A DNA stretch of 64,000 nt from Propionispora vibrioides. GTDB lineage: Bacteria; Bacillota; Negativicutes; Propionisporales; Propionisporaceae. Location: contig NZ_FODY01000007.1 of assembly GCF_900110485.1 (NCBI RefSeq), forward strand, positions 62,001 through 126,000, in the 5' to 3' direction. Below the pieces are notes generated by a model that searched no databases, was not told where the DNA came from, and saw nothing but the letters and a program-made list of their open reading frames with translations. The position numbers and the translations under genes were made by a program. Positions 1 through 64,000 of the stretch are shown here, piece by piece (position 1 is the first letter of the stretch; the number at the start of each line of letters is the position of its first letter).

Positions 1-2336
1 AGCGATTGCCGCACACTGTGCAGCCAGCCTGACAGGTGAAATACGAGCGGATTGTGGTAAACCTTCAGCGTATAGGTGGCGCTCGTGTCGTCTACGGTGA
101 AAACAATATCATTATAGGGCGTAGGCAAGCCCCAGGTATTCATAATGGGTTGGCCGTTTTTAAGAACGCTGATCCGGTAGGCGCTGTCCCGCAAATAGAG
201 CGGATATTTCAGCGTAACCGTATGCCTATGAGCCGCGTCGCTGGGTAACGTTTTTCCCAACAGTTGGACAGCATATTCGCTGACTCCGAAGGAATCACTT
301 AGCCGGGCGCCATAAACCGCCTGGAGGTTTGGGGTATAGTAGTCGATATAGGCGCGGACCAGTTCACTGGCCGTAGCAAACCGCAGAAGGCCCTTTTCGG
401 CGTAGGTCTGAGCCAAATAAGCCAAATGTTCGTCCAATGCCTGGAATTGTCCTCCCTCCAGACTTCTCCAGTCCCCATTGCCCAGCATGAACATGGCGTG
501 GGTAAAGCCGTCGATCAGGTGGATGCCCGGTTTGATCTGCCCGTCAGTCATAAAGGCCCTCATGCCTTGATCGGCTTTTTCGTTCATCACTGCCGCCGTA
601 TCGGTATCATAGGCAATCGACGGTTTGGGCGTAGGTCTGAACTCAACCAGCCCGATTTCTTTAAAGTCACCGGCCGGCCGGTTGATATCGTCGGCCTTGG
701 TAAAATAAATTTCCTGGCCGTAAGCGCCTGACGTACTGCCGCCCAGGTTGCCGTCGGCGTCGCTGGAACCCCAAAGTCCCACTTTCCGGTAGGCGTTAGT
801 GCTCATCTGTTCATCCGCATTGCCGTTGCCAATATCGAACGAACCGGCCCGGGTGGTAATGAGCTGTCCTTGCCCGGAATCGGCGCTAAGCTCTTCCATA
901 ATGCGCTGATAAGTATATAAAATACCGGCCCGGCTGCTGCCATCACTGAAATCGCCTTCGGTAACGACCGAATGAGCCCAGCCGTGATGCAGGTGATTGG
1001 CCCATAAACCATCCACCGCCGCATTATAGGATAATACATTGCCCGGCAGCTCGGGATCATAATCGCTATGCATGTGCAGGGCGTATTCATGACCGTGGCG
1101 GCTTTGTTCCGTCACCGACTGCCGGATAGCCAGAGTGGCTTGCTGCCACTTGCCGGTAGTCGACTGGCCGGCAGCCCATTCGGCGGCTTTAACCGCCGGC
1201 CAGGCTGTGTAATGGGTCCACTTGGCACCATGCTGTTCGGCAATGGCGTTCAGCCTTTCGGCTTTTTGCACCAACTGGACGGTAAATTCCTCCGGGTCCA
1301 GCCAGCCGTTTGCGTTGCCCCAGGCTTTGGCATAACCGGCCGAATCGATCGGCTCCAAATCCTCGGTCATAACATAATAGACTGTGCCCGGCCCGGGGTC
1401 ACGGACAGCCAGCTTGGCCAGATCGAAAGTCCGGTCCTCCACCGCCAGCCGTACCGGCCAGGGTTTTGTGAAATTGACCGTATCGGGGCGCTGTGCCTTA
1501 ATTGTCCAGGACAGGCCGCGCGTTTCGCCAGGCAGCAGTTCAGTAACCTCCTGTGCGGCCGCGCCGACCACCACATAGCCATAACCCTCGGGTTCCACAC
1601 AGCGCACCGTCAGTTTGTCAATCGGCTGCCGGCTGTGGTTGGTCAACCGGGCCTCTACAGTCAGCGTATCGCCTAGCACCGCAGCATAGGCGGGCTGCAC
1701 GGCGGACAGTTCCACGGCCTTCGCCGGCGCCAGACCGGCAGTCAGGCCCTTAATCAGCGCATGCTGCCCCTGGCCGACCTTGACGGTCAGCCGGTAACGG
1801 GCAGCCATAGCCGGTTTAAAGCCGGGAACGGCCGCGGTGAACAGTGCCTCCGGCTCGCGGGCCAGCGATTCCCAACGACCCTCATAATTATTCACATACC
1901 GCTTATCCTGCCATTGGCTGTTTTGCTGCTGCGGCGGCAACGCTCCGGTAAACACCGTTCCCAGCCGGGCAATTTCCCCGCCTGTGGCATCCAGAGCAGT
2001 TAATACCACCTGCCCCGTCCCCTGGGTGGATAAAAATTCTACGTCACCGCTGAAAAAGGCGGCTATATCGGCCGGCTCTTCCAGTTTGTATTCGATCGTC
2101 CCGGTGTTGCCGGCAGCCAGCTCCAGCCGTTGTTCCGGTGCCGTGCCAGCCGTCTGCAGTACCCGGGCGCTGTTCCCCTCCCCGGTTTCACTGATTCGCT
2201 CCGCCAGTTGCCACATCGCCGCCTGCTCCGGGGCGACAGGCGTCAGGGCGGTCTTACCGGCGGGAGCAGTTCCGTTCCCGCCACAGCCGGCAAAAAGCAG
2301 CGCTATGCACAGCGCTGCCAGTATATATCGTTTCAT
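1..2336 (-). CDS. Large secreted lipoprotein, 3' end outside the window
   Basis: An open frame of 778 codons runs leftward from an ATG at 2336 to the window edge without a stop, so the C-terminus is missing. The start follows an AAGGATGG ribosome site. The N-terminus is a lipoprotein signal with lipobox LLFAGC, Cys18, so the product should be lipid-anchored outside the cytoplasmic membrane. Residues of about 35-290 look like beta-rich extracellular domains. The middle, around residue 420, has HEYALHMHSDYDPE, then HLHHGWAHS, and later HLIDGFTHAMFMLGNGDWRS. Such His/Asp clusters recall polysaccharide deacetylase or glycosidase-type barrels, but I do not recognise a family with certainty. It is followed upstream by a family A repeat and then the Yip1/sppA genes. 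Function unknown; a carbohydrate-active surface lipoprotein is the best guess. Confidence 0.75.
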   Translation of the reverse strand, partial: MKRYILAALCIALLFAGCGGNGTAPAGKTALTPVAPEQAAMWQLAERISETGEGNSARVLQTAGTAPEQRLELAAGNTGTIEYKLEEPADIAAFFSGDVEFLSTQGTGQVVLTALDATGGEIARLGTVFTGALPPQQQNSQWQDKRYVNNYEGRWESLAREPEALFTAAVPGFKPAMAARYRLTVKVGQGQHALIKGLTAGLAPAKAVELSAVQPAYAAVLGDTLTVEARLTNHSRQPIDKLTVRCVEPEGYGYVVVGAAAQEVTELLPGETRGLSWTIKAQRPDTVNFTKPWPVRLAVEDRTFDLAKLAVRDPGPGTVYYVMTEDLEPIDSAGYAKAWGNANGWLDPEEFTVQLVQKAERLNAIAEQHGAKWTHYTAWPAVKAAEWAAGQSTTGKWQQATLAIRQSVTEQSRHGHEYALHMHSDYDPELPGNVLSYNAAVDGLWANHLHHGWAHSVVTEGDFSDGSSRAGILYTYQRIMEELSADSGQGQLITTRAGSFDIGNGNADEQMSTNAYRKVGLWGSSDADGNLGGSTSGAYGQEIYFTKADDINRPAGDFKEIGLVEFRPTPKPSIAYDTDTAAVMNEKADQGMRAFMTDGQIKPGIHLIDGFTHAMFMLGNGDWRSLEGGQFQALDEHLAYLAQTYAEKGLLRFATASELVRAYIDYYTPNLQAVYGARLSDSFGVSEYAVQLLGKTLPSDAAHRHTVTLKYPLYLRDSAYRISVLKNGQPIMNTWGLPTPYNDIVFTVDDTSATYTLKVYHNPLVFHLSGWLHSVRQS

Positions 2337-2359
2337 ATCAACATCCATCCTTATTCGCC

Positions 2360-2523
2360 AGGGAACCGCCGATCTAGTGAGCCTGTCGGTATGACAGGGG
2401 ATTTTTTCGTCTAACAAGAAAGAAAAACCTAGAGGACAGTTGGGCTATTGCAAAGTTTTTTTAACCCAGTTAGACGGAAAAAGCCCCATCAGGACGGCAG
2501 TGCGAATAAATCAATGGTTCCTA
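2360..2523 (+). repeat. Family A palindromic repeat, copy A1 (degenerate)
   Basis: Ends are GGAACCGCCGAT on the left and ATCAATGGTTCC on the right, an imperfect inverted repeat. The inside keeps the family module order: a T-run after the left arm, a decayed version of the GGAATAGCGGCCCC core, and GACGGAAAAAGCCCCATCAG near the right arm. It fills the gap between the lipoprotein start and the Yip1 gene stop; its right end is 4 bp from that stop codon. Confidence 0.7.
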
Positions 2524-2526
2524 AGG

Positions 2527-3108
2527 TTACAGATTAGGCGGCCAGGGTATGACGGCACTGGCCAATAAGATCATAATAATGAACATACCCGCTACTCCTG
2601 CCAGCAGAGGTGTCAGGAGGATGAGCACTGCCTTGGCGCCGGAAACCTGATAAGTCCCCTTAATGGCGTAAACATCCAGCCACAGACTCCAGACAAGGAT
2701 GACCAAAAAAGACCCTGTCACTAAAAAGGCACTGATACCCGGCGGCATCAGAGACGACAACACCCATAGCGGTACTAAGAGCACCCGGGGAAAATGGGCA
2801 AAACCCAGCGCGGCCAACAGGCCCAGCGCGGTGCCCCGGCCACCGAACAATTCGGCAATCAGGTGCCAGACAGCCGTTCCCAACAGCCAAAACAAAAGAC
2901 TGCCAAACAGCTCCAGCACCAGCATGACCCCGGGCGCCTGCGGCAGGCCGCTGGCTTTGACACCGAAGTATACCGCCCACATGGGAATGATCACACTGAT
3001 CAAAAAGATGACTAACGCCTGCCCGATCGGTCGCCGCTCCGCAATTTTTTGCAAGGCTGCACGGGGATGAAACAGCACATCGTATACTTGCTCAAATATC
3101 GTATCCAT
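2527..3108 (-). CDS. Yip1-family integral membrane protein
   Basis: A 193-residue, strongly hydrophobic protein with about five predicted membrane segments after a short cytoplasmic start (MDTIFEQVYDVLFHPRAAL). The pattern of an amphipathic N-terminus with a PRAAL-type motif followed by five helices matches bacterial Yip1-domain proteins of unknown role. I chose the ATG that overlaps the sppA stop (TAATG) because AGGTGG lies 5 nt ahead; an upstream ATG would lengthen it by five residues. The overlap implies translational coupling with sppA. Nothing here indicates a substrate. Confidence 0.75.
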   Translation of the reverse strand: MDTIFEQVYDVLFHPRAALQKIAERRPIGQALVIFLISVIIPMWAVYFGVKASGLPQAPGVMLVLELFGSLLFWLLGTAVWHLIAELFGGRGTALGLLAALGFAHFPRVLLVPLWVLSSLMPPGISAFLVTGSFLVILVWSLWLDVYAIKGTYQVSGAKAVLILLTPLLAGVAGMFIIMILLASAVIPWPPNL

Positions 3109-4046
3109 TATTCCACCTGCCATTTTTCCGGCAAGGCCATCGGCGCCACTACCGGCAAATCATTTTTCAATTGATGGAACAAAAGCTGCCTGAGATCCAC
3201 GCTTTCACTGGCGCCCATCAGCATGGACCAAGGTGACATTTTGCCGTATTCCTTGATTTCCGGCTTGCCCTTGATACCGGCCAGTTGTGCCGTTCCCTCC
3301 AGGGCATCGTACATATTGCCCAGTTCATCCACCAGTCCCAGCTCCTTGGCCTGATTGCCCGTGTAAATGCGGCCGTCAGCCAGCTGTCTGACTTTGGCCG
3401 GATCCATTTTCCGTCCCTCAGCCACGATGGTGACAAACTGGTTATACATATCGTCCACCATGGTCTGCACAATAGCCCGCTCTTCCTCTGTCATCGGCCG
3501 GTCCGGGGACAGGATATCCTTATGGGGTCCGCTCTTGATTTTCTCCTCGCGGATCCCGATTTTCTTATATAATTCCTCCCAGTTGGCATACGGCATATAG
3601 ACACCGATGCTGCCGGTCAGCGTCGCCGGATTGGCATAGATTTTGTCGGTGCAGGCCGCCAGCCAGTAGCCGCCTGAGGCCGCCATATCGCCCATGGAGG
3701 TTACAACGATTTTCCCGGCAGCCCGGACCTTTTTGATTTCCTCGCCCACTTCCTGCGAAGCCGGCGCACTGCCACCGGGACTGTTGATGCGCAGAAGAAT
3801 GGCGCGGACCGAGCTGTCGTCACGGGCCTGATGCAACTGCTTGATCAGGTTGTCGGTACCGCCATAATCGGAAAGCAGCGACGCCTGACCGCGGCCTCCC
3901 ATAATGACACCATCTACATAAATAACAGCAATTTTAGGTTTTTCCTGCCCCGCCGATTTGGTAAGCCTGGGGAATACAAACGCGGCGGCCAGCAGCGATA
4001 CGGCCACAATGCCTACAATCACAAGAACTACCGTTTTTTTATACAT
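3108..4046 (-). CDS. sppA: Signal peptide peptidase SppA, short (36K) type
   Basis: A 312-residue membrane-anchored serine protease that degrades cleaved signal peptides in the cytoplasmic membrane. Residues 4-27 form the single N-terminal membrane anchor. The S49 peptidase core follows: RINSPGGSA at about 87-94, the catalytic Ser124 in MAASGGYW, and the candidate general base Lys176 in IKSGPHKD, 52 residues later as in Bacillus SppA. Length fits the single-domain Firmicute form rather than the tandem E. coli form. Its gene is followed directly by the Yip1 gene with a stop-start overlap. The upstream leader is a family B repeat, and pyrG further upstream has its own terminator, so the sppA promoter must lie in or beside that repeat, unless pyrG transcripts read through. 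Confidence 0.93.
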   Translation of the reverse strand: MYKKTVVLVIVGIVAVSLLAAAFVFPRLTKSAGQEKPKIAVIYVDGVIMGGRGQASLLSDYGGTDNLIKQLHQARDDSSVRAILLRINSPGGSAPASQEVGEEIKKVRAAGKIVVTSMGDMAASGGYWLAACTDKIYANPATLTGSIGVYMPYANWEELYKKIGIREEKIKSGPHKDILSPDRPMTEEERAIVQTMVDDMYNQFVTIVAEGRKMDPAKVRQLADGRIYTGNQAKELGLVDELGNMYDALEGTAQLAGIKGKPEIKEYGKMSPWSMLMGASESVDLRQLLFHQLKNDLPVVAPMALPEKWQVE

Positions 4047-4063
4047 GGTCTACCTCCTTTTGA

Positions 4064-4231
4064 CTAGGGCGTGTTTGCAAACTAATGAAATGATTCATGG
4101 CGAGTGATTTTTGCGCCAGACGAACTGAAATTTTGCAGGAATAGTGGCCCCTATTTCAAAAAATTTTAGTGAAGTATGGCACAAAAATCGCCGTCAGGGA
4201 GCGTTTCAGTTAGTTTGCAAACACACCCTAG
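4064..4231 (+). repeat. Family B palindromic repeat, copy B1
   Basis: The 168 bp element has near-perfect terminal inverted repeats: CTAGGGCGTGTTTGCAAACT on the left and its complement with one change (GTGTG side) on the right, each bounded by CTAG. The inside holds GCAGGAATAGTGGCCCCTAT, the same core as family A. It lies immediately upstream of the sppA ribosome site. Confidence 0.85.
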
Positions 4232-4240
4232 TATGTATAC

Positions 4241-4271
4241 AAAAGAAACTGCCGGTACTCCGACAGTTTCC
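4241..4271 (-). terminator. Rho-independent terminator after pyrG
   Basis: On the minus strand GAAACTG and CAGTTTC form a stem around a 12-nt loop and are followed by TTTTG. It starts seven bases beyond the pyrG stop codon. Confidence 0.7.
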
Positions 4272-4277
4272 TATTCA

Positions 4278-5915
<1,638 letters not shown>

Positions 5916-6069
5916 TCAGTATACCCTCGATGCCAAGCTTTTAACATGAATAAGAGCGTGTTAAAAAACACGCAATGCTGTCATTGGAGAACTTATTTCT
6001 TATCCATTTCACTAAAGCTGATTTTAATCACGCTGATAATTTTATACTTGCCTGGTGAGCAGTGTCAAG

Positions 6070-6423
6070 TCATTCCTTGTCGCTTTCGATAGATTGTTCG
6101 GCATATTCCTGCTGAATCCCTTCAAATAGTTTGGCCCGCCGGTTATTTACCGCCGGCGCCGTCTCGGTTTCCTCCGAGACAGCCGCACGGGAAACCGCCC
6201 GCGGCGACCATTCAGCGAGTCCCCACATACCTTTTCCCATATGCACAAACCGGCTATCCATATTAATCTGCGTATGGACCTCGGCGATGGCATGGGCTGA
6301 TGCTTTGTTCACACCCGCCTTCGCCTCCAGCGATTTGGTAATAAGTTCTTTAAAATACATGGGTTGATGCTGCTGCTGCAGAATTTCATATACAATATCA
6401 ATATCGGAATTGCGATTCGTCAT
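6070..6423 (-). CDS. rpoE: DNA-directed RNA polymerase delta subunit
   Basis: A 117-residue protein matching the Firmicute RNA polymerase delta factor. Residues 5-85 form the HARE-type winged-helix domain, with YEILQQQHQPMYFKELI and the closing GMWGLAEW motif. The tail ends in the acidic stretch EQSIESDKE; it is shorter than the long acidic tail of Bacillus delta. Delta raises transcriptional specificity and helps recycle polymerase. The start at MTNRNS has GGAGGG seven bases upstream. It lies between argS and pyrG, the usual neighbourhood of this gene. Confidence 0.9.
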   Translation of the reverse strand: MTNRNSDIDIVYEILQQQHQPMYFKELITKSLEAKAGVNKASAHAIAEVHTQINMDSRFVHMGKGMWGLAEWSPRAVSRAAVSEETETAPAVNNRRAKLFEGIQQEYAEQSIESDKE

Positions 6424-6481
6424 AGTTATTCCCTCCGGCCTAAATCTCATGATGTTTCAAAAGGTTCAAGCTGGTCTCTTA

Positions 6482-6635
6482 TACTATTATCCCGTTGAAA
6501 ATGTGATAAAATTTGTGAGGATTTTTGTTCACTGCAAGGCGGAGAACGCCGGCGGGCTGATGCCCGTCAAGGACGACAACGCAGCGGTGGCAAAAAAGAC
6601 CGCAAAGCTATCATGGTTTTGGTAGGATGATAGTA
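6482..6635 (+). repeat. Family C palindromic repeat, copy C9 (degenerate)
   Basis: Ends are ACTATTATCC and the imperfect complement GGATGATAGT. The core reads CAAGGCGGAGAACGCC, then a small palindrome with GGGCTGATGCCC, then GGACGACAACGCAGC, the family C order. It occupies most of the rpoE-argS gap. Confidence 0.65.
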
Positions 6636-6698
6636 TTACCCTTTTCCACCTCTTTTTTCGTGCTATAATTCACCAAAAAACAGTAAATTCCTCTTTTT

Positions 6699-8369
6699 TT
6701 ACATTTTTTCCGGGGCGTCTACGCCTAAAATAGCCAACCCATGGCGAAGCGTATGCTGCACTGCCGTAACCAGCGCGATACGTGAGCGCTGCAGTTCCTG
6801 ATCCACCCCGATGATGCGGCACTGATTATAAAAGGTATGAAACAGCCCGGCCAGTTCATGGACATAGCGGGCAACCCGGTGAACAGCCCGCTCCTTAGCG
6901 GCATTGGAAATTTCCTCCGGATAATCGCCCAGCTTCTTGATCAGATCAATTTCGGCGGCTTCCTCCAGCCGTTCCAACCGGCAGGCCGCCACATCGCCGA
7001 CGGAAATGCCGGCCTCCTGAACCTGACGGAAAATGCTGCAAATCCGGGCGTGAGCGTATTGAATATAATAGACAGGATTTTCATTGGAACGGGATTTGGC
7101 CAAATCGAGGTCAAAATCGAGCTGGCTGTCGATGGAACGCATAATGAAGAAAAACCGCGCCGCATCCCGGCCGACTTCTTCCATCAATTCAGTCAGCGTA
7201 ACCCCCTGACCGGTACGCTTGGACATCTTGACCAGCTCGCCGTTTTGATACAGGCTGACCATTTGGAGAATAAGCACTTCCAAACAGTCCGGATCATAAC
7301 CCAAGGCGGCGATAGCGGCCCGTACCCGCGGTATGTAGCCGTGATGGTCGGCACCCCAGATATTGATAAGCTTGTCAAAGCCCCGCTCCAGCTTGTTACG
7401 GTGATAGGCGATATCAGCCGCCAGATAGGTGGGCACGCCGTTGTCCCGGATAACCACCCGGTCTTTGTCGTCGCCACTCGCCGTAGAACGCAGCCAGAGC
7501 GCACCGTCCTGTTCATACATATGCCCCTTTTCTTTAAAAATGCGGCATACCTCAGCAATGGACCGGGCTTCGTGCAGCGTCCGTTCACTGAACCAGACAT
7601 CGAAGGTAACATTAAACGCGGCCAGGTCTTCCTTCAGGGCCGCCAGTTTCTCCGACAAGGCCAGTTCCTTAAATACGGTCAGCCGTTCCGCTTCGGTCAT
7701 ATTCAGGTAGCGGTCACCCTCGCGGTTAATAATCCGCTGCGCCGTGTCGATGATATCATGGCCGTGATAGCCGTCCTCGGGAAAGGCCGCCGTTTGTCCC
7801 AGCAGTTCCAGATAGCGGGCATTGACGGAAGCGGCCAAATTGTCAATCTGATTGCCGGCATCGTTAATATAAAACTCGCTTTGCACCTCATAACCGGCGG
7901 CCCGCAGCAGGTTGACCAGCGTACTGCCGACAGCAGCTCCCCGGCCATGGCCCACATGGAGCGGACCGGTCGGATTGGCGCTGACGAATTCCACCTGGAC
8001 TTTTTGGCCCTGACCGGCCGTTGTATTACCATAGGCGCTACCCTGCCGCAAAATACCCTGCAGCATCTCATAAAGCCAGTCGGCTTTCAGATAAAAATTA
8101 ATAAAGCCCGGACCGGCAATCTCCGCCCGTTCCAGCCAAGTCCCCCGTAAATGGGCCACAATGGCCTCCGCAATTTTCCGCGGATTGGCTTTGGCCACCC
8201 GGGCAGCCTGCATCGCAAAATTGGTCGCATAATCGCCAAATTCCTTCTGCGGCGGCACTTCCAGCACAACGGCCGGCAAATCCTCCATAGCAAGGGTAAG
8301 CAAACCTTCGCTTACGGCCTGGTGAACGGCCTCCCTGATGGCCTCCTGCAGTACAATTTTCATATCCAT
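6699..8369 (-). CDS. argS: Arginyl-tRNA synthetase
   Basis: A 556-residue class Ia synthetase that charges tRNA-Arg. The N-terminal Arg-tRNA-specific domain occupies about residues 1-90 (EFGDYATNFAMQAARVAK). The catalytic HIGH-type motif is HVGH at 138-141 in SANPTGPLHVGHGRGAAVGS. The signature loop is KMSKR in LVKMSKRTGQGVTL near residue 360. The C-terminal DALR anticodon-binding domain ends near VQHTLRHGLAILGVDAPEKM. The ATG follows GGAGG. The DUF1934 gene ends only six bases upstream, so both are likely co-transcribed. Confidence 0.97.
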   Translation of the reverse strand: MDMKIVLQEAIREAVHQAVSEGLLTLAMEDLPAVVLEVPPQKEFGDYATNFAMQAARVAKANPRKIAEAIVAHLRGTWLERAEIAGPGFINFYLKADWLYEMLQGILRQGSAYGNTTAGQGQKVQVEFVSANPTGPLHVGHGRGAAVGSTLVNLLRAAGYEVQSEFYINDAGNQIDNLAASVNARYLELLGQTAAFPEDGYHGHDIIDTAQRIINREGDRYLNMTEAERLTVFKELALSEKLAALKEDLAAFNVTFDVWFSERTLHEARSIAEVCRIFKEKGHMYEQDGALWLRSTASGDDKDRVVIRDNGVPTYLAADIAYHRNKLERGFDKLINIWGADHHGYIPRVRAAIAALGYDPDCLEVLILQMVSLYQNGELVKMSKRTGQGVTLTELMEEVGRDAARFFFIMRSIDSQLDFDLDLAKSRSNENPVYYIQYAHARICSIFRQVQEAGISVGDVAACRLERLEEAAEIDLIKKLGDYPEEISNAAKERAVHRVARYVHELAGLFHTFYNQCRIIGVDQELQRSRIALVTAVQHTLRHGLAILGVDAPEKM

Positions 8370-8375
8370 GTAAAC

Positions 8376-8816
8376 CTAATCCTCCCGTAAGGTAATCGAC
8401 AAAGTATTGGCGCTTTGCCAATCCCCTGCTATTTCCAGTTCATATTCAATGTAAATCGCCGGCAATTCCTGGGCGCCGGCAGTTCCCGAAATATGTAGAA
8501 CGCCGGTGACGACCGCCATGTCCAGATTGCCGAACGGCGTGGTGTAAAGGCTCTGCGTCTTTTGCCCCGGACGAAACACCTGCTTTTGTTCCACCTTGCC
8601 CATACGAAGCAGCGTCACTTCATCAGGCCGTACCTTGATCACCGTAGTCGTTCCTTCCAGGCCGGAAAGCTCCGTCTCCCGGTACTTGATATAACCCACA
8701 CCGTTTTTTCGCACATAATCCCCGGTGCCGACAAGCTCGATGCGGTTTTCCTCCCCCTGAGCGTCCCGCTGCAACCCCGTTACGGTTACGACCACCTGTT
8801 TTGTCCGTTCTGCCAT
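8376..8816 (-). CDS. DUF1934 (YwiB-like) small beta-barrel protein
   Basis: A 146-residue protein of the DUF1934 family, lipocalin-like in fold, of unknown role. It starts with KQVVVTVTGLQRDAQGEEN and keeps the alternating beta pattern with GVGYIKYRETE, VLLRMGKVEQKQVF and the closing YEYELEIAGDWQSAN-type strand (here IEYELEIAGDWQ). The homolog YwiB sits next to argS in Bacillus subtilis, the same linkage as here. GAGGTAAC precedes the ATG. No catalytic residues are evident. Confidence 0.85.
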   Translation of the reverse strand: MAERTKQVVVTVTGLQRDAQGEENRIELVGTGDYVRKNGVGYIKYRETELSGLEGTTTVIKVRPDEVTLLRMGKVEQKQVFRPGQKTQSLYTTPFGNLDMAVVTGVLHISGTAGAQELPAIYIEYELEIAGDWQSANTLSITLRED

Positions 8817-8921
8817 AAGTTACCTCTTTTTGCAAATCTCCGCATTTTCCGAACCAAACCTACATCGGCTTACACATGAATCTATTATAGCGTAATCCAT
8901 GGCAATTGCCAATTTTGTTAT

Positions 8922-8970
8922 AAAAAAAATAACGGAATTCCGGTCCGCCAAATAGCGGCCTTCCGTCCGT
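8922..8970 (-). terminator. Terminator after spoIID
   Basis: On the minus strand a GC-rich stem (ACGGAAGGCCGC pairing with GGCGGACCGGAATTCCGT, with bulges) is followed by TTATTTTTTTTATAAC. It separates spoIID from the DUF1934-argS pair. Confidence 0.65.
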
Positions 8971-8986
8971 CAAGGGTTCTCTGGTA

Positions 8987-10018
8987 TTAATGCCACAAGG
9001 TCTCAATATGGGCGCCTACGTAATAATACTTAAGAATGTCGGCGGCCTTCCAGCCCTGCTGAACATAGGTATAGGCACCCCACTGGCACAGGCCAACGCC
9101 GTTGCCCCAACCGTTCCCCTGAAACACAAAATTTTTCCCGTCATACGCCATGTCCGTAATTAACGTCGATTTCAGACGGTCATATCCGACTTGTTTGCGA
9201 AAATCCGCTCCGTACATCTTAACATTGCCGGCCCCGATATATAGGATACGGCCGGAGGGACCCCGTTCCAGAATTTTAATATCCGCCGGATTGCCCTGAT
9301 AGCCTAAAATCCTTGCTACCTCGGCAGCCGGAATTTTCACGGTCCATACCTGCTGCTCAGGCGGTGCGTTCCAGAAGCAATTGTCCCGGACAGGTTGAAA
9401 GTAAGGCGTCGGCACCGGAATTTCCACCGGGAAGCTTTCCTCCTTAGTTGCGGCAATTTGCCCGTTGCAGGCACTGTAGATGGCATATACCAGGCTGTCG
9501 CCGTACATCAGCACCTGGCCGCGAGTCAGGCGCACCGCTTCCCGCACGGTATCATTGACCCGCTCCCGGGAGTAAGCTTGCAGCTCTTCCTTGGCCGTAC
9601 TGACATCGGCGTTATGCAGTTTTTTAATCGTCCCAGCCTCTATTGCGTTGACTGTCAGTGTGCGGGAAGTAATTGCCTGGACCATCAGGGCTTCCAGTGG
9701 CCAGCTAGGTTCCATCTCTTTGGCGATCACACCCTCCAGATAGGTTTCCAGCGGCATAGTTTCAATCGTTTGCTTATCGGCCATCCAAACCCGCACAACC
9801 GGCTCGCGCTGATATTTTTGTACATTAAAGTGATTTGCCCCCGGCACCAGGGTCACCGCCAGCGGGTCTCGCTGCAGCGGGGTAAATTCATGCTCCGTCG
9901 GCGCCGAAGGCTGCCGTTCCAGCGGCTTGGCAGCCGGCGGCCGCAAAAAAAGAGCGGTGGCCGCCGTGACAAGGACTACGGCCAGAAGGGCTGTGTAAAA
10001 TGCTTGGTTGTTTCTCAT
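8987..10018 (-). CDS. spoIID: Stage II sporulation protein D, peptidoglycan lytic transglycosylase
   Basis: A 343-residue SpoIID/LytB protein. In sporulating cells SpoIID is membrane-anchored in the mother cell and cleaves glycan strands to drive engulfment, working with SpoIIM and SpoIIP. Residues 8-25 are the single membrane anchor. The SpoIID domain contains LETYLEGVIAKEMEPSW with the likely catalytic Glu101, then LEALMVQAITSRT, the conserved SACNGQ and the C-terminal GNGWGNGVGLCQWGAY motif. Length agrees with Firmicute SpoIID. A family C repeat lies directly upstream of the ribosome site (GAGGTGG), so the promoter is within or beyond it. It is strong evidence that the organism makes endospores. 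Confidence 0.93.
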   Translation of the reverse strand: MRNNQAFYTALLAVVLVTAATALFLRPPAAKPLERQPSAPTEHEFTPLQRDPLAVTLVPGANHFNVQKYQREPVVRVWMADKQTIETMPLETYLEGVIAKEMEPSWPLEALMVQAITSRTLTVNAIEAGTIKKLHNADVSTAKEELQAYSRERVNDTVREAVRLTRGQVLMYGDSLVYAIYSACNGQIAATKEESFPVEIPVPTPYFQPVRDNCFWNAPPEQQVWTVKIPAAEVARILGYQGNPADIKILERGPSGRILYIGAGNVKMYGADFRKQVGYDRLKSTLITDMAYDGKNFVFQGNGWGNGVGLCQWGAYTYVQQGWKAADILKYYYVGAHIETLWH

Positions 10019-10035
10019 GTTTCCACCTCACCACA

Positions 10036-10197
10036 AGTGCTGGACCAGCCTTGAACGCAGAAAATGCTGACGGTCAAAATGTTGCCATCCGGCTTGTCGT
10101 CAGTCGGCATACTAACGGTATGCCTCCTTCCTTCGTCTTGGCTGGCAAAATTTTGCCTCGCCATCCTCTTTCCGTTTCAAAGCTGGTCCAGCACTAG
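10036..10197 (-). repeat. Family C palindromic repeat, copy C1
   Basis: Terminal inverted repeats AGTGCTGGACCAGCCTTGAA and, on the complement of the right end, the same 20 bases with one change. The core contains the perfect small palindrome GGCATAC-TAAC-GTATGCC-type (GGCATACTAACGGTATGCC), flanked by the GTCGTC and CCTTCCTTCGTC modules of the family. It forms the leader region of spoIID. Confidence 0.9.
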
Positions 10198-10305
10198 TAT
10201 ATCCGCTTCCCTCCGCTTCATGCGCTGCCAGGCAGGGCGGAAAAATCTTTGCAACCTTATCCTATTTTTTGTGACGCAAAATACTGGCTGGCACCTGTCA
10301 TAGTT

Positions 10306-10417
10306 TTGTCATATTTCCATGATATTCTAAATACATCAACCGGCGGACGGCTTTTCCGCTGAGCTAAGCAGGGATACCGTCCCGCCGTTTCCATAGATTG
10401 CCGGCTTTGCCGGCAAT
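10306..10417 (+). promoter_or_regulatory. Candidate promoter and structured 5' leader of the outer-membrane protein gene
   Basis: TTGTCA at 10306 and TAAATA at 10328, 16 bp apart, resemble a sigma-A promoter. The transcript would then carry a long GC hairpin (CGGCGGACGG with CCGTCCCGCCG, about 10338-10391), a perfect hairpin ATTGCCGGC-TTT-GCCGGCAAT (10396-10416), and the deleted A5 repeat before the start codon. No known riboswitch was recognised. Confidence 0.35.
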
Positions 10418-10424
10418 AGATAAA

Positions 10425-10506
10425 GGAACCACTGATTGATTCGCTCTGCGTACCCTGACAGATCTTTTCCGCCAGGCCAACAGGCACATTTCATCAGCGA
10501 TTCCTA
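10425..10506 (-). repeat. Family A repeat, internally deleted copy A5
   Basis: Ends GGAACCACTGATTGATTCGC and the complement of CATTTCATCAGCGATTCC match the two family A termini. Read on the minus strand, the left arm through CTGGC joins directly to GGAAAAGATCTGTCAGG, so the GGAATAG core is missing. The result is an 80 bp hairpin 20 bp ahead of the outer-membrane protein start. Confidence 0.8.
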
Positions 10507-10525
10507 AGACTAAGGAGGAGTTACT

Positions 10526-11062
10526 ATGAAAAAGAAAATATTAACCATGCTTGCCGGAACTATGCTGGTAGCCGGCACGGCCATGGCAGCGCCGATTTCC
10601 GATATACAAGAAGGTCAGACCACCGTAGGGTATACCCATTACAATCTAAGCTCCAATACCCATGACGTCAAAGACGACAGCTTCTATCTGGAAAGCGCCG
10701 TATCGCAAAAGTTCATCTTAGGCATTGAAAACAACAGCGCCTTCCCATACAATGGCGTAAAAGCCACCGACGTATACGCCCAGTATAAGTTGGACCCCAA
10801 TGTCCGCCTGATTGCCGGCAACCGCAGCTATGAAGACGGTCCGGACAAAATGTTCTACGGCGTTGGCGCCAACGTGGCCCTGGCTCCCAAGCTGGACGGC
10901 TACGTGTCGGTAACCAACAGCAGTATTGCCACCGAATGGCAGACAGGCGTCAACTACAAGCTCGACAAACAAACCTCTTTAACTCTGGGCTACAAATCCT
11001 ATAAGGAAGACCACGCCTCCACTCTCGACGGAGTAGGCTTTGGCGCCAACTATACCTTCTAA
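10526..11062 (+). CDS. Small outer-membrane beta-barrel protein
   Basis: A 178-residue protein with a signal peptide (KKKILTMLAGTMLVAGTAMA, cleavage after about residue 21). The mature part is a run of amphipathic strands such as TTVGYTHYNLS, DVYAQYKLDPNVRLIAGNRSY and SLTLGYKSYKEDH, ending in GVGFGANYTF. A terminal aromatic Phe after alternating residues is the signal for BAM-dependent insertion in outer membranes. The length suits an eight-stranded barrel. AAGGAGGAG gives a very strong ribosome site. I cannot name the family; role could be structural or a narrow channel. It is the clearest evidence for a diderm envelope. Confidence 0.85.
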   Translation: MKKKILTMLAGTMLVAGTAMAAPISDIQEGQTTVGYTHYNLSSNTHDVKDDSFYLESAVSQKFILGIENNSAFPYNGVKATDVYAQYKLDPNVRLIAGNRSYEDGPDKMFYGVGANVALAPKLDGYVSVTNSSIATEWQTGVNYKLDKQTSLTLGYKSYKEDHASTLDGVGFGANYTF

Positions 11063-11076
11063 AATTACCCAATGGG

Positions 11077-11105
11077 AAAAACTGCCGGCAACGGCAGTTT
11101 TTTTT
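11077..11105 (+). terminator. Terminator after the outer-membrane protein gene
   Basis: AAAACTGCCG, loop GCAA, CGGCAGTTTT and a run of T residues, a textbook intrinsic terminator. Confidence 0.93.
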
Positions 11106-11291
11106 GTCCCTTCCCTCATTTCCGCCCCAGCCAAATCAAGACAAATTTCGGGAAATTAATTGCAAAACCGCCAGAGACTGCCATGGTTGGAACAGGATTT
11201 TGCGGAACGATGCAGAATATTATGCTTTATTCTGGATTCAACTATCTTATCCCGCAATCTTTATCCAAACCAATTAGACGGAGGCTGTATA

Positions 11292-12152
11292 ATGAGCGCA
11301 ATACGAATCATGATTGTAGACGATTCCCCCTTCTCCCGTACATTGCTTGCCGATGCACTGCAGGAAGAAGGCTATGAGATCGTCGGCGAAGCAGACGGCT
11401 TCGACTCCCTGATTGAAGTTTACACAGAGTGCAAGCCGGATATCGTCACCATGGACATTGCCATGCCTGGCGCCGACGGCTTTGAGTGCAGCAAAGCCTT
11501 ACGCCTGCACGATCCCAAGGCCAAGATCATTCTGGTCAGTTCCATGAAGGATGAAGAAACCGAAGCCGAGGCTCGCCGGGCCGGTGTGGTCGGCTATCTG
11601 CAAAAGCCAATTGACAGCGAAAACCTGAACCGGGTTATTTCCAATGTTATGGCCCCTGACAGCTTGTTTAACACCTTGCAGACTACAGGATTGGATACCT
11701 TTAAAGAAGCTCTGTCGCAAAGCGTCACCCGCATGACAAAAACGACGGCATCCTATACGGAGGACATTCCTAACGAAACTTATATTTCACAGGGAATCAC
11801 GGTTGTTATCGGGATTATCGGCCGCTATTCCGGCACTACAGTGATGGATATGCCGGTGGATGTCGCCGAAAAGATGGCGGAGAAAATTCTGCGGCGTGAA
11901 GCCAAAAACCGCGACGAAGTAGTGGCCATGGCGGCTGAGTTCGCCAATGTGGTAGCCGGCATCGCCTGCTCGATGCTAAATAAAAAGGAAAAAGCCCTGG
12001 GACTGCGGGTAGCGCCGCCCAGTGTGTTCCACGGCACGCCAACCGAAATTGTCAGCCCGACGGTAAAACTGACCGGTTGCTATGTGGATACCGACTTTGG
12101 CCGCATTTACCTGAGTGTTGGCTTTAAGAAAGGATCTGTCTTATGGATGTAA
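11292..12152 (+). CDS. Response regulator fused to a CheX-type phosphatase domain
   Basis: A 286-residue two-domain protein. Residues 1-120 are a CheY-like receiver (IMIVDDSPFSRTLL, phospho-acceptor Asp in IVTMDIAMPGADGF near residue 55, SSMKDE, and Lys in YLQKPIDSE). Residues 150-286 match the CheC/CheX/FliY fold (SQGITVVIGIIGRYSGTTVM, then AAEFANVVAGIACSMLNKK). CheX enzymes dephosphorylate CheY-P, so this receiver may carry its own phosphatase or serve as its docking partner. The ATG at 11292 has CGGAGG upstream; the frame stays open for 44 more codons without a ribosome site. The next gene overlaps by 10 bases. Confidence 0.88.
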   Translation: MSAIRIMIVDDSPFSRTLLADALQEEGYEIVGEADGFDSLIEVYTECKPDIVTMDIAMPGADGFECSKALRLHDPKAKIILVSSMKDEETEAEARRAGVVGYLQKPIDSENLNRVISNVMAPDSLFNTLQTTGLDTFKEALSQSVTRMTKTTASYTEDIPNETYISQGITVVIGIIGRYSGTTVMDMPVDVAEKMAEKILRREAKNRDEVVAMAAEFANVVAGIACSMLNKKEKALGLRVAPPSVFHGTPTEIVSPTVKLTGCYVDTDFGRIYLSVGFKKGSVLWM

Positions 12153-12610
12153 AGCTCATTAATCCGGTTTTGCAGGCCTTTGCCAATATTCTGCCGCAAA
12201 TTGGCTTCCAGCAAAACATTGAGAAAAAAGGACTTTCCCTTATCGGCTCCACCCTTACCAATCCGGGACTGCTGCTGACCATCAGCATCGTCGGCCCGTT
12301 AAAAGGCACCGTGTTAATCGGTATGACGCTGGAAGCCGCTAAACACTTCGCCTCCAAGATGATGATGGGCATGCCGGTGGCCGAATTGGACCCGCTAGCC
12401 CAAAGCGCCATTTCGGAAATGGGCAACATGGTTTGCGCCAACTCCTGTACTAACTTTGCTGAAGCAGGCATCGGCGGCCTGGACATTTCACCACCGACCA
12501 TGATGATCGGCGAAGGCGGCCATGTTATGCTATCCGTACCCAATGTCATTATGGTTAAATTTTCAATTGACAATATTGATGTGGATGTCTATGTGGGACT
12601 TATAAAATAA
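12143..12610 (+). CDS. CheX-family chemotaxis phosphatase-like protein
   Basis: A 155-residue stand-alone CheX-fold protein (MDVKLINPVLQAFANILPQI at the start, then VGPLKGTVLIGMTLEAAKHF and AQSAISEMGNMVCANSCTNF). CheX proteins bind and dephosphorylate CheY-P in the cytoplasm. The conserved Glu/Asn pair of the active helix is represented by EMGNMVCAN. It overlaps the REC-CheX gene by 10 bp with ATGTAA, so both should be translated together. Its natural target could be that receiver or the CheA-linked receivers at 53-58 kb; this is inference. Confidence 0.85.
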   Translation: MDVKLINPVLQAFANILPQIGFQQNIEKKGLSLIGSTLTNPGLLLTISIVGPLKGTVLIGMTLEAAKHFASKMMMGMPVAELDPLAQSAISEMGNMVCANSCTNFAEAGIGGLDISPPTMMIGEGGHVMLSVPNVIMVKFSIDNIDVDVYVGLIK

Positions 12611-12630
12611 CTTGACAAGCAATGTGCCAA

Positions 12631-12675
12631 AAGAGACAGTCCGGTGAATTTTTATCACCAGTCCTGCCTCTTTTT
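12631..12675. terminator. Bidirectional terminator between convergent genes
   Basis: AAGAGACAGTCCGGTGA pairs imperfectly with TCACCAGTCCTGCCTCTT, with TTTTT after the right arm. It serves the CheX gene on plus and overlaps the end of the small minus-strand gene. Confidence 0.7.
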
Positions 12676-12900
12676 GTATTCTATCCGGTAGTGCTCCGAT
12701 ACCCTGGTTTTCAGCTTTACCAACGAATATTCCAGTTGGAGTACTTCCTGTAAGCAGTCAACAAACACATTCCATTCTTCAGACGTAAATCCCTCCCGGA
12801 CCTTCTTGTCACCGCCAATGTTGTACAATTGATGCATGGCGGCTTCTGCCTGCCGGATATTCTGCATAGTAGCAAGCATTTGTTCCTTAATGCTCAACAT
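12655..12900 (-). CDS. Small helical protein of unknown function
   Basis: An 81-residue, charged, probably all-helical protein (SIKEQMLATMQNIRQAEAAM, then WNVFVDCLQEVLQLEYSLVK). The start at MLSIKEQ has AAGGGA ten bases upstream; longer in-frame versions begin in AT-rich DNA without a ribosome site. It has no signal, membrane segment or Cys motif, and I recognise no family. It converges on the CheX gene and diverges from a small XRE regulator, which might control it. Confidence 0.6.
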   Translation of the reverse strand: MLSIKEQMLATMQNIRQAEAAMHQLYNIGGDKKVREGFTSEEWNVFVDCLQEVLQLEYSLVKLKTRVSEHYRIEYKKRQDW

Positions 12901-12921
12901 AATGACCAATCCCTTCATTTT

Positions 12922-12955
12922 AAAAGAAAATACCCTCAACACGGTATTTTCTTTT
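12922..12955. repeat. Perfect AT-rich inverted repeat upstream of the small helical gene
   Basis: AAAAGAAAATACC and its exact complement flank an 8-base loop. It sits between the presumed promoter and the small minus-strand gene, so it could be an operator, attenuator or terminator. Confidence 0.6.
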
Positions 12956-13071
12956 ATTTTAACAAGAAACAGGCATAATAGCAATAACTGACAGTTAACT
13001 TAATTTTACTCTTGGTTAACAGGCTTGTTCCCCTATGATGTGTAACTTCTGTTATTGGGTGATATGATACT

Positions 13072-13455
13072 ATGCAATTTGGTGAAATTATAAAAGAGGT
13101 TCGGGAAAAGAATCTGCTAAGCCAGGAAGAAGCCGCCAAACAAATCGAAAAAACCTATGCCATCCGCCTGTCCGCTTCTTACTTAAGTATGATCGAAAGC
13201 GGGGCGCGCACTAATATAACCGTGAAAGTACTGCGTTCGTTGCTGCACTTTTACAAGCTTCCGGTGTCTGCTGCCGGCAGTCTCTTTGGTCAGGCCGGTA
13301 CCGGTCAGTCGAAAATTGCCGAAGCCGCCGTCCCCTACCGCCTCGATCCACTCTTAATTCCGCCGGAACAGCTTGCCGCCCTGCCGGCGGAAGCCAGGCA
13401 CACGCTCCAGGATTTTGTTGCCTTTATGCTCACCAGATATGGTGTAGTCAAATAA
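13072..13455 (+). CDS. XRE-family helix-turn-helix regulator
   Basis: A 127-residue DNA-binding protein. The HTH_3 fold covers residues 1-65: FGEIIKEVREKNLLSQEEAA, the recognition helix region LSASYLSMIESGARTNITVK, and VLRSLLHFYKL. The C-terminal half is helical (LIPPEQLAALPAEARHTLQD). It lacks a peptidase or sensor domain. Divergent arrangement with the 81-residue gene suggests local or autogenous control. The ribosome site (GGGTGAT) is weak, so the ATG at 13072 is likely but not certain. Confidence 0.8.
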   Translation: MQFGEIIKEVREKNLLSQEEAAKQIEKTYAIRLSASYLSMIESGARTNITVKVLRSLLHFYKLPVSAAGSLFGQAGTGQSKIAEAAVPYRLDPLLIPPEQLAALPAEARHTLQDFVAFMLTRYGVVK

Positions 13456-13474
13456 ATTCTTTTTCCCTGATCAA

Positions 13475-13515
13475 AAACGGGACTGCCGCCATTTTTTATG
13501 GCGGCAGTCCCGTTT
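13475..13515. terminator. Strong bidirectional terminator
   Basis: AAACGGGACTGCCGCCA and its exact complement surround a T-rich loop; T residues follow on both strands, better on minus (GTTTTTG). Confidence 0.85.
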
Positions 13516-13564
13516 GCTATTTGTCCGTCTGTTGGCGTCAGTTTCACACACTGTCAAGTAAGCC

Positions 13565-13637
13565 AGTGTTCCAGCAACTTTGAAACAGGAAACTGCTGAC
13601 GACGTATTGACCGTCAGCAATTTCTGTTTTCAGGCTA
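13565..13637. repeat. Family C repeat, short core-less derivative C10
   Basis: Left AGTGTTCCAGCAACTTTGAAA and right CAGGCTA ends with inner arms ACAGGAAACTGCTGAC and GTCAGCAATTTCTGT form a hairpin without the family core. The final CTA is the complement of the TAG stop of the chemoreceptor gene. Confidence 0.7.
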
Positions 13638-15353
13638 GTCATGCAATGTGAAACGGCTTGTCGCTGTTTTCAGCTCATTGGCCAGCGTGGCCAGACTTTG
13701 ACTTGCCGCGGCGATTTCCTCAGCCGCTGCCGACTGCTCCTCGGTCACCGCCGATATCGTTTGGGCCTGGGCCGACATATCGTGATTGATACCGGCCATA
13801 TCCCGCACTACTTCCAGAATCTGGCCGCTATTGGCCGCCATCTGTTCGGTCACGGCTGCCTCTTCTTTCATCAACGTCACGCTATGACCGATCCGGGAAA
13901 CAATGTCGGCAAACGCCTGACCGGCCTGCTGCACCAGCCCGGCACCTTTTTTCACTTCGGCGGCGCCCCGTCCCATGGAAGAGACCGCCTGGCCGGTGTC
14001 CTGCTGGACGTTCCGGATCAAGTCGCTGATTTGCTGAGCCGCTTCCTGGGATTGTTCGGCCAGATGCCGGACCTCCTCGGCAACCACCGCAAAACCCCGT
14101 CCCTGCTCGCCGGCCCGCGCCGCCTCAATAGCGGCATTTAAAGCCAGCAAATTAGTCTGGGCGGCGATGCTGGCAATCAGCTCGACAATTTGTCCTATTT
14201 CCTGGGAACGGCTTTCCAACTGCCCGACCGTCGTCACCGACTCACTGACCGTATGCTCAATGCTTTCCATTTGCCGGACAGCCGCATCCACCGACTGCAG
14301 CCCTTCACGAGCCGCCTGAGCCGATTCCTCCGACACCTGAGTAATCCGTCCGGTATTGGCTGCCACCTGCGTGACACCCTGGGCAAGCTCTTCCAGCCGA
14401 TTCATGACGTCGTCTGCCATGGCAGCCTGCTGGTCGGCTCCCTGGGCGGCGCCGGTAATTGATGCGGCCACCTGCCCGGCGGCTTGAGCCGACTGTTCGG
14501 CCGTATCAGTCAACTGGCCGGCCGAACTATCCACTTGACCGGCTAAGGTACTCACCTTTTCCAACAAAACGCGCAGATTGTTCCCCATCGTCTGCAACCC
14601 CTGGTCCATTTGCCCGATTTCATCCCGGCTGAAATGAACGGCTTCCTGGCGGCGGATGTGCCCCTGCGCGATTTCCTCGATGGTCTGTACCGCTTGGCCG
14701 ATCCGCTTACTCAGCGAACGCACCAGCCGCCGGCTAAAGAAGCCGCCGATAAGCATAGCCAGCACCGTCAGCGACAACAGCAGCATACCGGTCAACGACG
14801 CAGCTTTATCGTTATTCTGCTTGTTTTCCTCGGCCTGCCGGGAGTTAAAGGTGGTCAGGTCATCCAGCAGCTTATTCAGATTCCCGGCATGGACCGCCAA
14901 ATTCTGAACATAATAGGCATAAGCAGCCTGCTTCTGTCCACCGGTGGCCAATTCGATCACCTTGGGGCGGTGAGTCCGCCAGGCGGCCAATTCATCCTGA
15001 AAAATGGCATACTGCTCCCGTTCATACGCCGATAGCGGCAATTTTTCATAGCGCCCCAGCAGATTCCCGTTTTCGGCCGTACGGGCAGCCATATCCTGAA
15101 CGAGCTCTTTCTCCCGTTCCTTATTGTCGGTGATCATCAGCTCCAGCAATTCCCCCTGCAGTGCTCTGATATTGGTAGCCGACCGGTTCAAATATTCATT
15201 GGGCAGCAGGTCCTCTTCATAGGTTGTACGCAGATTTCTGGCAGCCTGCTGGTTAAAATAATAACCGGCTATACCGACAACAGCTAAGAAAGCGATCAAC
15301 AATGCCACAATGGAATAAAATTTACTGCCCAGACTATTGCCAAAGCCCTTCAT
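13635..15353 (-). CDS. Methyl-accepting chemotaxis protein with four-helix-bundle sensor
   Basis: A 572-residue membrane chemoreceptor. A first membrane segment lies at about 12-32, a periplasmic four-helix-bundle-type sensor at 35-190 ([20 protein letters not shown]), and a second membrane segment at about 190-212 ([19 protein letters not shown]). A HAMP domain follows, then the cytoplasmic signalling domain with the hairpin tip [20 protein letters not shown]. It would report to CheA through CheW. The ATG chosen has GGGGTGG upstream; a GTG three codons earlier is possible. It is a lone receptor gene. Its TAG stop coincides with the end of a family C repeat. Confidence 0.92.
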
Positions 15354-15493
15354 TCCTACCACCCCAATTATGTATTAATCCCAAGCAGAAAGTTTTGCTC
15401 CCTGATTGTTACCATAACTATAATTATGGAGGATTCCCGGGCATTCGTCAAACTACGAATAGGACCAAAGTCCCATTTCTAGCTGGATATTCG

Positions 15494-15534
15494 GCAAAAA
15501 AAAGCAAACGGCCTGCTTCACGCACCGTTTGCTT
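15494..15534 (-). terminator. Terminator after the VOC-family gene
   Basis: On minus, AAGCAAACGG and CCGTTTGCTT enclose a 13-base loop and run into TTTTTTTT. Confidence 0.88.
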
Positions 15535-15552
15535 CCTTTATTTTCCGTTATC

Positions 15553-15915
15553 TTACCGTTTCGGCAGAATTTCCAGCCAATACCCGTCCGGATCGGCGAT
15601 AAAGTAAATTCCCATCGCCTTATTCTCATAGCAGATACAGCCCATATTCTTATGGAGTTCATAGGCCTGTTCAAAGTCATCAGCCGTAAAAGCCAGATGA
15701 AATTCATTGTCTCCTAACTGATACGGTTCTTTCCGGTCCTTGATCCAGGTCAGTTCCAGCTTATGGGGTGTACGGCCGTCACCCAGGAAAACGAGCGTAA
15801 AATCCGGTTTTTCCATCCGGCGCGTTTCCTCCAGGCCCAGCGCCTGTTTATAAAAAGCCAGGCTTTTCTCCAAATTGAGCACATTGAAATTATTATGGGC
15901 AAATACAAAACTCAT
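15553..15915 (-). CDS. VOC-superfamily (glyoxalase I-like) protein
   Basis: A 120-residue single-domain vicinal-oxygen-chelate protein. Two beta-alpha-beta-beta-beta modules are visible: HNNFNVLNLEKSLAFYKQAL and NEFHLAFTADDFEQAYEL. The C-terminal IYFIADPDGYWLEILPKR is the usual glyoxalase I ending. Candidate metal ligands are the early His, Glu54-region residues, the His of EFHLAF and the Glu of WLEI. It may detoxify methylglyoxal as a dimer, but small VOC proteins have many substrates. AGGAGG precedes the start. Confidence 0.85.
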   Translation of the reverse strand: MSFVFAHNNFNVLNLEKSLAFYKQALGLEETRRMEKPDFTLVFLGDGRTPHKLELTWIKDRKEPYQLGDNEFHLAFTADDFEQAYELHKNMGCICYENKAMGIYFIADPDGYWLEILPKR

Positions 15916-15933
15916 CGCATTTCCTCCTGTCGC

Positions 15934-16671
15934 TTATTTTTTACCGGCGTTCCTTTTGCCGCTTTCGTATAAGCTGGTCAAAAAGCGCCGAATATCTCCC
16001 TGCAGTACTACGCCGTGACCGGTACAGAAAAACTCCGGCTCATAAGGCAGCAATTTCTCCAGCCCCGCCATAAACCGTTCAAACTCCCAGCCGCCCTGTG
16101 CCGCCTGCCCGGCTACATACTGACAGCAGCCTGCCCGGACTACCTCGCTGTCCGACACCAGTTTGCCCTCCGGCAACTCTTCGCCAAAAAAGCAAAAGAA
16201 GTCTCCCACAAACAGAATGCGGGTGGCCGCATCATAAAGCGCCACCGAACCGGGGCTGTGGGTATTGACATGAATAACCGCCAGAGCGTCCCTGCCACCA
16301 AACTGGAGCTCCGGCCCAACGCCACCGTCCGTAAAGAGAGAAAACTGTGGCGCCAGCGTCTCGGGCACCAGCACTAAATCCTCCCGGTGAATGAACTTGG
16401 CAGCCTGCCGGAAGGCGGCTGCACCTTCCACATGGTCCCAGTGGCCATGAGTCAGATATACGGTCCGCACCTGCTCCGTCGTAAGTCCGATGTCCTGCAG
16501 GGCCGCCTTAAGAATACCTTCATAGACTCGCGCCCCGGCATCAATCAATACCGCCTGGTCGCCCTGCGTTAAAATATATACATTGGCATAGGAAGGAACT
16601 CCCCAGGATTGAACATCATAAACGGCTAGAGCAGTTGCCCCTGGCGTCAGTTCCGACAATAAATACTTCAT
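15934..16671 (-). CDS. Metallo-beta-lactamase-fold hydrolase
   Basis: A 245-residue MBL-fold protein. The zinc motif HGHWDH (about residues 77-82) follows VYLTHGHWDHVEGAA; further ligands are His in NTHSPGS, Asp in LFVGDFF and His in FFCTGHGVV. This set matches glyoxalase II-like hydrolases, but a specific thioester substrate cannot be inferred. The start at MKYLLS has AGGAGG six bases ahead; a longer open frame has no such site. It ends 18 bp before the VOC gene, and both could act in one methylglyoxal-type detoxification unit, which is inference. Confidence 0.88.
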   Translation of the reverse strand: MKYLLSELTPGATALAVYDVQSWGVPSYANVYILTQGDQAVLIDAGARVYEGILKAALQDIGLTTEQVRTVYLTHGHWDHVEGAAAFRQAAKFIHREDLVLVPETLAPQFSLFTDGGVGPELQFGGRDALAVIHVNTHSPGSVALYDAATRILFVGDFFCFFGEELPEGKLVSDSEVVRAGCCQYVAGQAAQGGWEFERFMAGLEKLLPYEPEFFCTGHGVVLQGDIRRFLTSLYESGKRNAGKK

Positions 16672-16791
16672 GGCAAGCCTCCTTCCGTATCTGCGGCCAG
16701 CGGCCGCGCCCTCAGTTTCCTGTAATATCCTGATACTTACATTTATATACCATCCGATTTTTCTTGTCAACCGGTCACCCGCCGGCGCCGG

Positions 16792-16830
16792 AAAAAACAA
16801 AAAGCCCCTCGCCGGCAAAGCGAAGAGGCT
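16792..16830 (-). terminator. Terminator after rpiB
   Basis: On minus AGCCTCTTCGC pairs with GCGAGGGGCT and is followed by TTTTTGTTTTTT. Confidence 0.85.
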
Positions 16831-16900
16831 CTTGCTATCTACGACAGGCAACCATAGCACCTTGCGTCTGCGTTAAGTGACGCAACATACTAACCTGTGC

Positions 16901-17353
16901 TTATTTTTTGTATTTGCTGTCCAGGTCGGCAACCATCTGGATTTTCGGTGAGGAAGGACCAGGGGTGAATACCGATTCCAACCAGGTGGTAACGATTTTC
17001 TTAGCCAGTTCGGGGCCAATAACCCGGGCGCCCATGGTAATGATCTGGGCGTTGTTGCTCTTGATGGCTCTTTCAGCCGAGAAGGTATCATGACACAAAG
17101 CAGCGCAAACGCCAGGGATTTTATTGCCCACGATGCACATGCCAATGCCGGTGCCGCAAACCAGAACGCCTCTTTCAAAGCCTTGCTCCTTTACAGCCAG
17201 AGCAACTCGTTCACCGATTTCCGGATAGTTGGTAGCATCCTCGGGAGAATCAATACCAAAGTCTTTTACTTCATGACCCAGTTCCGTCATGTGTTTGATC
17301 AGAATTTTTTTCAACTCAAATGCTGCATTATCACTGCCAATTGCAATTTTCAT
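16901..17353 (-). CDS. rpiB: Ribose-5-phosphate isomerase B
   Basis: A 150-residue RpiB/LacAB enzyme that interconverts ribose-5-phosphate and ribulose-5-phosphate in the non-oxidative pentose phosphate pathway. The N-terminus KIAIGSDNAAFELKK holds the phosphate-binding region. The catalytic Cys is in VLVCGTGIGMCI near residue 66, and His in ALCHDTFSAERA follows. Length is the family norm. A transaldolase gene lies 153 bp upstream in the same direction, so they probably form one sugar-phosphate unit under the divergent DeoR regulator. Confidence 0.93.
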   Translation of the reverse strand: MKIAIGSDNAAFELKKILIKHMTELGHEVKDFGIDSPEDATNYPEIGERVALAVKEQGFERGVLVCGTGIGMCIVGNKIPGVCAALCHDTFSAERAIKSNNAQIITMGARVIGPELAKKIVTTWLESVFTPGPSSPKIQMVADLDSKYKK

Positions 17354-17506
17354 GGCTCAGTCACCTCAAATTAATATTTTTATTAGGATTTGCGAAAACT
17401 TATTGAAACAACCAGGAAATTTTCCGGTTGCAACTTAAAAGGTTATCGGAAAACCGCCGGGCGTGATGTATTCTTCGCCGGCCGGCAATTCCGGTTTATC
17501 ACCGTT

Positions 17507-18151
17507 TTATTTCGGTACGCTTTCCCAGTCCTTCAGGAATTTTTCGATACCGGCGGTTGTCAGCGGATGTTTGATCATTTCGGCAATGACTTTATACGGT
17601 ACTGTTGCGATATGGGCACCCCGTCTGGCGGCCTGAATCACATGAATCTGCGTTCTGACACTGGCGGAAATGATTTCGGTAGGGATGTCGTGAATAGCAA
17701 AGATTTCAGCAATTTCATCAATCAGGCGCATGCCTTCGTCGCCGATATCATCCAGACGGCCGAGGAAGGGACTGACATAGGTTGCGCCGGCCCGTGCTGC
17801 CAGCAAAGCCTGAGCCGCTGAGAAAATCAAAGTGACATTGGTTTTGATGTTATTAGCCGAGAGAATTTTTACAGCCTTTAAGCCTTCTGCTGTCATAGGA
17901 ATTTTAATGACGATGTTTTTGTGGATTTTAACCAGTTCTTTCGCTTCTTTCACCATTTGGTCCGCTTCCAGTCCGATAACCTCGGCACTGATCGGGCCGT
18001 CCACCAGCGTAACGATCTCTTTAATAACCTCTTCAAATACTTTGCCTTCTTTGGCAATCAAAGACGGATTGGTCGTTACACCACAAATTACGCCCATTTC
18101 GCTGGCCTTGCGAATCTCGTCCACATTAGCGGTGTCAATAAATAATTTCAT
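17507..18151 (-). CDS. tal: TalC-type transaldolase / fructose-6-phosphate aldolase
   Basis: A 214-residue short transaldolase. It starts [16 protein letters not shown] and has [13 protein letters not shown]. The Schiff-base Lys is in [14 protein letters not shown] near residue 85, followed by [19 protein letters not shown] and the C-terminal phosphate site near ATVPYKVI. Members either transfer dihydroxyacetone between sugar phosphates or cleave fructose-6-phosphate; sequence alone does not separate these. The start was placed at MKLF, ten bases after GAGGT, because an earlier ATG overlaps that ribosome site. It lies upstream of rpiB. Confidence 0.93.
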
Positions 18152-18523
18152 ACGCCACATTACCTCACTTTGCTATATTTTCCCAAACAAGCTAAAACGG
18201 CCGGAATGGCGGTTCTGAAAAAAGCTTCCATCCGTTTTATTCCGTTTCATTTGTTTTCCTTGACTATATAGTAACACTTAGTCATTTTTTTGTAAAAATG
18301 ACTTATGGTTTAATATTATTTGTTTTAGTTATTCTATCGTTTATTATCGTTTCTTTTCTTTTTTATTCGCATTATTTTTATATTTTGTTATTATTCAATA
18401 ATTTTTTTATAATGTTTTAAGGATTATTGAAAACATATTTTCATATTATCATTTTTTTGTTACAATTTAACCTAGAGCTATTTTTCATTCTATATGTTAA
18501 ATATCTAGAAAGCGGGGATAGGT
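18152..18523. promoter_or_regulatory. AT-rich divergent promoter region (tal-rpiB / deoR-type gene)
   Basis: The 372 bp gap is far richer in A and T than its surroundings, especially 18260-18500, and holds no gene I can see. It must contain both divergent promoters and presumably the DeoR-type operator. Many T-runs and TATTAT motifs make a single promoter assignment unsafe. Confidence 0.5.
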
Positions 18524-19288
18524 ATGCTTCCTTTGGAGCGGAGAACAAAAATTTTGGAAGTTTTATATAAACAAAAAAAAATCACTACCAACGAGTTGGA
18601 ACAATTGCTTGGCGTTTCAGCCTGCACCATCCGTAACGATTTGCGCAAACTCGAGGAGGACGGACTGGTGGAGCGTTCTCACGGCGGTGCCGTCATCCCC
18701 CAAAGCATTCAGCAGAACTTCAGCTTTTCCAAACGGCAGTTGATCAACAAACATGAAAAAGACATCATTTGCCGCAAAGCGCTGGATTTTATCCGCAACG
18801 GCAACTGTATCATCATCGACGCCAGTTCCACCTGCCTGACGCTGGCCAAGCATCTGCACGACTTCGAACGACTGATGGTGGTAACCAACGGAATCTACAC
18901 CGCCTTGGAACTAAAGGACAATCCCAACATCAACCTGATTCTGACCGGCGGCATCGTCCGGCCCAAATCGGGTTCCCTCGAAGGTCTGCTGGCCAAAAAT
19001 TTGATTAATCAAATCAACGCCGACGTCATCTTCGTATCCGCCCAGGGTTTTACGCTGGAGGAAGGCTTGACCGACTTCAATCTGCATGAATGCGAACTGA
19101 AAAAACTGATGATTTCCAAAGCCAAAAAAGTGGTTGCGCTTCTCGATTACCTGAAAATCGACCGGAACTCAAGCGCCAGCTTCGCCCGCGCAACCCAAGT
19201 CGATGTTATCATTACCGACGCCAAAGCTCCGCAGAGCTGTATCGAAAAATACCGGCAAGCCGGTATTGAGGTCGTTATCTGCGAATAA
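18524..19288 (+). CDS. DeoR-family transcriptional regulator
   Basis: A 254-residue repressor-type protein. The N-terminal DeoR helix-turn-helix is LERRTKILEVLYKQKKITTN followed by ELEQLLGVSACTIRNDLRKL and the family hallmark GLVERSHGGAV. The sensor domain (about 75-250) has IDASSTCLTLAKHL, VVTNGIY and LILTGGIVRPKSGSLEG, the sugar-phosphate-binding pattern shared with ribose-5-phosphate isomerase. Such proteins answer to phosphorylated sugars. Being divergent from tal-rpiB, it very likely controls them. The ATG follows GGGGATAGG. Confidence 0.9.
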   Translation: MLPLERRTKILEVLYKQKKITTNELEQLLGVSACTIRNDLRKLEEDGLVERSHGGAVIPQSIQQNFSFSKRQLINKHEKDIICRKALDFIRNGNCIIIDASSTCLTLAKHLHDFERLMVVTNGIYTALELKDNPNINLILTGGIVRPKSGSLEGLLAKNLINQINADVIFVSAQGFTLEEGLTDFNLHECELKKLMISKAKKVVALLDYLKIDRNSSASFARATQVDVIITDAKAPQSCIEKYRQAGIEVVICE

Positions 19289-19302
19289 CCGCTCGCTTTT
19301 TA

Positions 19303-19356
19303 TAAAACAGGACAAAAGCCGCTGTCAAAAATGACAACGGCTTTTGTCCTGTTTTC
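19303..19356. terminator. Long terminator between DeoR-type gene and the germination operon
   Basis: AAAACAGGACAAAAGCCG and its complement, with inner TGTCA-AAAA-TGACA, form a stem of over 20 bp with T residues on both sides. It terminates the DeoR gene and the convergent ger operon. Confidence 0.88.
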
Positions 19357-19359
19357 GTT

Positions 19360-19485
19360 TTACTTTTTTCCTCTTATCCAGACAACAACAGAAAATATGA
19401 CTGCCAGGGCAAAAAGAAACAACGGCATCAGCCAGGGATAATCCAGCATCACATGAGACTGCCAGGGATATAAATATTTTTCCAT
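19360..19485 (-). CDS. 41-residue single-span membrane peptide at the end of the ger operon
   Basis: A small frame starts 18 bp after gerB with GGAGGCGGGG ahead of its ATG and ends just before the operon terminator. The product begins MEKYLYPWQSHVMLDYPWLM, continues with one hydrophobic segment at about 19-36 (LMPLFLFALAVIFSVVVW) and ends IRGKK. Some Bacillus germination operons carry an extra small membrane D subunit that modulates the receptor; this peptide is shorter, and homology is not shown. Operon position, ribosome site and membrane segment support it as a real gene. Confidence 0.65.
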   Translation of the reverse strand: MEKYLYPWQSHVMLDYPWLMPLFLFALAVIFSVVVWIRGKK

Positions 19486-19503
19486 TTACCCCGCCTCCAT
19501 CAA

Positions 19504-20622
19504 CTATTTTCCCGAAGCCTGACTTTCCGTATTTTTTGTCCCCAGGAGTTTCCTACCCCAGGCTACAACGAGCAGGATCGCCGGCAGCACCAGAAATAGC
19601 GGCACCCATAAGTTGTAGGGCAATATCTTTAGACCGGTTTCAATATGATCCAACACACTGGCTGCCATCTTCAGCCCCAAGTACAGCACCACAGTGGTCG
19701 CGGGAAGAATAAAAATCCGGCTGTTCTGTACCCTGGTAAGCTTTTGCATGGCATAAATCGCCGCAAAGATATGAATGGAAATTTTGAAAAACGTGGTCGT
19801 CAAAAAGTACATAACCCCCAGCGCATCCAGATTTTGAATAAAATCCGCCACATTGATCTGTTGAATCAGCACATACAGCGGATAAATACTGCGGGAAAAA
19901 GTAGCCTCACTCAATACCGAGACCGCCACCGCATCAAGCAGTGCGATAAATAAACCGGTCACCATCGTGGCCAACAGCGTAGTGCGCACAATCTTATCCT
20001 GCCTTTTCACCAGAGGCCAGATCATGGTAAAATCTATGGTTTCCCCAAAGGACTGGGTTACCCCCAGCGGCCAGGCGGCCGCCCATATTCTGTCCCAGCC
20101 CTTGCCGGCTACCGGCAGTAACCGCTCGGTCTGGACAATGTCCGAACCGACAATCAACACCAATTCCACGATAAACAGCATGATGAGCACCGGGAGCCAA
20201 ATTTCACCCAACCGGGCCAACGTTTCAATCCCGCAAAATAAAACATAGGCTACCATGATCATAAAAACCCCCAGTACCACCCAGTGGGGCGTCAACGGCA
20301 ATATGGTAGTGGGAATCAAGTCCCGGACATCACCTAAACCACGGCCGGCGTCATAAAGCAAAAGAAGCGGATACATCCAGGCAATGGGCGTCCCCAGCCA
20401 ACGGCCAAATTGCCGGGGATACCACTCTACCAGAGTCAAGCCGGGATGCAGCTTCATAAGCGCCAGATACAGCCCGATGGTCATGGCGCCAAGCACGGTA
20501 GAAATACTGGCGGCCAGCCAGGCATCTCTTCCCGCCGCTGAGGAAAACCCGAAAATAATAGTTGTACCAGTCTGAAACAGCATGGTAAGCACAAATAACT
20601 GATAAGTTGATATTCGTTCCAT
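19504..20622 (-). CDS. gerB: Spore germination receptor permease subunit (GerAB/GerKB type)
   Basis: A 372-residue integral protein of the APC-like spore permease family with about ten membrane segments, starting MERISTYQLFVLTMLFQTGT and including WYPRQFGRWLGTPIAWMYPL. In spores the B subunit sits in the inner membrane and binds the nutrient germinant. GAGGGAGCT precedes the ATG, nine bases after the gerC stop. The operon order is A-C-B as in gerK. The germinant cannot be told from sequence; amino acids are typical for this family. Confidence 0.92.
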   Translation of the reverse strand: MERISTYQLFVLTMLFQTGTTIIFGFSSAAGRDAWLAASISTVLGAMTIGLYLALMKLHPGLTLVEWYPRQFGRWLGTPIAWMYPLLLLYDAGRGLGDVRDLIPTTILPLTPHWVVLGVFMIMVAYVLFCGIETLARLGEIWLPVLIMLFIVELVLIVGSDIVQTERLLPVAGKGWDRIWAAAWPLGVTQSFGETIDFTMIWPLVKRQDKIVRTTLLATMVTGLFIALLDAVAVSVLSEATFSRSIYPLYVLIQQINVADFIQNLDALGVMYFLTTTFFKISIHIFAAIYAMQKLTRVQNSRIFILPATTVVLYLGLKMAASVLDHIETGLKILPYNLWVPLFLVLPAILLVVAWGRKLLGTKNTESQASGK

Positions 20623-20631
20623 AGCTCCCTC

Positions 20632-21909
20632 TTATTTTACAAACTCTGATTCTTCCCTAGTCAACGATTTGGTTACAAAGCCGACCCGCGGGATTCGTAC
20701 GTTAAGCGCCACCGGAATATCAAGCTCCGGAAACAGCTCATCCCAGGTGTCTTTGTAAGCATGAAGCCACTCCTTGGGATATTTCCGGTACAGCGCGGTG
20801 CCGAAGCCGACCGTGTCACTGCGGAATTGTTTCTGGATCAGGAAAAGCGCCCGTTCCACCCTTTTTTGTATCATATCTCCTACGGCGTCTTCAATATACA
20901 CGATGGATTTCGGGTCACTTAGATCCATTTTCGAGGAACTTTCATATACGACTGCCTGCGTGATAATCGTCAGACTCATATGCAGCGTTTCTCCCTCGAT
21001 TTGCGGCTTAAATTTCGCCTTAGCCTCCTTTAAGCGGACACTAATTTTGCCGCCCCCCTTGTCTTCCGGAATTGCCACGGTAATAACGCCTTGCTCCATC
21101 TCATCCCGCAGCCAAATCAGACCTCTGGCTTCTGCGTCATTCATCCAGCCGACTAGCTTATCCTTGTGAAAAATGGCAGCCCCTCGAATGGAAAGCGTTT
21201 TCTTCGGCTTTTTTTTGTTTTCCTGGCCGCTTTCCTGACTCTTTTCTTGGTCCTTTTTCTGACCGTTTTCCTCGCCTTTTTCTTCGTCCTTCTTTTTATG
21301 CTCCATAACCAGCGGCACCATCTCAAGCCGGCCGGCAACAGGGTTAGTGCCCTCCTCGGTCAGCATGGCGATAAAATCCTTAAGGTCAATCCGGACGCTG
21401 ATCCCCATTTCCCCTTCCTCATGAATCAGTTCCGACACCGTTCTTTCTATGCCGGGATCGCCGGCCATGAGTTCAGCGATGTCATCCTGGGTAACCAGGA
21501 CATGGGCCCGCAGGTTGGACTGGCGGTAACGGGAAAAAAAATCCAGAGCTTCATTAACGCCTGAGCGGGCCAGCCGCTCGCCAATGACAATAAACCGGAC
21601 GTGGGAAAACATGATTTCTCTGGACGATTTCTCCTGCAAACGCCGGAAAGCATCCATAATGGTTTTGCCGTATTCCGACATAACAATGGTCGGCGCCCTG
21701 TCACCGCCATCACCTCCCCCACCGCCGCCGGCCGACGGAAACAGCCTGGGCGCCGGTATCAGCAGGGTAAGGCAGATATGGCCGTCCTCCAGCTTATCCA
21801 CACCGACAGCGGTAACAATGGCCAAATCATTAATCTCCATCCGGTCCCAGCAGCCGGTCAGCCACAGCGTATTGATGACAATCAGCAAACAAACAGCCAG
21901 TTTCTTCAC
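20632..21909 (-). CDS. gerC: Spore germination receptor lipoprotein subunit (GerAC/GerKC type)
   Basis: A 425-residue Ger(x)C lipoprotein. The chosen GTG lies four bases after the gerA stop with GAGGTGA ahead of it; a longer ATG version would overlap gerA by 44 bp and bury the signal peptide. The lipobox is LWLTGC and is followed by WDRMEINDLAIVTAVGVDK, the family signature. Two unusual insertions are seen: a glycine run (SAGGGGGGDGGD) near residue 60 and a Lys/Glu/Gln-rich linker near residues 205-240 starting EHKKKDEEKGEENGQKKD. The C-terminal domain ends with LFPELDIPVALNVRIPRVGF. Confidence 0.92.
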   Translation of the reverse strand: MKKLAVCLLIVINTLWLTGCWDRMEINDLAIVTAVGVDKLEDGHICLTLLIPAPRLFPSAGGGGGGDGGDRAPTIVMSEYGKTIMDAFRRLQEKSSREIMFSHVRFIVIGERLARSGVNEALDFFSRYRQSNLRAHVLVTQDDIAELMAGDPGIERTVSELIHEEGEMGISVRIDLKDFIAMLTEEGTNPVAGRLEMVPLVMEHKKKDEEKGEENGQKKDQEKSQESGQENKKKPKKTLSIRGAAIFHKDKLVGWMNDAEARGLIWLRDEMEQGVITVAIPEDKGGGKISVRLKEAKAKFKPQIEGETLHMSLTIITQAVVYESSSKMDLSDPKSIVYIEDAVGDMIQKRVERALFLIQKQFRSDTVGFGTALYRKYPKEWLHAYKDTWDELFPELDIPVALNVRIPRVGFVTKSLTREESEFVK

Positions 21910-21913
21910 TTTG

Positions 21914-23626
21914 TCACCTCTGTTTCCGTTTTTTCTTCGGTCTGTCCGGCGGCGCAACAGGCCTCAAATCAGCTTTCATCCGCCGGGAATCCAGGCTGCC
22001 GGTAAAACCGGGGCGGGTAAGCATATCCCACCAGGGTGCGCGGATAAAGACATCCTTCAAGCTGCTCAGTTCCAGCGGAGCAACAGGTGACAAGTAAGGA
22101 ACGCCGAAGGAGCGCAGGCTGGCCATATGAATCAAGATGGCCAGAAACCCCATAAATACCCCATAAAGCCCCAACGTGGCAGCCAGGATCATCAATACGA
22201 AACGCAATACCCTGATGGCAATGGCCTGATTGAAACGGGGCACGGTAAAAGAAGCAATCCCGGTAATGGAGACGGTGATAACCATGGGTGCCGAGACAAT
22301 CCCTGCCTGAATAGCAGCCTGACCGATAACCAGGGCACCGACAATGCTCACCGTCTGTCCTACCGGCCGGGGCAGGCGGACGCCGGCCTCCCGCAAACCC
22401 TCGAAGAAAATTTCCATAATCATGGCCTCCACAAAAGCCGGAAAAGGAATATTCTCCCGGGAGGCGGCCATGGAAAACAGTAACGTCGTCGGAATCATGC
22501 CCTGATGAAAGGTCGACACGGCAATATACAGCGCCGGCAACAGCAAAGCGACAAACAGAAAGGCATAACGAACCAGCCGGATCAGGCTGGACCCAATAAA
22601 CCGTTCATAGTAGTCATCCGGGGCCTGTATCATCTGGAAGAAAGATTGTGGGGCAATCAAGGCAAACGGCGTGTTATCCACCATAATTCCCACCTGCCCT
22701 TCCAGCAGGCAGCTAACCAGCTTGTCCGGCCGCTCGGTATAGGAAAGCTGCGGGAAAATGGAAAACGGATTATCTTCAATCAATTCCTCGATATTTCCAC
22801 TTTCCAAAATGGCATCCACATCAATGGAATTGATTCTTTTTTCTACTTCGGCAAGCAGTGCCGGATTGGTAATTCCCTCCAAATAAGTAATTACCACATT
22901 GGTTTGGGATAAACGGCCGACCTGCAGCATTTTCATTTTTAACCGGGGCGTCTTCAATCGCCGCCGGATCATGCTGGTATTGGTGCGCAACGTTTCAATA
23001 AAGGCTTCCTGCGGTCCTCTGATCGCCGGTTCCACCGTAGGCTCACTGACGCTTCGTTTTTCCCATTTTTTTATACTGATGACCAGAGCCGCCTCACTGC
23101 CGTCAATCAAGAGCGCGGCATCACCGCTCAGAATTCCGGTCAGGATTTCCTGCAACGTGCCTACCTGAACAACCTGGGCCGAAGAAATGACCTGCTGTTC
23201 CAGAAAATTGCCGATAGTCTCCTCCGTCCTTTCGTCGGACAAAGGAATTTGCTGCCGGTAATACAGTAACGGTTTCACTATATTCTCGTTAAGCAGCTTA
23301 TTGTCAATCAGACCTTCCACAAAAACAAGCAGGGCCTGCCGGGTATTGCCTATTTTGAAGTTGCGGAATACAATATCGGAACAATCGGCCAGCACAGACC
23401 GCACCAATGGTTCAACCGCTCCGATATCCGGGGCAAGCCGCTGGTTGCCGGTTATATGGCGGCGAAACGTTAGCAGCATGGTTTCCAGCTCGCCGGCCGT
23501 GCGCTTTGCCGTTTCAAGCGTCCGGTACAGATTCTGCAAAGCCTGTATGGATCGGGGGCGATCGGCACCAGACAAAGACTCCGACAGTTTTTTTATATGA
23601 ATATCCTTCGCGCGTCTTCCTGCCAA
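21914..23626 (-). CDS. gerA: Spore germination receptor A subunit (GerAA/GerKA type)
   Basis: A 570-residue protein of the GerA family. The cytoplasmic N-terminal domain holds MLLTFRRHITGNQRLAPDIG and SDIVFRNFKIGNTRQALLVF. The family core LLEGQVGIMVDNTPFALIAP and the membrane segments of the last 200 residues (for example LVRYAFLFVALLLPALYIAV) follow. The start is a TTG at 23626, seven bases after AAGGAGG; the frame stays open upstream but without a ribosome site. A subunits oligomerise as ion channels in the spore inner membrane. It is the first gene of the operon; a forespore sigma-G promoter is expected, but I could not define one. Confidence 0.92.
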   Translation of the reverse strand: MAGRRAKDIHIKKLSESLSGADRPRSIQALQNLYRTLETAKRTAGELETMLLTFRRHITGNQRLAPDIGAVEPLVRSVLADCSDIVFRNFKIGNTRQALLVFVEGLIDNKLLNENIVKPLLYYRQQIPLSDERTEETIGNFLEQQVISSAQVVQVGTLQEILTGILSGDAALLIDGSEAALVISIKKWEKRSVSEPTVEPAIRGPQEAFIETLRTNTSMIRRRLKTPRLKMKMLQVGRLSQTNVVITYLEGITNPALLAEVEKRINSIDVDAILESGNIEELIEDNPFSIFPQLSYTERPDKLVSCLLEGQVGIMVDNTPFALIAPQSFFQMIQAPDDYYERFIGSSLIRLVRYAFLFVALLLPALYIAVSTFHQGMIPTTLLFSMAASRENIPFPAFVEAMIMEIFFEGLREAGVRLPRPVGQTVSIVGALVIGQAAIQAGIVSAPMVITVSITGIASFTVPRFNQAIAIRVLRFVLMILAATLGLYGVFMGFLAILIHMASLRSFGVPYLSPVAPLELSSLKDVFIRAPWWDMLTRPGFTGSLDSRRMKADLRPVAPPDRPKKKRKQR

Positions 23627-23798
23627 GACTCCCCCTCCTTCCAAACAGACTGACCGGCCAGACAGTCTGCCTGCAGAGCTGCCACCGGTTATAGTATTAG
23701 GCCGTTTATGCTTTTTTAGTCTACCGGCCGGGAAAGTTTCCGGGAAACAGTACAGCGCTGGCAACGGCGGCCATGATTCCCGTCCGGTTTCCGGGCTA
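23627..23798. promoter_or_regulatory. Upstream region of the germination operon
   Basis: This 172 bp gap must carry the ger promoter. An AATACTAT motif on minus at about 23690 resembles a sigma-G/E -10 element, but no convincing -35 element stands at the right distance. Nothing else is visible before repeat A2. Confidence 0.25.
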
Positions 23799-23961
23799 GG
23801 TAACCACTGATTAAATGAACCTGTCGGGCTGGCGAGAGATTCTTTTGTCTGCAAGGAAGTAAAACCGCAGGAATAGCGGCCCCTATTTCAAGGTTTTGCT
23901 GACGCAGCCAGGCGGAAAAAGCTCCGTCAGGACGCGTAGCGTGAATTAATCAGTGGTTACC
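23797..23961 (+). repeat. Family A palindromic repeat, copy A2
   Basis: Terminal inverted repeats GGTAACCACTGATTAA are perfect over 16 bases, with TA before the left end. The core GCAGGAATAGCGGCCCCTAT and the arm GGCGGAAAAAGCTCCGTCAG are the type sequences for family A. It shares nearly its full length with A3 and A4. Confidence 0.93.
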
Positions 23962-23980
23962 TGAGGAATCGGCAGGAATA

Positions 23981-24022
23981 TAAAAAACAGCCTGATCCTC
24001 GGTTAAGGACCAGGCTGTTTTT
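23981..24022 (-). terminator. Terminator abutting the CNNM/HlyC-type gene
   Basis: AAAACAGCCTG, TCCT, loop, AGGA, CAGGCTGTTTT. The stop codon of the gene lies at the base of the stem, and T residues follow on minus. Confidence 0.85.
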
Positions 24023-25355
24023 ATACCGCTTTGTCGGTGGCCGGTAAGTCCGGCTGCTCTAGCTTCCGGATAAGTATCCGGTTAATCCGTACGTGATCAA
24101 CTTCTTCAATCATAAATTGGTAAGGCTCAGCTACAAGGGTCTGGCCCACCTGTGGCGGCATTTCCACCTGCGAATACACCCAGCCACCAATGGTATCCAC
24201 ATCATCCGATGCCAGGTTACTGTCCAGCACATGATTGACTTCTTCCAGCAGCAGCCTACCGTCCACGGAATAACTGCCGTCTTCACGCAGTTCGACCGTC
24301 GATCGTTCTTCATCAAATTCATCCTGAATTTCGCCGACAATCTCCTCCAGGATATCCTCGACGGTAACCAGACCGGCTGTGCCGCCATATTCATCAACGA
24401 CCAGCGCAATCTGCGACCGGGTCCGCTGCAGCAGTTTTAAAAGTTCACTAATCGGCATGAATTCAGGAATAGCCGTAATCTCCCGGACCAATTCCCGGAT
24501 GGCCGGTTTTTCTCCTCTGGCGACGGCGGCCAGCAAATCCTTACTATGAACAAACCCGATGATGGTGTCCTTATCCGGATCGCACACCGGGTAACGGGTA
24601 AGCTTTTCCTCCAGGGCTGTTTCCAGGTTTTCCTCAAAGGTGTCCTGGGCATAGAGGCAAACCATATCGGTTCGCGGGATCATGACTTCCCGGGCGTTGC
24701 GTTCGGCAAATTCAAAAATATTATCTACAAAGGTGAGTTCCGTCATGTTTATATAACCCTGCTTATGGCTTTCCTCCATAAGAATACGGATTTCTTCCTC
24801 GGTATGCGCGGCCTCGTGTTCACTGGCCATTTCCATGCCCGCCAATTTAAGAATTTGATTGGCCACCGTATTCAACACCCAAATAAAGGGATACATCACC
24901 CGGTAGAAACCAATCAGGGGAACCGATGTCCATAAAGTGACGGCTTCCGCCTTTTGGATGGCCAGCGATTTAGGCGCCAGCTCACCAAGCACAATATGGA
25001 GGGCTGTAATAATGGAAAAGGCAATCGTAAACGCTACGGTATGAACCACCTGGAGCGAAAAACCGGCTCCCAGCATGACCGGTTCCAGCAAGCCGGCAAC
25101 AGCCGGTTCACCAATCCAGCCCAGCCCCAGAGAAGCCAGAGTAATTCCGAGCTGGCAGGCGGATAAATAGGCGTCCAGATGTTCAATCAAATTCTTGGCA
25201 AACCTGGCACGCGTATTTCCCGCCTGCAGCAGCGTCTCAATCCGGGTGCTCCGCACCTTGACCATGGCAAATTCCGCGGCAACAAAAAAACCATTCAGCA
25301 TAACAAGCAGCATAACTAAAAACAAATTTAACAATATAGACGCAGGGTCCAACAA
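24021..25355 (-). CDS. CNNM/HlyC-CorC family membrane protein
   Basis: A 444-residue protein with the order DUF21 membrane domain (about 1-190, LLVMLNGFFVAAEFAMVKVR and LGLGWIGEPAVAGLLEP), a CBS pair (about 205-330, IPRTDMVCLYAQDTFEENLE and VVDEYGGTAGLVTVEDILEE) and a C-terminal CorC/HlyC domain (DVDTIGGWVYSQVEMPPQVG). Relatives move or sense magnesium and cobalt; hemolysin is a historical name. The start is a TTG near AGGGAG; a second TTG is the next codon and the exact start is unsure. It stands alone between repeat A2 and pgm. Confidence 0.88.
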   Translation of the reverse strand: MLDPASILLNLFLVMLLVMLNGFFVAAEFAMVKVRSTRIETLLQAGNTRARFAKNLIEHLDAYLSACQLGITLASLGLGWIGEPAVAGLLEPVMLGAGFSLQVVHTVAFTIAFSIITALHIVLGELAPKSLAIQKAEAVTLWTSVPLIGFYRVMYPFIWVLNTVANQILKLAGMEMASEHEAAHTEEEIRILMEESHKQGYINMTELTFVDNIFEFAERNAREVMIPRTDMVCLYAQDTFEENLETALEEKLTRYPVCDPDKDTIIGFVHSKDLLAAVARGEKPAIRELVREITAIPEFMPISELLKLLQRTRSQIALVVDEYGGTAGLVTVEDILEEIVGEIQDEFDEERSTVELREDGSYSVDGRLLLEEVNHVLDSNLASDDVDTIGGWVYSQVEMPPQVGQTLVAEPYQFMIEEVDHVRINRILIRKLEQPDLPATDKAV

Positions 25356-25477
25356 CTCCCTATCTCTCTTCTGTCAGATGAAATAATTCTGTCACAAACA
25401 TTTCTCTCTATTTTTATTTCATCTTTCACGACAGCGAGGAGAATAGGTTCACCTCCTTTAATATTCCGAATTTTTTA

Positions 25478-27130
25478 TCATACACCGGCCGCCGCAAAAG
25501 TATCGGCCACAATCTGCCGGGCTTCGTCCTGTATTTCCCGCAGATGATCTTTTCCTTTAAAGCTTTCGGCATAAATTTTATAGACATCTTCCGTACCGGA
25601 AGGACGGGCCGCAAACCAGCCGTTTTCCGTACATACCTTAAGTCCGCCGATCGCAGCCTGATTGCTGGGGGCTTTGGTCAACTTGGCCGTGATGGTCTCA
25701 CCAGCCAGTTGATCGGCTCTCACCTGTTCCGGCGACAGCTTGGCTAATACCGCCTTCTGGGCGGTGTTGGCCGGAGCATCAACCCGGGCATATACAGGTT
25801 CACCAAACTTGTCGGTCAAACTCCGATAATATTCACCGGGGTCCCGGCCGGTTTTCGCCGTAATTTCCGCGGCCAGCAGACAAAGAATCATGCCGTCCTT
25901 GTCGGTTGTCCAAACCGTGCCGTCCTTACGCAGGAAGGAAGCGCCGGCGCTTTCCTCGCCGCCAAAGCCAAACGAACCATCTACCAGACCGGCAACAAAC
26001 CACTTGAAGCCGACCGGCACCTCGCATAGCTTACGACCTAAGCTCTCCGCCACCCGGTCAATCATCGACGAGCTGACCAGCGTTTTGCCGATGGCAGCAT
26101 CCTTCCGCCAGCCGCTGCGGTTTTGGAACAGATACGAAATAGCCACTGCCAGGTAATGATTGGGGTTCATCAAACCCACACTGGGCGTTACAATACCATG
26201 CCGGTCAAAGTCAGGATCATTGCCGAATGCCAGATCGTATTTGTTCTTTAGTCCGATTAGCCCGGCCATGGCATAAGGCGACGAGCAGTCCATCCTGATT
26301 TTGCCGTCACTGTCGACATTCATAAAACTAAAGGTCGGGTCCGGGTAGTCATTCAGTACATCAATATTCAGACCGTACCGTTCGGCAATAGGTCCCCAAT
26401 AGCCAAGTCCCGCTCCGCCCAGAGCATCGGCCCCCAGTTTCAGGCCGGTAGCCCGGATGGCTTCCATATCGATAATCTGAGCCAAATCATTTACATAAGG
26501 TGTAATAAAATCATGCTCTTGAACCGACTCCATCTGCTTGGCCCGTTCATAGGGCAGGCGTTTCACCTCTTTGTTGCCGTTTTGCAAAAAGCCGTTGGCC
26601 TTATCGGCAATCCACTTGGTAATGGAAGTATCGGCCGGCCCACCATCGGGTGGGTTATACTTAATACCGCCGTTATCAGGCGGATTGTGAGACGGCGTAA
26701 TGACAACCCCATCGGCCAAGCCGTCACGGCGGCCCCGGTTATAGGTTAAAATAGCATGGGAAATGCCGGGTGTAGGCGTATAGTTCATGTCCTTGGCCAT
26801 TCTGGTCTCCACACCATTGGCGGCCAGCACCTCAATAGCCGAGATAAAGGCCGGCTCAGACAATGCATGGGTATCAAAGCCGATAAACAAAGGCCCGGTT
26901 ATGTTTTTTTCCCGCCGGTAACAGCAAATAGCCTGCGTAATGGCATAAATATGGTCCTCATTGAACGTACCTTTAAGCGAGCTGCCGCGATGGCCCGATG
27001 TGCCGAAGGCTACCTGCTGGGCCGGGTCGCCGGCATCGGGATGATTCACATAATACGCGCTGATTAAACGGGGAATATTATCCAACAAACTTTTCGGTGC
27101 TTTTTTACCTGCTAACGAATGAACAGACAT
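25478..27130 (-). CDS. pgm: Phosphoglucomutase, alpha-D-glucose phosphate-specific
   Basis: A 550-residue phosphohexomutase interconverting glucose-1-phosphate and glucose-6-phosphate for glycogen, cell-wall sugar and UDP-glucose metabolism. The catalytic phosphoserine is in [14 protein letters not shown] near residue 150. The metal loop is [10 protein letters not shown], the sugar loop [11 protein letters not shown], and the phosphate loop [12 protein letters not shown] at the C-terminus. Substrate-helix residues [10 protein letters not shown] are near 48. Length and motifs match the E. coli Pgm type. The start at MSVHSL follows GAGGTG by nine bases. Confidence 0.95.
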
Positions 27131-27393
27131 GATCAAATACACCTCCATACAGACTTTTCAATCTATTTTCAGCTTGTCGGACGGCCAGACCCGTGCCGGC
27201 ACAGCAAGCAAGAAACGCCAACATGAATAAATCAGTAATTTTCTACCTTGACCGGTAAATCTTACTAAGATTTTCTACCACCAGGCAGGAAATTCCTGCT
27301 GCCGGTTGCAAACCGGCAAAGTCGTTTTATTATTTTCCAGAATATGTTATATTATTATCAACAGGATACCAGCAGGAAGGAATATACTTCCAT
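27131..27393. promoter_or_regulatory. Non-coding DNA upstream of pgm
   Basis: This gap holds no gene I can support. A small inverted repeat AAATCTTA-CT-AAGATTT lies near 27250, a hairpin CCGGTTTGCAACCGG-type near 27300, and a stretch at about 27222-27246 (GAATAAATCAGTAATTTTC) resembles a lone right end of a family A repeat. The pgm promoter must be here. Confidence 0.35.
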
Positions 27394-27554
27394 TAGTGCT
27401 CTACCACCTTGAAAGCAGAAATTGCTGACGGTTAAAATTTCGTCATCCGTCGTTGTCGTCAGTCGGCATACTGGCGAATGCCTCCTTCCTCCGCCTCGAC
27501 TGACAAAATTTTATCTCGCCATCATCTTCCAGCTTCAAAGTTGGCAGAACACTA
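27394..27554 (-). repeat. Family C palindromic repeat, copy C2
   Basis: Ends TAGTGCTCTACCACCTTGAA and the complement TAGTGTTCTGCCAACTTTGA are imperfect inverted repeats starting in TA. The core has CGGCATACTGGCGAATGCCT and TCGTCAGTC. It abuts A3 without a spacer. Confidence 0.88.
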
Positions 27555-27718
27555 GGTAACCGCTGATTAAATGAACCTGTCGGCCTGGCGAGAGATTTTT
27601 CCGTCAGTTAAGGAAGTAAAACCACAGGAATAGCGGCCCCTATTTCAAGGTTTTGCTGACGCAGCCAGGCAGAAAAAGATCCGTCAGGACGCGCAGCGTG
27701 AATTAATCAGTGGTTACC
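27555..27718 (+). repeat. Family A palindromic repeat, copy A3
   Basis: Ends GGTAACCGCTGATTAA and TTAATCAGTGGTTACC, with TA flanking both sides. It is almost identical to A2 inside. Its left end begins at the very last base of C2, so the two elements form a composite of 325 bp. Confidence 0.93.
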
Positions 27719-27877
27719 TAACTTGAGATTCTCGGCAAATTCCGTTATGATAATAGCATTCCTACTTTTATTCCGATTGAAACCATAAAGAATTCACCGG
27801 TGTAGCTATCAGCCTGCTGCCATAGACGCGATGTAAACTGCAGCCTGGGCACACCGCTGTTTTCCGGAGGAGGAACT

Positions 27878-28384
27878 ATGCTGCCCCATGTAAAATCGTT
27901 TGCTGTCGGTGCCCTGCTAACTTTAGCACTAGTTTCAGGCCTTTGGGGGCTGCAGCAGCGGGAAACCGCCGGACCATCGGTCCAGCCGCCTGCTGTTGAA
28001 ACGACGCCGTCCCAGGTCGCCACTCCCAATATTATGACTGTTACCCCGCTGCCGACCTTGCGGGTCCTCTACGGCCAGTCAGTGCCGTTTGAGGGGAGCG
28101 CCGCCTTTCCCCAGGCCATTGCCAGCCGCTTTGCCCAAAACCTGCACATTGTAAGTTTTCAGGCCACCGGCGAACATGCCGAAAAATCCCTGATTAAAAT
28201 TGTCTGGGAAAATGGTCAGACCGATACCGTTTCCCCCGGCACTACCAATCTGGTCTTTCCGCCCGGCCGGCGGGCAGTCGAAATCACCGTAACCGGCTAC
28301 AGTATGCACGAACGGAAACTGTTTAAGGACAGCCGCCGCCCCGGCACCCTGTCCTGGGAAATCCAATACGAAGCAGGCGAATAA
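27878..28384 (+). CDS. Small exported or membrane-anchored protein of unknown function
   Basis: A 168-residue protein with an N-terminal hydrophobic segment (FAVGALLTLALVSGLWGL, about residues 8-25), a Pro/Thr-rich linker and a compact C-terminal domain of about 110 residues with beta-strand character (LRVLYGQSVPFEGSAAF, VEITVTGYSMHERKL). No lipobox or catalytic motif is seen and I do not recognise the family. GGAGGAGGAA is a strong ribosome site. A GC-rich promoter-less look upstream reflects two repeats ending 160 bp before it. Confidence 0.75.
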   Translation: MLPHVKSFAVGALLTLALVSGLWGLQQRETAGPSVQPPAVETTPSQVATPNIMTVTPLPTLRVLYGQSVPFEGSAAFPQAIASRFAQNLHIVSFQATGEHAEKSLIKIVWENGQTDTVSPGTTNLVFPPGRRAVEITVTGYSMHERKLFKDSRRPGTLSWEIQYEAGE

Positions 28385-28415
28385 TCTTCAGAAAAATTTC
28401 GTCACCTTATCTCTG

Positions 28416-28443
28416 CCCTGCCATAGCAGGGTATTTCTTTTTA
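28416..28443 (+). terminator. Short terminator
   Basis: CCCTGC-CATA-GCAGGG followed by TATTTCTTTTT. Confidence 0.7.
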
Positions 28444-28535
28444 ACAAACCAAGCCTTTGAAATATTCATAACAATCAACGCAAAATACCGGCCCTTCAAC
28501 GCCCAGTATCATGCTTACCATTCTTTATCCGGAGT

Positions 28536-28561
28536 ATTATGTACTATTTATAGTAAATAAT
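28536..28561. promoter_or_regulatory. Palindrome upstream of the AT-rich methyltransferase gene
   Basis: ATTATGTACTAT and ATAGTAAATAAT form a nearly perfect 26-base palindrome about 7 bp before the ribosome site GGGGAGG, a plausible operator. Confidence 0.4.
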
Positions 28562-28577
28562 TTGGGGAGGTAGAAAA

Positions 28578-29336
28578 ATGAAATGGAATAGTAATCTATA
28601 TGATAATAAACATTCTTTTGTAGCTGAATATGGTAAAGCGATGATTGATTTTGTAAATACGCAAAAAGGACAAAAAATATTAGATGTAGGATGCGGCACA
28701 GGGATATTGACAAATGAGCTGGCGAAAAATGGCGCAGCTGTTATTGGAACGGATTCATCAAAAGATATGATTGATGCGGCAAAATCCAATTATCCCCACT
28801 TAATTTTTCAGGTACAAGACGCAACCAATCTGCCTTATAAAAACGAATTTGATACAGTTTTTTCAAATGCAGTTTTTCATTGGATCCAGAATCAGGAAAA
28901 GTTGTTGCATTCAATTCATAATTCTTTAGGAAATAACGGGATGTTGATTTGTGAATTTGGAGCAAAAAATAACATAAGTCAAATTCAAACTGCATTTGAG
29001 GAGGCAGCCGGGCAAAAACGGTATATTTATTGTTCACCGTTCTTTTTTCCTTCAAAAGAAGAATATAAATTATTATTAGAACAGGCTGGGTTTGAAGTAA
29101 AACACATCATTGAATACGATAGGCCAACACCACTCGCTGATGGTGAAAAGGGACTGTACAATTGGATTTGCCAATTTTTTGCGGGTGATTTGCTGAATTT
29201 CTCAAATGAAGAAAAAGAAGAAATATTATTGGAAACAGAAAGACTTTGCAGAAACAGTATCTGGAAAAGCGGACAATGGATAGCTGATTACAGGCGTATT
29301 CAAGTTATTGCGGTTAGAAAAGTTAAGAAAGAATGA
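28578..29336 (+). CDS. SAM-dependent methyltransferase (class I), AT-rich
   Basis: A 252-residue Rossmann-fold methyltransferase. The SAM-binding motif I is ILDVGCGTGILTNELAKNGA near residues 34-53, the acidic motif II is VIGTDSSKDMIDAAK, and motif IV is FDTVFSNAVFHWIQNQEK. This layout resembles trans-aconitate or small-molecule methyltransferases; the substrate is unknown. The gene uses AT-ending codons and is much poorer in G and C than all neighbours, from the start codon to the stop, which suggests recent acquisition. GGGGAGG precedes the ATG. It has its own terminator. Confidence 0.88.
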   Translation: MKWNSNLYDNKHSFVAEYGKAMIDFVNTQKGQKILDVGCGTGILTNELAKNGAAVIGTDSSKDMIDAAKSNYPHLIFQVQDATNLPYKNEFDTVFSNAVFHWIQNQEKLLHSIHNSLGNNGMLICEFGAKNNISQIQTAFEEAAGQKRYIYCSPFFFPSKEEYKLLLEQAGFEVKHIIEYDRPTPLADGEKGLYNWICQFFAGDLLNFSNEEKEEILLETERLCRNSIWKSGQWIADYRRIQVIAVRKVKKE

Positions 29337-29481
29337 GGCTTCTCCAAGTTATAAAAGCGTGACAGCCGCTAAATTGCAGCAACCCAGGCAGCGACAGCCA
29401 GCGCGCTACAGGCCGGTGACCGTGAAATCAGCAGCGTGCTTTATGCGTTTGGCAAACGATCTGGCGGAATACATAATCAAA

Positions 29482-29528
29482 GAAACGCAAGCCTGTGCAC
29501 CTGTATGGTGCACAGCTTGCGTTTTCTT
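29482..29528. terminator. Bidirectional terminator
   Basis: AAACGCAAG-CTGTGCAC, loop, GTGCACAG-CTTGCGTTTTCTT. The stem exceeds 15 bp; it serves the methyltransferase on plus and the convergent manganese exporter on minus. Confidence 0.88.
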
Positions 29529-29618
29529 ATAAGGGAAACCAAAGCGTTGAATAGTGGCAACCAACACGCCTATCCTGCCTCACTATTCCCTCAAACTTTA
29601 CAATCAGTTTCTTTCCCC

Positions 29619-30299
29619 TTAACGTCCGGACGATTCCCGCATACAGCAAGGAGGTTCCACCTTTTTCTCCATGCGTGCAGCCAAATAGGTCAGAATCACC
29701 AGGACGCCGATACAGCCTGCTATCGCGGGCCAGGAAAGAAACTGTTCCGGCAGCGACTGGTACAAACCAAACAGACCGAATAAGTAAAAAATCATAGCGG
29801 CACACCACTTAACTACCCGTTCGGGAATACGTTGTCCCATTACACAGCCAACCATGATGCCCAGCCCGTCGGCAATCATCATGCCTGTCGTAGTCCCCAG
29901 CCAAACCGGCAGCGCGTGGTTGAACTGTGCCGCCAGGGCTACTGTCGCCAGTTGGGTTTTGTCCCCCATTTCTGCCAGGAAAAAGGCGATCACCACTGTC
30001 CAAAAGGGATTGTACCGGCAGGATTTATCCTCGCCGGACAGTTCATCGCCCCGGATGGTCCACAGGCCGAATAAAATGAATGAAGCCGCCGCCGCGATTT
30101 GCACATATTGCAGCGGAATAAATTCCGTCAAATAGCTGCCCACCACTACCGCCAACAGGTGATTAACCAGGGTGGCCACAAAAATCCCCCACAACACGGT
30201 CTGCCAGCGGTATTTCGCGGCAAACGCCATAGCCAGCAATTGAGTCTTGTCCCCCATTTCCGCCAGAACAACAAAGACCAGCGAAGTCAAAAAAGCCAT
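29619..30299 (-). CDS. UPF0016/GDT1-family manganese exporter
   Basis: A 226-residue, six- to seven-span membrane protein. It has two inverted halves, each with the family signature EMGDKTQ (about residues 14-20 and 109-115), which bind the cation. Bacterial members export Mn2+ and are usually under the yybP-ykoY riboswitch. Just such a riboswitch lies upstream here, which strongly supports the role. The ATG follows AAAAGGGGAG. The middle loop (RGDELSGEDKSCRYNPF) is cytoplasmic and the tail is short and Cys-containing (PPCCMRESSGR). Confidence 0.93.
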   Translation of the reverse strand: MAFLTSLVFVVLAEMGDKTQLLAMAFAAKYRWQTVLWGIFVATLVNHLLAVVVGSYLTEFIPLQYVQIAAAASFILFGLWTIRGDELSGEDKSCRYNPFWTVVIAFFLAEMGDKTQLATVALAAQFNHALPVWLGTTTGMMIADGLGIMVGCVMGQRIPERVVKWCAAMIFYLFGLFGLYQSLPEQFLSWPAIAGCIGVLVILTYLAARMEKKVEPPCCMRESSGR

Positions 30300-30376
30300 T
30301 ACGATCTCCCCTTTTCCTGTGATCAGCAGGACTGGTCTCCGGTCCGACCGAAGCTCTCGTCCTTATTTATCCGATG

Positions 30377-30503
30377 ACTAACCCGCTCTAAGACTCCCGC
30401 TCTACAAGCGGGAGTCTTAGAGCGGGTTAGTCCCTGGATAATTTCGGCTACAACTCAGGCGGCGTCCAAACGCCGTCTGAATTAAGTCTCCATTTATCCG
30501 ATC
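30377..30503. repeat. Two tandem hairpins in the leader of the manganese exporter gene
   Basis: The first, 30377-30431, is a perfect 25-bp stem with a 5-base loop (ACTAACCCGCTCTAAGACTC at its outer part). The second, 30433-30503, is an imperfect stem with GGATAA ends and GGCGGCGT/ACGCCGTC at its tip. Neither has a T-run. They lie between the riboswitch terminator and the coding start. Confidence 0.75.
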
Positions 30504-30529
30504 AGAAAGACTGTCCCTTCCGATCATAC

Positions 30530-30662
30530 AAAAAACGAGACCTTTAGTATGACACTAGGCCATACTAAAGGTCTCGCTAATTGACGGTAAGCCAACAAAC
30601 AGAGCCAGACGGGAAACCGCCAGTATGTTGACTCTGTTTCCAAGAGCTACTCCCCTTTAGAA
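30530..30662 (-). promoter_or_regulatory. yybP-ykoY manganese riboswitch with overlapping terminator
   Basis: Read on minus, the RNA begins CTAAAGGGGAGTAGCTC, has CAACATACTGGCGG in the middle and closes with GCGAGACCTTTAG, the conserved yybP-ykoY elements. The closing strand GAGACCTTTAG pairs with the opening CTAAAGG when Mn2+ is bound. It can instead pair with the following CTAAAGGTCTCG to give a terminator ending in TTTTTT (30530-30576). This predicts an ON switch: manganese permits transcription of the exporter gene. Confidence 0.93.
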
Positions 30663-30681
30663 ACTATCTTATGATTTTTAT

Positions 30682-30710
30682 ATTCTATACCATAAACGGC
30701 TTCACGTCAA
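30682..30710 (-). promoter_or_regulatory. Sigma-A promoter for the manganese riboswitch transcript
   Basis: On minus, TTGACG and TAGAAT are separated by 17 bp, about 20 bp ahead of the riboswitch. It starts transcription just downstream of the lysP stop codon. Confidence 0.8.
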
Positions 30711-30732
30711 CCGTTTTGCGGCAAAAGGCCTG

Positions 30733-32148
30733 TTATTCCGCAGCGGGAGCTACGGCAGCCCTTTTTTTCAGGAAAATTTCATGGAACAGGTAAATGGCTG
30801 CCAGCAATGGAAAGCCGGTATACAGCACGATACGCTGGGATTCGTCGAAGTACAGACTGATAATGACGACCATGTTCAGCCCGATGGCCAGCATCGGTAC
30901 CAGCGGATAGCAGGGCGTCCGGAATACCAGTTCCTTCACCGAACCGCCTGCCGCCAGAAATTTCTTGCGGAAATTCATCTGGCACCAGCCAATAATAACC
31001 CAGATCAGGCAGCCGGTCAGGCCGGTACTGGCCATTAGCCACAGATAGACGGTGTCTGCCGCATATTCACTGGTCAGCAGCGACAGGCATGCCAGAATCA
31101 GCGTAGCAATAACGCCGTAAAAAGGAACACCGTTGCGGTTCAGTTGACCAAGAAAGCGGGGTGCCAGACCTTCCTGGGCCATTGACCACAATAACCGCGA
31201 ACAGGCGTAAAGGGCGGAATTGCCGGCCGATAATGCCGAAGTAAGCACCACAAAGCTCATAATATCCTGAGCGATGGGAATGCCAATGCGTCCGAACACG
31301 TGAGCAAAGGGACTTTCCAATACGCCGGCTTCCTGCCAGGGAATCGTTCCGGCCAGAATAATCATCGCCAAAATGTAGAAAATCATAATCCTGTAGGTAA
31401 TGCCGCGAATGACACGGGGCACGTTTTTGCCCGGTTCCTTGCATTCGCCTGCCGCAATGCCCACCAGTTCAGCTCCCTGAAAGGAGTAGGAAACGGCAAT
31501 CATCGTCAGAAACACCGCCGAAAACCCATTGGGGAAAATACCGCCGCCGGTATTGAAATTGCTGAGTCCAATAGCCCCTTCATGACCGGTAAAACCGAAC
31601 ATCAGGCCGGCTCCGGCAACAATGAAAGTCACAATAGCGGCAACCTTGATGCCGGCAAACCAGAACTCAGCCTCGCCGTAGGCCTTGACGGAAATAACAT
31701 TCAATAAAGCCAGTCCCAGTGCAAAAATGCCGCTCCACACCCAGGTGTCGACCTGGGGAAACCAGTTATGCATGATAATTCCGGCCGCCGTAAAATCGGC
31801 AGCAATGCAGACCGCCCAGTTAATCCAGTACAGCCAACCGGTGGTAAAGCCTACGCCAGGCGAAATAAACTGGGACGCATAGCTTTGAAACGAGCCGGAA
31901 ACCGGCATAGCCACCGAAAGCTCCGCCAGACAGAGCAGCACCATATACATAACAAAGCCGCCAAACAAATATCCGATGATGGCACCAGCCGGGCCGGCCT
32001 GGCTGATCGTCTGTCCCGAACCTAAAAACAAGCCGGTGCCGATCGTCCCGCCAATGGAAATCATCATCAAATGGCGCGATTTCATCTCCCGCTTTAGTTC
32101 CGGTTTGGCCGGGCAAAGCTCTTTCAAAATATCTTCCTGCTTATACAT
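30733..32148 (-). CDS. lysP: Lysine-specific amino-acid permease (APC family)
   Basis: A 471-residue, twelve-span amino-acid:proton symporter. Family motifs include SRHLMMISIGGTIGTGLFLG near residue 25, GGFVMYMVLLCLAELSVAMP, and the ECKEPGKNVPR loop. Sequence alone gives a cationic or general amino-acid permease; the upstream lysine riboswitch points to lysine. The start at MYKQED has AGGAGG six bases ahead, whereas longer frames run through the riboswitch leader. A separate amino-acid permease gene lies upstream on the same strand. Confidence 0.92.
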   Translation of the reverse strand: MYKQEDILKELCPAKPELKREMKSRHLMMISIGGTIGTGLFLGSGQTISQAGPAGAIIGYLFGGFVMYMVLLCLAELSVAMPVSGSFQSYASQFISPGVGFTTGWLYWINWAVCIAADFTAAGIIMHNWFPQVDTWVWSGIFALGLALLNVISVKAYGEAEFWFAGIKVAAIVTFIVAGAGLMFGFTGHEGAIGLSNFNTGGGIFPNGFSAVFLTMIAVSYSFQGAELVGIAAGECKEPGKNVPRVIRGITYRIMIFYILAMIILAGTIPWQEAGVLESPFAHVFGRIGIPIAQDIMSFVVLTSALSAGNSALYACSRLLWSMAQEGLAPRFLGQLNRNGVPFYGVIATLILACLSLLTSEYAADTVYLWLMASTGLTGCLIWVIIGWCQMNFRKKFLAAGGSVKELVFRTPCYPLVPMLAIGLNMVVIISLYFDESQRIVLYTGFPLLAAIYLFHEIFLKKRAAVAPAAE

Positions 32149-32213
32149 ATAATACCTCCTAGTCTTAATGACCTGCAGCCTACCCGCCATAACCGATTCC
32201 TTCCGCTCACACA

Positions 32214-32462
32214 CAAAAAAAAACGGTCGTGAGCCATCTCACAACCGTACGATTACCGCATAAACCAGCGCAGTAAAACTTTCTGTGAGATAGCGCTTCA
32301 TCCAATGGTGGGAAACCCGGATGACAGTGTTGTATTTATTCAATACAACCCCAGCAGCCGCCCTGGCCAGGGCACGGCCGCTTCGGCGGGTATTCCTCCC
32401 CTGCAGTTTATCGCCAGCCAGCTCACTGCAGTTTCATAATCCCCGCACCTCTATCTGATCAC
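32214..32462 (-). promoter_or_regulatory. Lysine riboswitch (L-box) with terminator
   Basis: On minus, the aptamer starts GATAGAGGTGCGGG, has CCCGCCGAAGCG, the hallmark TTGTATTGAATAAATACAAC with ACTGTC after it, and closes with AAGCGCTATCTCAC near 32284. A terminator follows: CGGTTGTGAG-ATGG-CTCACGACCG and nine T residues (32214-32247). Its 5' arm competes with the closing strand, so lysine binding should turn off lysP. Confidence 0.93.
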
Positions 32463-32576
32463 CGTATTAAACTAACTTTTATTATACTTGATCACCTGTA
32501 TTTTAGGAAGAGACTTTTACGTTTTTGTGCTAAAAATAAAAACAAATTCCGGACTTTGTACACTAAATTGCTATTT

Positions 32577-33959
32577 TTAATAGTTTCGTACAGGCTCACT
32601 TTGCCGTTTGGCCTTTACCTGATAACCGATGTACAGGCAAAGCAGCCAGGCCGGTGCGATATAGAGCGAATACCGCATATCGGGAATTAAAGCCATGATG
32701 ACTAAAATGGAGGCCAGAAAAGCCAGGCTGATATAGGACGAAAAGGGATACAAGGGCAGCTTGTAGGTCAGTACCACTTTTTCGGCCTCTTTTTGCTGCC
32801 GGAATTTAAGCTGTACCAACAGGATCATAGCCCAGTTGATGATAATGGCGATAGTCGCCACAGCCATTAAATACAAAAACACCCGGTCCGGATCGATATA
32901 GCTGAGTAAAACGGCAAACAGCGTAACGCCTGACGATACCAAAATGGCAGCTACCGGAACACCGGAGGTATTCAATTTGGCGAACAGCCGCGGGGCATTT
33001 CCCTGCAGGGCCAGACCGTACAACATCCGGCCATTGCTGTATAGTGCACTGTTATAGGTGGACAGGGCAGCCGTCAGCACAACTGCGTTCAACAAATGGG
33101 CTGCAGCCGGAATACCCACATGGGTAAAGATTTGCACAAAAGGGCTGCCTTGAGTCCCCATTTCATTCCAGGGGAAAATAGCCAAAATAACGGTCAACGC
33201 TCCGACGTAGAATAATAAAATCCGCCAAACCACCTGATTGATTGCCTGAGGGATGGACTTCTTCGGGTTTTCCGCTTCACCGGCGGTAATACCGATCAGT
33301 TCCACGCCGCCAAAAGAAAACATGGCCATGACCAACGATAAAATAACGCCGTAAACACCGTTAGGCAAAAAGCCGCCATGCTGCCAGAGATTACCCAGAC
33401 CAATCGGCACGCCGCCGTGGCCAAAGCCGAAAACAATAATAGCTACACCAAACACAATCATGCCGACAATAGCCAGCACCTTGATAATGGCAAACCAAAA
33501 CTCAAACTCGCCGAAGGCTTTCACATGAATGAGATTGATGGCGGTAATTGCCACCAGGCAGACCAGCGCCGATACCCAGATGGGGATATCCGGCAGCCAG
33601 TAATTCACATAAGTGCCGACAACGGCAAGCTCCGCCATACTGACTACAATATAGTTGAACCAGTAATTCCAGCCACCAATAAACCCGGGCAGCTCACCCC
33701 AGTATTGGTAGGCATACTGACTGAAGGAACCCGATACCGGCTGTTCCACCGACATCTCACCCAAGGCCCGCATGATAAAGAAAATAATGATGCCGCCGAT
33801 TAAGTACGATACCGTAATGGCCGGTCCCGCCAGCTTGATGACTGAGGCCGAGCCGTAAAACAAGCCTGTGCCGATGGCGCCGCCCAGCGCAATCATCTGA
33901 ATATGACGGTTTTTAAGACCCCGCTGAATGTTTCCTTCCTCCGCATTAGGATGGTTCAT
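32577..33959 (-). CDS. APC-family amino-acid permease (AroP/GABA-permease type)
   Basis: A 460-residue permease with twelve predicted spans. It has RHIQMIALGGAIGTGLFYGS near residue 20, EQPVSGSFSQYAYQY, and the loop TAGEAENPKKSIPQAIN. Similarity in layout to proline, aromatic or GABA permeases is clear, but the substrate cannot be fixed. It is transcribed toward the lysine riboswitch but has its own promoter with two palindromes. GGAG lies ten bases before the ATG. Compared with the neighbouring LysP it shares architecture only, not close identity. Confidence 0.88.
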   Translation of the reverse strand: MNHPNAEEGNIQRGLKNRHIQMIALGGAIGTGLFYGSASVIKLAGPAITVSYLIGGIIIFFIMRALGEMSVEQPVSGSFSQYAYQYWGELPGFIGGWNYWFNYIVVSMAELAVVGTYVNYWLPDIPIWVSALVCLVAITAINLIHVKAFGEFEFWFAIIKVLAIVGMIVFGVAIIVFGFGHGGVPIGLGNLWQHGGFLPNGVYGVILSLVMAMFSFGGVELIGITAGEAENPKKSIPQAINQVVWRILLFYVGALTVILAIFPWNEMGTQGSPFVQIFTHVGIPAAAHLLNAVVLTAALSTYNSALYSNGRMLYGLALQGNAPRLFAKLNTSGVPVAAILVSSGVTLFAVLLSYIDPDRVFLYLMAVATIAIIINWAMILLVQLKFRQQKEAEKVVLTYKLPLYPFSSYISLAFLASILVIMALIPDMRYSLYIAPAWLLCLYIGYQVKAKRQSEPVRNY

Positions 33960-34002
33960 GCTTACTTCACTCCACTTCCGTTACTTTTTTCTCCCAACTT
34001 AT

Positions 34003-34049
34003 TTACACTCAGTAAATTATACATAACTATGTCCTCTGTGTAAAGTACA
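34003..34049 (-). promoter_or_regulatory. Promoter with two palindromes for the amino-acid permease gene
   Basis: On minus, TTTACA and TATAAT are 17 bp apart (34016-34044). GTGTA-AAG-TACAC overlaps the -35 element and ATTTAC-ACTCA-GTAAAT lies just past the -10 element; both look like repressor sites. Confidence 0.6.
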
Positions 34050-34223
34050 CAATCACCCTATTTAACGCTGTTATCCCTGTCTACTGGCGACAGACATAGA
34101 AAAACATACCGCATACACAGCCGATCCGGCGCCTATTATCTGATTTTTTCAGCCGCCCACTGTGTTCTCCCGGAAAACACAACCGTCCGGCAATCCAGTT
34201 GCTAATCCGAACCGAAAAAACAT

Positions 34224-34263
34224 AAAAACGGGCTGATCGCGCCGCTTTCGCGCGCCCAGCCCG
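34224..34263 (-). terminator. Terminator downstream of the GGDEF/HD-GYP gene
   Basis: On minus a GC stem (CGGGCTGGGCGCGC with GGCGCGATCAGCCCG) runs into TTTTTATG. It lies beyond repeat C11. Confidence 0.8.
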
Positions 34264-34291
34264 CCTTATTATAAGCTATAAGCATTCCATT

Positions 34292-34430
34292 TAGCCTGTC
34301 CCAAGGAGTTTTCTCCGTCCTGTGTCGTTATTGTCAACCGGCCTACTCCGGTATACCTCTTTCCTTGGCCTTTGCCCTACGGGAAATCTGCTCGTCATCA
34401 TCCTACAGGATTAGAGCTGATACGGTACTA
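34292..34430 (-). repeat. Family C palindromic repeat, copy C11 (degenerate)
   Basis: The right end, read inward, is TAGTACCGTATCAGCTCTAA, the same type as C5 and C8. The core GGCCTACTCCGGTATACCTC is a decayed GGCATAC palindrome. The left border is uncertain. The terminal CTA is the complement of the TAG stop codon of the adjacent gene. Confidence 0.65.
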
Positions 34431-36077
34431 GATCACTTTTTTCCTCTCCCGCATAAAGCGGACAAACTGCTCGGTTAGCTGCGGATCAAACTGGCCGCCG
34501 CTGCCTGTTTCAACATGAGCCACGCCCTGCGCCCTGGTCATAACAGCGCCATAGGGACGTTCATGAGTAACGGTGTCAAATACATCGATCAGCGAAAACA
34601 ACCTGGCCAGCAGGGGAATTTTATCACCCTTTATGCCATAAGGATAACCCTTGCCATCCCAGCGTTCATGAAGAGCCAAAATAACCTCGGCCAACACCGC
34701 CTCCCCGATGGCCTGCGCCATTCGGTAGCCGATATCGCTGTGGCTTTTGACCAGTTCCCATTCCTCAGTTGACAAGGTTGTCTGTTTCCCCAGTATATCC
34801 CTGGGGATGGCCACTTTGCCAATATCGTGGAGTGCCGACAGCAGCACCAGCGGTTTCATATCCGGCCCGTCCATATCCAGGCCGATATACGTGGCAAACT
34901 CAGCGGCCAACTGACACACTCTGGCGCTGTGCCCGGCTTCTTCAAAGCAACGGGTATGCAGGGTATTTTCCATACCCATGATGATTTCCCGCCGCACTGT
35001 CCGGCTTTCCAGCAGCTTATGGCTGTACATCCGGCTTTCCGCGATACCGAACAATTCGGCCAGGGTAGCAAAGCCGTCCTCCCTGGTCGCCATGCCAATG
35101 GCGGCACTCAATGGAATAGGGGTGTTCGCCCGTTGCCGGCAGGCCGTCCGGATTTTGCAGCAAACCGCTTCGCATTCCTGACTGCTTGTGAGCGGCTGTA
35201 AGATCAAGAACTCATCGCCGCCCCAGCGGACAATAATATCGGTGGAACGGCTGGACTGTTTCAACACCTCGGCCATCGCCATCAGCAGGCTGTCGCCCTC
35301 GTGATGACCGAATACGTCATTTACCAGTTTAAGCCCGTTCATATCTATCAGAATGACACTTAACGGCGAAAACTCCATCTTTTCCAGTTCGGCGCGCATC
35401 ATTTCAATATAAGCCCGGTTATATAGAGTAGTCAGTTTGTCATGGTAACTGAGATACCTGATTTTTTCTTCTGCTTTCTGCTTATCGCTGATATCGGTCA
35501 ATACCAGCATGATCACCTGGCGATTAATGCCGTCACAGGGCTGTAAAATCTGTTTGCATTCCACATAGACCACTTTCCGGTTGATATGAAAAACCGGTGG
35601 CAATTGCTGCAACAGCTCATTCCCTTCAGTTTCATCGACCAGAAACACCTGACTCAGCAACTCCGCCAGTTCTTCCTGCTCGCCCTCGGGGTCCAGCAGC
35701 TCGACAATACCGGCACCGTTGATCTTACCGCCAAAAATACGGAGACATTCCGCACTGTAATACCGGTTTACCCGTAAGTCCGCTCCGAAAGTCAAAAAAC
35801 CCTGGTTGGCATGATCCAGCAAATTTTGCATATCATGCTGGTACTGCTGCAAAAATTTCCCCTGCGTATCACTGATCCGAAACGTTTTACGGGTCATTTG
35901 CAGCAGCCGCCGGTAATTCTCGGCCAGTTCACGGTAACGGGGCAAGAGCGCATTGTCCGCATAGCGGGGATCAACCAAGTCACTCATCGTCTGGAGCAAA
36001 ACCTGCTGCTCATTCCCAAACAGTTCTTCATCTTTTATCGTCCAGCTTACCTTATTGATCTTATTGGTAGTATTCAT
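34428..36077 (-). CDS. GGDEF plus HD-GYP signalling protein with PAS-like sensor
   Basis: A 549-residue soluble protein. An N-terminal helical stalk (about 10-85, ending RKTFRISDTQGKFLQQ) is followed by a PAS-like region (LDHANQGFLTFGADLRVNRY). A GGDEF domain with intact RWGGDEF at about residue 290 follows, then an HD-GYP domain with HDIGK and LHERWDGKGYP. The usual HHE is LHE here. It may both make and break cyclic di-GMP. The stalk and the SiaC-like gene just upstream recall the SiaC-SiaD pair of Pseudomonas. The ATG follows AAGGTGAG; a GTG three codons earlier is possible. Its TAG stop lies at the end of repeat C11. Confidence 0.9.
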   Translation of the reverse strand: MNTTNKINKVSWTIKDEELFGNEQQVLLQTMSDLVDPRYADNALLPRYRELAENYRRLLQMTRKTFRISDTQGKFLQQYQHDMQNLLDHANQGFLTFGADLRVNRYYSAECLRIFGGKINGAGIVELLDPEGEQEELAELLSQVFLVDETEGNELLQQLPPVFHINRKVVYVECKQILQPCDGINRQVIMLVLTDISDKQKAEEKIRYLSYHDKLTTLYNRAYIEMMRAELEKMEFSPLSVILIDMNGLKLVNDVFGHHEGDSLLMAMAEVLKQSSRSTDIIVRWGGDEFLILQPLTSSQECEAVCCKIRTACRQRANTPIPLSAAIGMATREDGFATLAELFGIAESRMYSHKLLESRTVRREIIMGMENTLHTRCFEEAGHSARVCQLAAEFATYIGLDMDGPDMKPLVLLSALHDIGKVAIPRDILGKQTTLSTEEWELVKSHSDIGYRMAQAIGEAVLAEVILALHERWDGKGYPYGIKGDKIPLLARLFSLIDVFDTVTHERPYGAVMTRAQGVAHVETGSGGQFDPQLTEQFVRFMRERKKVI

Positions 36078-36095
36078 ACTTCTCACCTTCTGACC

Positions 36096-36488
36096 TCATA
36101 CGTCTTCCTCCAGCGGAATCAGACGGAAAGGCAGTTCCAAATCTTCCTGAAACTTCACCGCACATTCCTGCGCTACTTCGTTATCCCTGTCATAATACCA
36201 CTGGACGACAACCTGCTTGCCTGACCGATACGCCGCCGCCAGCTTCTCCAAGAGCAGCAGGATGCACTTGGTACTGCCGGCATTGATATAAGGTATCTGG
36301 AAATAAAGCTCCAGCAGCATGGAACTTTCACACCCCGCTAAATATTCGTCCAGCCACTGAAAAACGGGCCCATAAAAGGCAAACGCATTATCCGGATAAG
36401 ATTGTCCAATTATTTTCAGCCTATGCCGATCCTGTTCAAACAAAATCCCTGGCGTAGAACTGGTTTGCTCAATATGTAATGGCTTCAT
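36096..36488 (-). CDS. SiaC-family regulatory phosphoprotein (DUF1987)
   Basis: A 130-residue protein with the DUF1987 pattern: FYGPVFQWLDEYLAGCESSM and LYFQIPYINAGSTKCILLLL. Thr73 in NAGSTKC matches the threonine that a SiaB-type kinase phosphorylates in Pseudomonas SiaC. In that system unphosphorylated SiaC binds and activates a diguanylate cyclase. Here the gene ends about 18 bp before the GGDEF/HD-GYP gene, so the same partnership is likely. No SiaA phosphatase or SiaB kinase gene is seen nearby. The start is the ATG at 36488 with AGGAGAAACC upstream. Confidence 0.88.
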   Translation of the reverse strand: MKPLHIEQTSSTPGILFEQDRHRLKIIGQSYPDNAFAFYGPVFQWLDEYLAGCESSMLLELYFQIPYINAGSTKCILLLLEKLAAAYRSGKQVVVQWYYDRDNEVAQECAVKFQEDLELPFRLIPLEEDV

Positions 36489-36636
36489 AATATCCTGGTT
36501 TCTCCTTTTATATTTACAAAGAATACCTTTTCGCCAGTCTTCACCCTATTCCCTTCCTATCGTCGTTTTCCGGTACGGTTTTGGCAAGAAATAATTTTTT
36601 AAACCCCGCATCGTCTGGCTGATGACCCGCTTCGAC

Positions 36637-36666
36637 TTGACACACCCGCCGTCTTGGCTTTATTCT
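36637..36666 (+). promoter_or_regulatory. Sigma-A promoter of the cyclophilin gene
   Basis: TTGACA and TATTCT are 18 bp apart, about 110 bp before the start codon. Confidence 0.6.
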
Positions 36667-36779
36667 AAGGAAACAGAGTTCTTTTTCAAGAACCGCACTG
36701 ACAAAAACCGCATTCCGCCTGTGATTGTCACGGATCTATCCCGTCCATCCATGGCGAACAACAAAGGAGAAGATATCCG

Positions 36780-37394
36780 ATGACCACCTCGTTTCGTACT
36801 GTGCTTTGCACCGGCCTGCTGTTGGTGCTATTAACCGGCTTAGGCTGCTCCCAACAGGCGCCGGCCAAACCGGCTGAACCGGCCCGGGAAACGCAGCAGG
36901 CGCAAAGCGCCGATGTCAAAAACCGGACTGCCGTCTTTGAAACCTCCAAGGGCACCTTTAAGGTTGAACTGTTTGACGATAAAGCGCCCAAAACGGCCGG
37001 TAATTTTGCCACCCTGGCGCAAAAGGGCTTCTATAACGGTCTGATTTTCCACCGCGTTATCGATAACTTCATGATCCAGTCCGGTGATCCCAACGGTAAT
37101 GGCACCGGCGGTCCCGGCTACACCATTCCCGATGAATTCAGCCCTGACTTAAAGCATGACAAGGCCGGCATTCTCTCCATGGCCAACCGTGGTCCCAACA
37201 CAGGAGGCTCGCAGTTTTTCATCACCCTCGATGCCACGCCCTGGCTGGACAATAAGCATGCCGTCTTCGGCCGGGTAACGGAAGGCATGGATGTGGTGAA
37301 AGCCATTGGCAAAGTCAAAACCGGCGCCCAGGATAAACCATTGGAAGATGTGGTAATCAAAAAAATAACGATAGTGCTTCCGCCGGCGGAATGA
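36780..37394 (+). CDS. Lipoprotein peptidyl-prolyl cis-trans isomerase, cyclophilin type
   Basis: A 204-residue secreted cyclophilin. The lipoprotein signal ends at LTGLGC (Cys23), followed by a Pro/Ala/Gln linker. The cyclophilin barrel (about 48-200) shows [57 protein letters not shown] and [12 protein letters not shown], including the catalytic Arg of FHRV and the FFIT strand. It should assist folding outside the cytoplasmic membrane. AAGGAG lies eight bases ahead of the ATG. Confidence 0.92.
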
Positions 37395-37396
37395 TG

Positions 37397-37535
37397 GAGT
37401 ATGGCACCGAGAATTTTTTTCAGCAGGCAAGGCGGAGGAAGCGCACATATCGCACATATGTAAGCCGACGACAACGAAGTCTGCTGGAAAAAAGGCCGGT
37501 GATATACGGTCTTTCGCCGGAGGAAACCCTAGGAT
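37397..37535 (+). repeat. Family C repeat, copy C6
   Basis: Arms GTATGGCACCGAGAATTTTT and the complement GTATATCACCGGCCTTTTTT flank the core GCAAGGCGGAGGAAGCGCAC, CATATGTAAGCC and GACGACAACGAAG. The outer borders are less clear. It lies between the cyclophilin stop and the EamA start. Confidence 0.75.
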
Positions 37536-37549
37536 AGGAATGTTCCATT

Positions 37550-38440
37550 ATGAAAAGAACCAAAGCCAACCTGCTGCTGCTCTTAACCTCCGCCATTTGG
37601 GGCTTTGCTTTTGTGGCCCAGCAAGTGGGCATGGACCACATTGGTCCCTTTACTTTTACCGCCGTACGGTTTGCGTTGGGCAGCGCCTCACTCATTCCGC
37701 TGATTCTCTATTTTAAGAAAACCGAAAAGCCCGCACCGGCGGCCACTGCCAATACCACCTATGTCGGTCTGGCAGCCGGCTGCATCCTGTTCTGCGGCGC
37801 TTCGCTGCAGCAGGTGGGCCTGCTGTACACCACGGCAGGCAAGGCCGCCTTCATCACCGGCCTTTATACCGTACTGGTGCCAATTGCCGGCATCTTTTTA
37901 AAGCAACGTACCAGCCTCATTACCTGGCTCAGTTCGCTGCTGGCCGTCACCGGGCTGTTTTTCCTGTGTGTTAAGGAAAATCTCACGCTGTCTTACGGTG
38001 ACCTGCTGGAGCTGGTCGGGGCTTTCTTCTGGACGGCTCACATTATCCTGATCGATCACTTCTCCCATAAGGTGGACAGTCTCAAGCTGGCTTCGGTTCA
38101 GTTCGCCACCTGTTCGGTTTTAAGCCTGACCGCCGCCCTGGCTTTAGAGACCATCACGCTTGACGGCATCCGGCTGGCCGGCATTCCCATCCTGTACGGT
38201 GGTCTGGCCTCGGTGGGCATTGCTTACACCCTGCAGATCATCGGCCAGAAATATGCCTCGCCAACCCACGCTTCCATCATTCTCAGCCTGGAAACGGTGT
38301 TTGCCGCCATCGGCGGTTATCTGTTTCTCCAGGAAATCCTGGGTGTACGGGAACTTTGGGGCTGCCTCTTAATGCTGAGCGGTATGCTGCTCTCGCAGCT
38401 AAAAGGAACAGCCCCTCACGACAACAAGACGGCTGCCTGA
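37550..38440 (+). CDS. EamA/DMT-family transporter
   Basis: A 296-residue membrane protein with two EamA repeats of five spans each. The first holds LLLLLTSAIWGFAFVAQQVG and FTFTAVRFALGSASLIPL, the second GDLLELVGAFFWTAHIILID and THASIILSLETVFAAIGGYL. Such exporters move metabolites or amino acids out of the cell; no substrate can be inferred. The ribosome site AGGAATG is weak and lies right after repeat C6. It has its own terminator. Confidence 0.88.
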   Translation: MKRTKANLLLLLTSAIWGFAFVAQQVGMDHIGPFTFTAVRFALGSASLIPLILYFKKTEKPAPAATANTTYVGLAAGCILFCGASLQQVGLLYTTAGKAAFITGLYTVLVPIAGIFLKQRTSLITWLSSLLAVTGLFFLCVKENLTLSYGDLLELVGAFFWTAHIILIDHFSHKVDSLKLASVQFATCSVLSLTAALALETITLDGIRLAGIPILYGGLASVGIAYTLQIIGQKYASPTHASIILSLETVFAAIGGYLFLQEILGVRELWGCLLMLSGMLLSQLKGTAPHDNKTAA

Positions 38441-38454
38441 CAGGCCACGCTGAA

Positions 38455-38496
38455 GAGGCCGTTGCGCTAAGAAAGCGCAACGGCCTTATTTTTTTT
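38455..38496 (+). terminator. Terminator after the EamA gene
   Basis: AAGGCCGTTGCGC-like stem (AGGCCGTTGCGC with GCGCAACGGCCT) followed by TATTTTTTTT. Confidence 0.92.
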
Positions 38497-38538
38497 GGTT
38501 CCGGTTTGGCCTTTTCCGGAAAAATACATTCCGCAGGA

Positions 38539-38638
38539 TGAAAAATTGCCAGCTTACGTTAAGAAATCCGCCTGTGCCCTTTGGGTAGTTGTTTGAGCGA
38601 AGCGAGTTTACGGATTTTAGTAAGCTGGCAATTTTTCA
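38539..38638. repeat. Family D inverted-repeat element
   Basis: A 100 bp element with perfect 19-bp ends TGAAAAATTGCCAGCTTAC and its complement. The inside has GTTTGAGCGAAGCGAGTTT. Its ends and core differ from families A to C, and this is the only copy seen here. Confidence 0.8.
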
Positions 38639-38640
38639 CA

Positions 38641-38793
38641 TGATCAGAAAGCATAGACTTTCTGATCATAAGTAAGAACGACTAAGGCTTCTGTCTTCGT
38701 CCTTAGGGACTCGACACAAGCCAAGTCTTTTCTTAAGTATTTTGGAGGACAGGCCTAGCCTTTTGGGTCCCTTTGTGGCAATGACAAAGGGAC
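38641..38793. repeat. Two hairpins downstream of uup
   Basis: TGATCAGAAAG-CATAGA-CTTTCTGATCA (38641-38668) and GTCCCTTTGT-GGCAATG-ACAAAGGGAC (38767-38793) are perfect stems. Neither has a clear T-run. The rest of 38500-38860 shows no gene. Confidence 0.6.
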
Positions 38794-38859
38794 AACAAGC
38801 TTTTTCTCCACACATACGGACTGTTTAAATAAACAAAATTATTTTGCGACAGCAGCCTA

Positions 38860-40758
38860 TTACTTTTTCTGAACCGCTTCCGCCAGTTCATTTAAATAGG
38901 TCCACCGATCCAAGAGTTCGCTTAAGCGGGCATTGGTCTGCTCCTGCAACGCCACCAACTCCTGCAGGCGGGTGAAATCACTGCCACCGACGGCTATCTG
39001 CCCGTTGATGAGCGCCAACTCCGCCTCCACGCCGGCAATGACCGTTTCAATCTCCTCATACTCCCGCTGCTCCTTAAAGGACAGCTTGCGGGGCCGTACA
39101 CTGTCCTTCACCGCAGCGGCCGGCTCCGGCACTGGCGGCTTGTTCTTGGGTATTTCCTCCTGTTCGCGGGCCGCTGCGGCATAATCACTGTAACCGCCGA
39201 TATAGGGTTTGATGCGGCCTTCTCCCTCGAAAGCGAAGATTTTATCCGTCACCCGGTCCAGAAAATACCGGTCATGAGATACGGTGATCACAGCACCGGG
39301 AAAATCATCCAGGTAATCTTCCAGGACGGTCAGCGTCTGAATATCCAGATCGTTGGTCGGTTCATCAAGCAAGAGGACATTGGGCGCTTCCATCAGCACC
39401 CGCAGCAGGTAGAGACGCCGCCGTTCACCGCCGGACAACCGGCCGACAGGCAGCCACTGCAGGGCCGGTGGGAATAAAAACCGCTCCAGCATCTGGGCTG
39501 CCGTAATGTGGCCGCCGTCGGCTGTCGGCAGAATATGCCCGGCTTCCTTGATGTAGTCAATCACCCGCAGGTTTTCATCCATCTCCCGGCCTTCCTGCGA
39601 AAAATAGCCGATTTTAACGGTTTGACCGATGTCCACACTGCCGGCGTCAGGCAGCAATTGGCCGGCAATGATATTGAGCAGGGTGCTCTTGCCGCTGCCG
39701 TTAGGCCCGACAATCCCCACCCGGTCCTGTTTCAGGACAATGTAACTGAAATCCCTGATACACGTGCGCCCGTCAAAGCCTTTGGTTACTTCCTGCAGCT
39801 CAATAATCTTCCGCCCCAGCCGGCTGGATACGGCGCTGATTTCCAGCTTGCCGGCAGCCTCGTCCGGTTTGTCGTTCTGCAGGGTTTCAAACCGTTCAAT
39901 CCGGGCCTTCTGCTTGGTACTGCGCGCCCTGGCGCCCCGGCTGATCCAGGCCAGTTCCTGCCGGAGCAGGTTCTGCCGTTTCCGTTCGGACGCTTCGGCC
40001 AGTTCCTCCCGTTCGGCTTTCTTCTCTAAAAACAGGCTGTAATTGCCGCTATAGCTGTACAGCCGTCCTTTATCCAGTTCAATAATCCGATTAGCCACAC
40101 GGTCAAGAAAATACCGGTCATGAGTGACCATGATCAGTGCACCTTTGCGCTTTTGCAGATACTCCTCCAGCCAGGACACTGTCGCGTTGTCGATATGGTT
40201 GGTCGGCTCATCCAGGATGAGCACATCGGCTGGTGTGATCAGCGCCCCGGCCAGGGCAATCCGTTTGCGCTGGCCACCGGACAGCGTACTGACGAGACCG
40301 GTAAACTCCTGGATACCCAGCTTGGTTAAAATACTCTTGGCTTCGCTTTCCAGTTGCCACGCATGGTGAGCGTCCATTTGCTGCGACAGGGCAATCAGCC
40401 GCTGGGCGGCCGCGGCATCGCCCGGCCGCTCCTGACTGGCCAGCAGCGCCGCTTCATACTCCCGCAGCAGCCGCATAACCGGTGAATCGCCCTTAAACAC
40501 CTGCTCCAGAACGGTGGCTGTTTCATCAAAGTCAGGGTTTTGCGGCAAGTATTCCAAATGGATGCCGCCGCCCCTGACAATCCGGCCGCTGTCAGCCTGT
40601 TCCCGTCCGGCGATAGTTTTTAAGAAGGTGGATTTCCCCGTGCCATTAACACCGATCAGCCCGATCTTATCGCCCTCATCCACACCAAAGGTAACCTGTT
40701 CAAACAGCATTCTCACGCCATAGCTTTTCGCCAATTCTTCGACTGATAAAAGATTCAT
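38860..40758 (-). CDS. uup: ABC-F ATPase, Uup type
   Basis: A 632-residue cytosolic protein with two ABC ATPase domains and no membrane part. Walker A sites are GVNGTGKST (about 36-44) and GPNGSGKST; signatures are LSGGQRKRIALAGAL and LSGGERRRLYLLRVL; Walker B segments are LILDEPTNHIDN and LLLDEPTNDLDI. The C-terminal helical domain (about 555-632, LSFKEQREYEEIETVIAGVE) is typical of Uup. ABC-F proteins act on the ribosome or on branched DNA intermediates. The YaiI and topB genes precede it closely, forming a topB-yaiI-uup operon. Confidence 0.93.
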   Translation of the reverse strand: MNLLSVEELAKSYGVRMLFEQVTFGVDEGDKIGLIGVNGTGKSTFLKTIAGREQADSGRIVRGGGIHLEYLPQNPDFDETATVLEQVFKGDSPVMRLLREYEAALLASQERPGDAAAAQRLIALSQQMDAHHAWQLESEAKSILTKLGIQEFTGLVSTLSGGQRKRIALAGALITPADVLILDEPTNHIDNATVSWLEEYLQKRKGALIMVTHDRYFLDRVANRIIELDKGRLYSYSGNYSLFLEKKAEREELAEASERKRQNLLRQELAWISRGARARSTKQKARIERFETLQNDKPDEAAGKLEISAVSSRLGRKIIELQEVTKGFDGRTCIRDFSYIVLKQDRVGIVGPNGSGKSTLLNIIAGQLLPDAGSVDIGQTVKIGYFSQEGREMDENLRVIDYIKEAGHILPTADGGHITAAQMLERFLFPPALQWLPVGRLSGGERRRLYLLRVLMEAPNVLLLDEPTNDLDIQTLTVLEDYLDDFPGAVITVSHDRYFLDRVTDKIFAFEGEGRIKPYIGGYSDYAAAAREQEEIPKNKPPVPEPAAAVKDSVRPRKLSFKEQREYEEIETVIAGVEAELALINGQIAVGGSDFTRLQELVALQEQTNARLSELLDRWTYLNELAEAVQKK

Positions 40759-40763
40759 CGTTT

Positions 40764-41207
40764 CTACCCTTTTCCTTTTCTTTGCAAAATCCGCTCCAGG
40801 GTGGCGGCAAATGCCCGGTCATCCTCACCGGTACGCGGCCGGGGGCCTTTGGTCCGGCCGCCGCCGCGGCGAAACCGGGCCTTCATTTCCCGTTCCTCCA
40901 GCAAAAAATCCATCGTTTCCGGCAGATATTCACGGCCTGACGGACTAAAGCAGTAAGCCTGTTTCCCTAAAATCATCGCGGCCAGTCCCCAGTCCTGAGT
41001 GATCACCACATCGCCGGCACCGGTCAGGTTGACGATCTTTACATCAGCCTCCTGTGCCGCATTGCCGACCACAATATGGTGATCGGAAACAATCTGATGG
41101 TTAAAACTGGCCACCGTCCAGACTGGGCACTGGTATTGCCGGCCCAGGTCCAGACAGCATTGCAGCGCGGCTTTGGGGCAGGCGTCGGCGTCAATGATAA
41201 GCTTCAT
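40764..41207 (-). CDS. YaiI/YqxD (UPF0178, DUF188) family protein
   Basis: A 147-residue protein of the DUF188 family with a PIN-like fold. The acidic N-terminal motif [11 protein letters not shown], the segment [15 protein letters not shown]-type (here [14 protein letters not shown]) and the basic tail [19 protein letters not shown] are the family marks. Acidic residues Asp5, Asp7 and Asp71-region suggest metal binding, but no activity is established for the family. It overlaps the topB stop by four bases (ATGA) and ends five bases before uup, so the three are one unit. Confidence 0.9.
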
Positions 41208-43351
41208 GATGCCCCTCCCCGCTGCGCCGGGACAGGCGGCAAAGCCGGCGCACCGGCCTGGTCGTTAAAAGTCGCCCGGCAGGTCGGAAAGGCCGTACAA
41301 CCCCAAAAAGGTCCGTTCCGGCCGTTCTTAAGCTGCAAGGCTCCCTGCTGACAGCGCGGACAGCGGTATTTGGGCAGCTGCGGCACCCCATCCAGATCAT
41401 CACAGGAAGCCTTGCACACCGGATAGCGCGAACAGCCCCAGAACTTACCGTTGCGGCCTTGCCTGAGCTGCAGCGCCCCCTTGCCGCACTGGGGACAGGG
41501 ATGCTCCCCTTGCACAGGCAGCGAAGCGGCCAGCGCCGTCCGGCAAATTTCTCGGGTAAAGTCGATTTGCTGACGGATAAACTCCTCCAGGCTGGCCTCG
41601 CCGTCGGTCATCAATTGCAGCTGGCTTTCCCAGTGGGCCGTCGAATCAGGGTAGGTCAAGGTATCGGGCAACGCGTCAATCAAAAGATAGGCAGGCTCGG
41701 TAGGCACCAGATACTTCTTGCGGCCTTCCTCCCGGATAAAGCCGCGCTGCACCAGTTCCTTGATCATCGTGGCCCGGGTCGCCTCGGTGCCAATGCCGCT
41801 GACATCTTTGAGCTGCTTTTTCAGGTCCGGGTTCTTGACGTATTTATGAATTTCCTTCATGGCTGCCAGCAGCGTAGCCGCCGTAAACCGCAGCGGCGGC
41901 CGGGTGGTTTTCTTATCAGCCGTTACCTTGAGACAGGTGGCGGCATCACCCTCCGTCATTGCCGGCAGAATGCCTTCTTCCTCGTCCTTCTTATCATCCG
42001 GCTCAGCGGCATACAGCTCCTTCCAGCCAAGCTCGCGGACAACGCGGCCGCCGGCCGTGAAGATCTCCTGCTCATGGACCACATCCACCTTGGTCTGACT
42101 GTAGGTATGGATAGGATAAAACTGGGCCACATAGGCCTGGGCAACCAAAAAGTAAATATGTTTTTCCATCTCGCTCAGTTTAGCGAACGAACAGCGTTCC
42201 ACCGTAGGAATAATGGCATGGTGGGCGGTGATTTTTTTATCGTTCCAGGCCCGGCTCGTGATGGAGTGGTCGGCCTTTGCCGACCACGCCGCCAGTTCGT
42301 CCTGCTCCAGCGCCGCCAGGTTAGCCAGAATGGCCGCTGCATCGTCCCGCTGGGATTCGGGTAAATAGTCACAGTCCGAACGGGGATAACTTGTCAGTTT
42401 TTTCTCATACAGCTTCTGTGCCGTATCCAGCACATGCTGCGGATTGTAACCGTAGCGCTTGCCTGCCAGCACCTGGAGGGCCGACAGCGATAGCGGCAGC
42501 CGCTGGGGCTCCCGTTTATCCGTCGTCTCGCAGGTGGCAATGACCGCCGTGGCCTGGCTGTCCTTCAGACGTGCCAGCAGCTCTTCCATAACGGCCTTGT
42601 CGGCCAGACGCCCTTCGCTGTCCAGTCCGGCCTGTCCCTCCCGCGGTTTCCAATAGGCGGTAAAGTTGCCGTTAGCATGGGCAAAATCAGCCTTCACCGT
42701 AAAATAGTTCTCCTGCTTAAAATCGGCGATTTCCCGTTCCCGGCGCACCACCAGGGCCAGCGTCGGGGTTTTCACCCGGCCGACCGGCAGCGTGATGCGG
42801 TGACCGGCCTGCTGGGCGGCCAGCGTATAAGCCCGTGACACATTCATACCAATCAGCCAGTCGGCTCGTGAACGGGCCAGGGCCGACTGTTTCAGATTAA
42901 AAAAGTCCTGATTTTCCCGCAAATGCCCGATGGCCTGGCGGATGCTTTTTTCATCCAGGGCCTGCAGTAAAATCCTTTTAACCGGCTTGCGGTTATCCAC
43001 ATAGTCCAGCACCTCGTCAATTAGGAGCTGCCCCTCCCTGTCGGGGTCACCGGCATGAACAATCTCGGCAGCTTCGTCAATCAGCCGCCGGACAATCTCA
43101 AATTGTTTTTTTGACGATTCGGCAATAATCAGCTTCCATTCGTCCGGGATGATCGGCAAATCCTCCATCCGCCATTTTTCATATTTGGCATCGTACTCAT
43201 CGGGTTCCGCCTGCCGCAGGATGTGGCCAAAACCCCAGGTTACCACACCGTCGCCGGTTACGATATAACCGTCCCGGCGACTCAACGGCCCTGGCAGGCA
43301 TTTGGCAATCTCCGCTCCCATACTGGGCTTTTCGGCAATATATAACTTCAT
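41204..43351 (-). CDS. topB: DNA topoisomerase III
   Basis: A 715-residue type IA topoisomerase that relaxes and decatenates DNA. The Toprim domain starts [20 protein letters not shown] and has [13 protein letters not shown] near residue 105. The active-site Tyr is in [14 protein letters not shown] near 320. Two C-terminal C4 zinc ribbons are visible: [17 protein letters not shown] and [17 protein letters not shown], each completed by WGC and a final Cys. The start has AAGGAG upstream; 28 extra in-frame codons before it lack a ribosome site. Length and domain order fit TopB rather than TopA. Confidence 0.95.
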
Positions 43352-43409
43352 ACTGTCTCCTTTTTTCCATTCCGGCGGCCTGCCGCCCGAACGGCCTGTT
43401 ACGCGGACC

Positions 43410-43510
43410 CAGTACCGTGCAACCACTAATCCCATACTATTCTGGCGGAATATTTCTGCCTATGTATGGTTTTAGAGGTTACGCGATACCAGCCGCTCCT
43501 GAACCACGGC
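43410..43510. repeat. Relic family C end
   Basis: AGTACCGTGCAACCACTAAT followed by CCC and TGGCGGAATATTTCTGCC resembles one arm of C5/C8. No matching opposite arm or core is seen, so this is a truncated remnant at best. Confidence 0.4.
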
Positions 43511-43537
43511 TGTATTCATGTCACAGCAGCAATTCCA

Positions 43538-44089
43538 CTAAAATTCTCTGACCTTAACCTGCAATAGTTCGGCCAGGTGCAAGAAATCCTGCGCCGCCGT
43601 TTCCTGTCCGGCCCGCAAGGCCAGCACGGCGCAGGTCCGCGCATCGTGCAGGGCATTATGATGCTCAAAGTCAATGGAAAACCGGCTGGCCAGCGTGGAC
43701 AGTTTATAATTATCCAGTCCTGCCCAGGCCTTTTGGGCGATCTCCACGGTACAGGCATACCGAAAGGACGGCTTGGGCAGCTTGTACACCGCCAGTATAC
43801 TGCGCAGCACCCCTATGTCAAAGGCGGCATTATGGGCGATGACAATTTTATTATCCAAATGAGGTCTGATCCGGTCCCATAGCTCGGCAAAGGTGGCTTT
43901 ATCGGCCACATCAGCCGCCGTAATACCGTGAATCCGGGTATTCCAATAGTCAAATCTAAGCTCCGGCGGCCGGATCAGCGAATAGGCCGACCGGACAATC
44001 CGCCCCTCTTCCACCGTGACGGCTGCCATACTGCAGACGCTGGAACGGCTGCGGTTAGCAGTTTCAAAGTCAATGGCTACATAGTTCAT
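43538..44089 (-). CDS. DEDDh 3'-5' exonuclease (DNA polymerase III epsilon-like)
   Basis: A 183-residue exonuclease. Exo I motif is AIDFETANRS with Asp6 and Glu8, Exo II is IAHNAAFDIGVL, and Exo III is HHNALHDARTCAVL with the DEDDh histidine. Stand-alone forms trim single strands in repair rather than proofread. The start at MNYVAIDFET is the family start, though its ribosome site (GGTG) is weak; an upstream extension of 36 codons is unlike the family. A composite of repeats lies upstream. Confidence 0.88.
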   Translation of the reverse strand: MNYVAIDFETANRSRSSVCSMAAVTVEEGRIVRSAYSLIRPPELRFDYWNTRIHGITAADVADKATFAELWDRIRPHLDNKIVIAHNAAFDIGVLRSILAVYKLPKPSFRYACTVEIAQKAWAGLDNYKLSTLASRFSIDFEHHNALHDARTCAVLALRAGQETAAQDFLHLAELLQVKVREF

Positions 44090-44235
44090 ACTATTACACA
44101 CCGGTACCTTGTCCTGGTTAAAGGTCCAGGTTAGCTTACTGTACCGCCAACTCCTATATAAAAATGATTCTTTATATATTCGCTTTTTGGGAGCCACATC
44201 CTGCTAAGCGTCCCTGACGCTCATTCGGGCCTCAG

Positions 44236-44557
44236 GGAACCGCTGATTTAATGAGCCTGCCAGCCTGGTGAGAGATTTTTTCGGCTGGCAAGGAAGTAAA
44301 CCGCAGGAATAGCGGCCCCTATTTCAAGGTTTTGCTGACGTAGCCAGCCGGAAAAAGATCCGTTAGTGGTTCACCAACTTTGAAAGTGCAAATTAATTTA
44401 CGGGAATTTTTTCGTAAGGCAAGGCGGAGGAGACGCACCTATCGAACATAGGTAAGTCGACGACAACGAAGGCTTGCGAAAAATAGGCCGTCAGTATTCA
44501 CAGGTTTAGGGTTGATGAGGTACTAGACTGCGCGGTGTGAATAAATCAGGGGTTCCT
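44236..44557 (+). repeat. Family A repeat A4, split by an inserted family C element
   Basis: The left part (44236-44363) matches A2 and A3 from GGAACCGCTGATTTAATGAG through GCAGGAATAGCGGCCCCTAT to GGAAAAAGATCCGT. The right end resumes at 44526 with GACTGCGCGGTGTGAATAAA and ends GGGGTTCC. Between them lies C3. Its right end forms the final codons of the crp-type gene. Confidence 0.9.
44364..44525 (+). repeat. Family C repeat C3, nested inside A4
   Basis: Starts TAGTGGTTCACCAACTTTGA and ends GGGTTGATGAGGTACTA. The core has GGCAAGGCGGAGGAGACGCA and CGACGACAACGAAGG. The two ends belong to different subtypes (like C4 and C5). Both borders show TA, as expected for a TA target duplication. Confidence 0.9.
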
Positions 44558-45229
44558 TAAGCCGGCCAGATTCTTAAGCTTGACCGAGGAACGGTAAAAC
44601 TCCAGCAGCCCCTCGTCGCGCATGCGGCCCAATTCACGGGACAGGGCGGTACGGGACACCTGAAGGAAATCAGCCAGTTCGCCTCGGTTATGGGGCAGCG
44701 TAAAGGATAGTTTGCCGCTATGGCGCTGCTGCTCCAGAAGATAGGCCGTCAGCCTGGCTCGCAGGCTTCTCATGGACAAATACTCAACCTTACGGTGCAA
44801 CAGCAACGCCCGCTCCGAAATAATCAGCAACAGGTTTTGCAAAAGCTGCGTGCCGGCCCGGTCATCGACCGCACAGCCCTGTAACAGCCGTTCCGGCGGC
44901 AAAAAGGCGACGGCACAGTCGCTCTGCGCCACCACGGTTGCCGGCCAGCGCCGCTCCCGGGAAAAGGCCGCCATTTCGCCAAACAAATCTCCCGCCGACA
45001 GCGCCGCCATGATCACCCGGTCCCCGGCCACCGTTTCTTTAAGCACCTGGGCCTGCCCGGTTATCAATACACCGATGCCTGCCATCGGCTCACCGGCTGC
45101 CGTCACATAGGCCCCCTTGGCATAGCTGAGGACCGCAGGCTGTAAAAAGGCCAGCATATCCGGCAGCGCCGCGGCGGGCACAGCACGAAACAGCGCCGAA
45201 CCGGCCAATACTTCCCAACGCTTATCCAT
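44546..45229 (-). CDS. Crp/Fnr-family transcriptional regulator
   Basis: A 227-residue regulator with a cyclic-nucleotide-type effector domain (about 10-125, GIGVLITGQAQVLKETVAGD and AGDLFGEMAAFSRERRWPAT) and a C-terminal winged helix (LPHNRGELADFLQVSRTALS with RELGRMRDEGLLEF). It lacks the N-terminal Cys cluster of Fnr. The ATG at 45229 has GAGGG seven bases upstream. The last residues, RNP and the TGA stop, are encoded by the end of repeat A4, so its original tail may have been replaced. It is divergent from a dicluster ferredoxin gene that it probably controls. Confidence 0.88.
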   Translation of the reverse strand: MDKRWEVLAGSALFRAVPAAALPDMLAFLQPAVLSYAKGAYVTAAGEPMAGIGVLITGQAQVLKETVAGDRVIMAALSAGDLFGEMAAFSRERRWPATVVAQSDCAVAFLPPERLLQGCAVDDRAGTQLLQNLLLIISERALLLHRKVEYLSMRSLRARLTAYLLEQQRHSGKLSFTLPHNRGELADFLQVSRTALSRELGRMRDEGLLEFYRSSVKLKNLAGLRNP

Positions 45230-45246
45230 TCTCATACCCTCATGTT

Positions 45247-45341
45247 GGTAGCCATGGCTACCGACTTTTTCTTTTTATTATATTACAATCAAGGTAATAA
45301 CGACAGTGGTGGTTTGTTTACCTGATCAATGAACCACTGTA
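45247..45341. promoter_or_regulatory. Palindromes between the crp-type and ferredoxin-type genes
   Basis: A perfect 16-base palindrome GGTAGCCATGGCTACC lies 18 bp ahead of the crp-type start. A second inverted repeat, ACAGTGGT and ACCACTGT 22 bases apart (45304-45341), lies before the ferredoxin-type ribosome site. Both are operator candidates. Confidence 0.5.
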
Positions 45342-45358
45342 TAACAGGAGGAATCATC

Positions 45359-46084
45359 ATGCTGCGAAAAATTATTCACATAGAAGAATCACGTTGTAAC
45401 GGCTGCGGCCTCTGCATTGACGCCTGCCATGAGGGAGCGCTGCGGCTGATTAACGGCAAAGCCCGTTTGATCTCCGACGCCTATTGCGACGGTCTGGGGG
45501 CCTGCCTGCCGGAATGCCCCACCGGGGCCATCCGTATCGAAGAACGGGAGTCTGTTCCCTTCGATGAAGAGCTGGTTAACAAACACTTGGCCGCCAAAAA
45601 CCACTCCTTGCCACCGGCTTCGGGCTGTCCCGGCAGCCGTTCCCGGCTGCTCCAGGCGGAATCTGCCGCCGGTCCGTCGCCGGCGGCCGGTCAGCCGGTT
45701 CCCTCGGCTTTGCGCCAGTGGCCCTGTCAGCTCCAGTTGATTTCCGTTCAGGCCCCCTACTTTACGGATGCCGACCTGCTCGTCGCCGCCGATTGTACCG
45801 CTTACGCCTACGCCAACCTGCATGCCGATTTTATGACCGGCAAGGTCACGCTGATCGGCTGTCCCAAACTGGATCACGCAGCCTACGCCGACAAGCTGAC
45901 CGCTATCTTACAGCTGCATTCGGTCCGCAGCCTGACCCTCCTGCGTATGGAGGTTCCCTGCTGCGGCGGTCTGGCCCAGGCCGCAGAAGAGGCGGTGGCA
46001 GCCTGCGGCAAAGCCATTCCGCTGCGCCTTGTGACCATCGGCATCGACGGTCATGTACTGGCCGACTCCGCTGCTACCATCTGA
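45359..46084 (+). CDS. Dicluster 4Fe-4S ferredoxin-type protein
   Basis: A 241-residue protein. Two 4Fe-4S motifs fill residues 10-60: CNGCGLCIDACHEGAL and YCDGLGACLPECPTGAI. A Pro/Ala-rich linker (about 90-120) leads to a C-terminal domain with further cysteines: ADCTAYAYANLHADF, LIGCPKLDHAAYADKL and MEVPCCGGLAQAAEEA. This domain order is known from ferredoxin-type proteins next to Crp regulators in anaerobes; the electron partner is unknown. AGGAGG precedes the start. It is divergent from the crp-type gene. Confidence 0.88.
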   Translation: MLRKIIHIEESRCNGCGLCIDACHEGALRLINGKARLISDAYCDGLGACLPECPTGAIRIEERESVPFDEELVNKHLAAKNHSLPPASGCPGSRSRLLQAESAAGPSPAAGQPVPSALRQWPCQLQLISVQAPYFTDADLLVAADCTAYAYANLHADFMTGKVTLIGCPKLDHAAYADKLTAILQLHSVRSLTLLRMEVPCCGGLAQAAEEAVAACGKAIPLRLVTIGIDGHVLADSAATI

Positions 46085-46112
46085 CCGGACAGGAGTCCCG
46101 TTTAAAAGCCTA

Positions 46113-46141
46113 TTGACAGGCAGCCGCTCATCCATTACACT
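46113..46141 (+). promoter_or_regulatory. Sigma-A promoter of the leuA T-box transcript
   Basis: TTGACA and TACACT are 17 bp apart, and the T-box begins a few bases downstream. Confidence 0.85.
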
Positions 46142-46147
46142 TAAGCC

Positions 46148-46413
46148 ATAGCAAGAATATACCATGGCGATGAACGGGAATAGTAGAAGTGTGAAAGGGT
46201 TTCAGAGAGCCGGAGGTTGGTGCGATCCGGTACATTTCAGACTTTGAACTCGCCTGTGAGCTGCAGCCCGATGACTAGGTAGGGTGTGCCGGAGTTCCAC
46301 CGTTACAGGGATAGATGGTGTTGGCCGTCGAACAAGCGGGTTCTTTATTGAACCAATTAGAGTGGTACCACGAGTTTACCCCCGTCTCTATCTATATAGA
46401 GACGGGGTTTTTT
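46148..46413 (+). promoter_or_regulatory. T-box leader, leucine-specific
   Basis: Stem I opens with GATGAACGGGAATAGTAGAA. The likely specifier is CTC (46249-46251, Leu) in the loop TTTGAACTCGCC. The T-box sequence TTAGAGTGGTACCACG lies at 46358-46373. The terminator is CCCGTCTCTAT-CTAT-ATAGAGACGGG with TTTTTT. Uncharged tRNA-Leu should stabilise the antiterminator and switch on leuA. Confidence 0.93.
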
Positions 46414-46494
46414 AGTTGTCCGCCGCCGGCAGCGGATAACGACAGTCCATACAGGAACCAAACAGGCTATTTAAAAAAGGGGGATATGAGAATT

Positions 46495-48060
46495 ATGGGA
46501 AGAAAGATTGTTGTATTGGATACTACCTTGCGCGACGGCGAACAGGTACCTGGCGCCAAGCTGAATCTTCAGGAAAAGCTGCGGATTGCCCAGCAGCTAA
46601 AAACGCTTAAGGTTGATATTATCGAGGCCGGTTTCCCGATCTCTTCGCAGGGTGATTTCGAAGCCGTCCGGCGCATTGCCAAAGAAGTGGTGGACGGTCC
46701 GGTGATTACGGCGCTGGCCCGGGCAGTCAAGGCCGACATTGACGCAGTCTACGAAAGTGTCAAGGAAGCCCAGAAACCGCTTATTCACATTGTGCTGGGC
46801 GTCTCCGACTCTCATATTCAGGCCAAACTGCGCAAATCCAAGGAAGCCATTATGCAGATGGGCGTCGACGCGGTCAAATACGCCAAGACACTGCTGCCGG
46901 AAGTCCAGTATTCCACCGAAGACGCCACCCGTGCCGATTTTGAATACCTTTGGCAGACGATTGAGGCAGCAGTCAAAGCAGGCGCCACCATCATCAATGT
47001 GCCTGACACGGTGGGCTATGCCGTGCCGGAAGAATTCGGCGAACTCATCCGCAAGCTGAATTACCGCCTGAAAAACACCAATGACAAAGTGCTGCTCAGC
47101 GTGCACTGCCACAACGACACCGGCCTGGCCACTGCCAATACATTGGCAGCGGTGAAAAACGGCGCCGATAAGGTGGAATGTACCCTCAACGGCATCGGCG
47201 AACGGGCCGGCAACGCGGCGCTGGAGGAAGTGGTTGTCGGCATCAGGCTTCGTGCCGATTACTACGGTGCTTACACCAATATTGCCACCAGGGAAATCAA
47301 AGCCACCTCCACCCTGGTCAGCAATCTGATGGGCCTTGAGGTCCAGGTGAATAAAGCCGTCACCGGCGACAATGCCTTTGCCCATTCCTCCGGCATTCAC
47401 CAGGACGGTCTTCTGAAGGACCGCGGCACTTATGAAATTCTGCGTCCCGAGGACGTTGGAGTCGAAAACATGGAATTGATTCTCACCGCCCGTTCCGGCC
47501 GCCACGCCTTTAAAAGCGCCATTGCCCCTTTCCTGCACGGTCAACCGTCAGAGGCCGACTTTGAACAGCTCTTCGCGCGGTTCCTGGAACTGGCCGACAT
47601 GAAAAAGGAAATCTACAACCACGATCTTTATCACATTGCCGAAGCCTACTATGCGGCCCGGGAGGATAATCCCTACGCTGGCGCCGAAAGTCTCTACGAG
47701 CTGCAAACCCTGCAGGTGGTCAGTAACGATATTTTTCCCTCGGCCAGTGTCAAAATACGCTGCGGCAATCAGATTTTTAAAGACAGCGCCGTCGGCGACG
47801 GTCCGATTGACGCGCTGTACAAGGCTATCAATCAGGTGGTTAAGCTGGACGTCCAGCTTCTGGAATACAAAATCAGCAGCATCAGCAAAGGCAACGAAGC
47901 CCTCGGCCGGGTCCACCTCAAAATCTCCCATAACGGTGTCATTCATAGCGGCAAAGCCGTCGATACCGACATCATCAAAGCCAGTGCCGAAGCGTACTTA
48001 AGCGCGCTTAACCAGGTCCTGCTGGAAAGCTGGAAGGCCGAGCGAAGCGCCGTTCAATAA
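46495..48060 (+). CDS. leuA: 2-isopropylmalate synthase
   Basis: A 521-residue enzyme that condenses acetyl-CoA with 2-oxoisovalerate, the first committed step of leucine synthesis. The catalytic barrel opens [18 protein letters not shown]; typical LeuA has Ser where this has Val. The metal motif is [17 protein letters not shown], followed by [15 protein letters not shown] and [20 protein letters not shown]. The C-terminal allosteric domain (about 390-515) is present. The start at MGRKIV lies 11 bases after AGGGGG; an ATG three codons earlier is too close to that site, and the longer open frame runs through the T-box. Leucine control by the T-box agrees with the function. Confidence 0.94.
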
Positions 48061-48078
48061 CGCCGGCCATAGCGCCGA

Positions 48079-48120
48079 AAAAATAACCAGGCTGCCGCTG
48101 GCGACAGCCTGGTTATTTCC
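48079..48120. terminator. Bidirectional terminator after leuA
   Basis: AAATAACCAGGCTG and CAGCCTGGTTATTT flank a ten-base loop; it lies between convergent leuA and the transpeptidase gene. Confidence 0.85.
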
Positions 48121-48828
48121 TTACATCCCCAATAGATTGAGCGTTCCCTTATCAACAACACCGGTTATCTTAACCCCTTTGTCATGCTGAAGCCGTTTGA
48201 CGGCCGTTTCGGTATCGCGGTTGAAGAAGCCGTCCGCCCGTCCCTCCAGGTAGCCCAGTTCCTGCAGCTTCCGCTGCAGTTGCACCACATCGGCGCCCAT
48301 CGACGCATAGCGCAGCGTCCGCTGCATACGGTACTGCTGATCTACGATACGGACCGGTGTCCCCACAGGCACCCATTCGAACAGTTCCTCCACATCCTTG
48401 TTGCGCAGCCGGACACAGCCATGGCTGATAAACTGGCCAATACTCCAGGGACGGTTTGTGCCATGAATCCCATAACCGCCCCAAGGCACATCCAGTCCCA
48501 GAAAACGGGTCCCCATAATATCGCCCGACCGGTGAGCTTTCCAGATAACCGTCCAATCGCCGATAGGAGTGGGCGTATCGTTGTCGCCGACGGCAATCCG
48601 GTATTGCTTATAGAGCACCCCGTCATTATAAACCTCAAGTATCCGGCTGGGAATTTTTATGATCAGGGAGATCTTTCCCTTGGGCGGTTGCAGCGGCTGA
48701 TTGGGCAGAGCTGCCAGTTCCATCTCGTCCCAGTATTCAAAGCCGATCAGACTAAGAAATATGCCGGCAAACACCAGCGAAGCAAGCGTGAAGTAGATAC
48801 GGGTTTTTCTGAGAAGCATTGCTCGCAA
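48121..48828 (-). CDS. L,D-transpeptidase with C-terminal peptidoglycan-binding domain
   Basis: A 235-residue envelope protein. Residues 11-30 are a membrane anchor. The YkuD domain (about 52-165) has the catalytic set His122 in GIHGTN and Cys138 in [12 protein letters not shown]_binding_1 domain (about 178-232) follows, with [20 protein letters not shown]. It should form 3-3 crosslinks, attach lipoproteins or modify spore peptidoglycan outside the membrane. The start is a TTG with GAGG ten bases ahead, or the ATG three codons later. Confidence 0.9.
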
Positions 48829-48916
48829 CGTAACACATCCTCACTTAAACGCACTATTTCTACCATATATATGTGGCATATGGCGAGGATATCCCTCTAC
48901 TATAAAAACACAAAGG

Positions 48917-48960
48917 GACTGCTGCCTGCTTTTAACTGCAGGCAGCAGTCCTTTTTCTTT
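48917..48960. terminator. Terminator downstream of the 59-residue gene
   Basis: GGACTGCTGCCTGC-TTTTAACT-GCAGGCAGCAGTCC with TTTTTCTTT on plus and CTTTGTGTTTTT on minus. It lies 21 bp after the small minus-strand gene. Confidence 0.85.
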
Positions 48961-48980
48961 AGCGTTTCCGTTACGTATCC

Positions 48981-49160
48981 TTATTGCTGCAACTGCTCCA
49001 GCTTCTGACGTTTTAGATTAAGCTGCGTCAGTTTGGCATAGTCAACCGGTTCCAGCTTGTCGCCATACTGAGCAGCCAATAATTTCTCCACTTCCGACGG
49101 CGGCAGCGTATAGGCTGCTACGGCGGAGCTTTTTTTATTTTCGCCGTGAATTTTGGACAC
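48981..49160 (-). CDS. Small hypothetical protein, 59 residues
   Basis: A short frame starting with GTG at 49160 directly after GGAAGGGAGG and ending TAA 21 bp before a strong terminator. The product is hydrophilic: an N-terminal KKSSAVAAYTLPPSEVEKLL segment and a helical C-terminus with LNLKRQKLEQLQQ. No family is recognised. The GTG nearly touches the ribosome site, so an ATT or other start cannot be excluded. A family C repeat (C7) is its entire leader. Codon choice and placement between a ribosome site and a terminator support a real gene. Confidence 0.5.
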   Translation of the reverse strand: MSKIHGENKKSSAVAAYTLPPSEVEKLLAAQYGDKLEPVDYAKLTQLNLKRQKLEQLQQ

Positions 49161-49171
49161 CCTCCCTTCCC

Positions 49172-49328
49172 TAATACCTGATCCGCCTTAATCCGGCAAG
49201 TCCTGGCGGTCTATTTTTTACGCTCTTTGTTGTAGCCGGTCAGCATACTCCCGGTATGCCTCCCGTCGCTTTATACTGCGAAAAATAGCCTCGCCATTCT
49301 CCTACCATGTAAGACTGACAAGGTACTA
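49172..49328 (-). repeat. Family C palindromic repeat, copy C7
   Basis: Ends TAATACCTGATCC and, on the complement of the right end, TAGTACCTTGTCAGTC. The core has CAGCATACTCCCGGTATGCC. Its left end stands one base from the ribosome site of the 59-residue gene. Confidence 0.82.
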
Positions 49329-49384
49329 TATAGTGTGCCCATTTTAACGAAAAAGTCTCAAAAAAATTCCACCGGCCGTGGCAT

Positions 49385-50236
49385 TCAACGCTCCCGGCTC
49401 CCCGGCAGGGTAAAGCCCCGGCCCAGTACTTCCGCCGCGTCGCTAACAATCATAAAGGCATTGGGATCGGCATTTTGCACCAGAAATTTTAGTTTGGCAA
49501 TCTGAGTAAGGCTGACGACGACAAAAATCACCTGCTTGGCCTGGCGGGTAAAGGCTCCCTCCCCCCGCAGAATGGTGGCACCCCGCCCCACTTCCTTCAA
49601 AATAGCCTTGGAAATCTCATCCGTATTGTAAGAAATGATATATACCGTCTTCCGGCGATTAAAGCCTTCCACCACTTTGTCGGTAAGATTGGCACCGATA
49701 AACATGGCGATCAAGGTTAAAATAGCAGGTTTAAGGCCAAACAAGGCAGCGGCGACCAGCATGATCAGGCAGTTAGCGGCAAATCCCACCAGCCCTACAT
49801 TAAAGGAGTAGTGTTTCTTGATAATGGCGGCCACAATATCCAGACCACCGCCGCTGCCGTTGACCCGGAAAATAATCCCCGAGCCGATGCCGCTGACCAC
49901 ACCGCCGGCAATGGCTGCCAGCAAGGTATCGTCCAGAACATTCCAGCCTCCCAGAAAGCGGGTCGCATCAACGGCAAAAGAAAACATGATAATGCCGTAG
50001 ATGCACAAAACAGTATAATCTTTGCCCAACTGACGATAAGCGGCGTACACCAGCGGAACATTCAGCAGAAAATTCTGCACCCCGATAGGCAGGCCGAACA
50101 ATAAGTAAGAAATAATGGCAATACCGGTTACACCACCGCTCAACAGCTGGTGGGGTACCAAAAAAAGATTAATTGATGCGCTGGAAATAAAGCAACCCAG
50201 CGCTACCGCGACATATTGTCCTACTCTCGCCTTCAT
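49385..50236 (-). CDS. YitT-family membrane protein
   Basis: A 283-residue protein with the YitT membrane domain (about five spans, GQYVAVALGCFISSASINLF and FLVPHQLLSGGVTGIAIISY, then SGIGSGIIFRVNGSGGGLDI) and a C-terminal DUF2179 cytoplasmic domain (VYIISYNTDEISKAILKEVG and GATILRGEGAFTRQAKQVIF). Members are widespread in Firmicutes; their transport substrate is not established. GAGGAGGAAGCT precedes the ATG. Longer in-frame starts exist upstream but lack a ribosome site. Confidence 0.9.
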   Translation of the reverse strand: MKARVGQYVAVALGCFISSASINLFLVPHQLLSGGVTGIAIISYLLFGLPIGVQNFLLNVPLVYAAYRQLGKDYTVLCIYGIIMFSFAVDATRFLGGWNVLDDTLLAAIAGGVVSGIGSGIIFRVNGSGGGLDIVAAIIKKHYSFNVGLVGFAANCLIMLVAAALFGLKPAILTLIAMFIGANLTDKVVEGFNRRKTVYIISYNTDEISKAILKEVGRGATILRGEGAFTRQAKQVIFVVVSLTQIAKLKFLVQNADPNAFMIVSDAAEVLGRGFTLPGSRER

Positions 50237-50521
50237 AGCTTCCTCCTCTGACCGGCCGACCGCACCGGCAGTTACTGTCCAGCCGCACCACCGGTGCTGC
50301 GACAAGTCCACCTTAAGGTTGACACGGTACTATTTTTTACATAAAAAAAGGCTTTCAACCGTTTTTCGAAAAACTTCTGTCTTTATCGGCAGTCTCCCAT
50401 TTTATAGTAGCAGAAAACACTACGGTTGACTACCGTCCGGTTGTACCGTTTAAAAAACTTAGCCTGCTGTAACATTATTACGACTCCCCCATATCATATA
50501 GCAAAGGGGTAATTCCCGAGG

Positions 50522-50686
50522 GGGCGTGTTTTCAAACTGTCCGAGACGTTCCCTGGCGGTGCCTTTTGTGCCATACTTGGTTAAACTTCTTTGAAATAGA
50601 GGAGCCTGCCATTCCTGCAAAAATTTTGCCTTGTCTGGCGCAAAATCATTCGCCATGGAACATTCCGTTAGTTTGAAAACACGCCC
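50522..50686 (-). repeat. Family B palindromic repeat, copy B2
   Basis: Perfect 17-base ends GGGCGTGTTTTCAAACT and its complement. Read on minus the core is TTTTGCAGGAATGGCAGGCT, a variant of the A/B core. It sits 6 bp upstream of the first iron-box-like palindrome before feoA. Confidence 0.9.
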
Positions 50687-50691
50687 AAATT

Positions 50692-50742
50692 GTTAGCCTG
50701 CGCTAACCGTTTTTTTGCCCCCTCATGTTAGCTGAGGCTAAC
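50692..50742. promoter_or_regulatory. Paired palindromes ahead of feoAB
   Basis: GTTAGC-CTGC-GCTAAC (50692-50707) and GTTAGC-TGAG-GCTAAC (50727-50742) share exact half-sites and lie 35 bp apart. The TTAG/CTAA halves resemble DtxR/IdeR iron-repressor boxes. They lie about 50-100 bp before feoA, as expected for iron repression of ferrous iron uptake. Confidence 0.65.
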
Positions 50743-50790
50743 CTTATTTTAAATTTTTCACTGCCTTAGGCAGTCAGGAGGTATTGTACA

Positions 50791-51039
50791 ATGCAAATGA
50801 TAAATGATCCCGTTTCTCTGGCCGAAATTATGGTTGGCTCCTCTTGCCGCATTTCTTCGGTAGAACTGGACGGCTTACTCCGCCGCCGGGTATTGGACTT
50901 AGGTATTGTGCCGGGCACACCGGTCGAGTGTGTGCGTCGCAGCCCGGCCGGTGATCCTATTGCCTATCGGGTGCGCGGCACCACCATTGCCCTGCGCAAC
51001 CATGATGCCAGTCTAATCAAGGTTTACCCCAATGAATAA
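50791..51039 (+). CDS. feoA: Ferrous iron transport protein FeoA
   Basis: An 82-residue SH3-like cytosolic protein that assists FeoB. It shows the family pattern SLAEIMVGSSCRISSVELDG, RRRVLDLGIVPGTPVECVRR and YRVRGTTIALRNHDASLIKV. AGGAGG lies nine bases before the ATG. It starts a three-gene feoA-feoB(N)-feoB(C) operon whose upstream region carries two iron-box-like palindromes. Confidence 0.92.
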   Translation: MQMINDPVSLAEIMVGSSCRISSVELDGLLRRRVLDLGIVPGTPVECVRRSPAGDPIAYRVRGTTIALRNHDASLIKVYPNE

Positions 51040-51054
51040 CGGAGGCGATATCCA

Positions 51055-51834
51055 TTGAATAAGCAAATCGAAAATCGCTCTCAGGTGCTGCAGGAACATT
51101 TCGGCATTACCGCCGATTCCCAGCAGTTCATCATCGCGCTGGCCGGCAATCCCAATGTCGGCAAAAGCACTGTATTTAATGCCCTGACCGGCCTTAGGCA
51201 GCATACCGGGAATTGGCCCGGCAAAACGGTAGATAATGCCCAAGGCTTGTTCACTCACCACAAACAGAATTTTTTGCTGGTCGATCTGCCGGGAACCTAT
51301 TCCATTCTGGCCCATACGGTGGAAGAAGAAGTGGCCCGTGATTTCATCTGCTTCGGCAAACCCGATGCCACACTGGTAGTACTTGACGCCACCTGCCTAG
51401 AGCGGAACTTAAATTTGGCGCTTCAGGTCATGGAGATTACCCCTAACTGCATTGTATGCGTCAACTTAATGGATGAAGCCCGTAAAAAGAATATTCACAT
51501 CGACCTGCCGGCCCTGGAGCGTGAACTGGGTGTTCCCGTCGTTGCCACGGCGGCCCGGCAGGGCGAAGGGCTGGAAAGCTTAAAAGAAACGCTATATCAG
51601 GTCAGCATTGGCGTTAAACAGCCTTCGCCCCGTCAGATTACTTATTCACCGGTGGTGGAAGAAGCGGTAGCCGCCTTGCTGCCGGGCATCACCCGCCTGG
51701 TTGGCACGGCACTAAACCCCCGCTGGGTAGCGCTTCGGCTGCTTGACGGTGATACCAGGTTCATTGAACAGATCCACCGGCACATTACCCGGCAAACTGC
51801 GTTGCCTCTAGCCAAGGAGGTAGCAGCCATATGA
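51055..51834 (+). CDS. feoB: FeoB GTPase part (N-terminal half of a split FeoB)
   Basis: A 259-residue protein equal to the cytosolic G domain and helical spacer of FeoB. G1 is GNPNVGKST at 31-39, G3 DLPGTYS near 78, G4 NLMD at 137-140, with TGNWPGKTVD as the switch I region. In most bacteria this domain is fused to the membrane permease. Here it ends with TGA inside ATGA, which also holds the start of the membrane gene. The start is TTG at 51055 with GGAGG 9 bases ahead. Confidence 0.93.
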   Translation: MNKQIENRSQVLQEHFGITADSQQFIIALAGNPNVGKSTVFNALTGLRQHTGNWPGKTVDNAQGLFTHHKQNFLLVDLPGTYSILAHTVEEEVARDFICFGKPDATLVVLDATCLERNLNLALQVMEITPNCIVCVNLMDEARKKNIHIDLPALERELGVPVVATAARQGEGLESLKETLYQVSIGVKQPSPRQITYSPVVEEAVAALLPGITRLVGTALNPRWVALRLLDGDTRFIEQIHRHITRQTALPLAKEVAAI

Positions 51835-53237
51835 GCGGAACCGTCAAGCCCATCACCAGCCTGTCCGAGACTCTCGCCACGGCGGATGCCCTCCGCCGTG
51901 GCACCGGCACCCAGTTGGGCGACATTATTGTTACCGATATCTATGCCAATGCCGAGCAAATTACGCAAAAAGTAGTCCGCCGTTCCCGGGAAACGGCCCG
52001 TTCCTGGGACCAAAAGCTGGATGATATTGTTACCTCGCGGCTTTTTGGTTATCCCATTATGCTGGCCCTGTTAGGTGTTATCTTCTGGATTACCATCGAA
52101 GGAGCCAACGTCCCTTCCGACTTATTAGCCGATGCCTTATTTGCCTTCCAGGATCAGCTAACTATTTGGTTTACAGCAGCCGGTTCCCCTGCCTGGCTGC
52201 ACGGTGTACTTGTCTTAGGTCTGTACCGCGGCCTGGCTTGGGTGGTTTCAGTCATGCTGCCGCCCATGGCCATTTTCTTTCCCCTGTTTACCCTGCTGGA
52301 AGATCTGGGCTATTTGCCCCGCGTCGCCTTCAACATGGATCATATTTTTAAGAAATGCAAAGCCTGCGGCAAACAGGCGCTTACCATGTGCATGGGCTTT
52401 GGCTGCAACGCCGCCGGTATCGTATCCTGCCGGATTATCGATTCTCCCCGGGAACGTCTGATTGCTATCGTGACCAATAATTTTGTTCCCTGCAACGGAC
52501 GTTTCCCCACCCTGATTGCCATTGCCACTATCTTTGTCGGCGGTTTGTTTGCTCAACAATTTGAAACACTGGTGGCCGCCGCCGTCATTACCGGTCTGGT
52601 TCTCCTAGGTATTCTGACCACTTTCGCCGTTTCCTGGGCACTGTCCCATACGCTGTTAAAGGGAGAACCCTCTTCCCTGGTTCTGGAGCTGCCGCCTTAC
52701 CGGCCGCCACAGATTGGCGCGATTATTTACCGTTCCTTAATTGACCGCACCTACTTCGTCCTCAAGCGGGCTCTGATTATGGCCGCCCCGGCCGGAGCCA
52801 TTACCTGGATACTGGCTAATGTGTACATAGGCGACAGCAGTGTTTTAGCCCACATGGCCGACTTTTTGGCGCCCTTCGGCCACGCGGTGGGCATGGACGG
52901 TTTCATTCTGCTGGCCTTTATCCTCGGCTTGCCGGCCAATGAAATTGTCGTACCGATTTTACTGATGGGCTATCTGGCTGCCGGGCAGATGACGGAAATA
53001 GATTCCCTGGCCGAGCTGGGAGAGATTCTCCTCGCCAATGGCTGGACCTGGCTGACCGCCACCTGCACCATGCTGTTTTGTCTGCTGCACTGGCCCTGCA
53101 CCACCGCCCTCCTAACGGCCTACAAAGAGTCAGGCAGTCTCAAGTGGACCTTGCTGACCTTCCTCATTCCCACCGTCCTGGCCTTTGGCGTGTGCTTTCT
53201 GGTAGCCCAGACAGCCCGGCTGCTGCAGTTAGTATAA
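51831..53237 (+). CDS. feoB: FeoB membrane permease part (C-terminal half of a split FeoB)
   Basis: A 468-residue membrane protein corresponding to the Fe2+ channel part of FeoB. A cytosolic stretch of about 70 residues leads to two Gate domains with the Cys-containing core CMGFGCNAAGIVSCRIID and NNFVPCNGRFPTL, and later LGLPANEIVVPILLMGYL. It overlaps the GTPase gene by four bases (ATGA), so translation is probably coupled. The clean junction, with a proper start and no frame disruption inside a conserved motif, argues for a true split gene rather than a recent mutation. Confidence 0.93.
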   Translation: MSGTVKPITSLSETLATADALRRGTGTQLGDIIVTDIYANAEQITQKVVRRSRETARSWDQKLDDIVTSRLFGYPIMLALLGVIFWITIEGANVPSDLLADALFAFQDQLTIWFTAAGSPAWLHGVLVLGLYRGLAWVVSVMLPPMAIFFPLFTLLEDLGYLPRVAFNMDHIFKKCKACGKQALTMCMGFGCNAAGIVSCRIIDSPRERLIAIVTNNFVPCNGRFPTLIAIATIFVGGLFAQQFETLVAAAVITGLVLLGILTTFAVSWALSHTLLKGEPSSLVLELPPYRPPQIGAIIYRSLIDRTYFVLKRALIMAAPAGAITWILANVYIGDSSVLAHMADFLAPFGHAVGMDGFILLAFILGLPANEIVVPILLMGYLAAGQMTEIDSLAELGEILLANGWTWLTATCTMLFCLLHWPCTTALLTAYKESGSLKWTLLTFLIPTVLAFGVCFLVAQTARLLQLV

Positions 53238-53249
53238 ACAAATCGAAAG

Positions 53250-53280
53250 GGAGCCTTCTAACGAAGGCTCCTTGCTTTAT
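53250..53280 (+). terminator. Terminator after the feo operon
   Basis: GGAGCCTTC-TAAC-GAAGGCTCC followed by TTGCTTTATTT. Confidence 0.78.
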
Positions 53281-53315
53281 TTAGTGGCGATTGTACTTTT
53301 CTATTACAGATCACT

Positions 53316-54281
53316 CTACTCCCGGGAACAGACAACGCCGTCCCGGGAATCGACCACGCAATTTTTCGAACATCTTTTTCCCAGATACAAGCCGTTATCC
53401 AGCACCCGCATGCTTTCATCCAACTCGGAATCGGCGGCCAGCACAATTACCGACAACGTGATAGTCAGGGAAAACTCACGGCCGCGATACAGAAAAACCT
53501 GTTTGGCAATAGCTGCTCTGACTTGTTCGGCACGCTGTTTCGCTTCAGTCAGTCCGGCTCCCGGCAACAGCATCAAGAACTCCTCACCGCCCCAGCGCGC
53601 CAGGTAGTTCTGACTGCCCAGCACTGACCGCATGCATGCCGACACAGTTTTCAGCACCATATCGCCGCATTCATGACCATAGGTGTCGTTTACCTGCTTG
53701 AAATTATCAATATCCCCCAAGATGAGCGCACACTGACCGCCTTCCCGTTTCAGCCGTTCCATTTCCTGCTGCAGGGTTTCCATCATGCTGCGACGGTTAG
53801 CCAACCCTGTGACGTAATCGGTTTTAGCGGAAATTTCCAGTTTCTCCATCATCTTTTTTAATTCTTCGTTCTTTTGCTCCATCTGTAGAATATATTGCTG
53901 CAATGTTTTCTGCGATTGCCTCAGTTCCAGATGGACCTTGATTCTAGCCTGCAGTTCCAATGCGTAGAAAGGCTTGATGATATAGTCCTGACCGCCGCTG
54001 CGAAAGCCCTCCACAACATCCCTGATCTGAGTAGCGCTGGTTATAAAGATAACCGGAATATCCGCCAAATCAGAACGGCTTTTCAAAGCGCGGCAAATAG
54101 CGAAACCATCGAGACCGGGCATGATAATATCCAATAAAATGAGATCTGGCTGGCAAGCAGCCGCCAGTTCAAGCGCCCGGTTCCCCTCCTGGGCCTCAAT
54201 AATCTCATGCCTGTCCTGCAGGAAATTACGCACAATTTTTATTTCTACCGGACTGTCATCAACAACCAGTATTTTTGCCAT
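53316..54281 (-). CDS. Response regulator with GGDEF diguanylate cyclase domain
   Basis: A 321-residue PleD-like protein. The receiver (1-120) has VVDDSPVEIKIVRNFL, the phospho-acceptor in LILLDIIMPGLDGF and Lys in YIIKPF. A coiled coil (about 125-155) leads to the GGDEF domain with GDIDNFKQVNDTYGHECGD and an intact RWGGEEF near residue 245. The end is odd: where active enzymes usually have an SIGVA strand and an AKxxGRN motif, this has LSVIVLAADSE and YLGKRCSKNCVV. It follows the REC gene by 25 bp and belongs to the chemosensory block. Confidence 0.9.
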   Translation of the reverse strand: MAKILVVDDSPVEIKIVRNFLQDRHEIIEAQEGNRALELAAACQPDLILLDIIMPGLDGFAICRALKSRSDLADIPVIFITSATQIRDVVEGFRSGGQDYIIKPFYALELQARIKVHLELRQSQKTLQQYILQMEQKNEELKKMMEKLEISAKTDYVTGLANRRSMMETLQQEMERLKREGGQCALILGDIDNFKQVNDTYGHECGDMVLKTVSACMRSVLGSQNYLARWGGEEFLMLLPGAGLTEAKQRAEQVRAAIAKQVFLYRGREFSLTITLSVIVLAADSELDESMRVLDNGLYLGKRCSKNCVVDSRDGVVCSRE

Positions 54282-54306
54282 AGTTATCCATCTGCCTTAC
54301 TTATTT

Positions 54307-55104
54307 TTATTTATAATTTTCGCCGCCGCGCGAGTTACCGGGAAAATGACGAACAACCGCCGACAAAAAAGCATGCCCCTGCCCGGCCAGATCTTCAGTG
54401 AACTCCAAATCATGGGCAATTCCTTTCACGATGCCGCCTTTAGTTTCAATCGCCTGCACCAGCCGGTCCAAGACAGCCAGCACTTCTTTTTTCAGGCTGG
54501 CGGTTGCACCAAAATTCAGCAGCAACCGCGGCTCTTCCTCCAGGTGTTCCTGCAGTTCAATCAACAGACTCTGACAGCTAACCGGTGACAATGCGGGATA
54601 AATAGCAATTTGTACCACTTTGCCGTCCCGGAAAATCTGATAGGGCGGCAGGCGCACCTCTCCTGCCGTCTTCAGCCGTTCATCCGGCCCGGCAGTCCCC
54701 TTCAAACGGCGTACCAGTTCCAGGTGCTTTTGATAATCAAGTTTCTGATTCAGAACATTACCGACAACCTCTGCCACTTTACTGGCAGTAATAGGTTTTA
54801 TAATAAAATGCCGGGCGCCCCGTTCCAGCGAATCCAGAATAACCGGCCGCTCCTCAATGGCGCTGATAACAATAATCCGCGCCTCAGGGTAACCGGCAAT
54901 GATCTTGGAGATCGTCTCCGCCCCGCTAATACCCTCCATCGTCATGTCCATCGTCACCACATCCGGTTTGTGTTTGACATATTCAGCAAAGGCCTGTGCC
55001 CCATTCGCCGCTTCCGCCACAACCTTATGCCCTAACTCCTGCATGATCTCGATTAATTTTTTCCGGGCAACCGCCGAATCATCTACAATAAGTACACGAG
55101 CCAT
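54307..55104 (-). CDS. CheY-like response regulator with C-terminal STAS-like domain
   Basis: A 265-residue protein. The receiver (1-120) holds VLIVDDSAVARKKLIEIM, the acceptor Asp in VVTMDMTMEGISGAET and Lys in HFIIKPITASK. Residues 155-250 alternate strands and helices (VVQIAIYPALSPVSCQSLLI, LLLNFGATASLKKEVLAVLD), which resembles a degenerate STAS domain; this second call is tentative. It is the first gene after cheA on this strand, but two repeats fill the gap. It likely receives phosphate from the CheA hybrid. Confidence 0.8.
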   Translation of the reverse strand: MARVLIVDDSAVARKKLIEIMQELGHKVVAEAANGAQAFAEYVKHKPDVVTMDMTMEGISGAETISKIIAGYPEARIIVISAIEERPVILDSLERGARHFIIKPITASKVAEVVGNVLNQKLDYQKHLELVRRLKGTAGPDERLKTAGEVRLPPYQIFRDGKVVQIAIYPALSPVSCQSLLIELQEHLEEEPRLLLNFGATASLKKEVLAVLDRLVQAIETKGGIVKGIAHDLEFTEDLAGQGHAFLSAVVRHFPGNSRGGENYK

Positions 55105-55141
55105 GAGCAGGCTCCCCCTTTTCCGGTTTTTCAGCCGCAGC

Positions 55142-55304
55142 TAGTGTTTTGACTAAGTTAAATCTTAGGTTAGACAGCATATCTTTTTTCGCACCGCTGC
55201 GTTGTCGTCGCCTTACGTATTCCCGATATGCGCGCCTCCTCCGCCTTGCATTGCAAAAAAATCTATACTGCCTAATCCTAATTCACAACTTTGCCAAGAC
55301 ACTA
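55142..55304 (-). repeat. Family C palindromic repeat, copy C4
   Basis: Ends TAGTGTTTTGACTAAGTT and, complemented, TAGTGTCTTGGCAAAGTT (14 of 18 match). The core has GCGTTGTCGTCGCCTTACGT and CGCGCCTCCTCCGCCTTGC. It shares its terminal TA with C5. Confidence 0.87.
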
Positions 55305-55465
55305 GTACCTTATCAACCCTAAAACAGTAGAATAATGGCGAGGCTATTTTTTACAAGACAAGGCGAAGGAAGGAGACATACCGTAAGTATGCTGCCTGAC
55401 GACAACGAAGGTCTGCGGAAAATAGACCGTCAGTATTCACAGGATTAGGGTTGACAAGGTACTTA
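55303..55465 (+). repeat. Family C palindromic repeat, copy C5
   Basis: Ends TAGTACCTTATCAACCCTAA and, complemented, TAAGTACCTTGTCAACCCTA. The core has AAGGCGAAGGAAGGAGACAT, GTAAGTATGCTGCCT and GACGACAACGAAGG. The right TA lies inside the cheA stop codon TAA. Confidence 0.9.
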
Positions 55466-58153
55466 GCCCTGCTTATTCTTCTGCAGCACGGCAACAACAC
55501 TTTTTAATAATCTGGCCCTGTTTAATTTACCTTCATATAAATCAAATCCGGCCCGCAAGCCTCTTTCCCGGTTGGTTGCACCGCTTAAGGAAGTCAGGGC
55601 AATCACCGGTAAATGCTTAAGCTCCTCCCGCGCCCGGATGGTTCGTACCAACTCCAGTCCGTCCATCCGGGGCATCTCCACATCACTGACAACCACATCA
55701 AAAACCTGACTGGACAAGGCCGCCAGCGCTTGTACCCCATCCTCCACCACCACAACCTCGTAGCCATCACTTTCCAGATAGCTTTTGGTCACACGGGCGA
55801 AAAAGGGAGTATCCTCGGCCAGTAAAATTTTCGCCCGCCGTGGTGCCACAGCGGCCGCCTGCTCCGCCGGAAACTGCTGGGAGGCCTGATAATATTCGGG
55901 TACCGCCGCCTGAAACAGAGCATACATATCCAGCAGCGTGACGATATGGCCGTTCACCAGAATAGAACCCAGGGCGCTCTGTCCACTGATATGGCAGCCC
56001 TCCAGTTGGATCGGCGTGGAAACCACATCATAAATTTCCTCGGCCATAATGCCAACCGGGAATCTGACAAACCGGGGCAAAATGACATACACCCAGTTAC
56101 GCTTAGTCTTCCGCCTGCCGAGTGGCAAATGATATTCCGGCCGGATAACACGGATAATCCGTCCCTGAAAGGTAATATACTGCTGCGAACCGATTTTCTG
56201 CAAGGCCGTTGCCGCCACCTTCTCCACTCTGGCCACCATCGACAGGTCAACCCCCAGCATTTCGCCGCCGGAGGTCCTAAACAGCAGCAGCCCCGTCTCC
56301 TCCGGCCGGGAGGTTTCCTCCGCTGTCGGCCGCAGCTGTTCGTCCTGCAGCCGCAGCTTAGCTTTCAGGTGGACATGTTCCAAATCGAGGATCATCGCAA
56401 TCCGTCCGTCACCCAGCACGGTTACCCCGGAATAGCAGCCGCTGGTTTTCAGGGCGGCCGGAACCGGCTTTACCAGAATTTCCTCGGTGTCATAAACGGC
56501 ATCCACCGCCAGGCCGTACCACAAGCTGCCGCTCTTAATTACCAGAATGCGAAAGGTCCGGGTTTCATCGGCGAAATAAGCCGCGCTGTCGGTATTATTT
56601 CCGTCCATTTCGAGAATATCGGCGAGCCGGACCAGTGGCAACAGCCGGTTACGCAACCGCAACACCGGCGAGGTCTGAATAAATTCAATCCGTTTTTGCC
56701 GTTGATTGCCTGGCTGCAGCAACACCAATTCCTTGACATTGGCCTGCGGGATGGCAAAGGCCTCGCCTGCCGCTTCCACAATAAAGGAAGAAATAATGAC
56801 CAAGGTCAGCGGCAGCAGCAGACGAAACGTGGTACCCCGCTCTCTGGTGGTGAACACCTCCACTTTACCGCCCAGTTTTTCAATGTTGGTTTTGACCACA
56901 TCCATGCCGACGCCCCGACCGGATACGGCGGTAACCTGGTCAGCGGTGGAAAACCCCGGTTTCATAATGAAGCTCAGCAAATCGCTTTCCTTTAACAGCG
57001 CTGCTTCCGTTTCCGTCACCCAGCCTCTGGCCACCGCCTTGGTTCTGATTTTCTCCAGATCAATGCCGGTCCCGTCATCCTGGATATCAATCACTACCCG
57101 GCCGCTCTCATGGTAGGCGTGCAGCAGCAGCGTCGCCGGCAGGCGCTTGCCCTTGTCCAGCCTAACTTGAGGCAACTCGATGCCATGGTCCAGGGCATTG
57201 CGTACCAGGTGAGTCATTGGATCGACCAGCGCTTCAATGATGGAACGGTCCATTTCCACGTTCATCCCCTGAGTAACCAGTTCTACCTCTTTCCCTAAAC
57301 TGCGCGCCAATTCCCGGACAATGCGGGGAAACTTATTAAATACATTGGCTACAGGCTGCATTCTGGCCTTCATAACCTTTTCCTGCAGTTTGGTTGTCAG
57401 ACTGTCGATGCCATGGGTTACCACATCCAGTTGCGGCGCTTCGCAGCCGATGCTTTCGGTAATACGTAGCAGTTGATTGCGTCGCAAAACCATTTCACCG
57501 ATAATATTCAGCAGATCGTCGAGTAGTGCTACCTTGACCCGGACGCTTTCCTCAAACAAGCCGTTTTTCGCCCGGCCGGCCTCGGTATAGGGCTCTTTTA
57601 CCGCGCTATTGCCGGACGCCGGTACGGTATTTTGATTACCAGGTACTGGTAGGATTTCAGCCTGCGGCGCCAGTGCTTGTGCTGCGGCAACCTCCTGAGC
57701 GGCATCACCGGTCAACTGGTCCCACAGATCCCAAACACCCTGCGGACTTTCCATACTGGACAGTTCTTCCTGCGCTTCACCGTTCAGAGCGTTCAGAACG
57801 CCCAGAGGCCCCTCAATGGCGATGAATTCCTGATCGGCAGGATTATTCACCAACTCTTTCAACTGATCGGCAGCCGTTAACAGTCCGTCAATCATCGCTA
57901 CGGTAATACAGCAATCCTGATTGCGCAGTCTTCCCAGCAGCGTTTCCATTGCGTGCGTCAGGGTTACGATTTTATCCATTTCAAAAAAACCGGCCGTCCC
58001 CTTGATACTGTGAACGGCGCGAAACAGCTCATTTAGCAGGGGCGTCTCGTAACTGCCCTCTTCCAGGCGCAGCAACCCGGCCTCCAGCGTTCCGATATGT
58101 CCTTTGGCCTCTTCAATAAATTCTTGCAGTAATTCCTGACCGAAATCCATCAT
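55463..58153 (-). CDS. cheA: CheA-type hybrid histidine kinase with two CheW domains and a receiver
   Basis: An 896-residue cytosolic kinase. The order is HPt (His48 in LFRAVHSIKGTAGFFEMD), dimerisation and ATPase domains (LVRNALDHGIELP, DDGTGIDLEKI, SGRGVGMDVVKTNIEKLGG), a first CheW domain near 445-580, a second near 615-755 (ISGQSALGSILVNGHIVTLL), and a C-terminal receiver (ILLAEDTPFFARVTKSYL with VVSDVEMPRMDGLEL). No P2 domain is obvious. The ATG chosen has GAGTGG five bases ahead. With the Cache receptor upstream and two REC proteins downstream it forms a chemosensory-type array feeding cyclic di-GMP. Confidence 0.93.
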   Translation of the reverse strand: MMDFGQELLQEFIEEAKGHIGTLEAGLLRLEEGSYETPLLNELFRAVHSIKGTAGFFEMDKIVTLTHAMETLLGRLRNQDCCITVAMIDGLLTAADQLKELVNNPADQEFIAIEGPLGVLNALNGEAQEELSSMESPQGVWDLWDQLTGDAAQEVAAAQALAPQAEILPVPGNQNTVPASGNSAVKEPYTEAGRAKNGLFEESVRVKVALLDDLLNIIGEMVLRRNQLLRITESIGCEAPQLDVVTHGIDSLTTKLQEKVMKARMQPVANVFNKFPRIVRELARSLGKEVELVTQGMNVEMDRSIIEALVDPMTHLVRNALDHGIELPQVRLDKGKRLPATLLLHAYHESGRVVIDIQDDGTGIDLEKIRTKAVARGWVTETEAALLKESDLLSFIMKPGFSTADQVTAVSGRGVGMDVVKTNIEKLGGKVEVFTTRERGTTFRLLLPLTLVIISSFIVEAAGEAFAIPQANVKELVLLQPGNQRQKRIEFIQTSPVLRLRNRLLPLVRLADILEMDGNNTDSAAYFADETRTFRILVIKSGSLWYGLAVDAVYDTEEILVKPVPAALKTSGCYSGVTVLGDGRIAMILDLEHVHLKAKLRLQDEQLRPTAEETSRPEETGLLLFRTSGGEMLGVDLSMVARVEKVAATALQKIGSQQYITFQGRIIRVIRPEYHLPLGRRKTKRNWVYVILPRFVRFPVGIMAEEIYDVVSTPIQLEGCHISGQSALGSILVNGHIVTLLDMYALFQAAVPEYYQASQQFPAEQAAAVAPRRAKILLAEDTPFFARVTKSYLESDGYEVVVVEDGVQALAALSSQVFDVVVSDVEMPRMDGLELVRTIRAREELKHLPVIALTSLSGATNRERGLRAGFDLYEGKLNRARLLKSVVAVLQKNKQG

Positions 58154-58254
58154 TGTCACCACTCATTTTTTGATCTGCCGGCTGGCGCAGCCTGTCTGTG
58201 CCACCTTCCGGCGCGGACGCCGCTGCTGCCGGGAAATATGGCTGTCGCGGGTGC

Positions 58255-60576
58255 TTAGACCTTAAACTGTTCTACCAGCCGTTCCAGATGGCGGGCTGTT
58301 TCGCCCAGTTCACTGGCGGAGCCGCTGGTGTGTGAAGCGGTGGCAGCCATATCCGCCGTGGCGGCATCGGCTTCCTGAATACTTTCCGTAATATTTTGCG
58401 TCCCTTGCGCGATTTCTTTGGTTGCCAGGGCGATATTCCCCATCACCGCAGCCATTTGATCAGCACTTTTCGCCATTTCCATTGCTTTGATCGAAATATC
58501 CGCCGTGGCCTCATCCACCTGTCTGACCCCTTCCGAAGCCGCTACCGCCATTTGCGAGACCTGTTGGGCATGGGCTGCGATATCACTGATTTCCTTGCTG
58601 ATACCCGCCACTTCCTGGACGCCGGCCGTCATCGCCGTCGTGATATCGCCGACGCTATGCGATTGTTCGGCCACTGCCGAAGCAATCGTGCGGGTAATGC
58701 CGGTCGTTTCCGTGATAACCGTGGCAATTTTCCCCACCGCACCGACTGCTGCCCCCATATCGCTGTGCATTTCCTCGATTTGCTGGGCAATATGCCTTGT
58801 TTCTTCCGCCGTCCGTTTCGCCAATTCCTTGACCTCGGCCGCCACTACGGCAAAACCCTTGCCTGCCTCGCCGGCCCCGGCCGCCTCAATAGTCGCGTTT
58901 AACGCCAGCATATTGGTTTGCTCGGCGATATTACGAATTACGTCGACAATTTGATTAATTCGTTTCGTTGTGGTACTTAGTTTTTGGATGATAGCCGTCG
59001 TTTCCTGCGACTGATTTTCTGCCGCCAGCGTTATCTGAATGGATCTGTCACATTGCTGGCCGACCTGACTAAGTGAATGGCTGATTTCTTGTACCGCCCG
59101 GTCTACATCCTCCATGGAGGCGGAGACATCGCCGGCCGCAACGGCCACACGGTTGATACTTTGCGATATTTCCTCCACTACGTCGCTGACCTGATCCACC
59201 TGTCCGGCAATCCGGCTGGTCGTTTCCGCCACATGCTGCGAGGCAGCCGACATCCCATTCGCCAGCCCGGCCACCGCGTCCACACTATGGCTTACCTCTT
59301 CGGCCGAGCTGGCCGTTTCCTCAATGCCGGCCGAAATTTCTTCCACTGTGGCGCTGATTGTCGATATCTGGGCGCTCATTTGCTCACTATTGGCCGCCAA
59401 GGTAGTCGAAACATCAATCAGGTCGACCGAAGATTCCTTCAACTGCCCCGTCGTCTGCCGGATATCCCCAACCATGCCGCCCAGTACCTGCAGTGTATGG
59501 TTCACTGCGCCGGTCAGCGCCCCAATTTCATCGTTGGCGTATACCTTGCCGCGCACCGTAAAATCACCGGTTTCCACTAAAGCCATCATGGACTGAAAAT
59601 CATTAAGCGGCCGAATGATCAGTCTGGTGAGCAGCAACCCGGTCATCCCGATAATCAATATAGCCACAATCAACGGCGTCAGAAGGGAGATGCGGGTAAT
59701 CGCCGTCAACTGTCCCTGCACTTCGTCCGCCGGTACCGAGGCCACCAAGGCCCAGCTGCCGCCGGACACCGGCGCATACCCTGCATACTTGTCCACATTA
59801 CCCCAACGGTAAGGAGTAATGCCGCTCTCTCCCTGCAAGGCCTGTGTTAATGCCTGCTGCAGGCGGGAATCGCCTTCTTTGAGAAAATTGCTTTTCATTG
59901 CCACATTCTTATCCGGATGGGCAATGACCAGCCCGTCGCCCTGGACCAAAAAAGCATAGCCCGTTTTATATACCTTGGTTCCGGTAACCTTCTGCATCAA
60001 TTTTTCAATATTCATACTGCCGCCAATCATGCCGATTACCCGGCCATCCCGTTTAAGCGGTACGGCTACGACAACCACCAGATTTCCCGAGGTTTTAGAG
60101 ATAACCGGATCGGAAACCACTGTCTTTCCTTTCATAACTTCGGGAAAATACACGCGGTCACTGATGTTGGCACCGCCCTGAATAATCCCGCCTCCGTCAT
60201 TGCGGGTGGCCGAGAAATAATCGCCCTTTTCATTAGCTACAAACAGGACATCATAATCGGTTGCCCGGGCCATCTCACGGGCCAGATACGGCCAGGTCCG
60301 TGCAGCATTGCCCACCTCTACCAGGGGGGAGTTGGCCAAGGTGGTAATATAGGACTTCTGCTCATCCAGCCACAGCCCCACCTCCTGGCCTGAACTGACG
60401 GCTAACGCCTGAATAGACTGTTCGGTATTCTCCACCAACGCCTTTTGTGCCGTCTCATAAATCAGAAACGATGATAACGCAAGTCCGGCTACGACGGCGA
60501 CCACCAGAATTCCGATTAACTTTTTTCTAATACTGTGCATACCCTTACTTGCCTTTGTCCGTCCACCTGTTCCCAT
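58255..60576 (-). CDS. Methyl-accepting chemotaxis protein with dCache sensor
   Basis: A 773-residue receptor. Membrane helices lie at about 17-40 and 308-335. The outer dCache domain has AREMARATDYDVLFVANEKG, the motif DRVYFPEVMKGKTVVSDPVI and IGMIGGSMNIEKL. A HAMP region (PLNDFQSMMALVETGDFTVR) and the signalling domain with AEQTNMLALNATIEAAGAGE follow. The ATG at 60576 has GGGAGG nine bases ahead; the common start MHSIRKK lies 12 codons inside and is an alternative. Ligands of such domains are often amino acids or organic acids. It lies 100 bp upstream of cheA. Confidence 0.92.
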   Translation of the reverse strand: MGTGGRTKASKGMHSIRKKLIGILVVAVVAGLALSSFLIYETAQKALVENTEQSIQALAVSSGQEVGLWLDEQKSYITTLANSPLVEVGNAARTWPYLAREMARATDYDVLFVANEKGDYFSATRNDGGGIIQGGANISDRVYFPEVMKGKTVVSDPVISKTSGNLVVVVAVPLKRDGRVIGMIGGSMNIEKLMQKVTGTKVYKTGYAFLVQGDGLVIAHPDKNVAMKSNFLKEGDSRLQQALTQALQGESGITPYRWGNVDKYAGYAPVSGGSWALVASVPADEVQGQLTAITRISLLTPLIVAILIIGMTGLLLTRLIIRPLNDFQSMMALVETGDFTVRGKVYANDEIGALTGAVNHTLQVLGGMVGDIRQTTGQLKESSVDLIDVSTTLAANSEQMSAQISTISATVEEISAGIEETASSAEEVSHSVDAVAGLANGMSAASQHVAETTSRIAGQVDQVSDVVEEISQSINRVAVAAGDVSASMEDVDRAVQEISHSLSQVGQQCDRSIQITLAAENQSQETTAIIQKLSTTTKRINQIVDVIRNIAEQTNMLALNATIEAAGAGEAGKGFAVVAAEVKELAKRTAEETRHIAQQIEEMHSDMGAAVGAVGKIATVITETTGITRTIASAVAEQSHSVGDITTAMTAGVQEVAGISKEISDIAAHAQQVSQMAVAASEGVRQVDEATADISIKAMEMAKSADQMAAVMGNIALATKEIAQGTQNITESIQEADAATADMAATASHTSGSASELGETARHLERLVEQFKV

Positions 60577-60896
60577 GCTGTCTGGCCTCCCGCAAAATAA
60601 CATAATTCTACAAAGTATGAACTATTTATACAGTCGTCCTGTATTTTCCTGTATGATTGCCCGGATTGTCTGCTATTCTCACGTAAGATTATCTTTCTGG
60701 ATAACCCATTCCCCTTCTGCTTATCCTCTTGGATAACACTTGCCCCGACAACAAACTCCGCAACTTCCCGCACCAATAATCTGCCAGCCCGGGCCGGCAG
60801 GAAACAACCCTCTCACAGGGAAATAAACATAATATATCTACCGTCTTACCCGCGCAGCAACCCGATAGACCATGCAGAACAAGAGGTGTCAGTCCC
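60577..60896. promoter_or_regulatory. Divergent promoter region of the receptor and REC-PucR genes
   Basis: The 320 bp gap shows no gene or repeat of families A to D. Two GGATAAC motifs near 60702 and 60732 are direct repeats on plus and could bind a regulator. No clear promoter was identified. Confidence 0.35.
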
Positions 60897-62111
60897 GTGA
60901 TAAAAACCATTCTTATCGACGATGAACCGCCGGCACTCGAGGTATTATCCCACCTGCTCCGGCAATATCCTGTTCTTGAGATCGTAGGTGAATATACCGA
61001 TATCGAGGCAGCCTGTCAGCGGCTCCGGCAGGAGCCGGTACAACTGGTCTTCCTGGACATACACATGCCGCCGGCCAACGGCCTCGACGCCGCCAGAAGA
61101 ATGTATCAATACCAGAATAACCTGGCCATTGTCTTTGTTACCGCCCATAATCAGTTCGCCCTGCAGGCCTTCGAAGTCAACGCTGTTGACTATATTGTTA
61201 AACCGGTCATCAAACGACGGCTCGATGCCACCATCGAGAAAATTATGAGCAAGTGCCCGCCGGCTGCTTACGAACCACTGCCCAAGCGGCAGGGTGAATT
61301 TTTAAACCGTCTGCTTGGCGGGACGCTGACCGTCGACAAAGAAATAGCCGGGCAGGCCCGGCAGTTGGAGCTTGATGCTACCCAGCCCTTTTCCCTCTTT
61401 TTTCTGCTGCCGAATACCTGGGACAAAACACCGGCTACCAACTGCCGCGCCGCTATGCTTGACACATTGACCGGCGGTTCCCTGCTGGCCTGGGAAACAC
61501 CCCAGGGCTTAGGCGTACTGGATTTTTCCTCCGTCCCCGCCGGCAGTGGCAAGGAAACGGAACGGCTTGCCGCCGACCGCCTGAAAACCTTGCTGGACGC
61601 CCGCTTCCCCCACGCAATCAGGGCGGTTGGAATTGCCCAGCAGAGGGGAGACCTGCGCAGCCTTGCCGACAGATACCGGGAGGCCCGCAATGCCGCCTTG
61701 ATCGGCATACGAATATCCCCTCAGGCAGGAATTTATCACTTCCTGGACAGTGGACTGCAGGTGACATTAGCCCATTATATTCCGCAGGCAAAAATGGATG
61801 CCCTGATTAATGATACCTTCGGCAAACTGCTTCGCTATGACCAGCAAAACGGCACCGAACTGTTTGCTACGCTCGAAGCTATCTTGCTGAACGACAGCCT
61901 GCAGGTAGTGGCGGAAAAGCTGTTTATTCATTATAAAACCGTCTTGTTCCGCAAGCAGTCGATTGAAAAAATCCTGGGGTTCCCCCTGAATTCTTTTACG
62001 GGGCGCACAACCTTAGGCGTCGCCCTGACTTTGCTTTATTTAAATCAGCTTCCCTCTGCCACCACTGCCCCGTCAGCCACAGCGGCTGATAAAAATAAAA
62101 CCAGGGCGTAG
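60897..62111 (+). CDS. Response regulator with PucR/CdaR-type helix-turn-helix output
   Basis: A 404-residue protein. The receiver (1-120) has TILIDDEPPALEVLSHLLRQ, the acceptor Asp in LVFLDIHMPPANGL and Lys in VDYIVKPVIKRRLD. A middle domain of about 180 residues (VDKEIAGQARQLELDATQPF onward) resembles the GGDEF-like region of CdaR regulators. The C-terminal HTH_30 is LEAILLNDSLQVVAEKLFIH and YKTVLFRKQSIEKILGF. The start is GTG at 60897 with AGAGGTG upstream. The convergent double kinase is its probable partner. LytTR-type receivers are common with such kinases; a PucR-type output is unusual. Confidence 0.87.
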   Translation: MIKTILIDDEPPALEVLSHLLRQYPVLEIVGEYTDIEAACQRLRQEPVQLVFLDIHMPPANGLDAARRMYQYQNNLAIVFVTAHNQFALQAFEVNAVDYIVKPVIKRRLDATIEKIMSKCPPAAYEPLPKRQGEFLNRLLGGTLTVDKEIAGQARQLELDATQPFSLFFLLPNTWDKTPATNCRAAMLDTLTGGSLLAWETPQGLGVLDFSSVPAGSGKETERLAADRLKTLLDARFPHAIRAVGIAQQRGDLRSLADRYREARNAALIGIRISPQAGIYHFLDSGLQVTLAHYIPQAKMDALINDTFGKLLRYDQQNGTELFATLEAILLNDSLQVVAEKLFIHYKTVLFRKQSIEKILGFPLNSFTGRTTLGVALTLLYLNQLPSATTAPSATAADKNKTRA

Positions 62112-62147
62112 GTACATCTCCCCGGAAGGAAGCCCTACACCCTGCAC

Positions 62148-62289
62148 TAATACCGCAACAACCCTAATCCCGGATAATGACGGTATATTTTCCGTAACAC
62201 TATATTTATTGTCGGTCGGCATACGTTTGGTATGCCTTTTTCCTCCGCCTTGCTTTACGGAAAATCCCCTTTAAAGCTGATTCGGCCTA
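62148..62289 (-). repeat. Family C repeat, copy C8
   Basis: Ends TAATACCGCAACAACCCTAA and, complemented, TAGGCCGAATCAGCTTTAAA. The core has GGCATACGTTTGGTATGCCT and CCTCCGCCTTGC. The right terminal CTA is the complement of the TAG stop of the kinase gene. Confidence 0.82.
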
Positions 62290-64000
62290 CCCTGCCGGTT
62301 CCGCCGTAACAGGAATCCGAAAAGTTACGGTGGTTCCCTTGCCCACCTCGCTGACAAGTGTCAGCTTTTGCCCATAAAAGGAGAGTAAACGCCGGTTGAT
62401 ATTTCGCAAACCAATCCCGTCATTCGCCCTGTCGGCATCAGCCAATAGGCTGGACAGCCGGTCAGCCGGAATTCCCACACCGCTATCGGCAACCGTTATG
62501 ACCGCATTGTCCTTATCCTTTTCCACCGCGATCCGGACCCGGCCTCTGCCGCCTTGTCTCATAATACCATGCTGAATCGCATTTTCTACTAACGGTTGGA
62601 TGGTTAGCGGCAAAATATGGCCTTGCAATACATCGGGATCAATAGCATATTCTACCTCCAGCCTGTCGCCAAAACGGGCTTTTTCCAGTTCTACATAGGA
62701 ATGCACCAATTCCAGTTCATTCTCCAGGCTGGTATAAACCGAAGTTCCTCGGATTTCAAAGCTTTTACGCAAATAATTGCTGAATTCGCTCAGCAGCATC
62801 CCGGCTTTTTCCCCGTCGGTATAGCAAAAGGCAACAATGGTATTGAGCGCATTATACAGAAAATGCGGCTTGATCTGGGATTGCAGAAAGGCCATTTCCG
62901 CCCGGACAACATCCTTTACGGCCTTTTGCAGGGACAACAGCGTCCCGACCCGTGACCTGATTTCCTGGCTGGCAAACGGTTTGGCAACAAAATCATTGGC
63001 TCCGGCGGCAAAAGCGGCGGCAATATCCTCCTGTGAATTGCAGGCTGTCAGGATGATGATCGGCAACTCCAGCATGGAATACCTGTTCCTGATCTGGCGG
63101 CACAGTTCGTAGCCCGACATATCCGGCAGCATCACATCCAACAGCACCAAGTCCGGACTGTTTGCCGACCCGGTCTGCGCCAACGCCTCCGCCGCCGTCG
63201 CCGCCGTAAGAATATTATAGTCATCCTTGGCAAATACCCGGAGCACCACCTGCAGATTAGACGGTTCATCATCCACTGCCAAAATAGTAAACTCGCCATT
63301 TTTTAATGTCTGCAGCGGCAGCACTGACTCCAAAGGCTGAAGCTGTCTATCTGTCTGACGGCCGGCGGCCGTGTCTGCCGGCTCCGTGGCTGTCTGGCTG
63401 ACCGCCAGTTCAAAAACAAACCGGGACCCCACACCGGATTCCGACCAGTCAAGCCACAGTTTTCCTCCCATCAGTTCGATTAATTGACGGGAAATTGTTA
63501 GCCCGATTCCCGTGCCCCCCCGTCTATGCTCGGCTTGCTCAAAGGCGTCAAATATCTTTTCCCGCAGCCCTGCCGGTATGCCGCAGCCCGTATCCTCCAC
63601 GGCAATTCGCAAGCAACTGCCCTGGCTGCCCTGGCTTTCAGCCTTAACCCGGATTTCCCCCTCACGGGTAAATTTCACGGCATTACCGATCAAATTGAAT
63701 AAGACCTGCCGGAGTCTGTCCTCATCGGCCACAATAGTCGGCAGCGTGTCCGGCAATTCCTGCGCCAGCCGGACTTTTCCCGGCGGCAGCAAATACCCGG
63801 CAACATCCAATACGGCGCCAATGACCGGCCGGATATCCACCGGCGCCAGCTGCAGCCGGACTTCCCGGTTTTTAAGCCTGGAAAAATCCAGAATATCATT
63901 GATAAGATTAGTCAGCCTTCGGCTAATGGAAACTATTTGCTGCCAGTGTTCGGCCTGGTGGGAATTTACCGGATTATCCGAACTTTCCAAAGCGGCTTCC
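62287..64000 (-). CDS. Hybrid double sensor kinase, 5' end outside the window
   Basis: The frame is open from the right edge to a TAG at 62287, about 571 codons. Visible order: end of a HisKA dimerisation helix (LTNLINDILDFSRLKNREVR), a first ATPase (LFNLIGNAVKF, DTGCGIPAGLR, GTGIGLTISRQ), a receiver (ILAVDDEPSNLQVVLRV, LVLLDVMLPDMSGY, DFVAKPF), then a LytS-type kinase core (LQSQIKPHFLYNALNTIVAF) and a second ATPase (PLVENAIQHGIM, GIGLRNINRRL). The phosphorylated His of the first kinase and any sensor domain lie beyond the window. Two kinases and a receiver in one chain imply internal phosphate flow, and the convergent REC-PucR protein is the likely output. Confidence 0.9.
   Translation of the reverse strand, partial: EAALESSDNPVNSHQAEHWQQIVSISRRLTNLINDILDFSRLKNREVRLQLAPVDIRPVIGAVLDVAGYLLPPGKVRLAQELPDTLPTIVADEDRLRQVLFNLIGNAVKFTREGEIRVKAESQGSQGSCLRIAVEDTGCGIPAGLREKIFDAFEQAEHRRGGTGIGLTISRQLIELMGGKLWLDWSESGVGSRFVFELAVSQTATEPADTAAGRQTDRQLQPLESVLPLQTLKNGEFTILAVDDEPSNLQVVLRVFAKDDYNILTAATAAEALAQTGSANSPDLVLLDVMLPDMSGYELCRQIRNRYSMLELPIIILTACNSQEDIAAAFAAGANDFVAKPFASQEIRSRVGTLLSLQKAVKDVVRAEMAFLQSQIKPHFLYNALNTIVAFCYTDGEKAGMLLSEFSNYLRKSFEIRGTSVYTSLENELELVHSYVELEKARFGDRLEVEYAIDPDVLQGHILPLTIQPLVENAIQHGIMRQGGRGRVRIAVEKDKDNAVITVADSGVGIPADRLSSLLADADRANDGIGLRNINRRLLSFYGQKLTLVSEVGKGTTVTFRIPVTAEPAG

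Follow-up and report, generated by a model that had tools for sequence, protein, structure and literature searches.

LytS/LytTR systems such as BtsS/BtsR, as described in passages of PMC10653868, share with the system reported here the LytS-type kinase box and a LytR/BtsR-like receiver, but our system lacks the LytTR output and its kinase adds a DISM 7TM sensor and a HisKA-HATPase-receiver block. Two kinase modules around a receiver, as in our kinase, are found in the HK1-RR-HK2 proteins; a PeerJ survey of 2015 (PMC4558063) counted 97 of these in Firmicutes, of which 69 have a regulator gene next to them, and the passages compared do not cover the output domain of the partner. In the same phylum, DISM double kinases accompanied by REC-Trans_reg_C-BTAD regulators have the same kinase layout over their length and an adjoining regulator, but their output half is of the SARP type and the palindrome TTATCC-N4-GGATAA is absent upstream. 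On the regulator side, PucR/CdaR one-component regulators, exemplified in passages of PMC11617747 by MabR (Rv2242; structure 9f80), have the arrangement predicted here, in which an effector helix-turn-helix comes after a GGDEF-like domain, whereas the N-terminus is a globin-like domain in MabR and a receiver here. In the part of PMC7694542 consulted, PucR is listed among one-component regulators, and PucR and LytTR are both named. No paper on a receiver-PucR regulator was found among the literature matches listed, with subscription journals and preprints outside the search.

The DNA that we analysed (the window) is a stretch of 64,000 nucleotides from Propionispora vibrioides (GCF_900110485.1, contig NZ_FODY01000007.1, positions 62,001 to 126,000, forward strand). 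It carries a receiver-PucR regulator gene beside the gene of a double histidine kinase.

Domain composition of the regulator and the kinase

The regulator gene and its domains are as follows.

60897..62111, + strand: response regulator gene, REC - GGDEF-like - PucR HTH, 404 aa (ORF list; Pfam; full-length relatives in 8 other genomes)
60909..61235, + strand: receiver domain, residues 5-113, LytR/BtsR-like (Pfam; alignment; Foldseek)
61332..61697, + strand: GGDEF-like domain, residues 146-267, CdaR/PucR type, no cyclase activity claimed (Pfam GGDEF_2; Foldseek)
61860..62030, + strand: HTH_30, PucR C-terminal helix-turn-helix, residues 322-378 (Pfam, 38.1 bits, cut-off 27)

Pfam matched Response_reg (E 1.1e-21) and, above its cut-off, the PucR/CdaR C-terminal domain HTH_30 (E 1.3e-9), in agreement with the PucR-type DNA-binding end that had been proposed for this protein; neither LytTR nor the SARP-type domains Trans_reg_C and BTAD were matched at E up to 0.1. 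The residues D8, D9, D54, T82 and K102, as in response-regulator receivers, are invariant in all nine regulators. GGDEF_2 scored 23.7 bits in the window regulator, slightly below the cut-off of 24.5, and 27.6 (above) and 20.7 bits (below) in the G035 and G001 homologues, respectively. Using a structure model of the regulator (mean pLDDT 74.8) as fold-search query, we obtained Foldseek matches of the receiver to the LytR receiver 6m8o (34% identity) and of the GGDEF-like domain to DgcR and Rv2242. VIA-align returned receiver matches only, among 50 matches listed, and is thus uninformative on the output half. By its predicted domains, the regulator combines a receiver of the LytR-like type with a GGDEF-like domain and the helix-turn-helix of PucR/CdaR proteins.

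The kinase lies on the opposite strand.

62287..63999, - strand: double histidine kinase gene, C-terminal part in window (maximal ORF runs past the window to contig 7 position 127481)
63400..63726, - strand: first ATPase domain, belongs to HisKA kinase (Pfam HATPase_c)
62947..63285, - strand: internal receiver domain of kinase (Pfam Response_reg)
62659..62901, - strand: LytS-type His_kinase domain, H846 in alignment numbering (Pfam PF06580; KPHFLYN in 9/9 kinases)
62395..62589, - strand: second ATPase domain (LytS kinase), limits approximate (Pfam HATPase_c_2, residues 471-535)

Within the window, Pfam found HATPase_c, Response_reg, the LytS-type His_kinase and the second HATPase, and HisKA, cut by the window end, scored 24.3 bits, below its cut-off of 26.9. 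Rightward extension yielded a 1064-codon maximal ORF with the full layout 7TMR-DISM, HisKA, HATPase, receiver, LytS-type kinase and HATPase. This confirmed the single chain of HisKA-type kinase, receiver and LytS-type kinase that the original prediction had put forward, and provided the sensor domain that was expected to the right. 7TMR-DISM_7TM, the domain of DISM receptors, was matched at E 1.2e-11 (45.4 bits, cut-off 29); the parts of a hybrid HisKA kinase all exceeded their cut-offs (HisKA 52.7, HATPase_c 158.3 and receiver 96.3 bits); and the PF06580 box (81.8 bits, cut-off 25.2) is followed by an ATPase match, as in LytS-type kinases. The acceptor D755 of the internal receiver is invariant in 9/9 kinases. 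As the structure model of the kinase was poor (mean pLDDT 58.3), it was not used for fold search.

Several features point to the LytS module as the one that addresses the regulator: the receiver of the regulator is LytR/BtsR-like, the LytS domain shows the strongest conservation within the kinase (mean identity of 62.8% between the window's and six others, against 17-46% for other domains), and the G001 kinase retains HisKA, receiver and LytS module, still abutting its regulator, with no residue of the first ATPase domain, a loss seen in a single genome, for which 8% contamination is listed. That the HisKA module is instead the direct donor we consider unlikely; the presence of HisKA in 9/9 kinases and of the first ATPase domain in 8/9 would suit it, but the G001 kinase and the LytR type of the regulator's receiver argue against it.

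Conserved pairing and the outputs of double kinases

The two genes converge in the window, as had been noted, with 175 bp between them, and therefore cannot be one operon there. The regulator is present in at least 9 of 380 genomes of the class, and the double kinase adjoins it in 9/9. In six of these the kinase directly precedes the regulator on one strand, with a gap of -7 to +5 nt, and in G000, G002 and G035 (three genomes of two families) the genes are convergent. The recurrence of these two genes as neighbours in eight further genomes argues against chance. In an even sample of the phylum, the pairing was found in at least 1 of 398 genomes, namely the window's own. At most four candidates per genome were scored in the regulator searches and two in the kinase searches, so these counts are lower bounds. 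Searching genome contigs with the regulator, we found that two of the best 80 of 574 relatives matched over the full length (Propionispora sp. 2/2-37 and Bacillota bin CTSoil_080), and the remaining 78 matched essentially its receiver. Judged by conserved adjacency, kinase and regulator are predicted partners, and the pairing of a receiver-PucR regulator with a double kinase appears to be rare; both had been suggested before. No LytTR partner, which the original prediction had named as the contrary finding, lies at the 5′ end of the kinase gene; the gene there encodes a DtxR/MntR-like regulator.

The survey of co-occurring regulators upheld the rarity of the PucR-type pairing but not the assumption that LytTR is the usual partner of this layout. 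Neighbouring receivers of DISM double kinases carried Trans_reg_C in 20/22 and BTAD in 16/22 cases in a first tally, and in 13/14 and 10/14 cases in a second; the rows without Trans_reg_C (2/22 and 1/14) were not singled out individually. LytTR and HTH_30 occurred in 0/22 and 0/14 of them, which rules out LytTR as the usual partner of the DISM layout. In the 398-genome sample the same layout lies mostly beside SARP-type (Trans_reg_C/BTAD) receivers, and we take the usual partner of this exact layout, as classified from sequence, to be SARP-type. Cache-sensor double kinases had an adjoining LytTR receiver in all four cases looked at. With SARP mostly, LytTR beside the Cache versions and PucR here, one kinase core appears to serve three output types.

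Receiver frames were found near 32 of the 38 non-window kinases listed in the phylum sample, and none near the other six (G674, G639, G491, G569 contig 49, G581 and G459). In G551 the kinase and receiver genes overlap. Of further double-kinase matches in the class, G031 (cut by a contig end), G097 and G098 had no separate receiver gene on the stretches examined, and the G097 and G098 kinases have additional receiver parts within the chain. G103, G313, G033, G020, G016, G003, G306, G022 and G068 match the kinase only in parts; of these, the G103 and G313 sequences were fetched.

Two probable kinase lineages beside one regulator family

In our trees the nine regulators form one clade and their kinases do not. 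The helix-turn-helix of the window regulator (residues 321-385) is 63-71% identical to those of six homologues of the other type. The window-type kinases (G000, G002 and G035) group with the SARP-paired G024 kinase, apart from the other six, and the 7TM part of the window kinase is 34.2% identical to that of G024, compared with a mean of 17.4% to the six. In tests framed after the first tree had been seen, a single kinase clade was rejected with AU p 0.008 (G428, G722b, G531, G316 and G001 dropped) and, with long rows removed (G551, G593a, G401a, G743b, G704b and G714 additionally dropped), with AU p 0.0025; in the latter set 0 of 200 bootstrap trees kept the eight kinases together. The tree of the sensor half (G428, G531 and the LytTR rows dropped) likewise splits the kinases paired with the PucR-type regulator. 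The trees drew on 26 non-window pairs; omitted from them were the broken or cut cases G508, G564 and G741, further G569 contig 43, and G673 and G669, where the receiver lies at a distance of 1.4-1.7 kb, and the 'SARP' labels in trees and control pairs come from family tallies, not row by row, except for G024.

One clade of regulators with kinases of more than one clade makes partner exchange between kinase lineages likely. We lean towards a history in which two separate double-kinase lineages serve a receiver-PucR regulator that has a palindromic operator of its own: in the window lineage a kinase of SARP stock would have replaced the original one, the double kinase would be an input cassette that can be swapped among three or more kinds of output, and the regulator would keep its DNA target. 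It is improbable, in our estimate, that the nine kinases are a single lineage that always served the regulator, split in the trees by uneven rates and long branches. The late framing of the clade test, the long branches that meet at SARP_G024 (a warning in the tree with long rows removed), the starred branches of that tree, which alone do not force the split, and the G102 sensor half, not placed with the other five, all leave room for this reading, but both AU results, the bootstrap trees, the split of the sensor half and the 7TM identities oppose it. Still less probable is that the window-type convergent kinase was orphaned when its SARP-type regulator was lost, and stands next to a PucR-type regulator that lost its own kinase. 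Such an origin would fit the convergent genes, the grouping with the G024 kinase and not with the other six, and the failure to find a BTAD match in the window genome; against it stand the adjacency kept in 3/3 genomes of two families, the resemblance of the layout to that of coupled pairs and the palindrome retained before the regulator. Neither the separate lineage of the window's kinase nor the GGDEF-like domain and the candidate operator described below had been part of the original prediction.

Candidate operator and working model

Upstream of the regulator, in the intergenic region shared with a divergent chemosensory gene, lie two copies of a palindrome.

60689..60704, no strand: candidate operator copy 1, TTATCTTTCTGGATAA, one mismatch (palindrome search upstream of regulator)
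60721..60736, no strand: candidate operator copy 2, TTATCCTCTTGGATAA, exact, 32 bp from copy 1 (palindrome search upstream of regulator)
58255..60603, - strand: dCache methyl-accepting chemotaxis protein gene, divergent, intergenic region common with regulator (Pfam; same place in G002, G035)

The consensus is TTATCC-N4-GGATAA, and its two copies lie 22 or 32 bp from each other. It was found within 500 nt upstream of the first gene of the unit in 8/9 pairs, with one copy exact and the second at 0-2 mismatches, and in control pairs at up to one mismatch in 0/31 and at two mismatches in 2/31; for the window regulator and the G428 kinase, less than 500 nt of upstream sequence was covered. This distribution makes 60689-60736 a candidate operator. 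At the three convergent loci the palindrome precedes the regulator and not the kinase, and thus tracks the regulator. Its position also suggests that the divergent chemosensory gene may be controlled together with the regulator. The comparison did not bear out a conserved role of the chemosensory cluster, as CheA homologues occur apart from the pair: close ones (52-54%) lie on a different contig from the pair in G102, and in G003, where the regulator was not found.

At the G299 locus both genes are present with no palindrome in front of them; three tandem pairs lie elsewhere in that genome, one before an OmpA-family gene, and sites are enriched genome-wide (exact 8 vs 0, one mismatch 24 vs 7). 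The window genome showed no enrichment over the reversed control pattern (exact 3 vs 2, one mismatch 29 vs 98), and no sigma-70-like promoter was found in 60550-60950. A relaxed tandem pattern occurred in 41/379 class genomes, including 8/9 regulator holders (not G102) and 33 genomes without the regulator, so that the pattern by itself is not a test. Of those 33, G362 and G368 have TATCC-N4-GGATA in both copies and, as judged by eye, full TTATCC/GGATAA halves in neither; in the regulator holders G000, G002, G035 and G297 one copy deviates from this core. Single exact palindromes that fall within coding frames were discarded as candidate targets (window genome contigs 1 and 8; G002 contigs 2 and 38; G001 contig 7; G035 at 672242 and 3327432; G299 contigs 46 and 91). 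That the palindrome is another protein's site or an RNA hairpin, uninformative on the regulator, is doubtful: the operator is a candidate from sequence, the two copies can jointly make a longer inverted repeat and the G299 locus has none, but every copy is itself a palindrome at a spacing of 22 or 32 bp, the palindrome accompanies the regulator gene in both kinase groups, and the controls at up to one mismatch are clean.

As a whole scheme we think it quite probable that kinase and regulator form a two-component system in which the LytS module phosphorylates the regulator and the regulator binds the candidate palindromes. The DISM/7TM sensor would receive an outside signal and drive the HisKA kinase and the receiver of the same chain, which together would form a control step internal to the protein; Asp54 of the separate regulator would then be phosphorylated by the LytS-type kinase at the C-terminus, allowing the PucR-type half of the regulator to bind the two palindromes, about two or three DNA turns apart, before its own transcription unit. 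Domains, conserved adjacency, the shared palindrome and the separate grouping of the window-type kinases are read directly from the sequences. We infer from them the direction of phosphate flow, the kinase module addressing the regulator and the binding of the palindrome, and target genes and ligand are likewise matters of prediction.

One kinase core beside LytTR, SARP and PucR outputs, together with a regulator family that two kinase lineages apparently serve, offers a natural experiment on how kinases and regulators stay with a partner or switch to another. The 48-bp operator candidate is a concrete object for testing, and the G001 kinase, devoid of the first ATPase domain, opens the function of the internal relay to experiment.

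The double kinase and its likely PucR-type partner

The regulator and kinase genes are convergent and 175 bp apart:

60897-62111, + strand: regulator gene, encoding 404 aa
Regulator, receiver: Pfam Response_reg, E 1.1e-21
Regulator, GGDEF-like domain: Pfam GGDEF_2, 23.7 bits, slightly below the cut-off of 24.5
Regulator, PucR helix-turn-helix: Pfam HTH_30, 38.1 bits against a cut-off of 27
Ending at 62287, - strand: double kinase gene, continuing beyond the window and complete after contig extension

The HTH_30 match bears out the PucR-type DNA-binding end that the original prediction gave to the kinase's partner. The best NCBI family models for the regulator's receiver were BtsR and LytR, both receiver-only matches below their cut-offs. 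The predicted regulator structure (pLDDT 74.8) matched receivers and diguanylate cyclases in a structure search, as well as the C-terminal part of PucR-family Rv2242 (9f80). Extending the contig rightward supplied the sensor domain, and a domain search of the full kinase gave 7TMR-DISM_7TM, HisKA, HATPase_c, receiver, His_kinase (LytS type) and a second HATPase, the predicted HisKA kinase, receiver and LytS-type kinase being joined in one chain. Upstream of the kinase the extended contig holds mannitol uptake genes (proteins judged by eye) and no LytTR gene; the neighbour at its 5′ end, where a LytTR-type partner would have spoken against the pairing, is a DtxR/MntR-like gene.

We searched 380 genomes of the class with a regulator profile, counting full-length matches of at least 480 bits; regulator and kinase counts here are lower bounds. 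Nine genomes matched, and the next-best match (180 bits) began after the receiver. The regulator's neighbour was a double kinase in all nine, so that the pair is genuine. Six of them (G001, G311, G297, G299, G298 and G102, hereafter the six) have both genes on the same strand, kinase first, with gaps of 1, -7, 1, 4, 1 and 5 nt, respectively; the window, G002 and G035 have the convergent arrangement. Residues D8, D9, D54, T82 and K102 of the regulator receiver were invariant in the nine, as were H454 (HisKA), D755 (receiver), H846 (LytS box) and N940 (second ATPase) of the kinase. The pairing is rare, as had been supposed; an even sample of 398 genomes of the phylum gave a full-length regulator match in the window genome only.

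The gap between the convergent genes (62137-62270) holds a repeat of ~100-120 bp with 18 further matches on many contigs of the window genome (69-83% identity); its predicted folding is unremarkable (z -0.77). Adjoining the pair is a chemosensory cluster (53316-60603) of a dCache MCP, a CheA with CheW parts and a receiver, a receiver protein and a receiver-GGDEF protein, in identical gene order in G002 and G035. Elsewhere in the window, a T-box leader (46161-46392) and a lysine riboswitch (32283-32461) both exceed Rfam gathering scores.

Usual partners and apparently separate histories

Proteins of the kinase-receiver-kinase type have been described, though they are scarce: one survey gives 392 proteins in 251 species and 97 in Firmicutes, 69 of the latter adjoining a regulator gene (PMC4558063). 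LytS/LytTR systems are well known (PMC10653868), and a survey naming PucR places it among one-component regulators (PMC7694542). Full-text literature searches yielded no description of a receiver-PucR regulator among the matches listed.

LytTR had been taken as the usual DNA-binding domain of LytS partners. This held for the Cache-sensor double kinases of the class (G109, G316, G038 and G029), each located before a REC-LytTR gene (4/4), but not for the DISM layout. One further DISM double kinase of the class, in G024, precedes a REC-Trans_reg_C-BTAD gene. At E 1e-120 or better, 30 of the 398 phylum genomes had a kinase match, the window's own included. Among 22 receiver genes near these kinases, 20 had Trans_reg_C, 16 BTAD and none HTH_30 or LytTR; a second set of 14, sharing four proteins with the first, had 13, 10 and none, respectively. 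Together these are 32 different receivers for 38 kinases other than the window's; close to 6 of those 38 kinases no receiver gene was found. The window genome itself gave no BTAD match.

The nine PucR-type regulators fall into one clade (support 100/97) in a tree built from the receivers of 40 regulators. The kinase trees do not unite their kinases: those of the window, G002 and G035 group with that of G024, and the six stand apart. For the catalytic part, constraining the PucR-paired kinases to one clade was rejected (AU p 0.008, and 0.0025 with long rows taken out; G001 excluded from both), with long branches flagged at G024 in the tree lacking the long rows. The sensor half also rejected the constraint, with a computed p implausibly small and not to be trusted literally. 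All these tests were devised after seeing the first kinase tree.

Identity of the window proteins to their counterparts in G024 and in the six (mean for kinases)
Kinase sensor: G024 39.7%, the six 32.2%
Kinase 7TM part: G024 34.2%, the six 17.4%
Kinase HisKA (about equal): G024 44.8%, the six 45.5%
Kinase first ATPase: G024 51.9%, the six 44.6%
Kinase receiver: G024 52.2%, the six 45.3%
Kinase LytS box: G024 69.1%, the six 62.8%
Kinase second ATPase: G024 50.8%, the six 40.2%
Regulator receiver: G024 33.9%, the six 50.0%
Regulator middle: G024 9.2%, the six 36.2%
Regulator HTH: G024 17.0%, the six 65.4%

The best SARP-type receiver (from regulators with Trans_reg_C/BTAD) reached 46.2% identity to the window regulator's receiver. 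With the kinase nearer to G024 in every part but HisKA and the regulator nearer to the six throughout, the two seem to have had separate histories, and an exchange of the kinase is likely.

A candidate operator

Comparison of the promoter regions of the nine loci revealed a common palindrome, TTATCC-N4-GGATAA:

60689-60704 and 60721-60736: candidate operator, two copies, in the interval separating the regulator gene from the divergent MCP gene

Eight of the nine pairs had an exact copy no more than 500 nt upstream of the leading gene in the regulator's unit. All eight also had a second copy there, 22 or 32 bp off, with 0-2 mismatched positions (G035, G297 and G102 having two). At the three convergent loci the palindrome precedes the regulator and is absent before the kinase. 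None of 31 control pairs (27 SARP, 4 LytTR) had it upstream with one mismatch or fewer, and two had a two-mismatch site. For 8/9 against 0/31 the hypergeometric probability is 1.2e-7, the nine being non-independent (about five lineages by the receiver tree, four with the site). One of 100 window shuffles had at least two such sites.

Genome-wide, sites are not enriched in the window genome (three exact ones, versus two for the reversed pattern; 29 versus 98 with one mismatch), and no further tandem pair was found there. The palindrome is absent at the G299 pair itself; that genome has eight exact sites versus none for the reversed pattern, six of them forming three tandem pairs, all away from the kinase-regulator pair:

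L311:3988-4034, L309:4012-4059 and L310:4033-4080: G299 tandem pairs

One of them lies ahead of the gene for an OmpA-domain protein of 419 aa; another is followed by a 75-aa frame whose OmpA match is slightly below the cut-off (26.9 versus 27.2 bits), and is flanked on the opposite side by a helicase-like gene; close to the third is what may be a fragment of a beta-barrel (by eye). Lone exact palindromes also occur in G035 (L320:2869-2884, ~100 bp before a V4R-domain gene, possibly by chance) and outside long frames in G298 (L315:3051-3066 and L314:3646-3661), one of the latter ahead of a short frame that begins like a signal peptide (by eye).

Predicted signalling route

The LytS module is the likeliest predicted phosphodonor to the regulator, because the regulator's receiver is LytR-like, because the LytS box is the best-conserved part of the kinase, and because the 868-aa G001 kinase (L042:6510-9116), though missing the first HATPase_c entirely, retains its HisKA, receiver and LytS parts and lies directly against its own regulator. 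The signal would then likely pass from the DISM sensor to the HisKA kinase, the internal receiver, the LytS kinase, the regulator and finally the palindrome.
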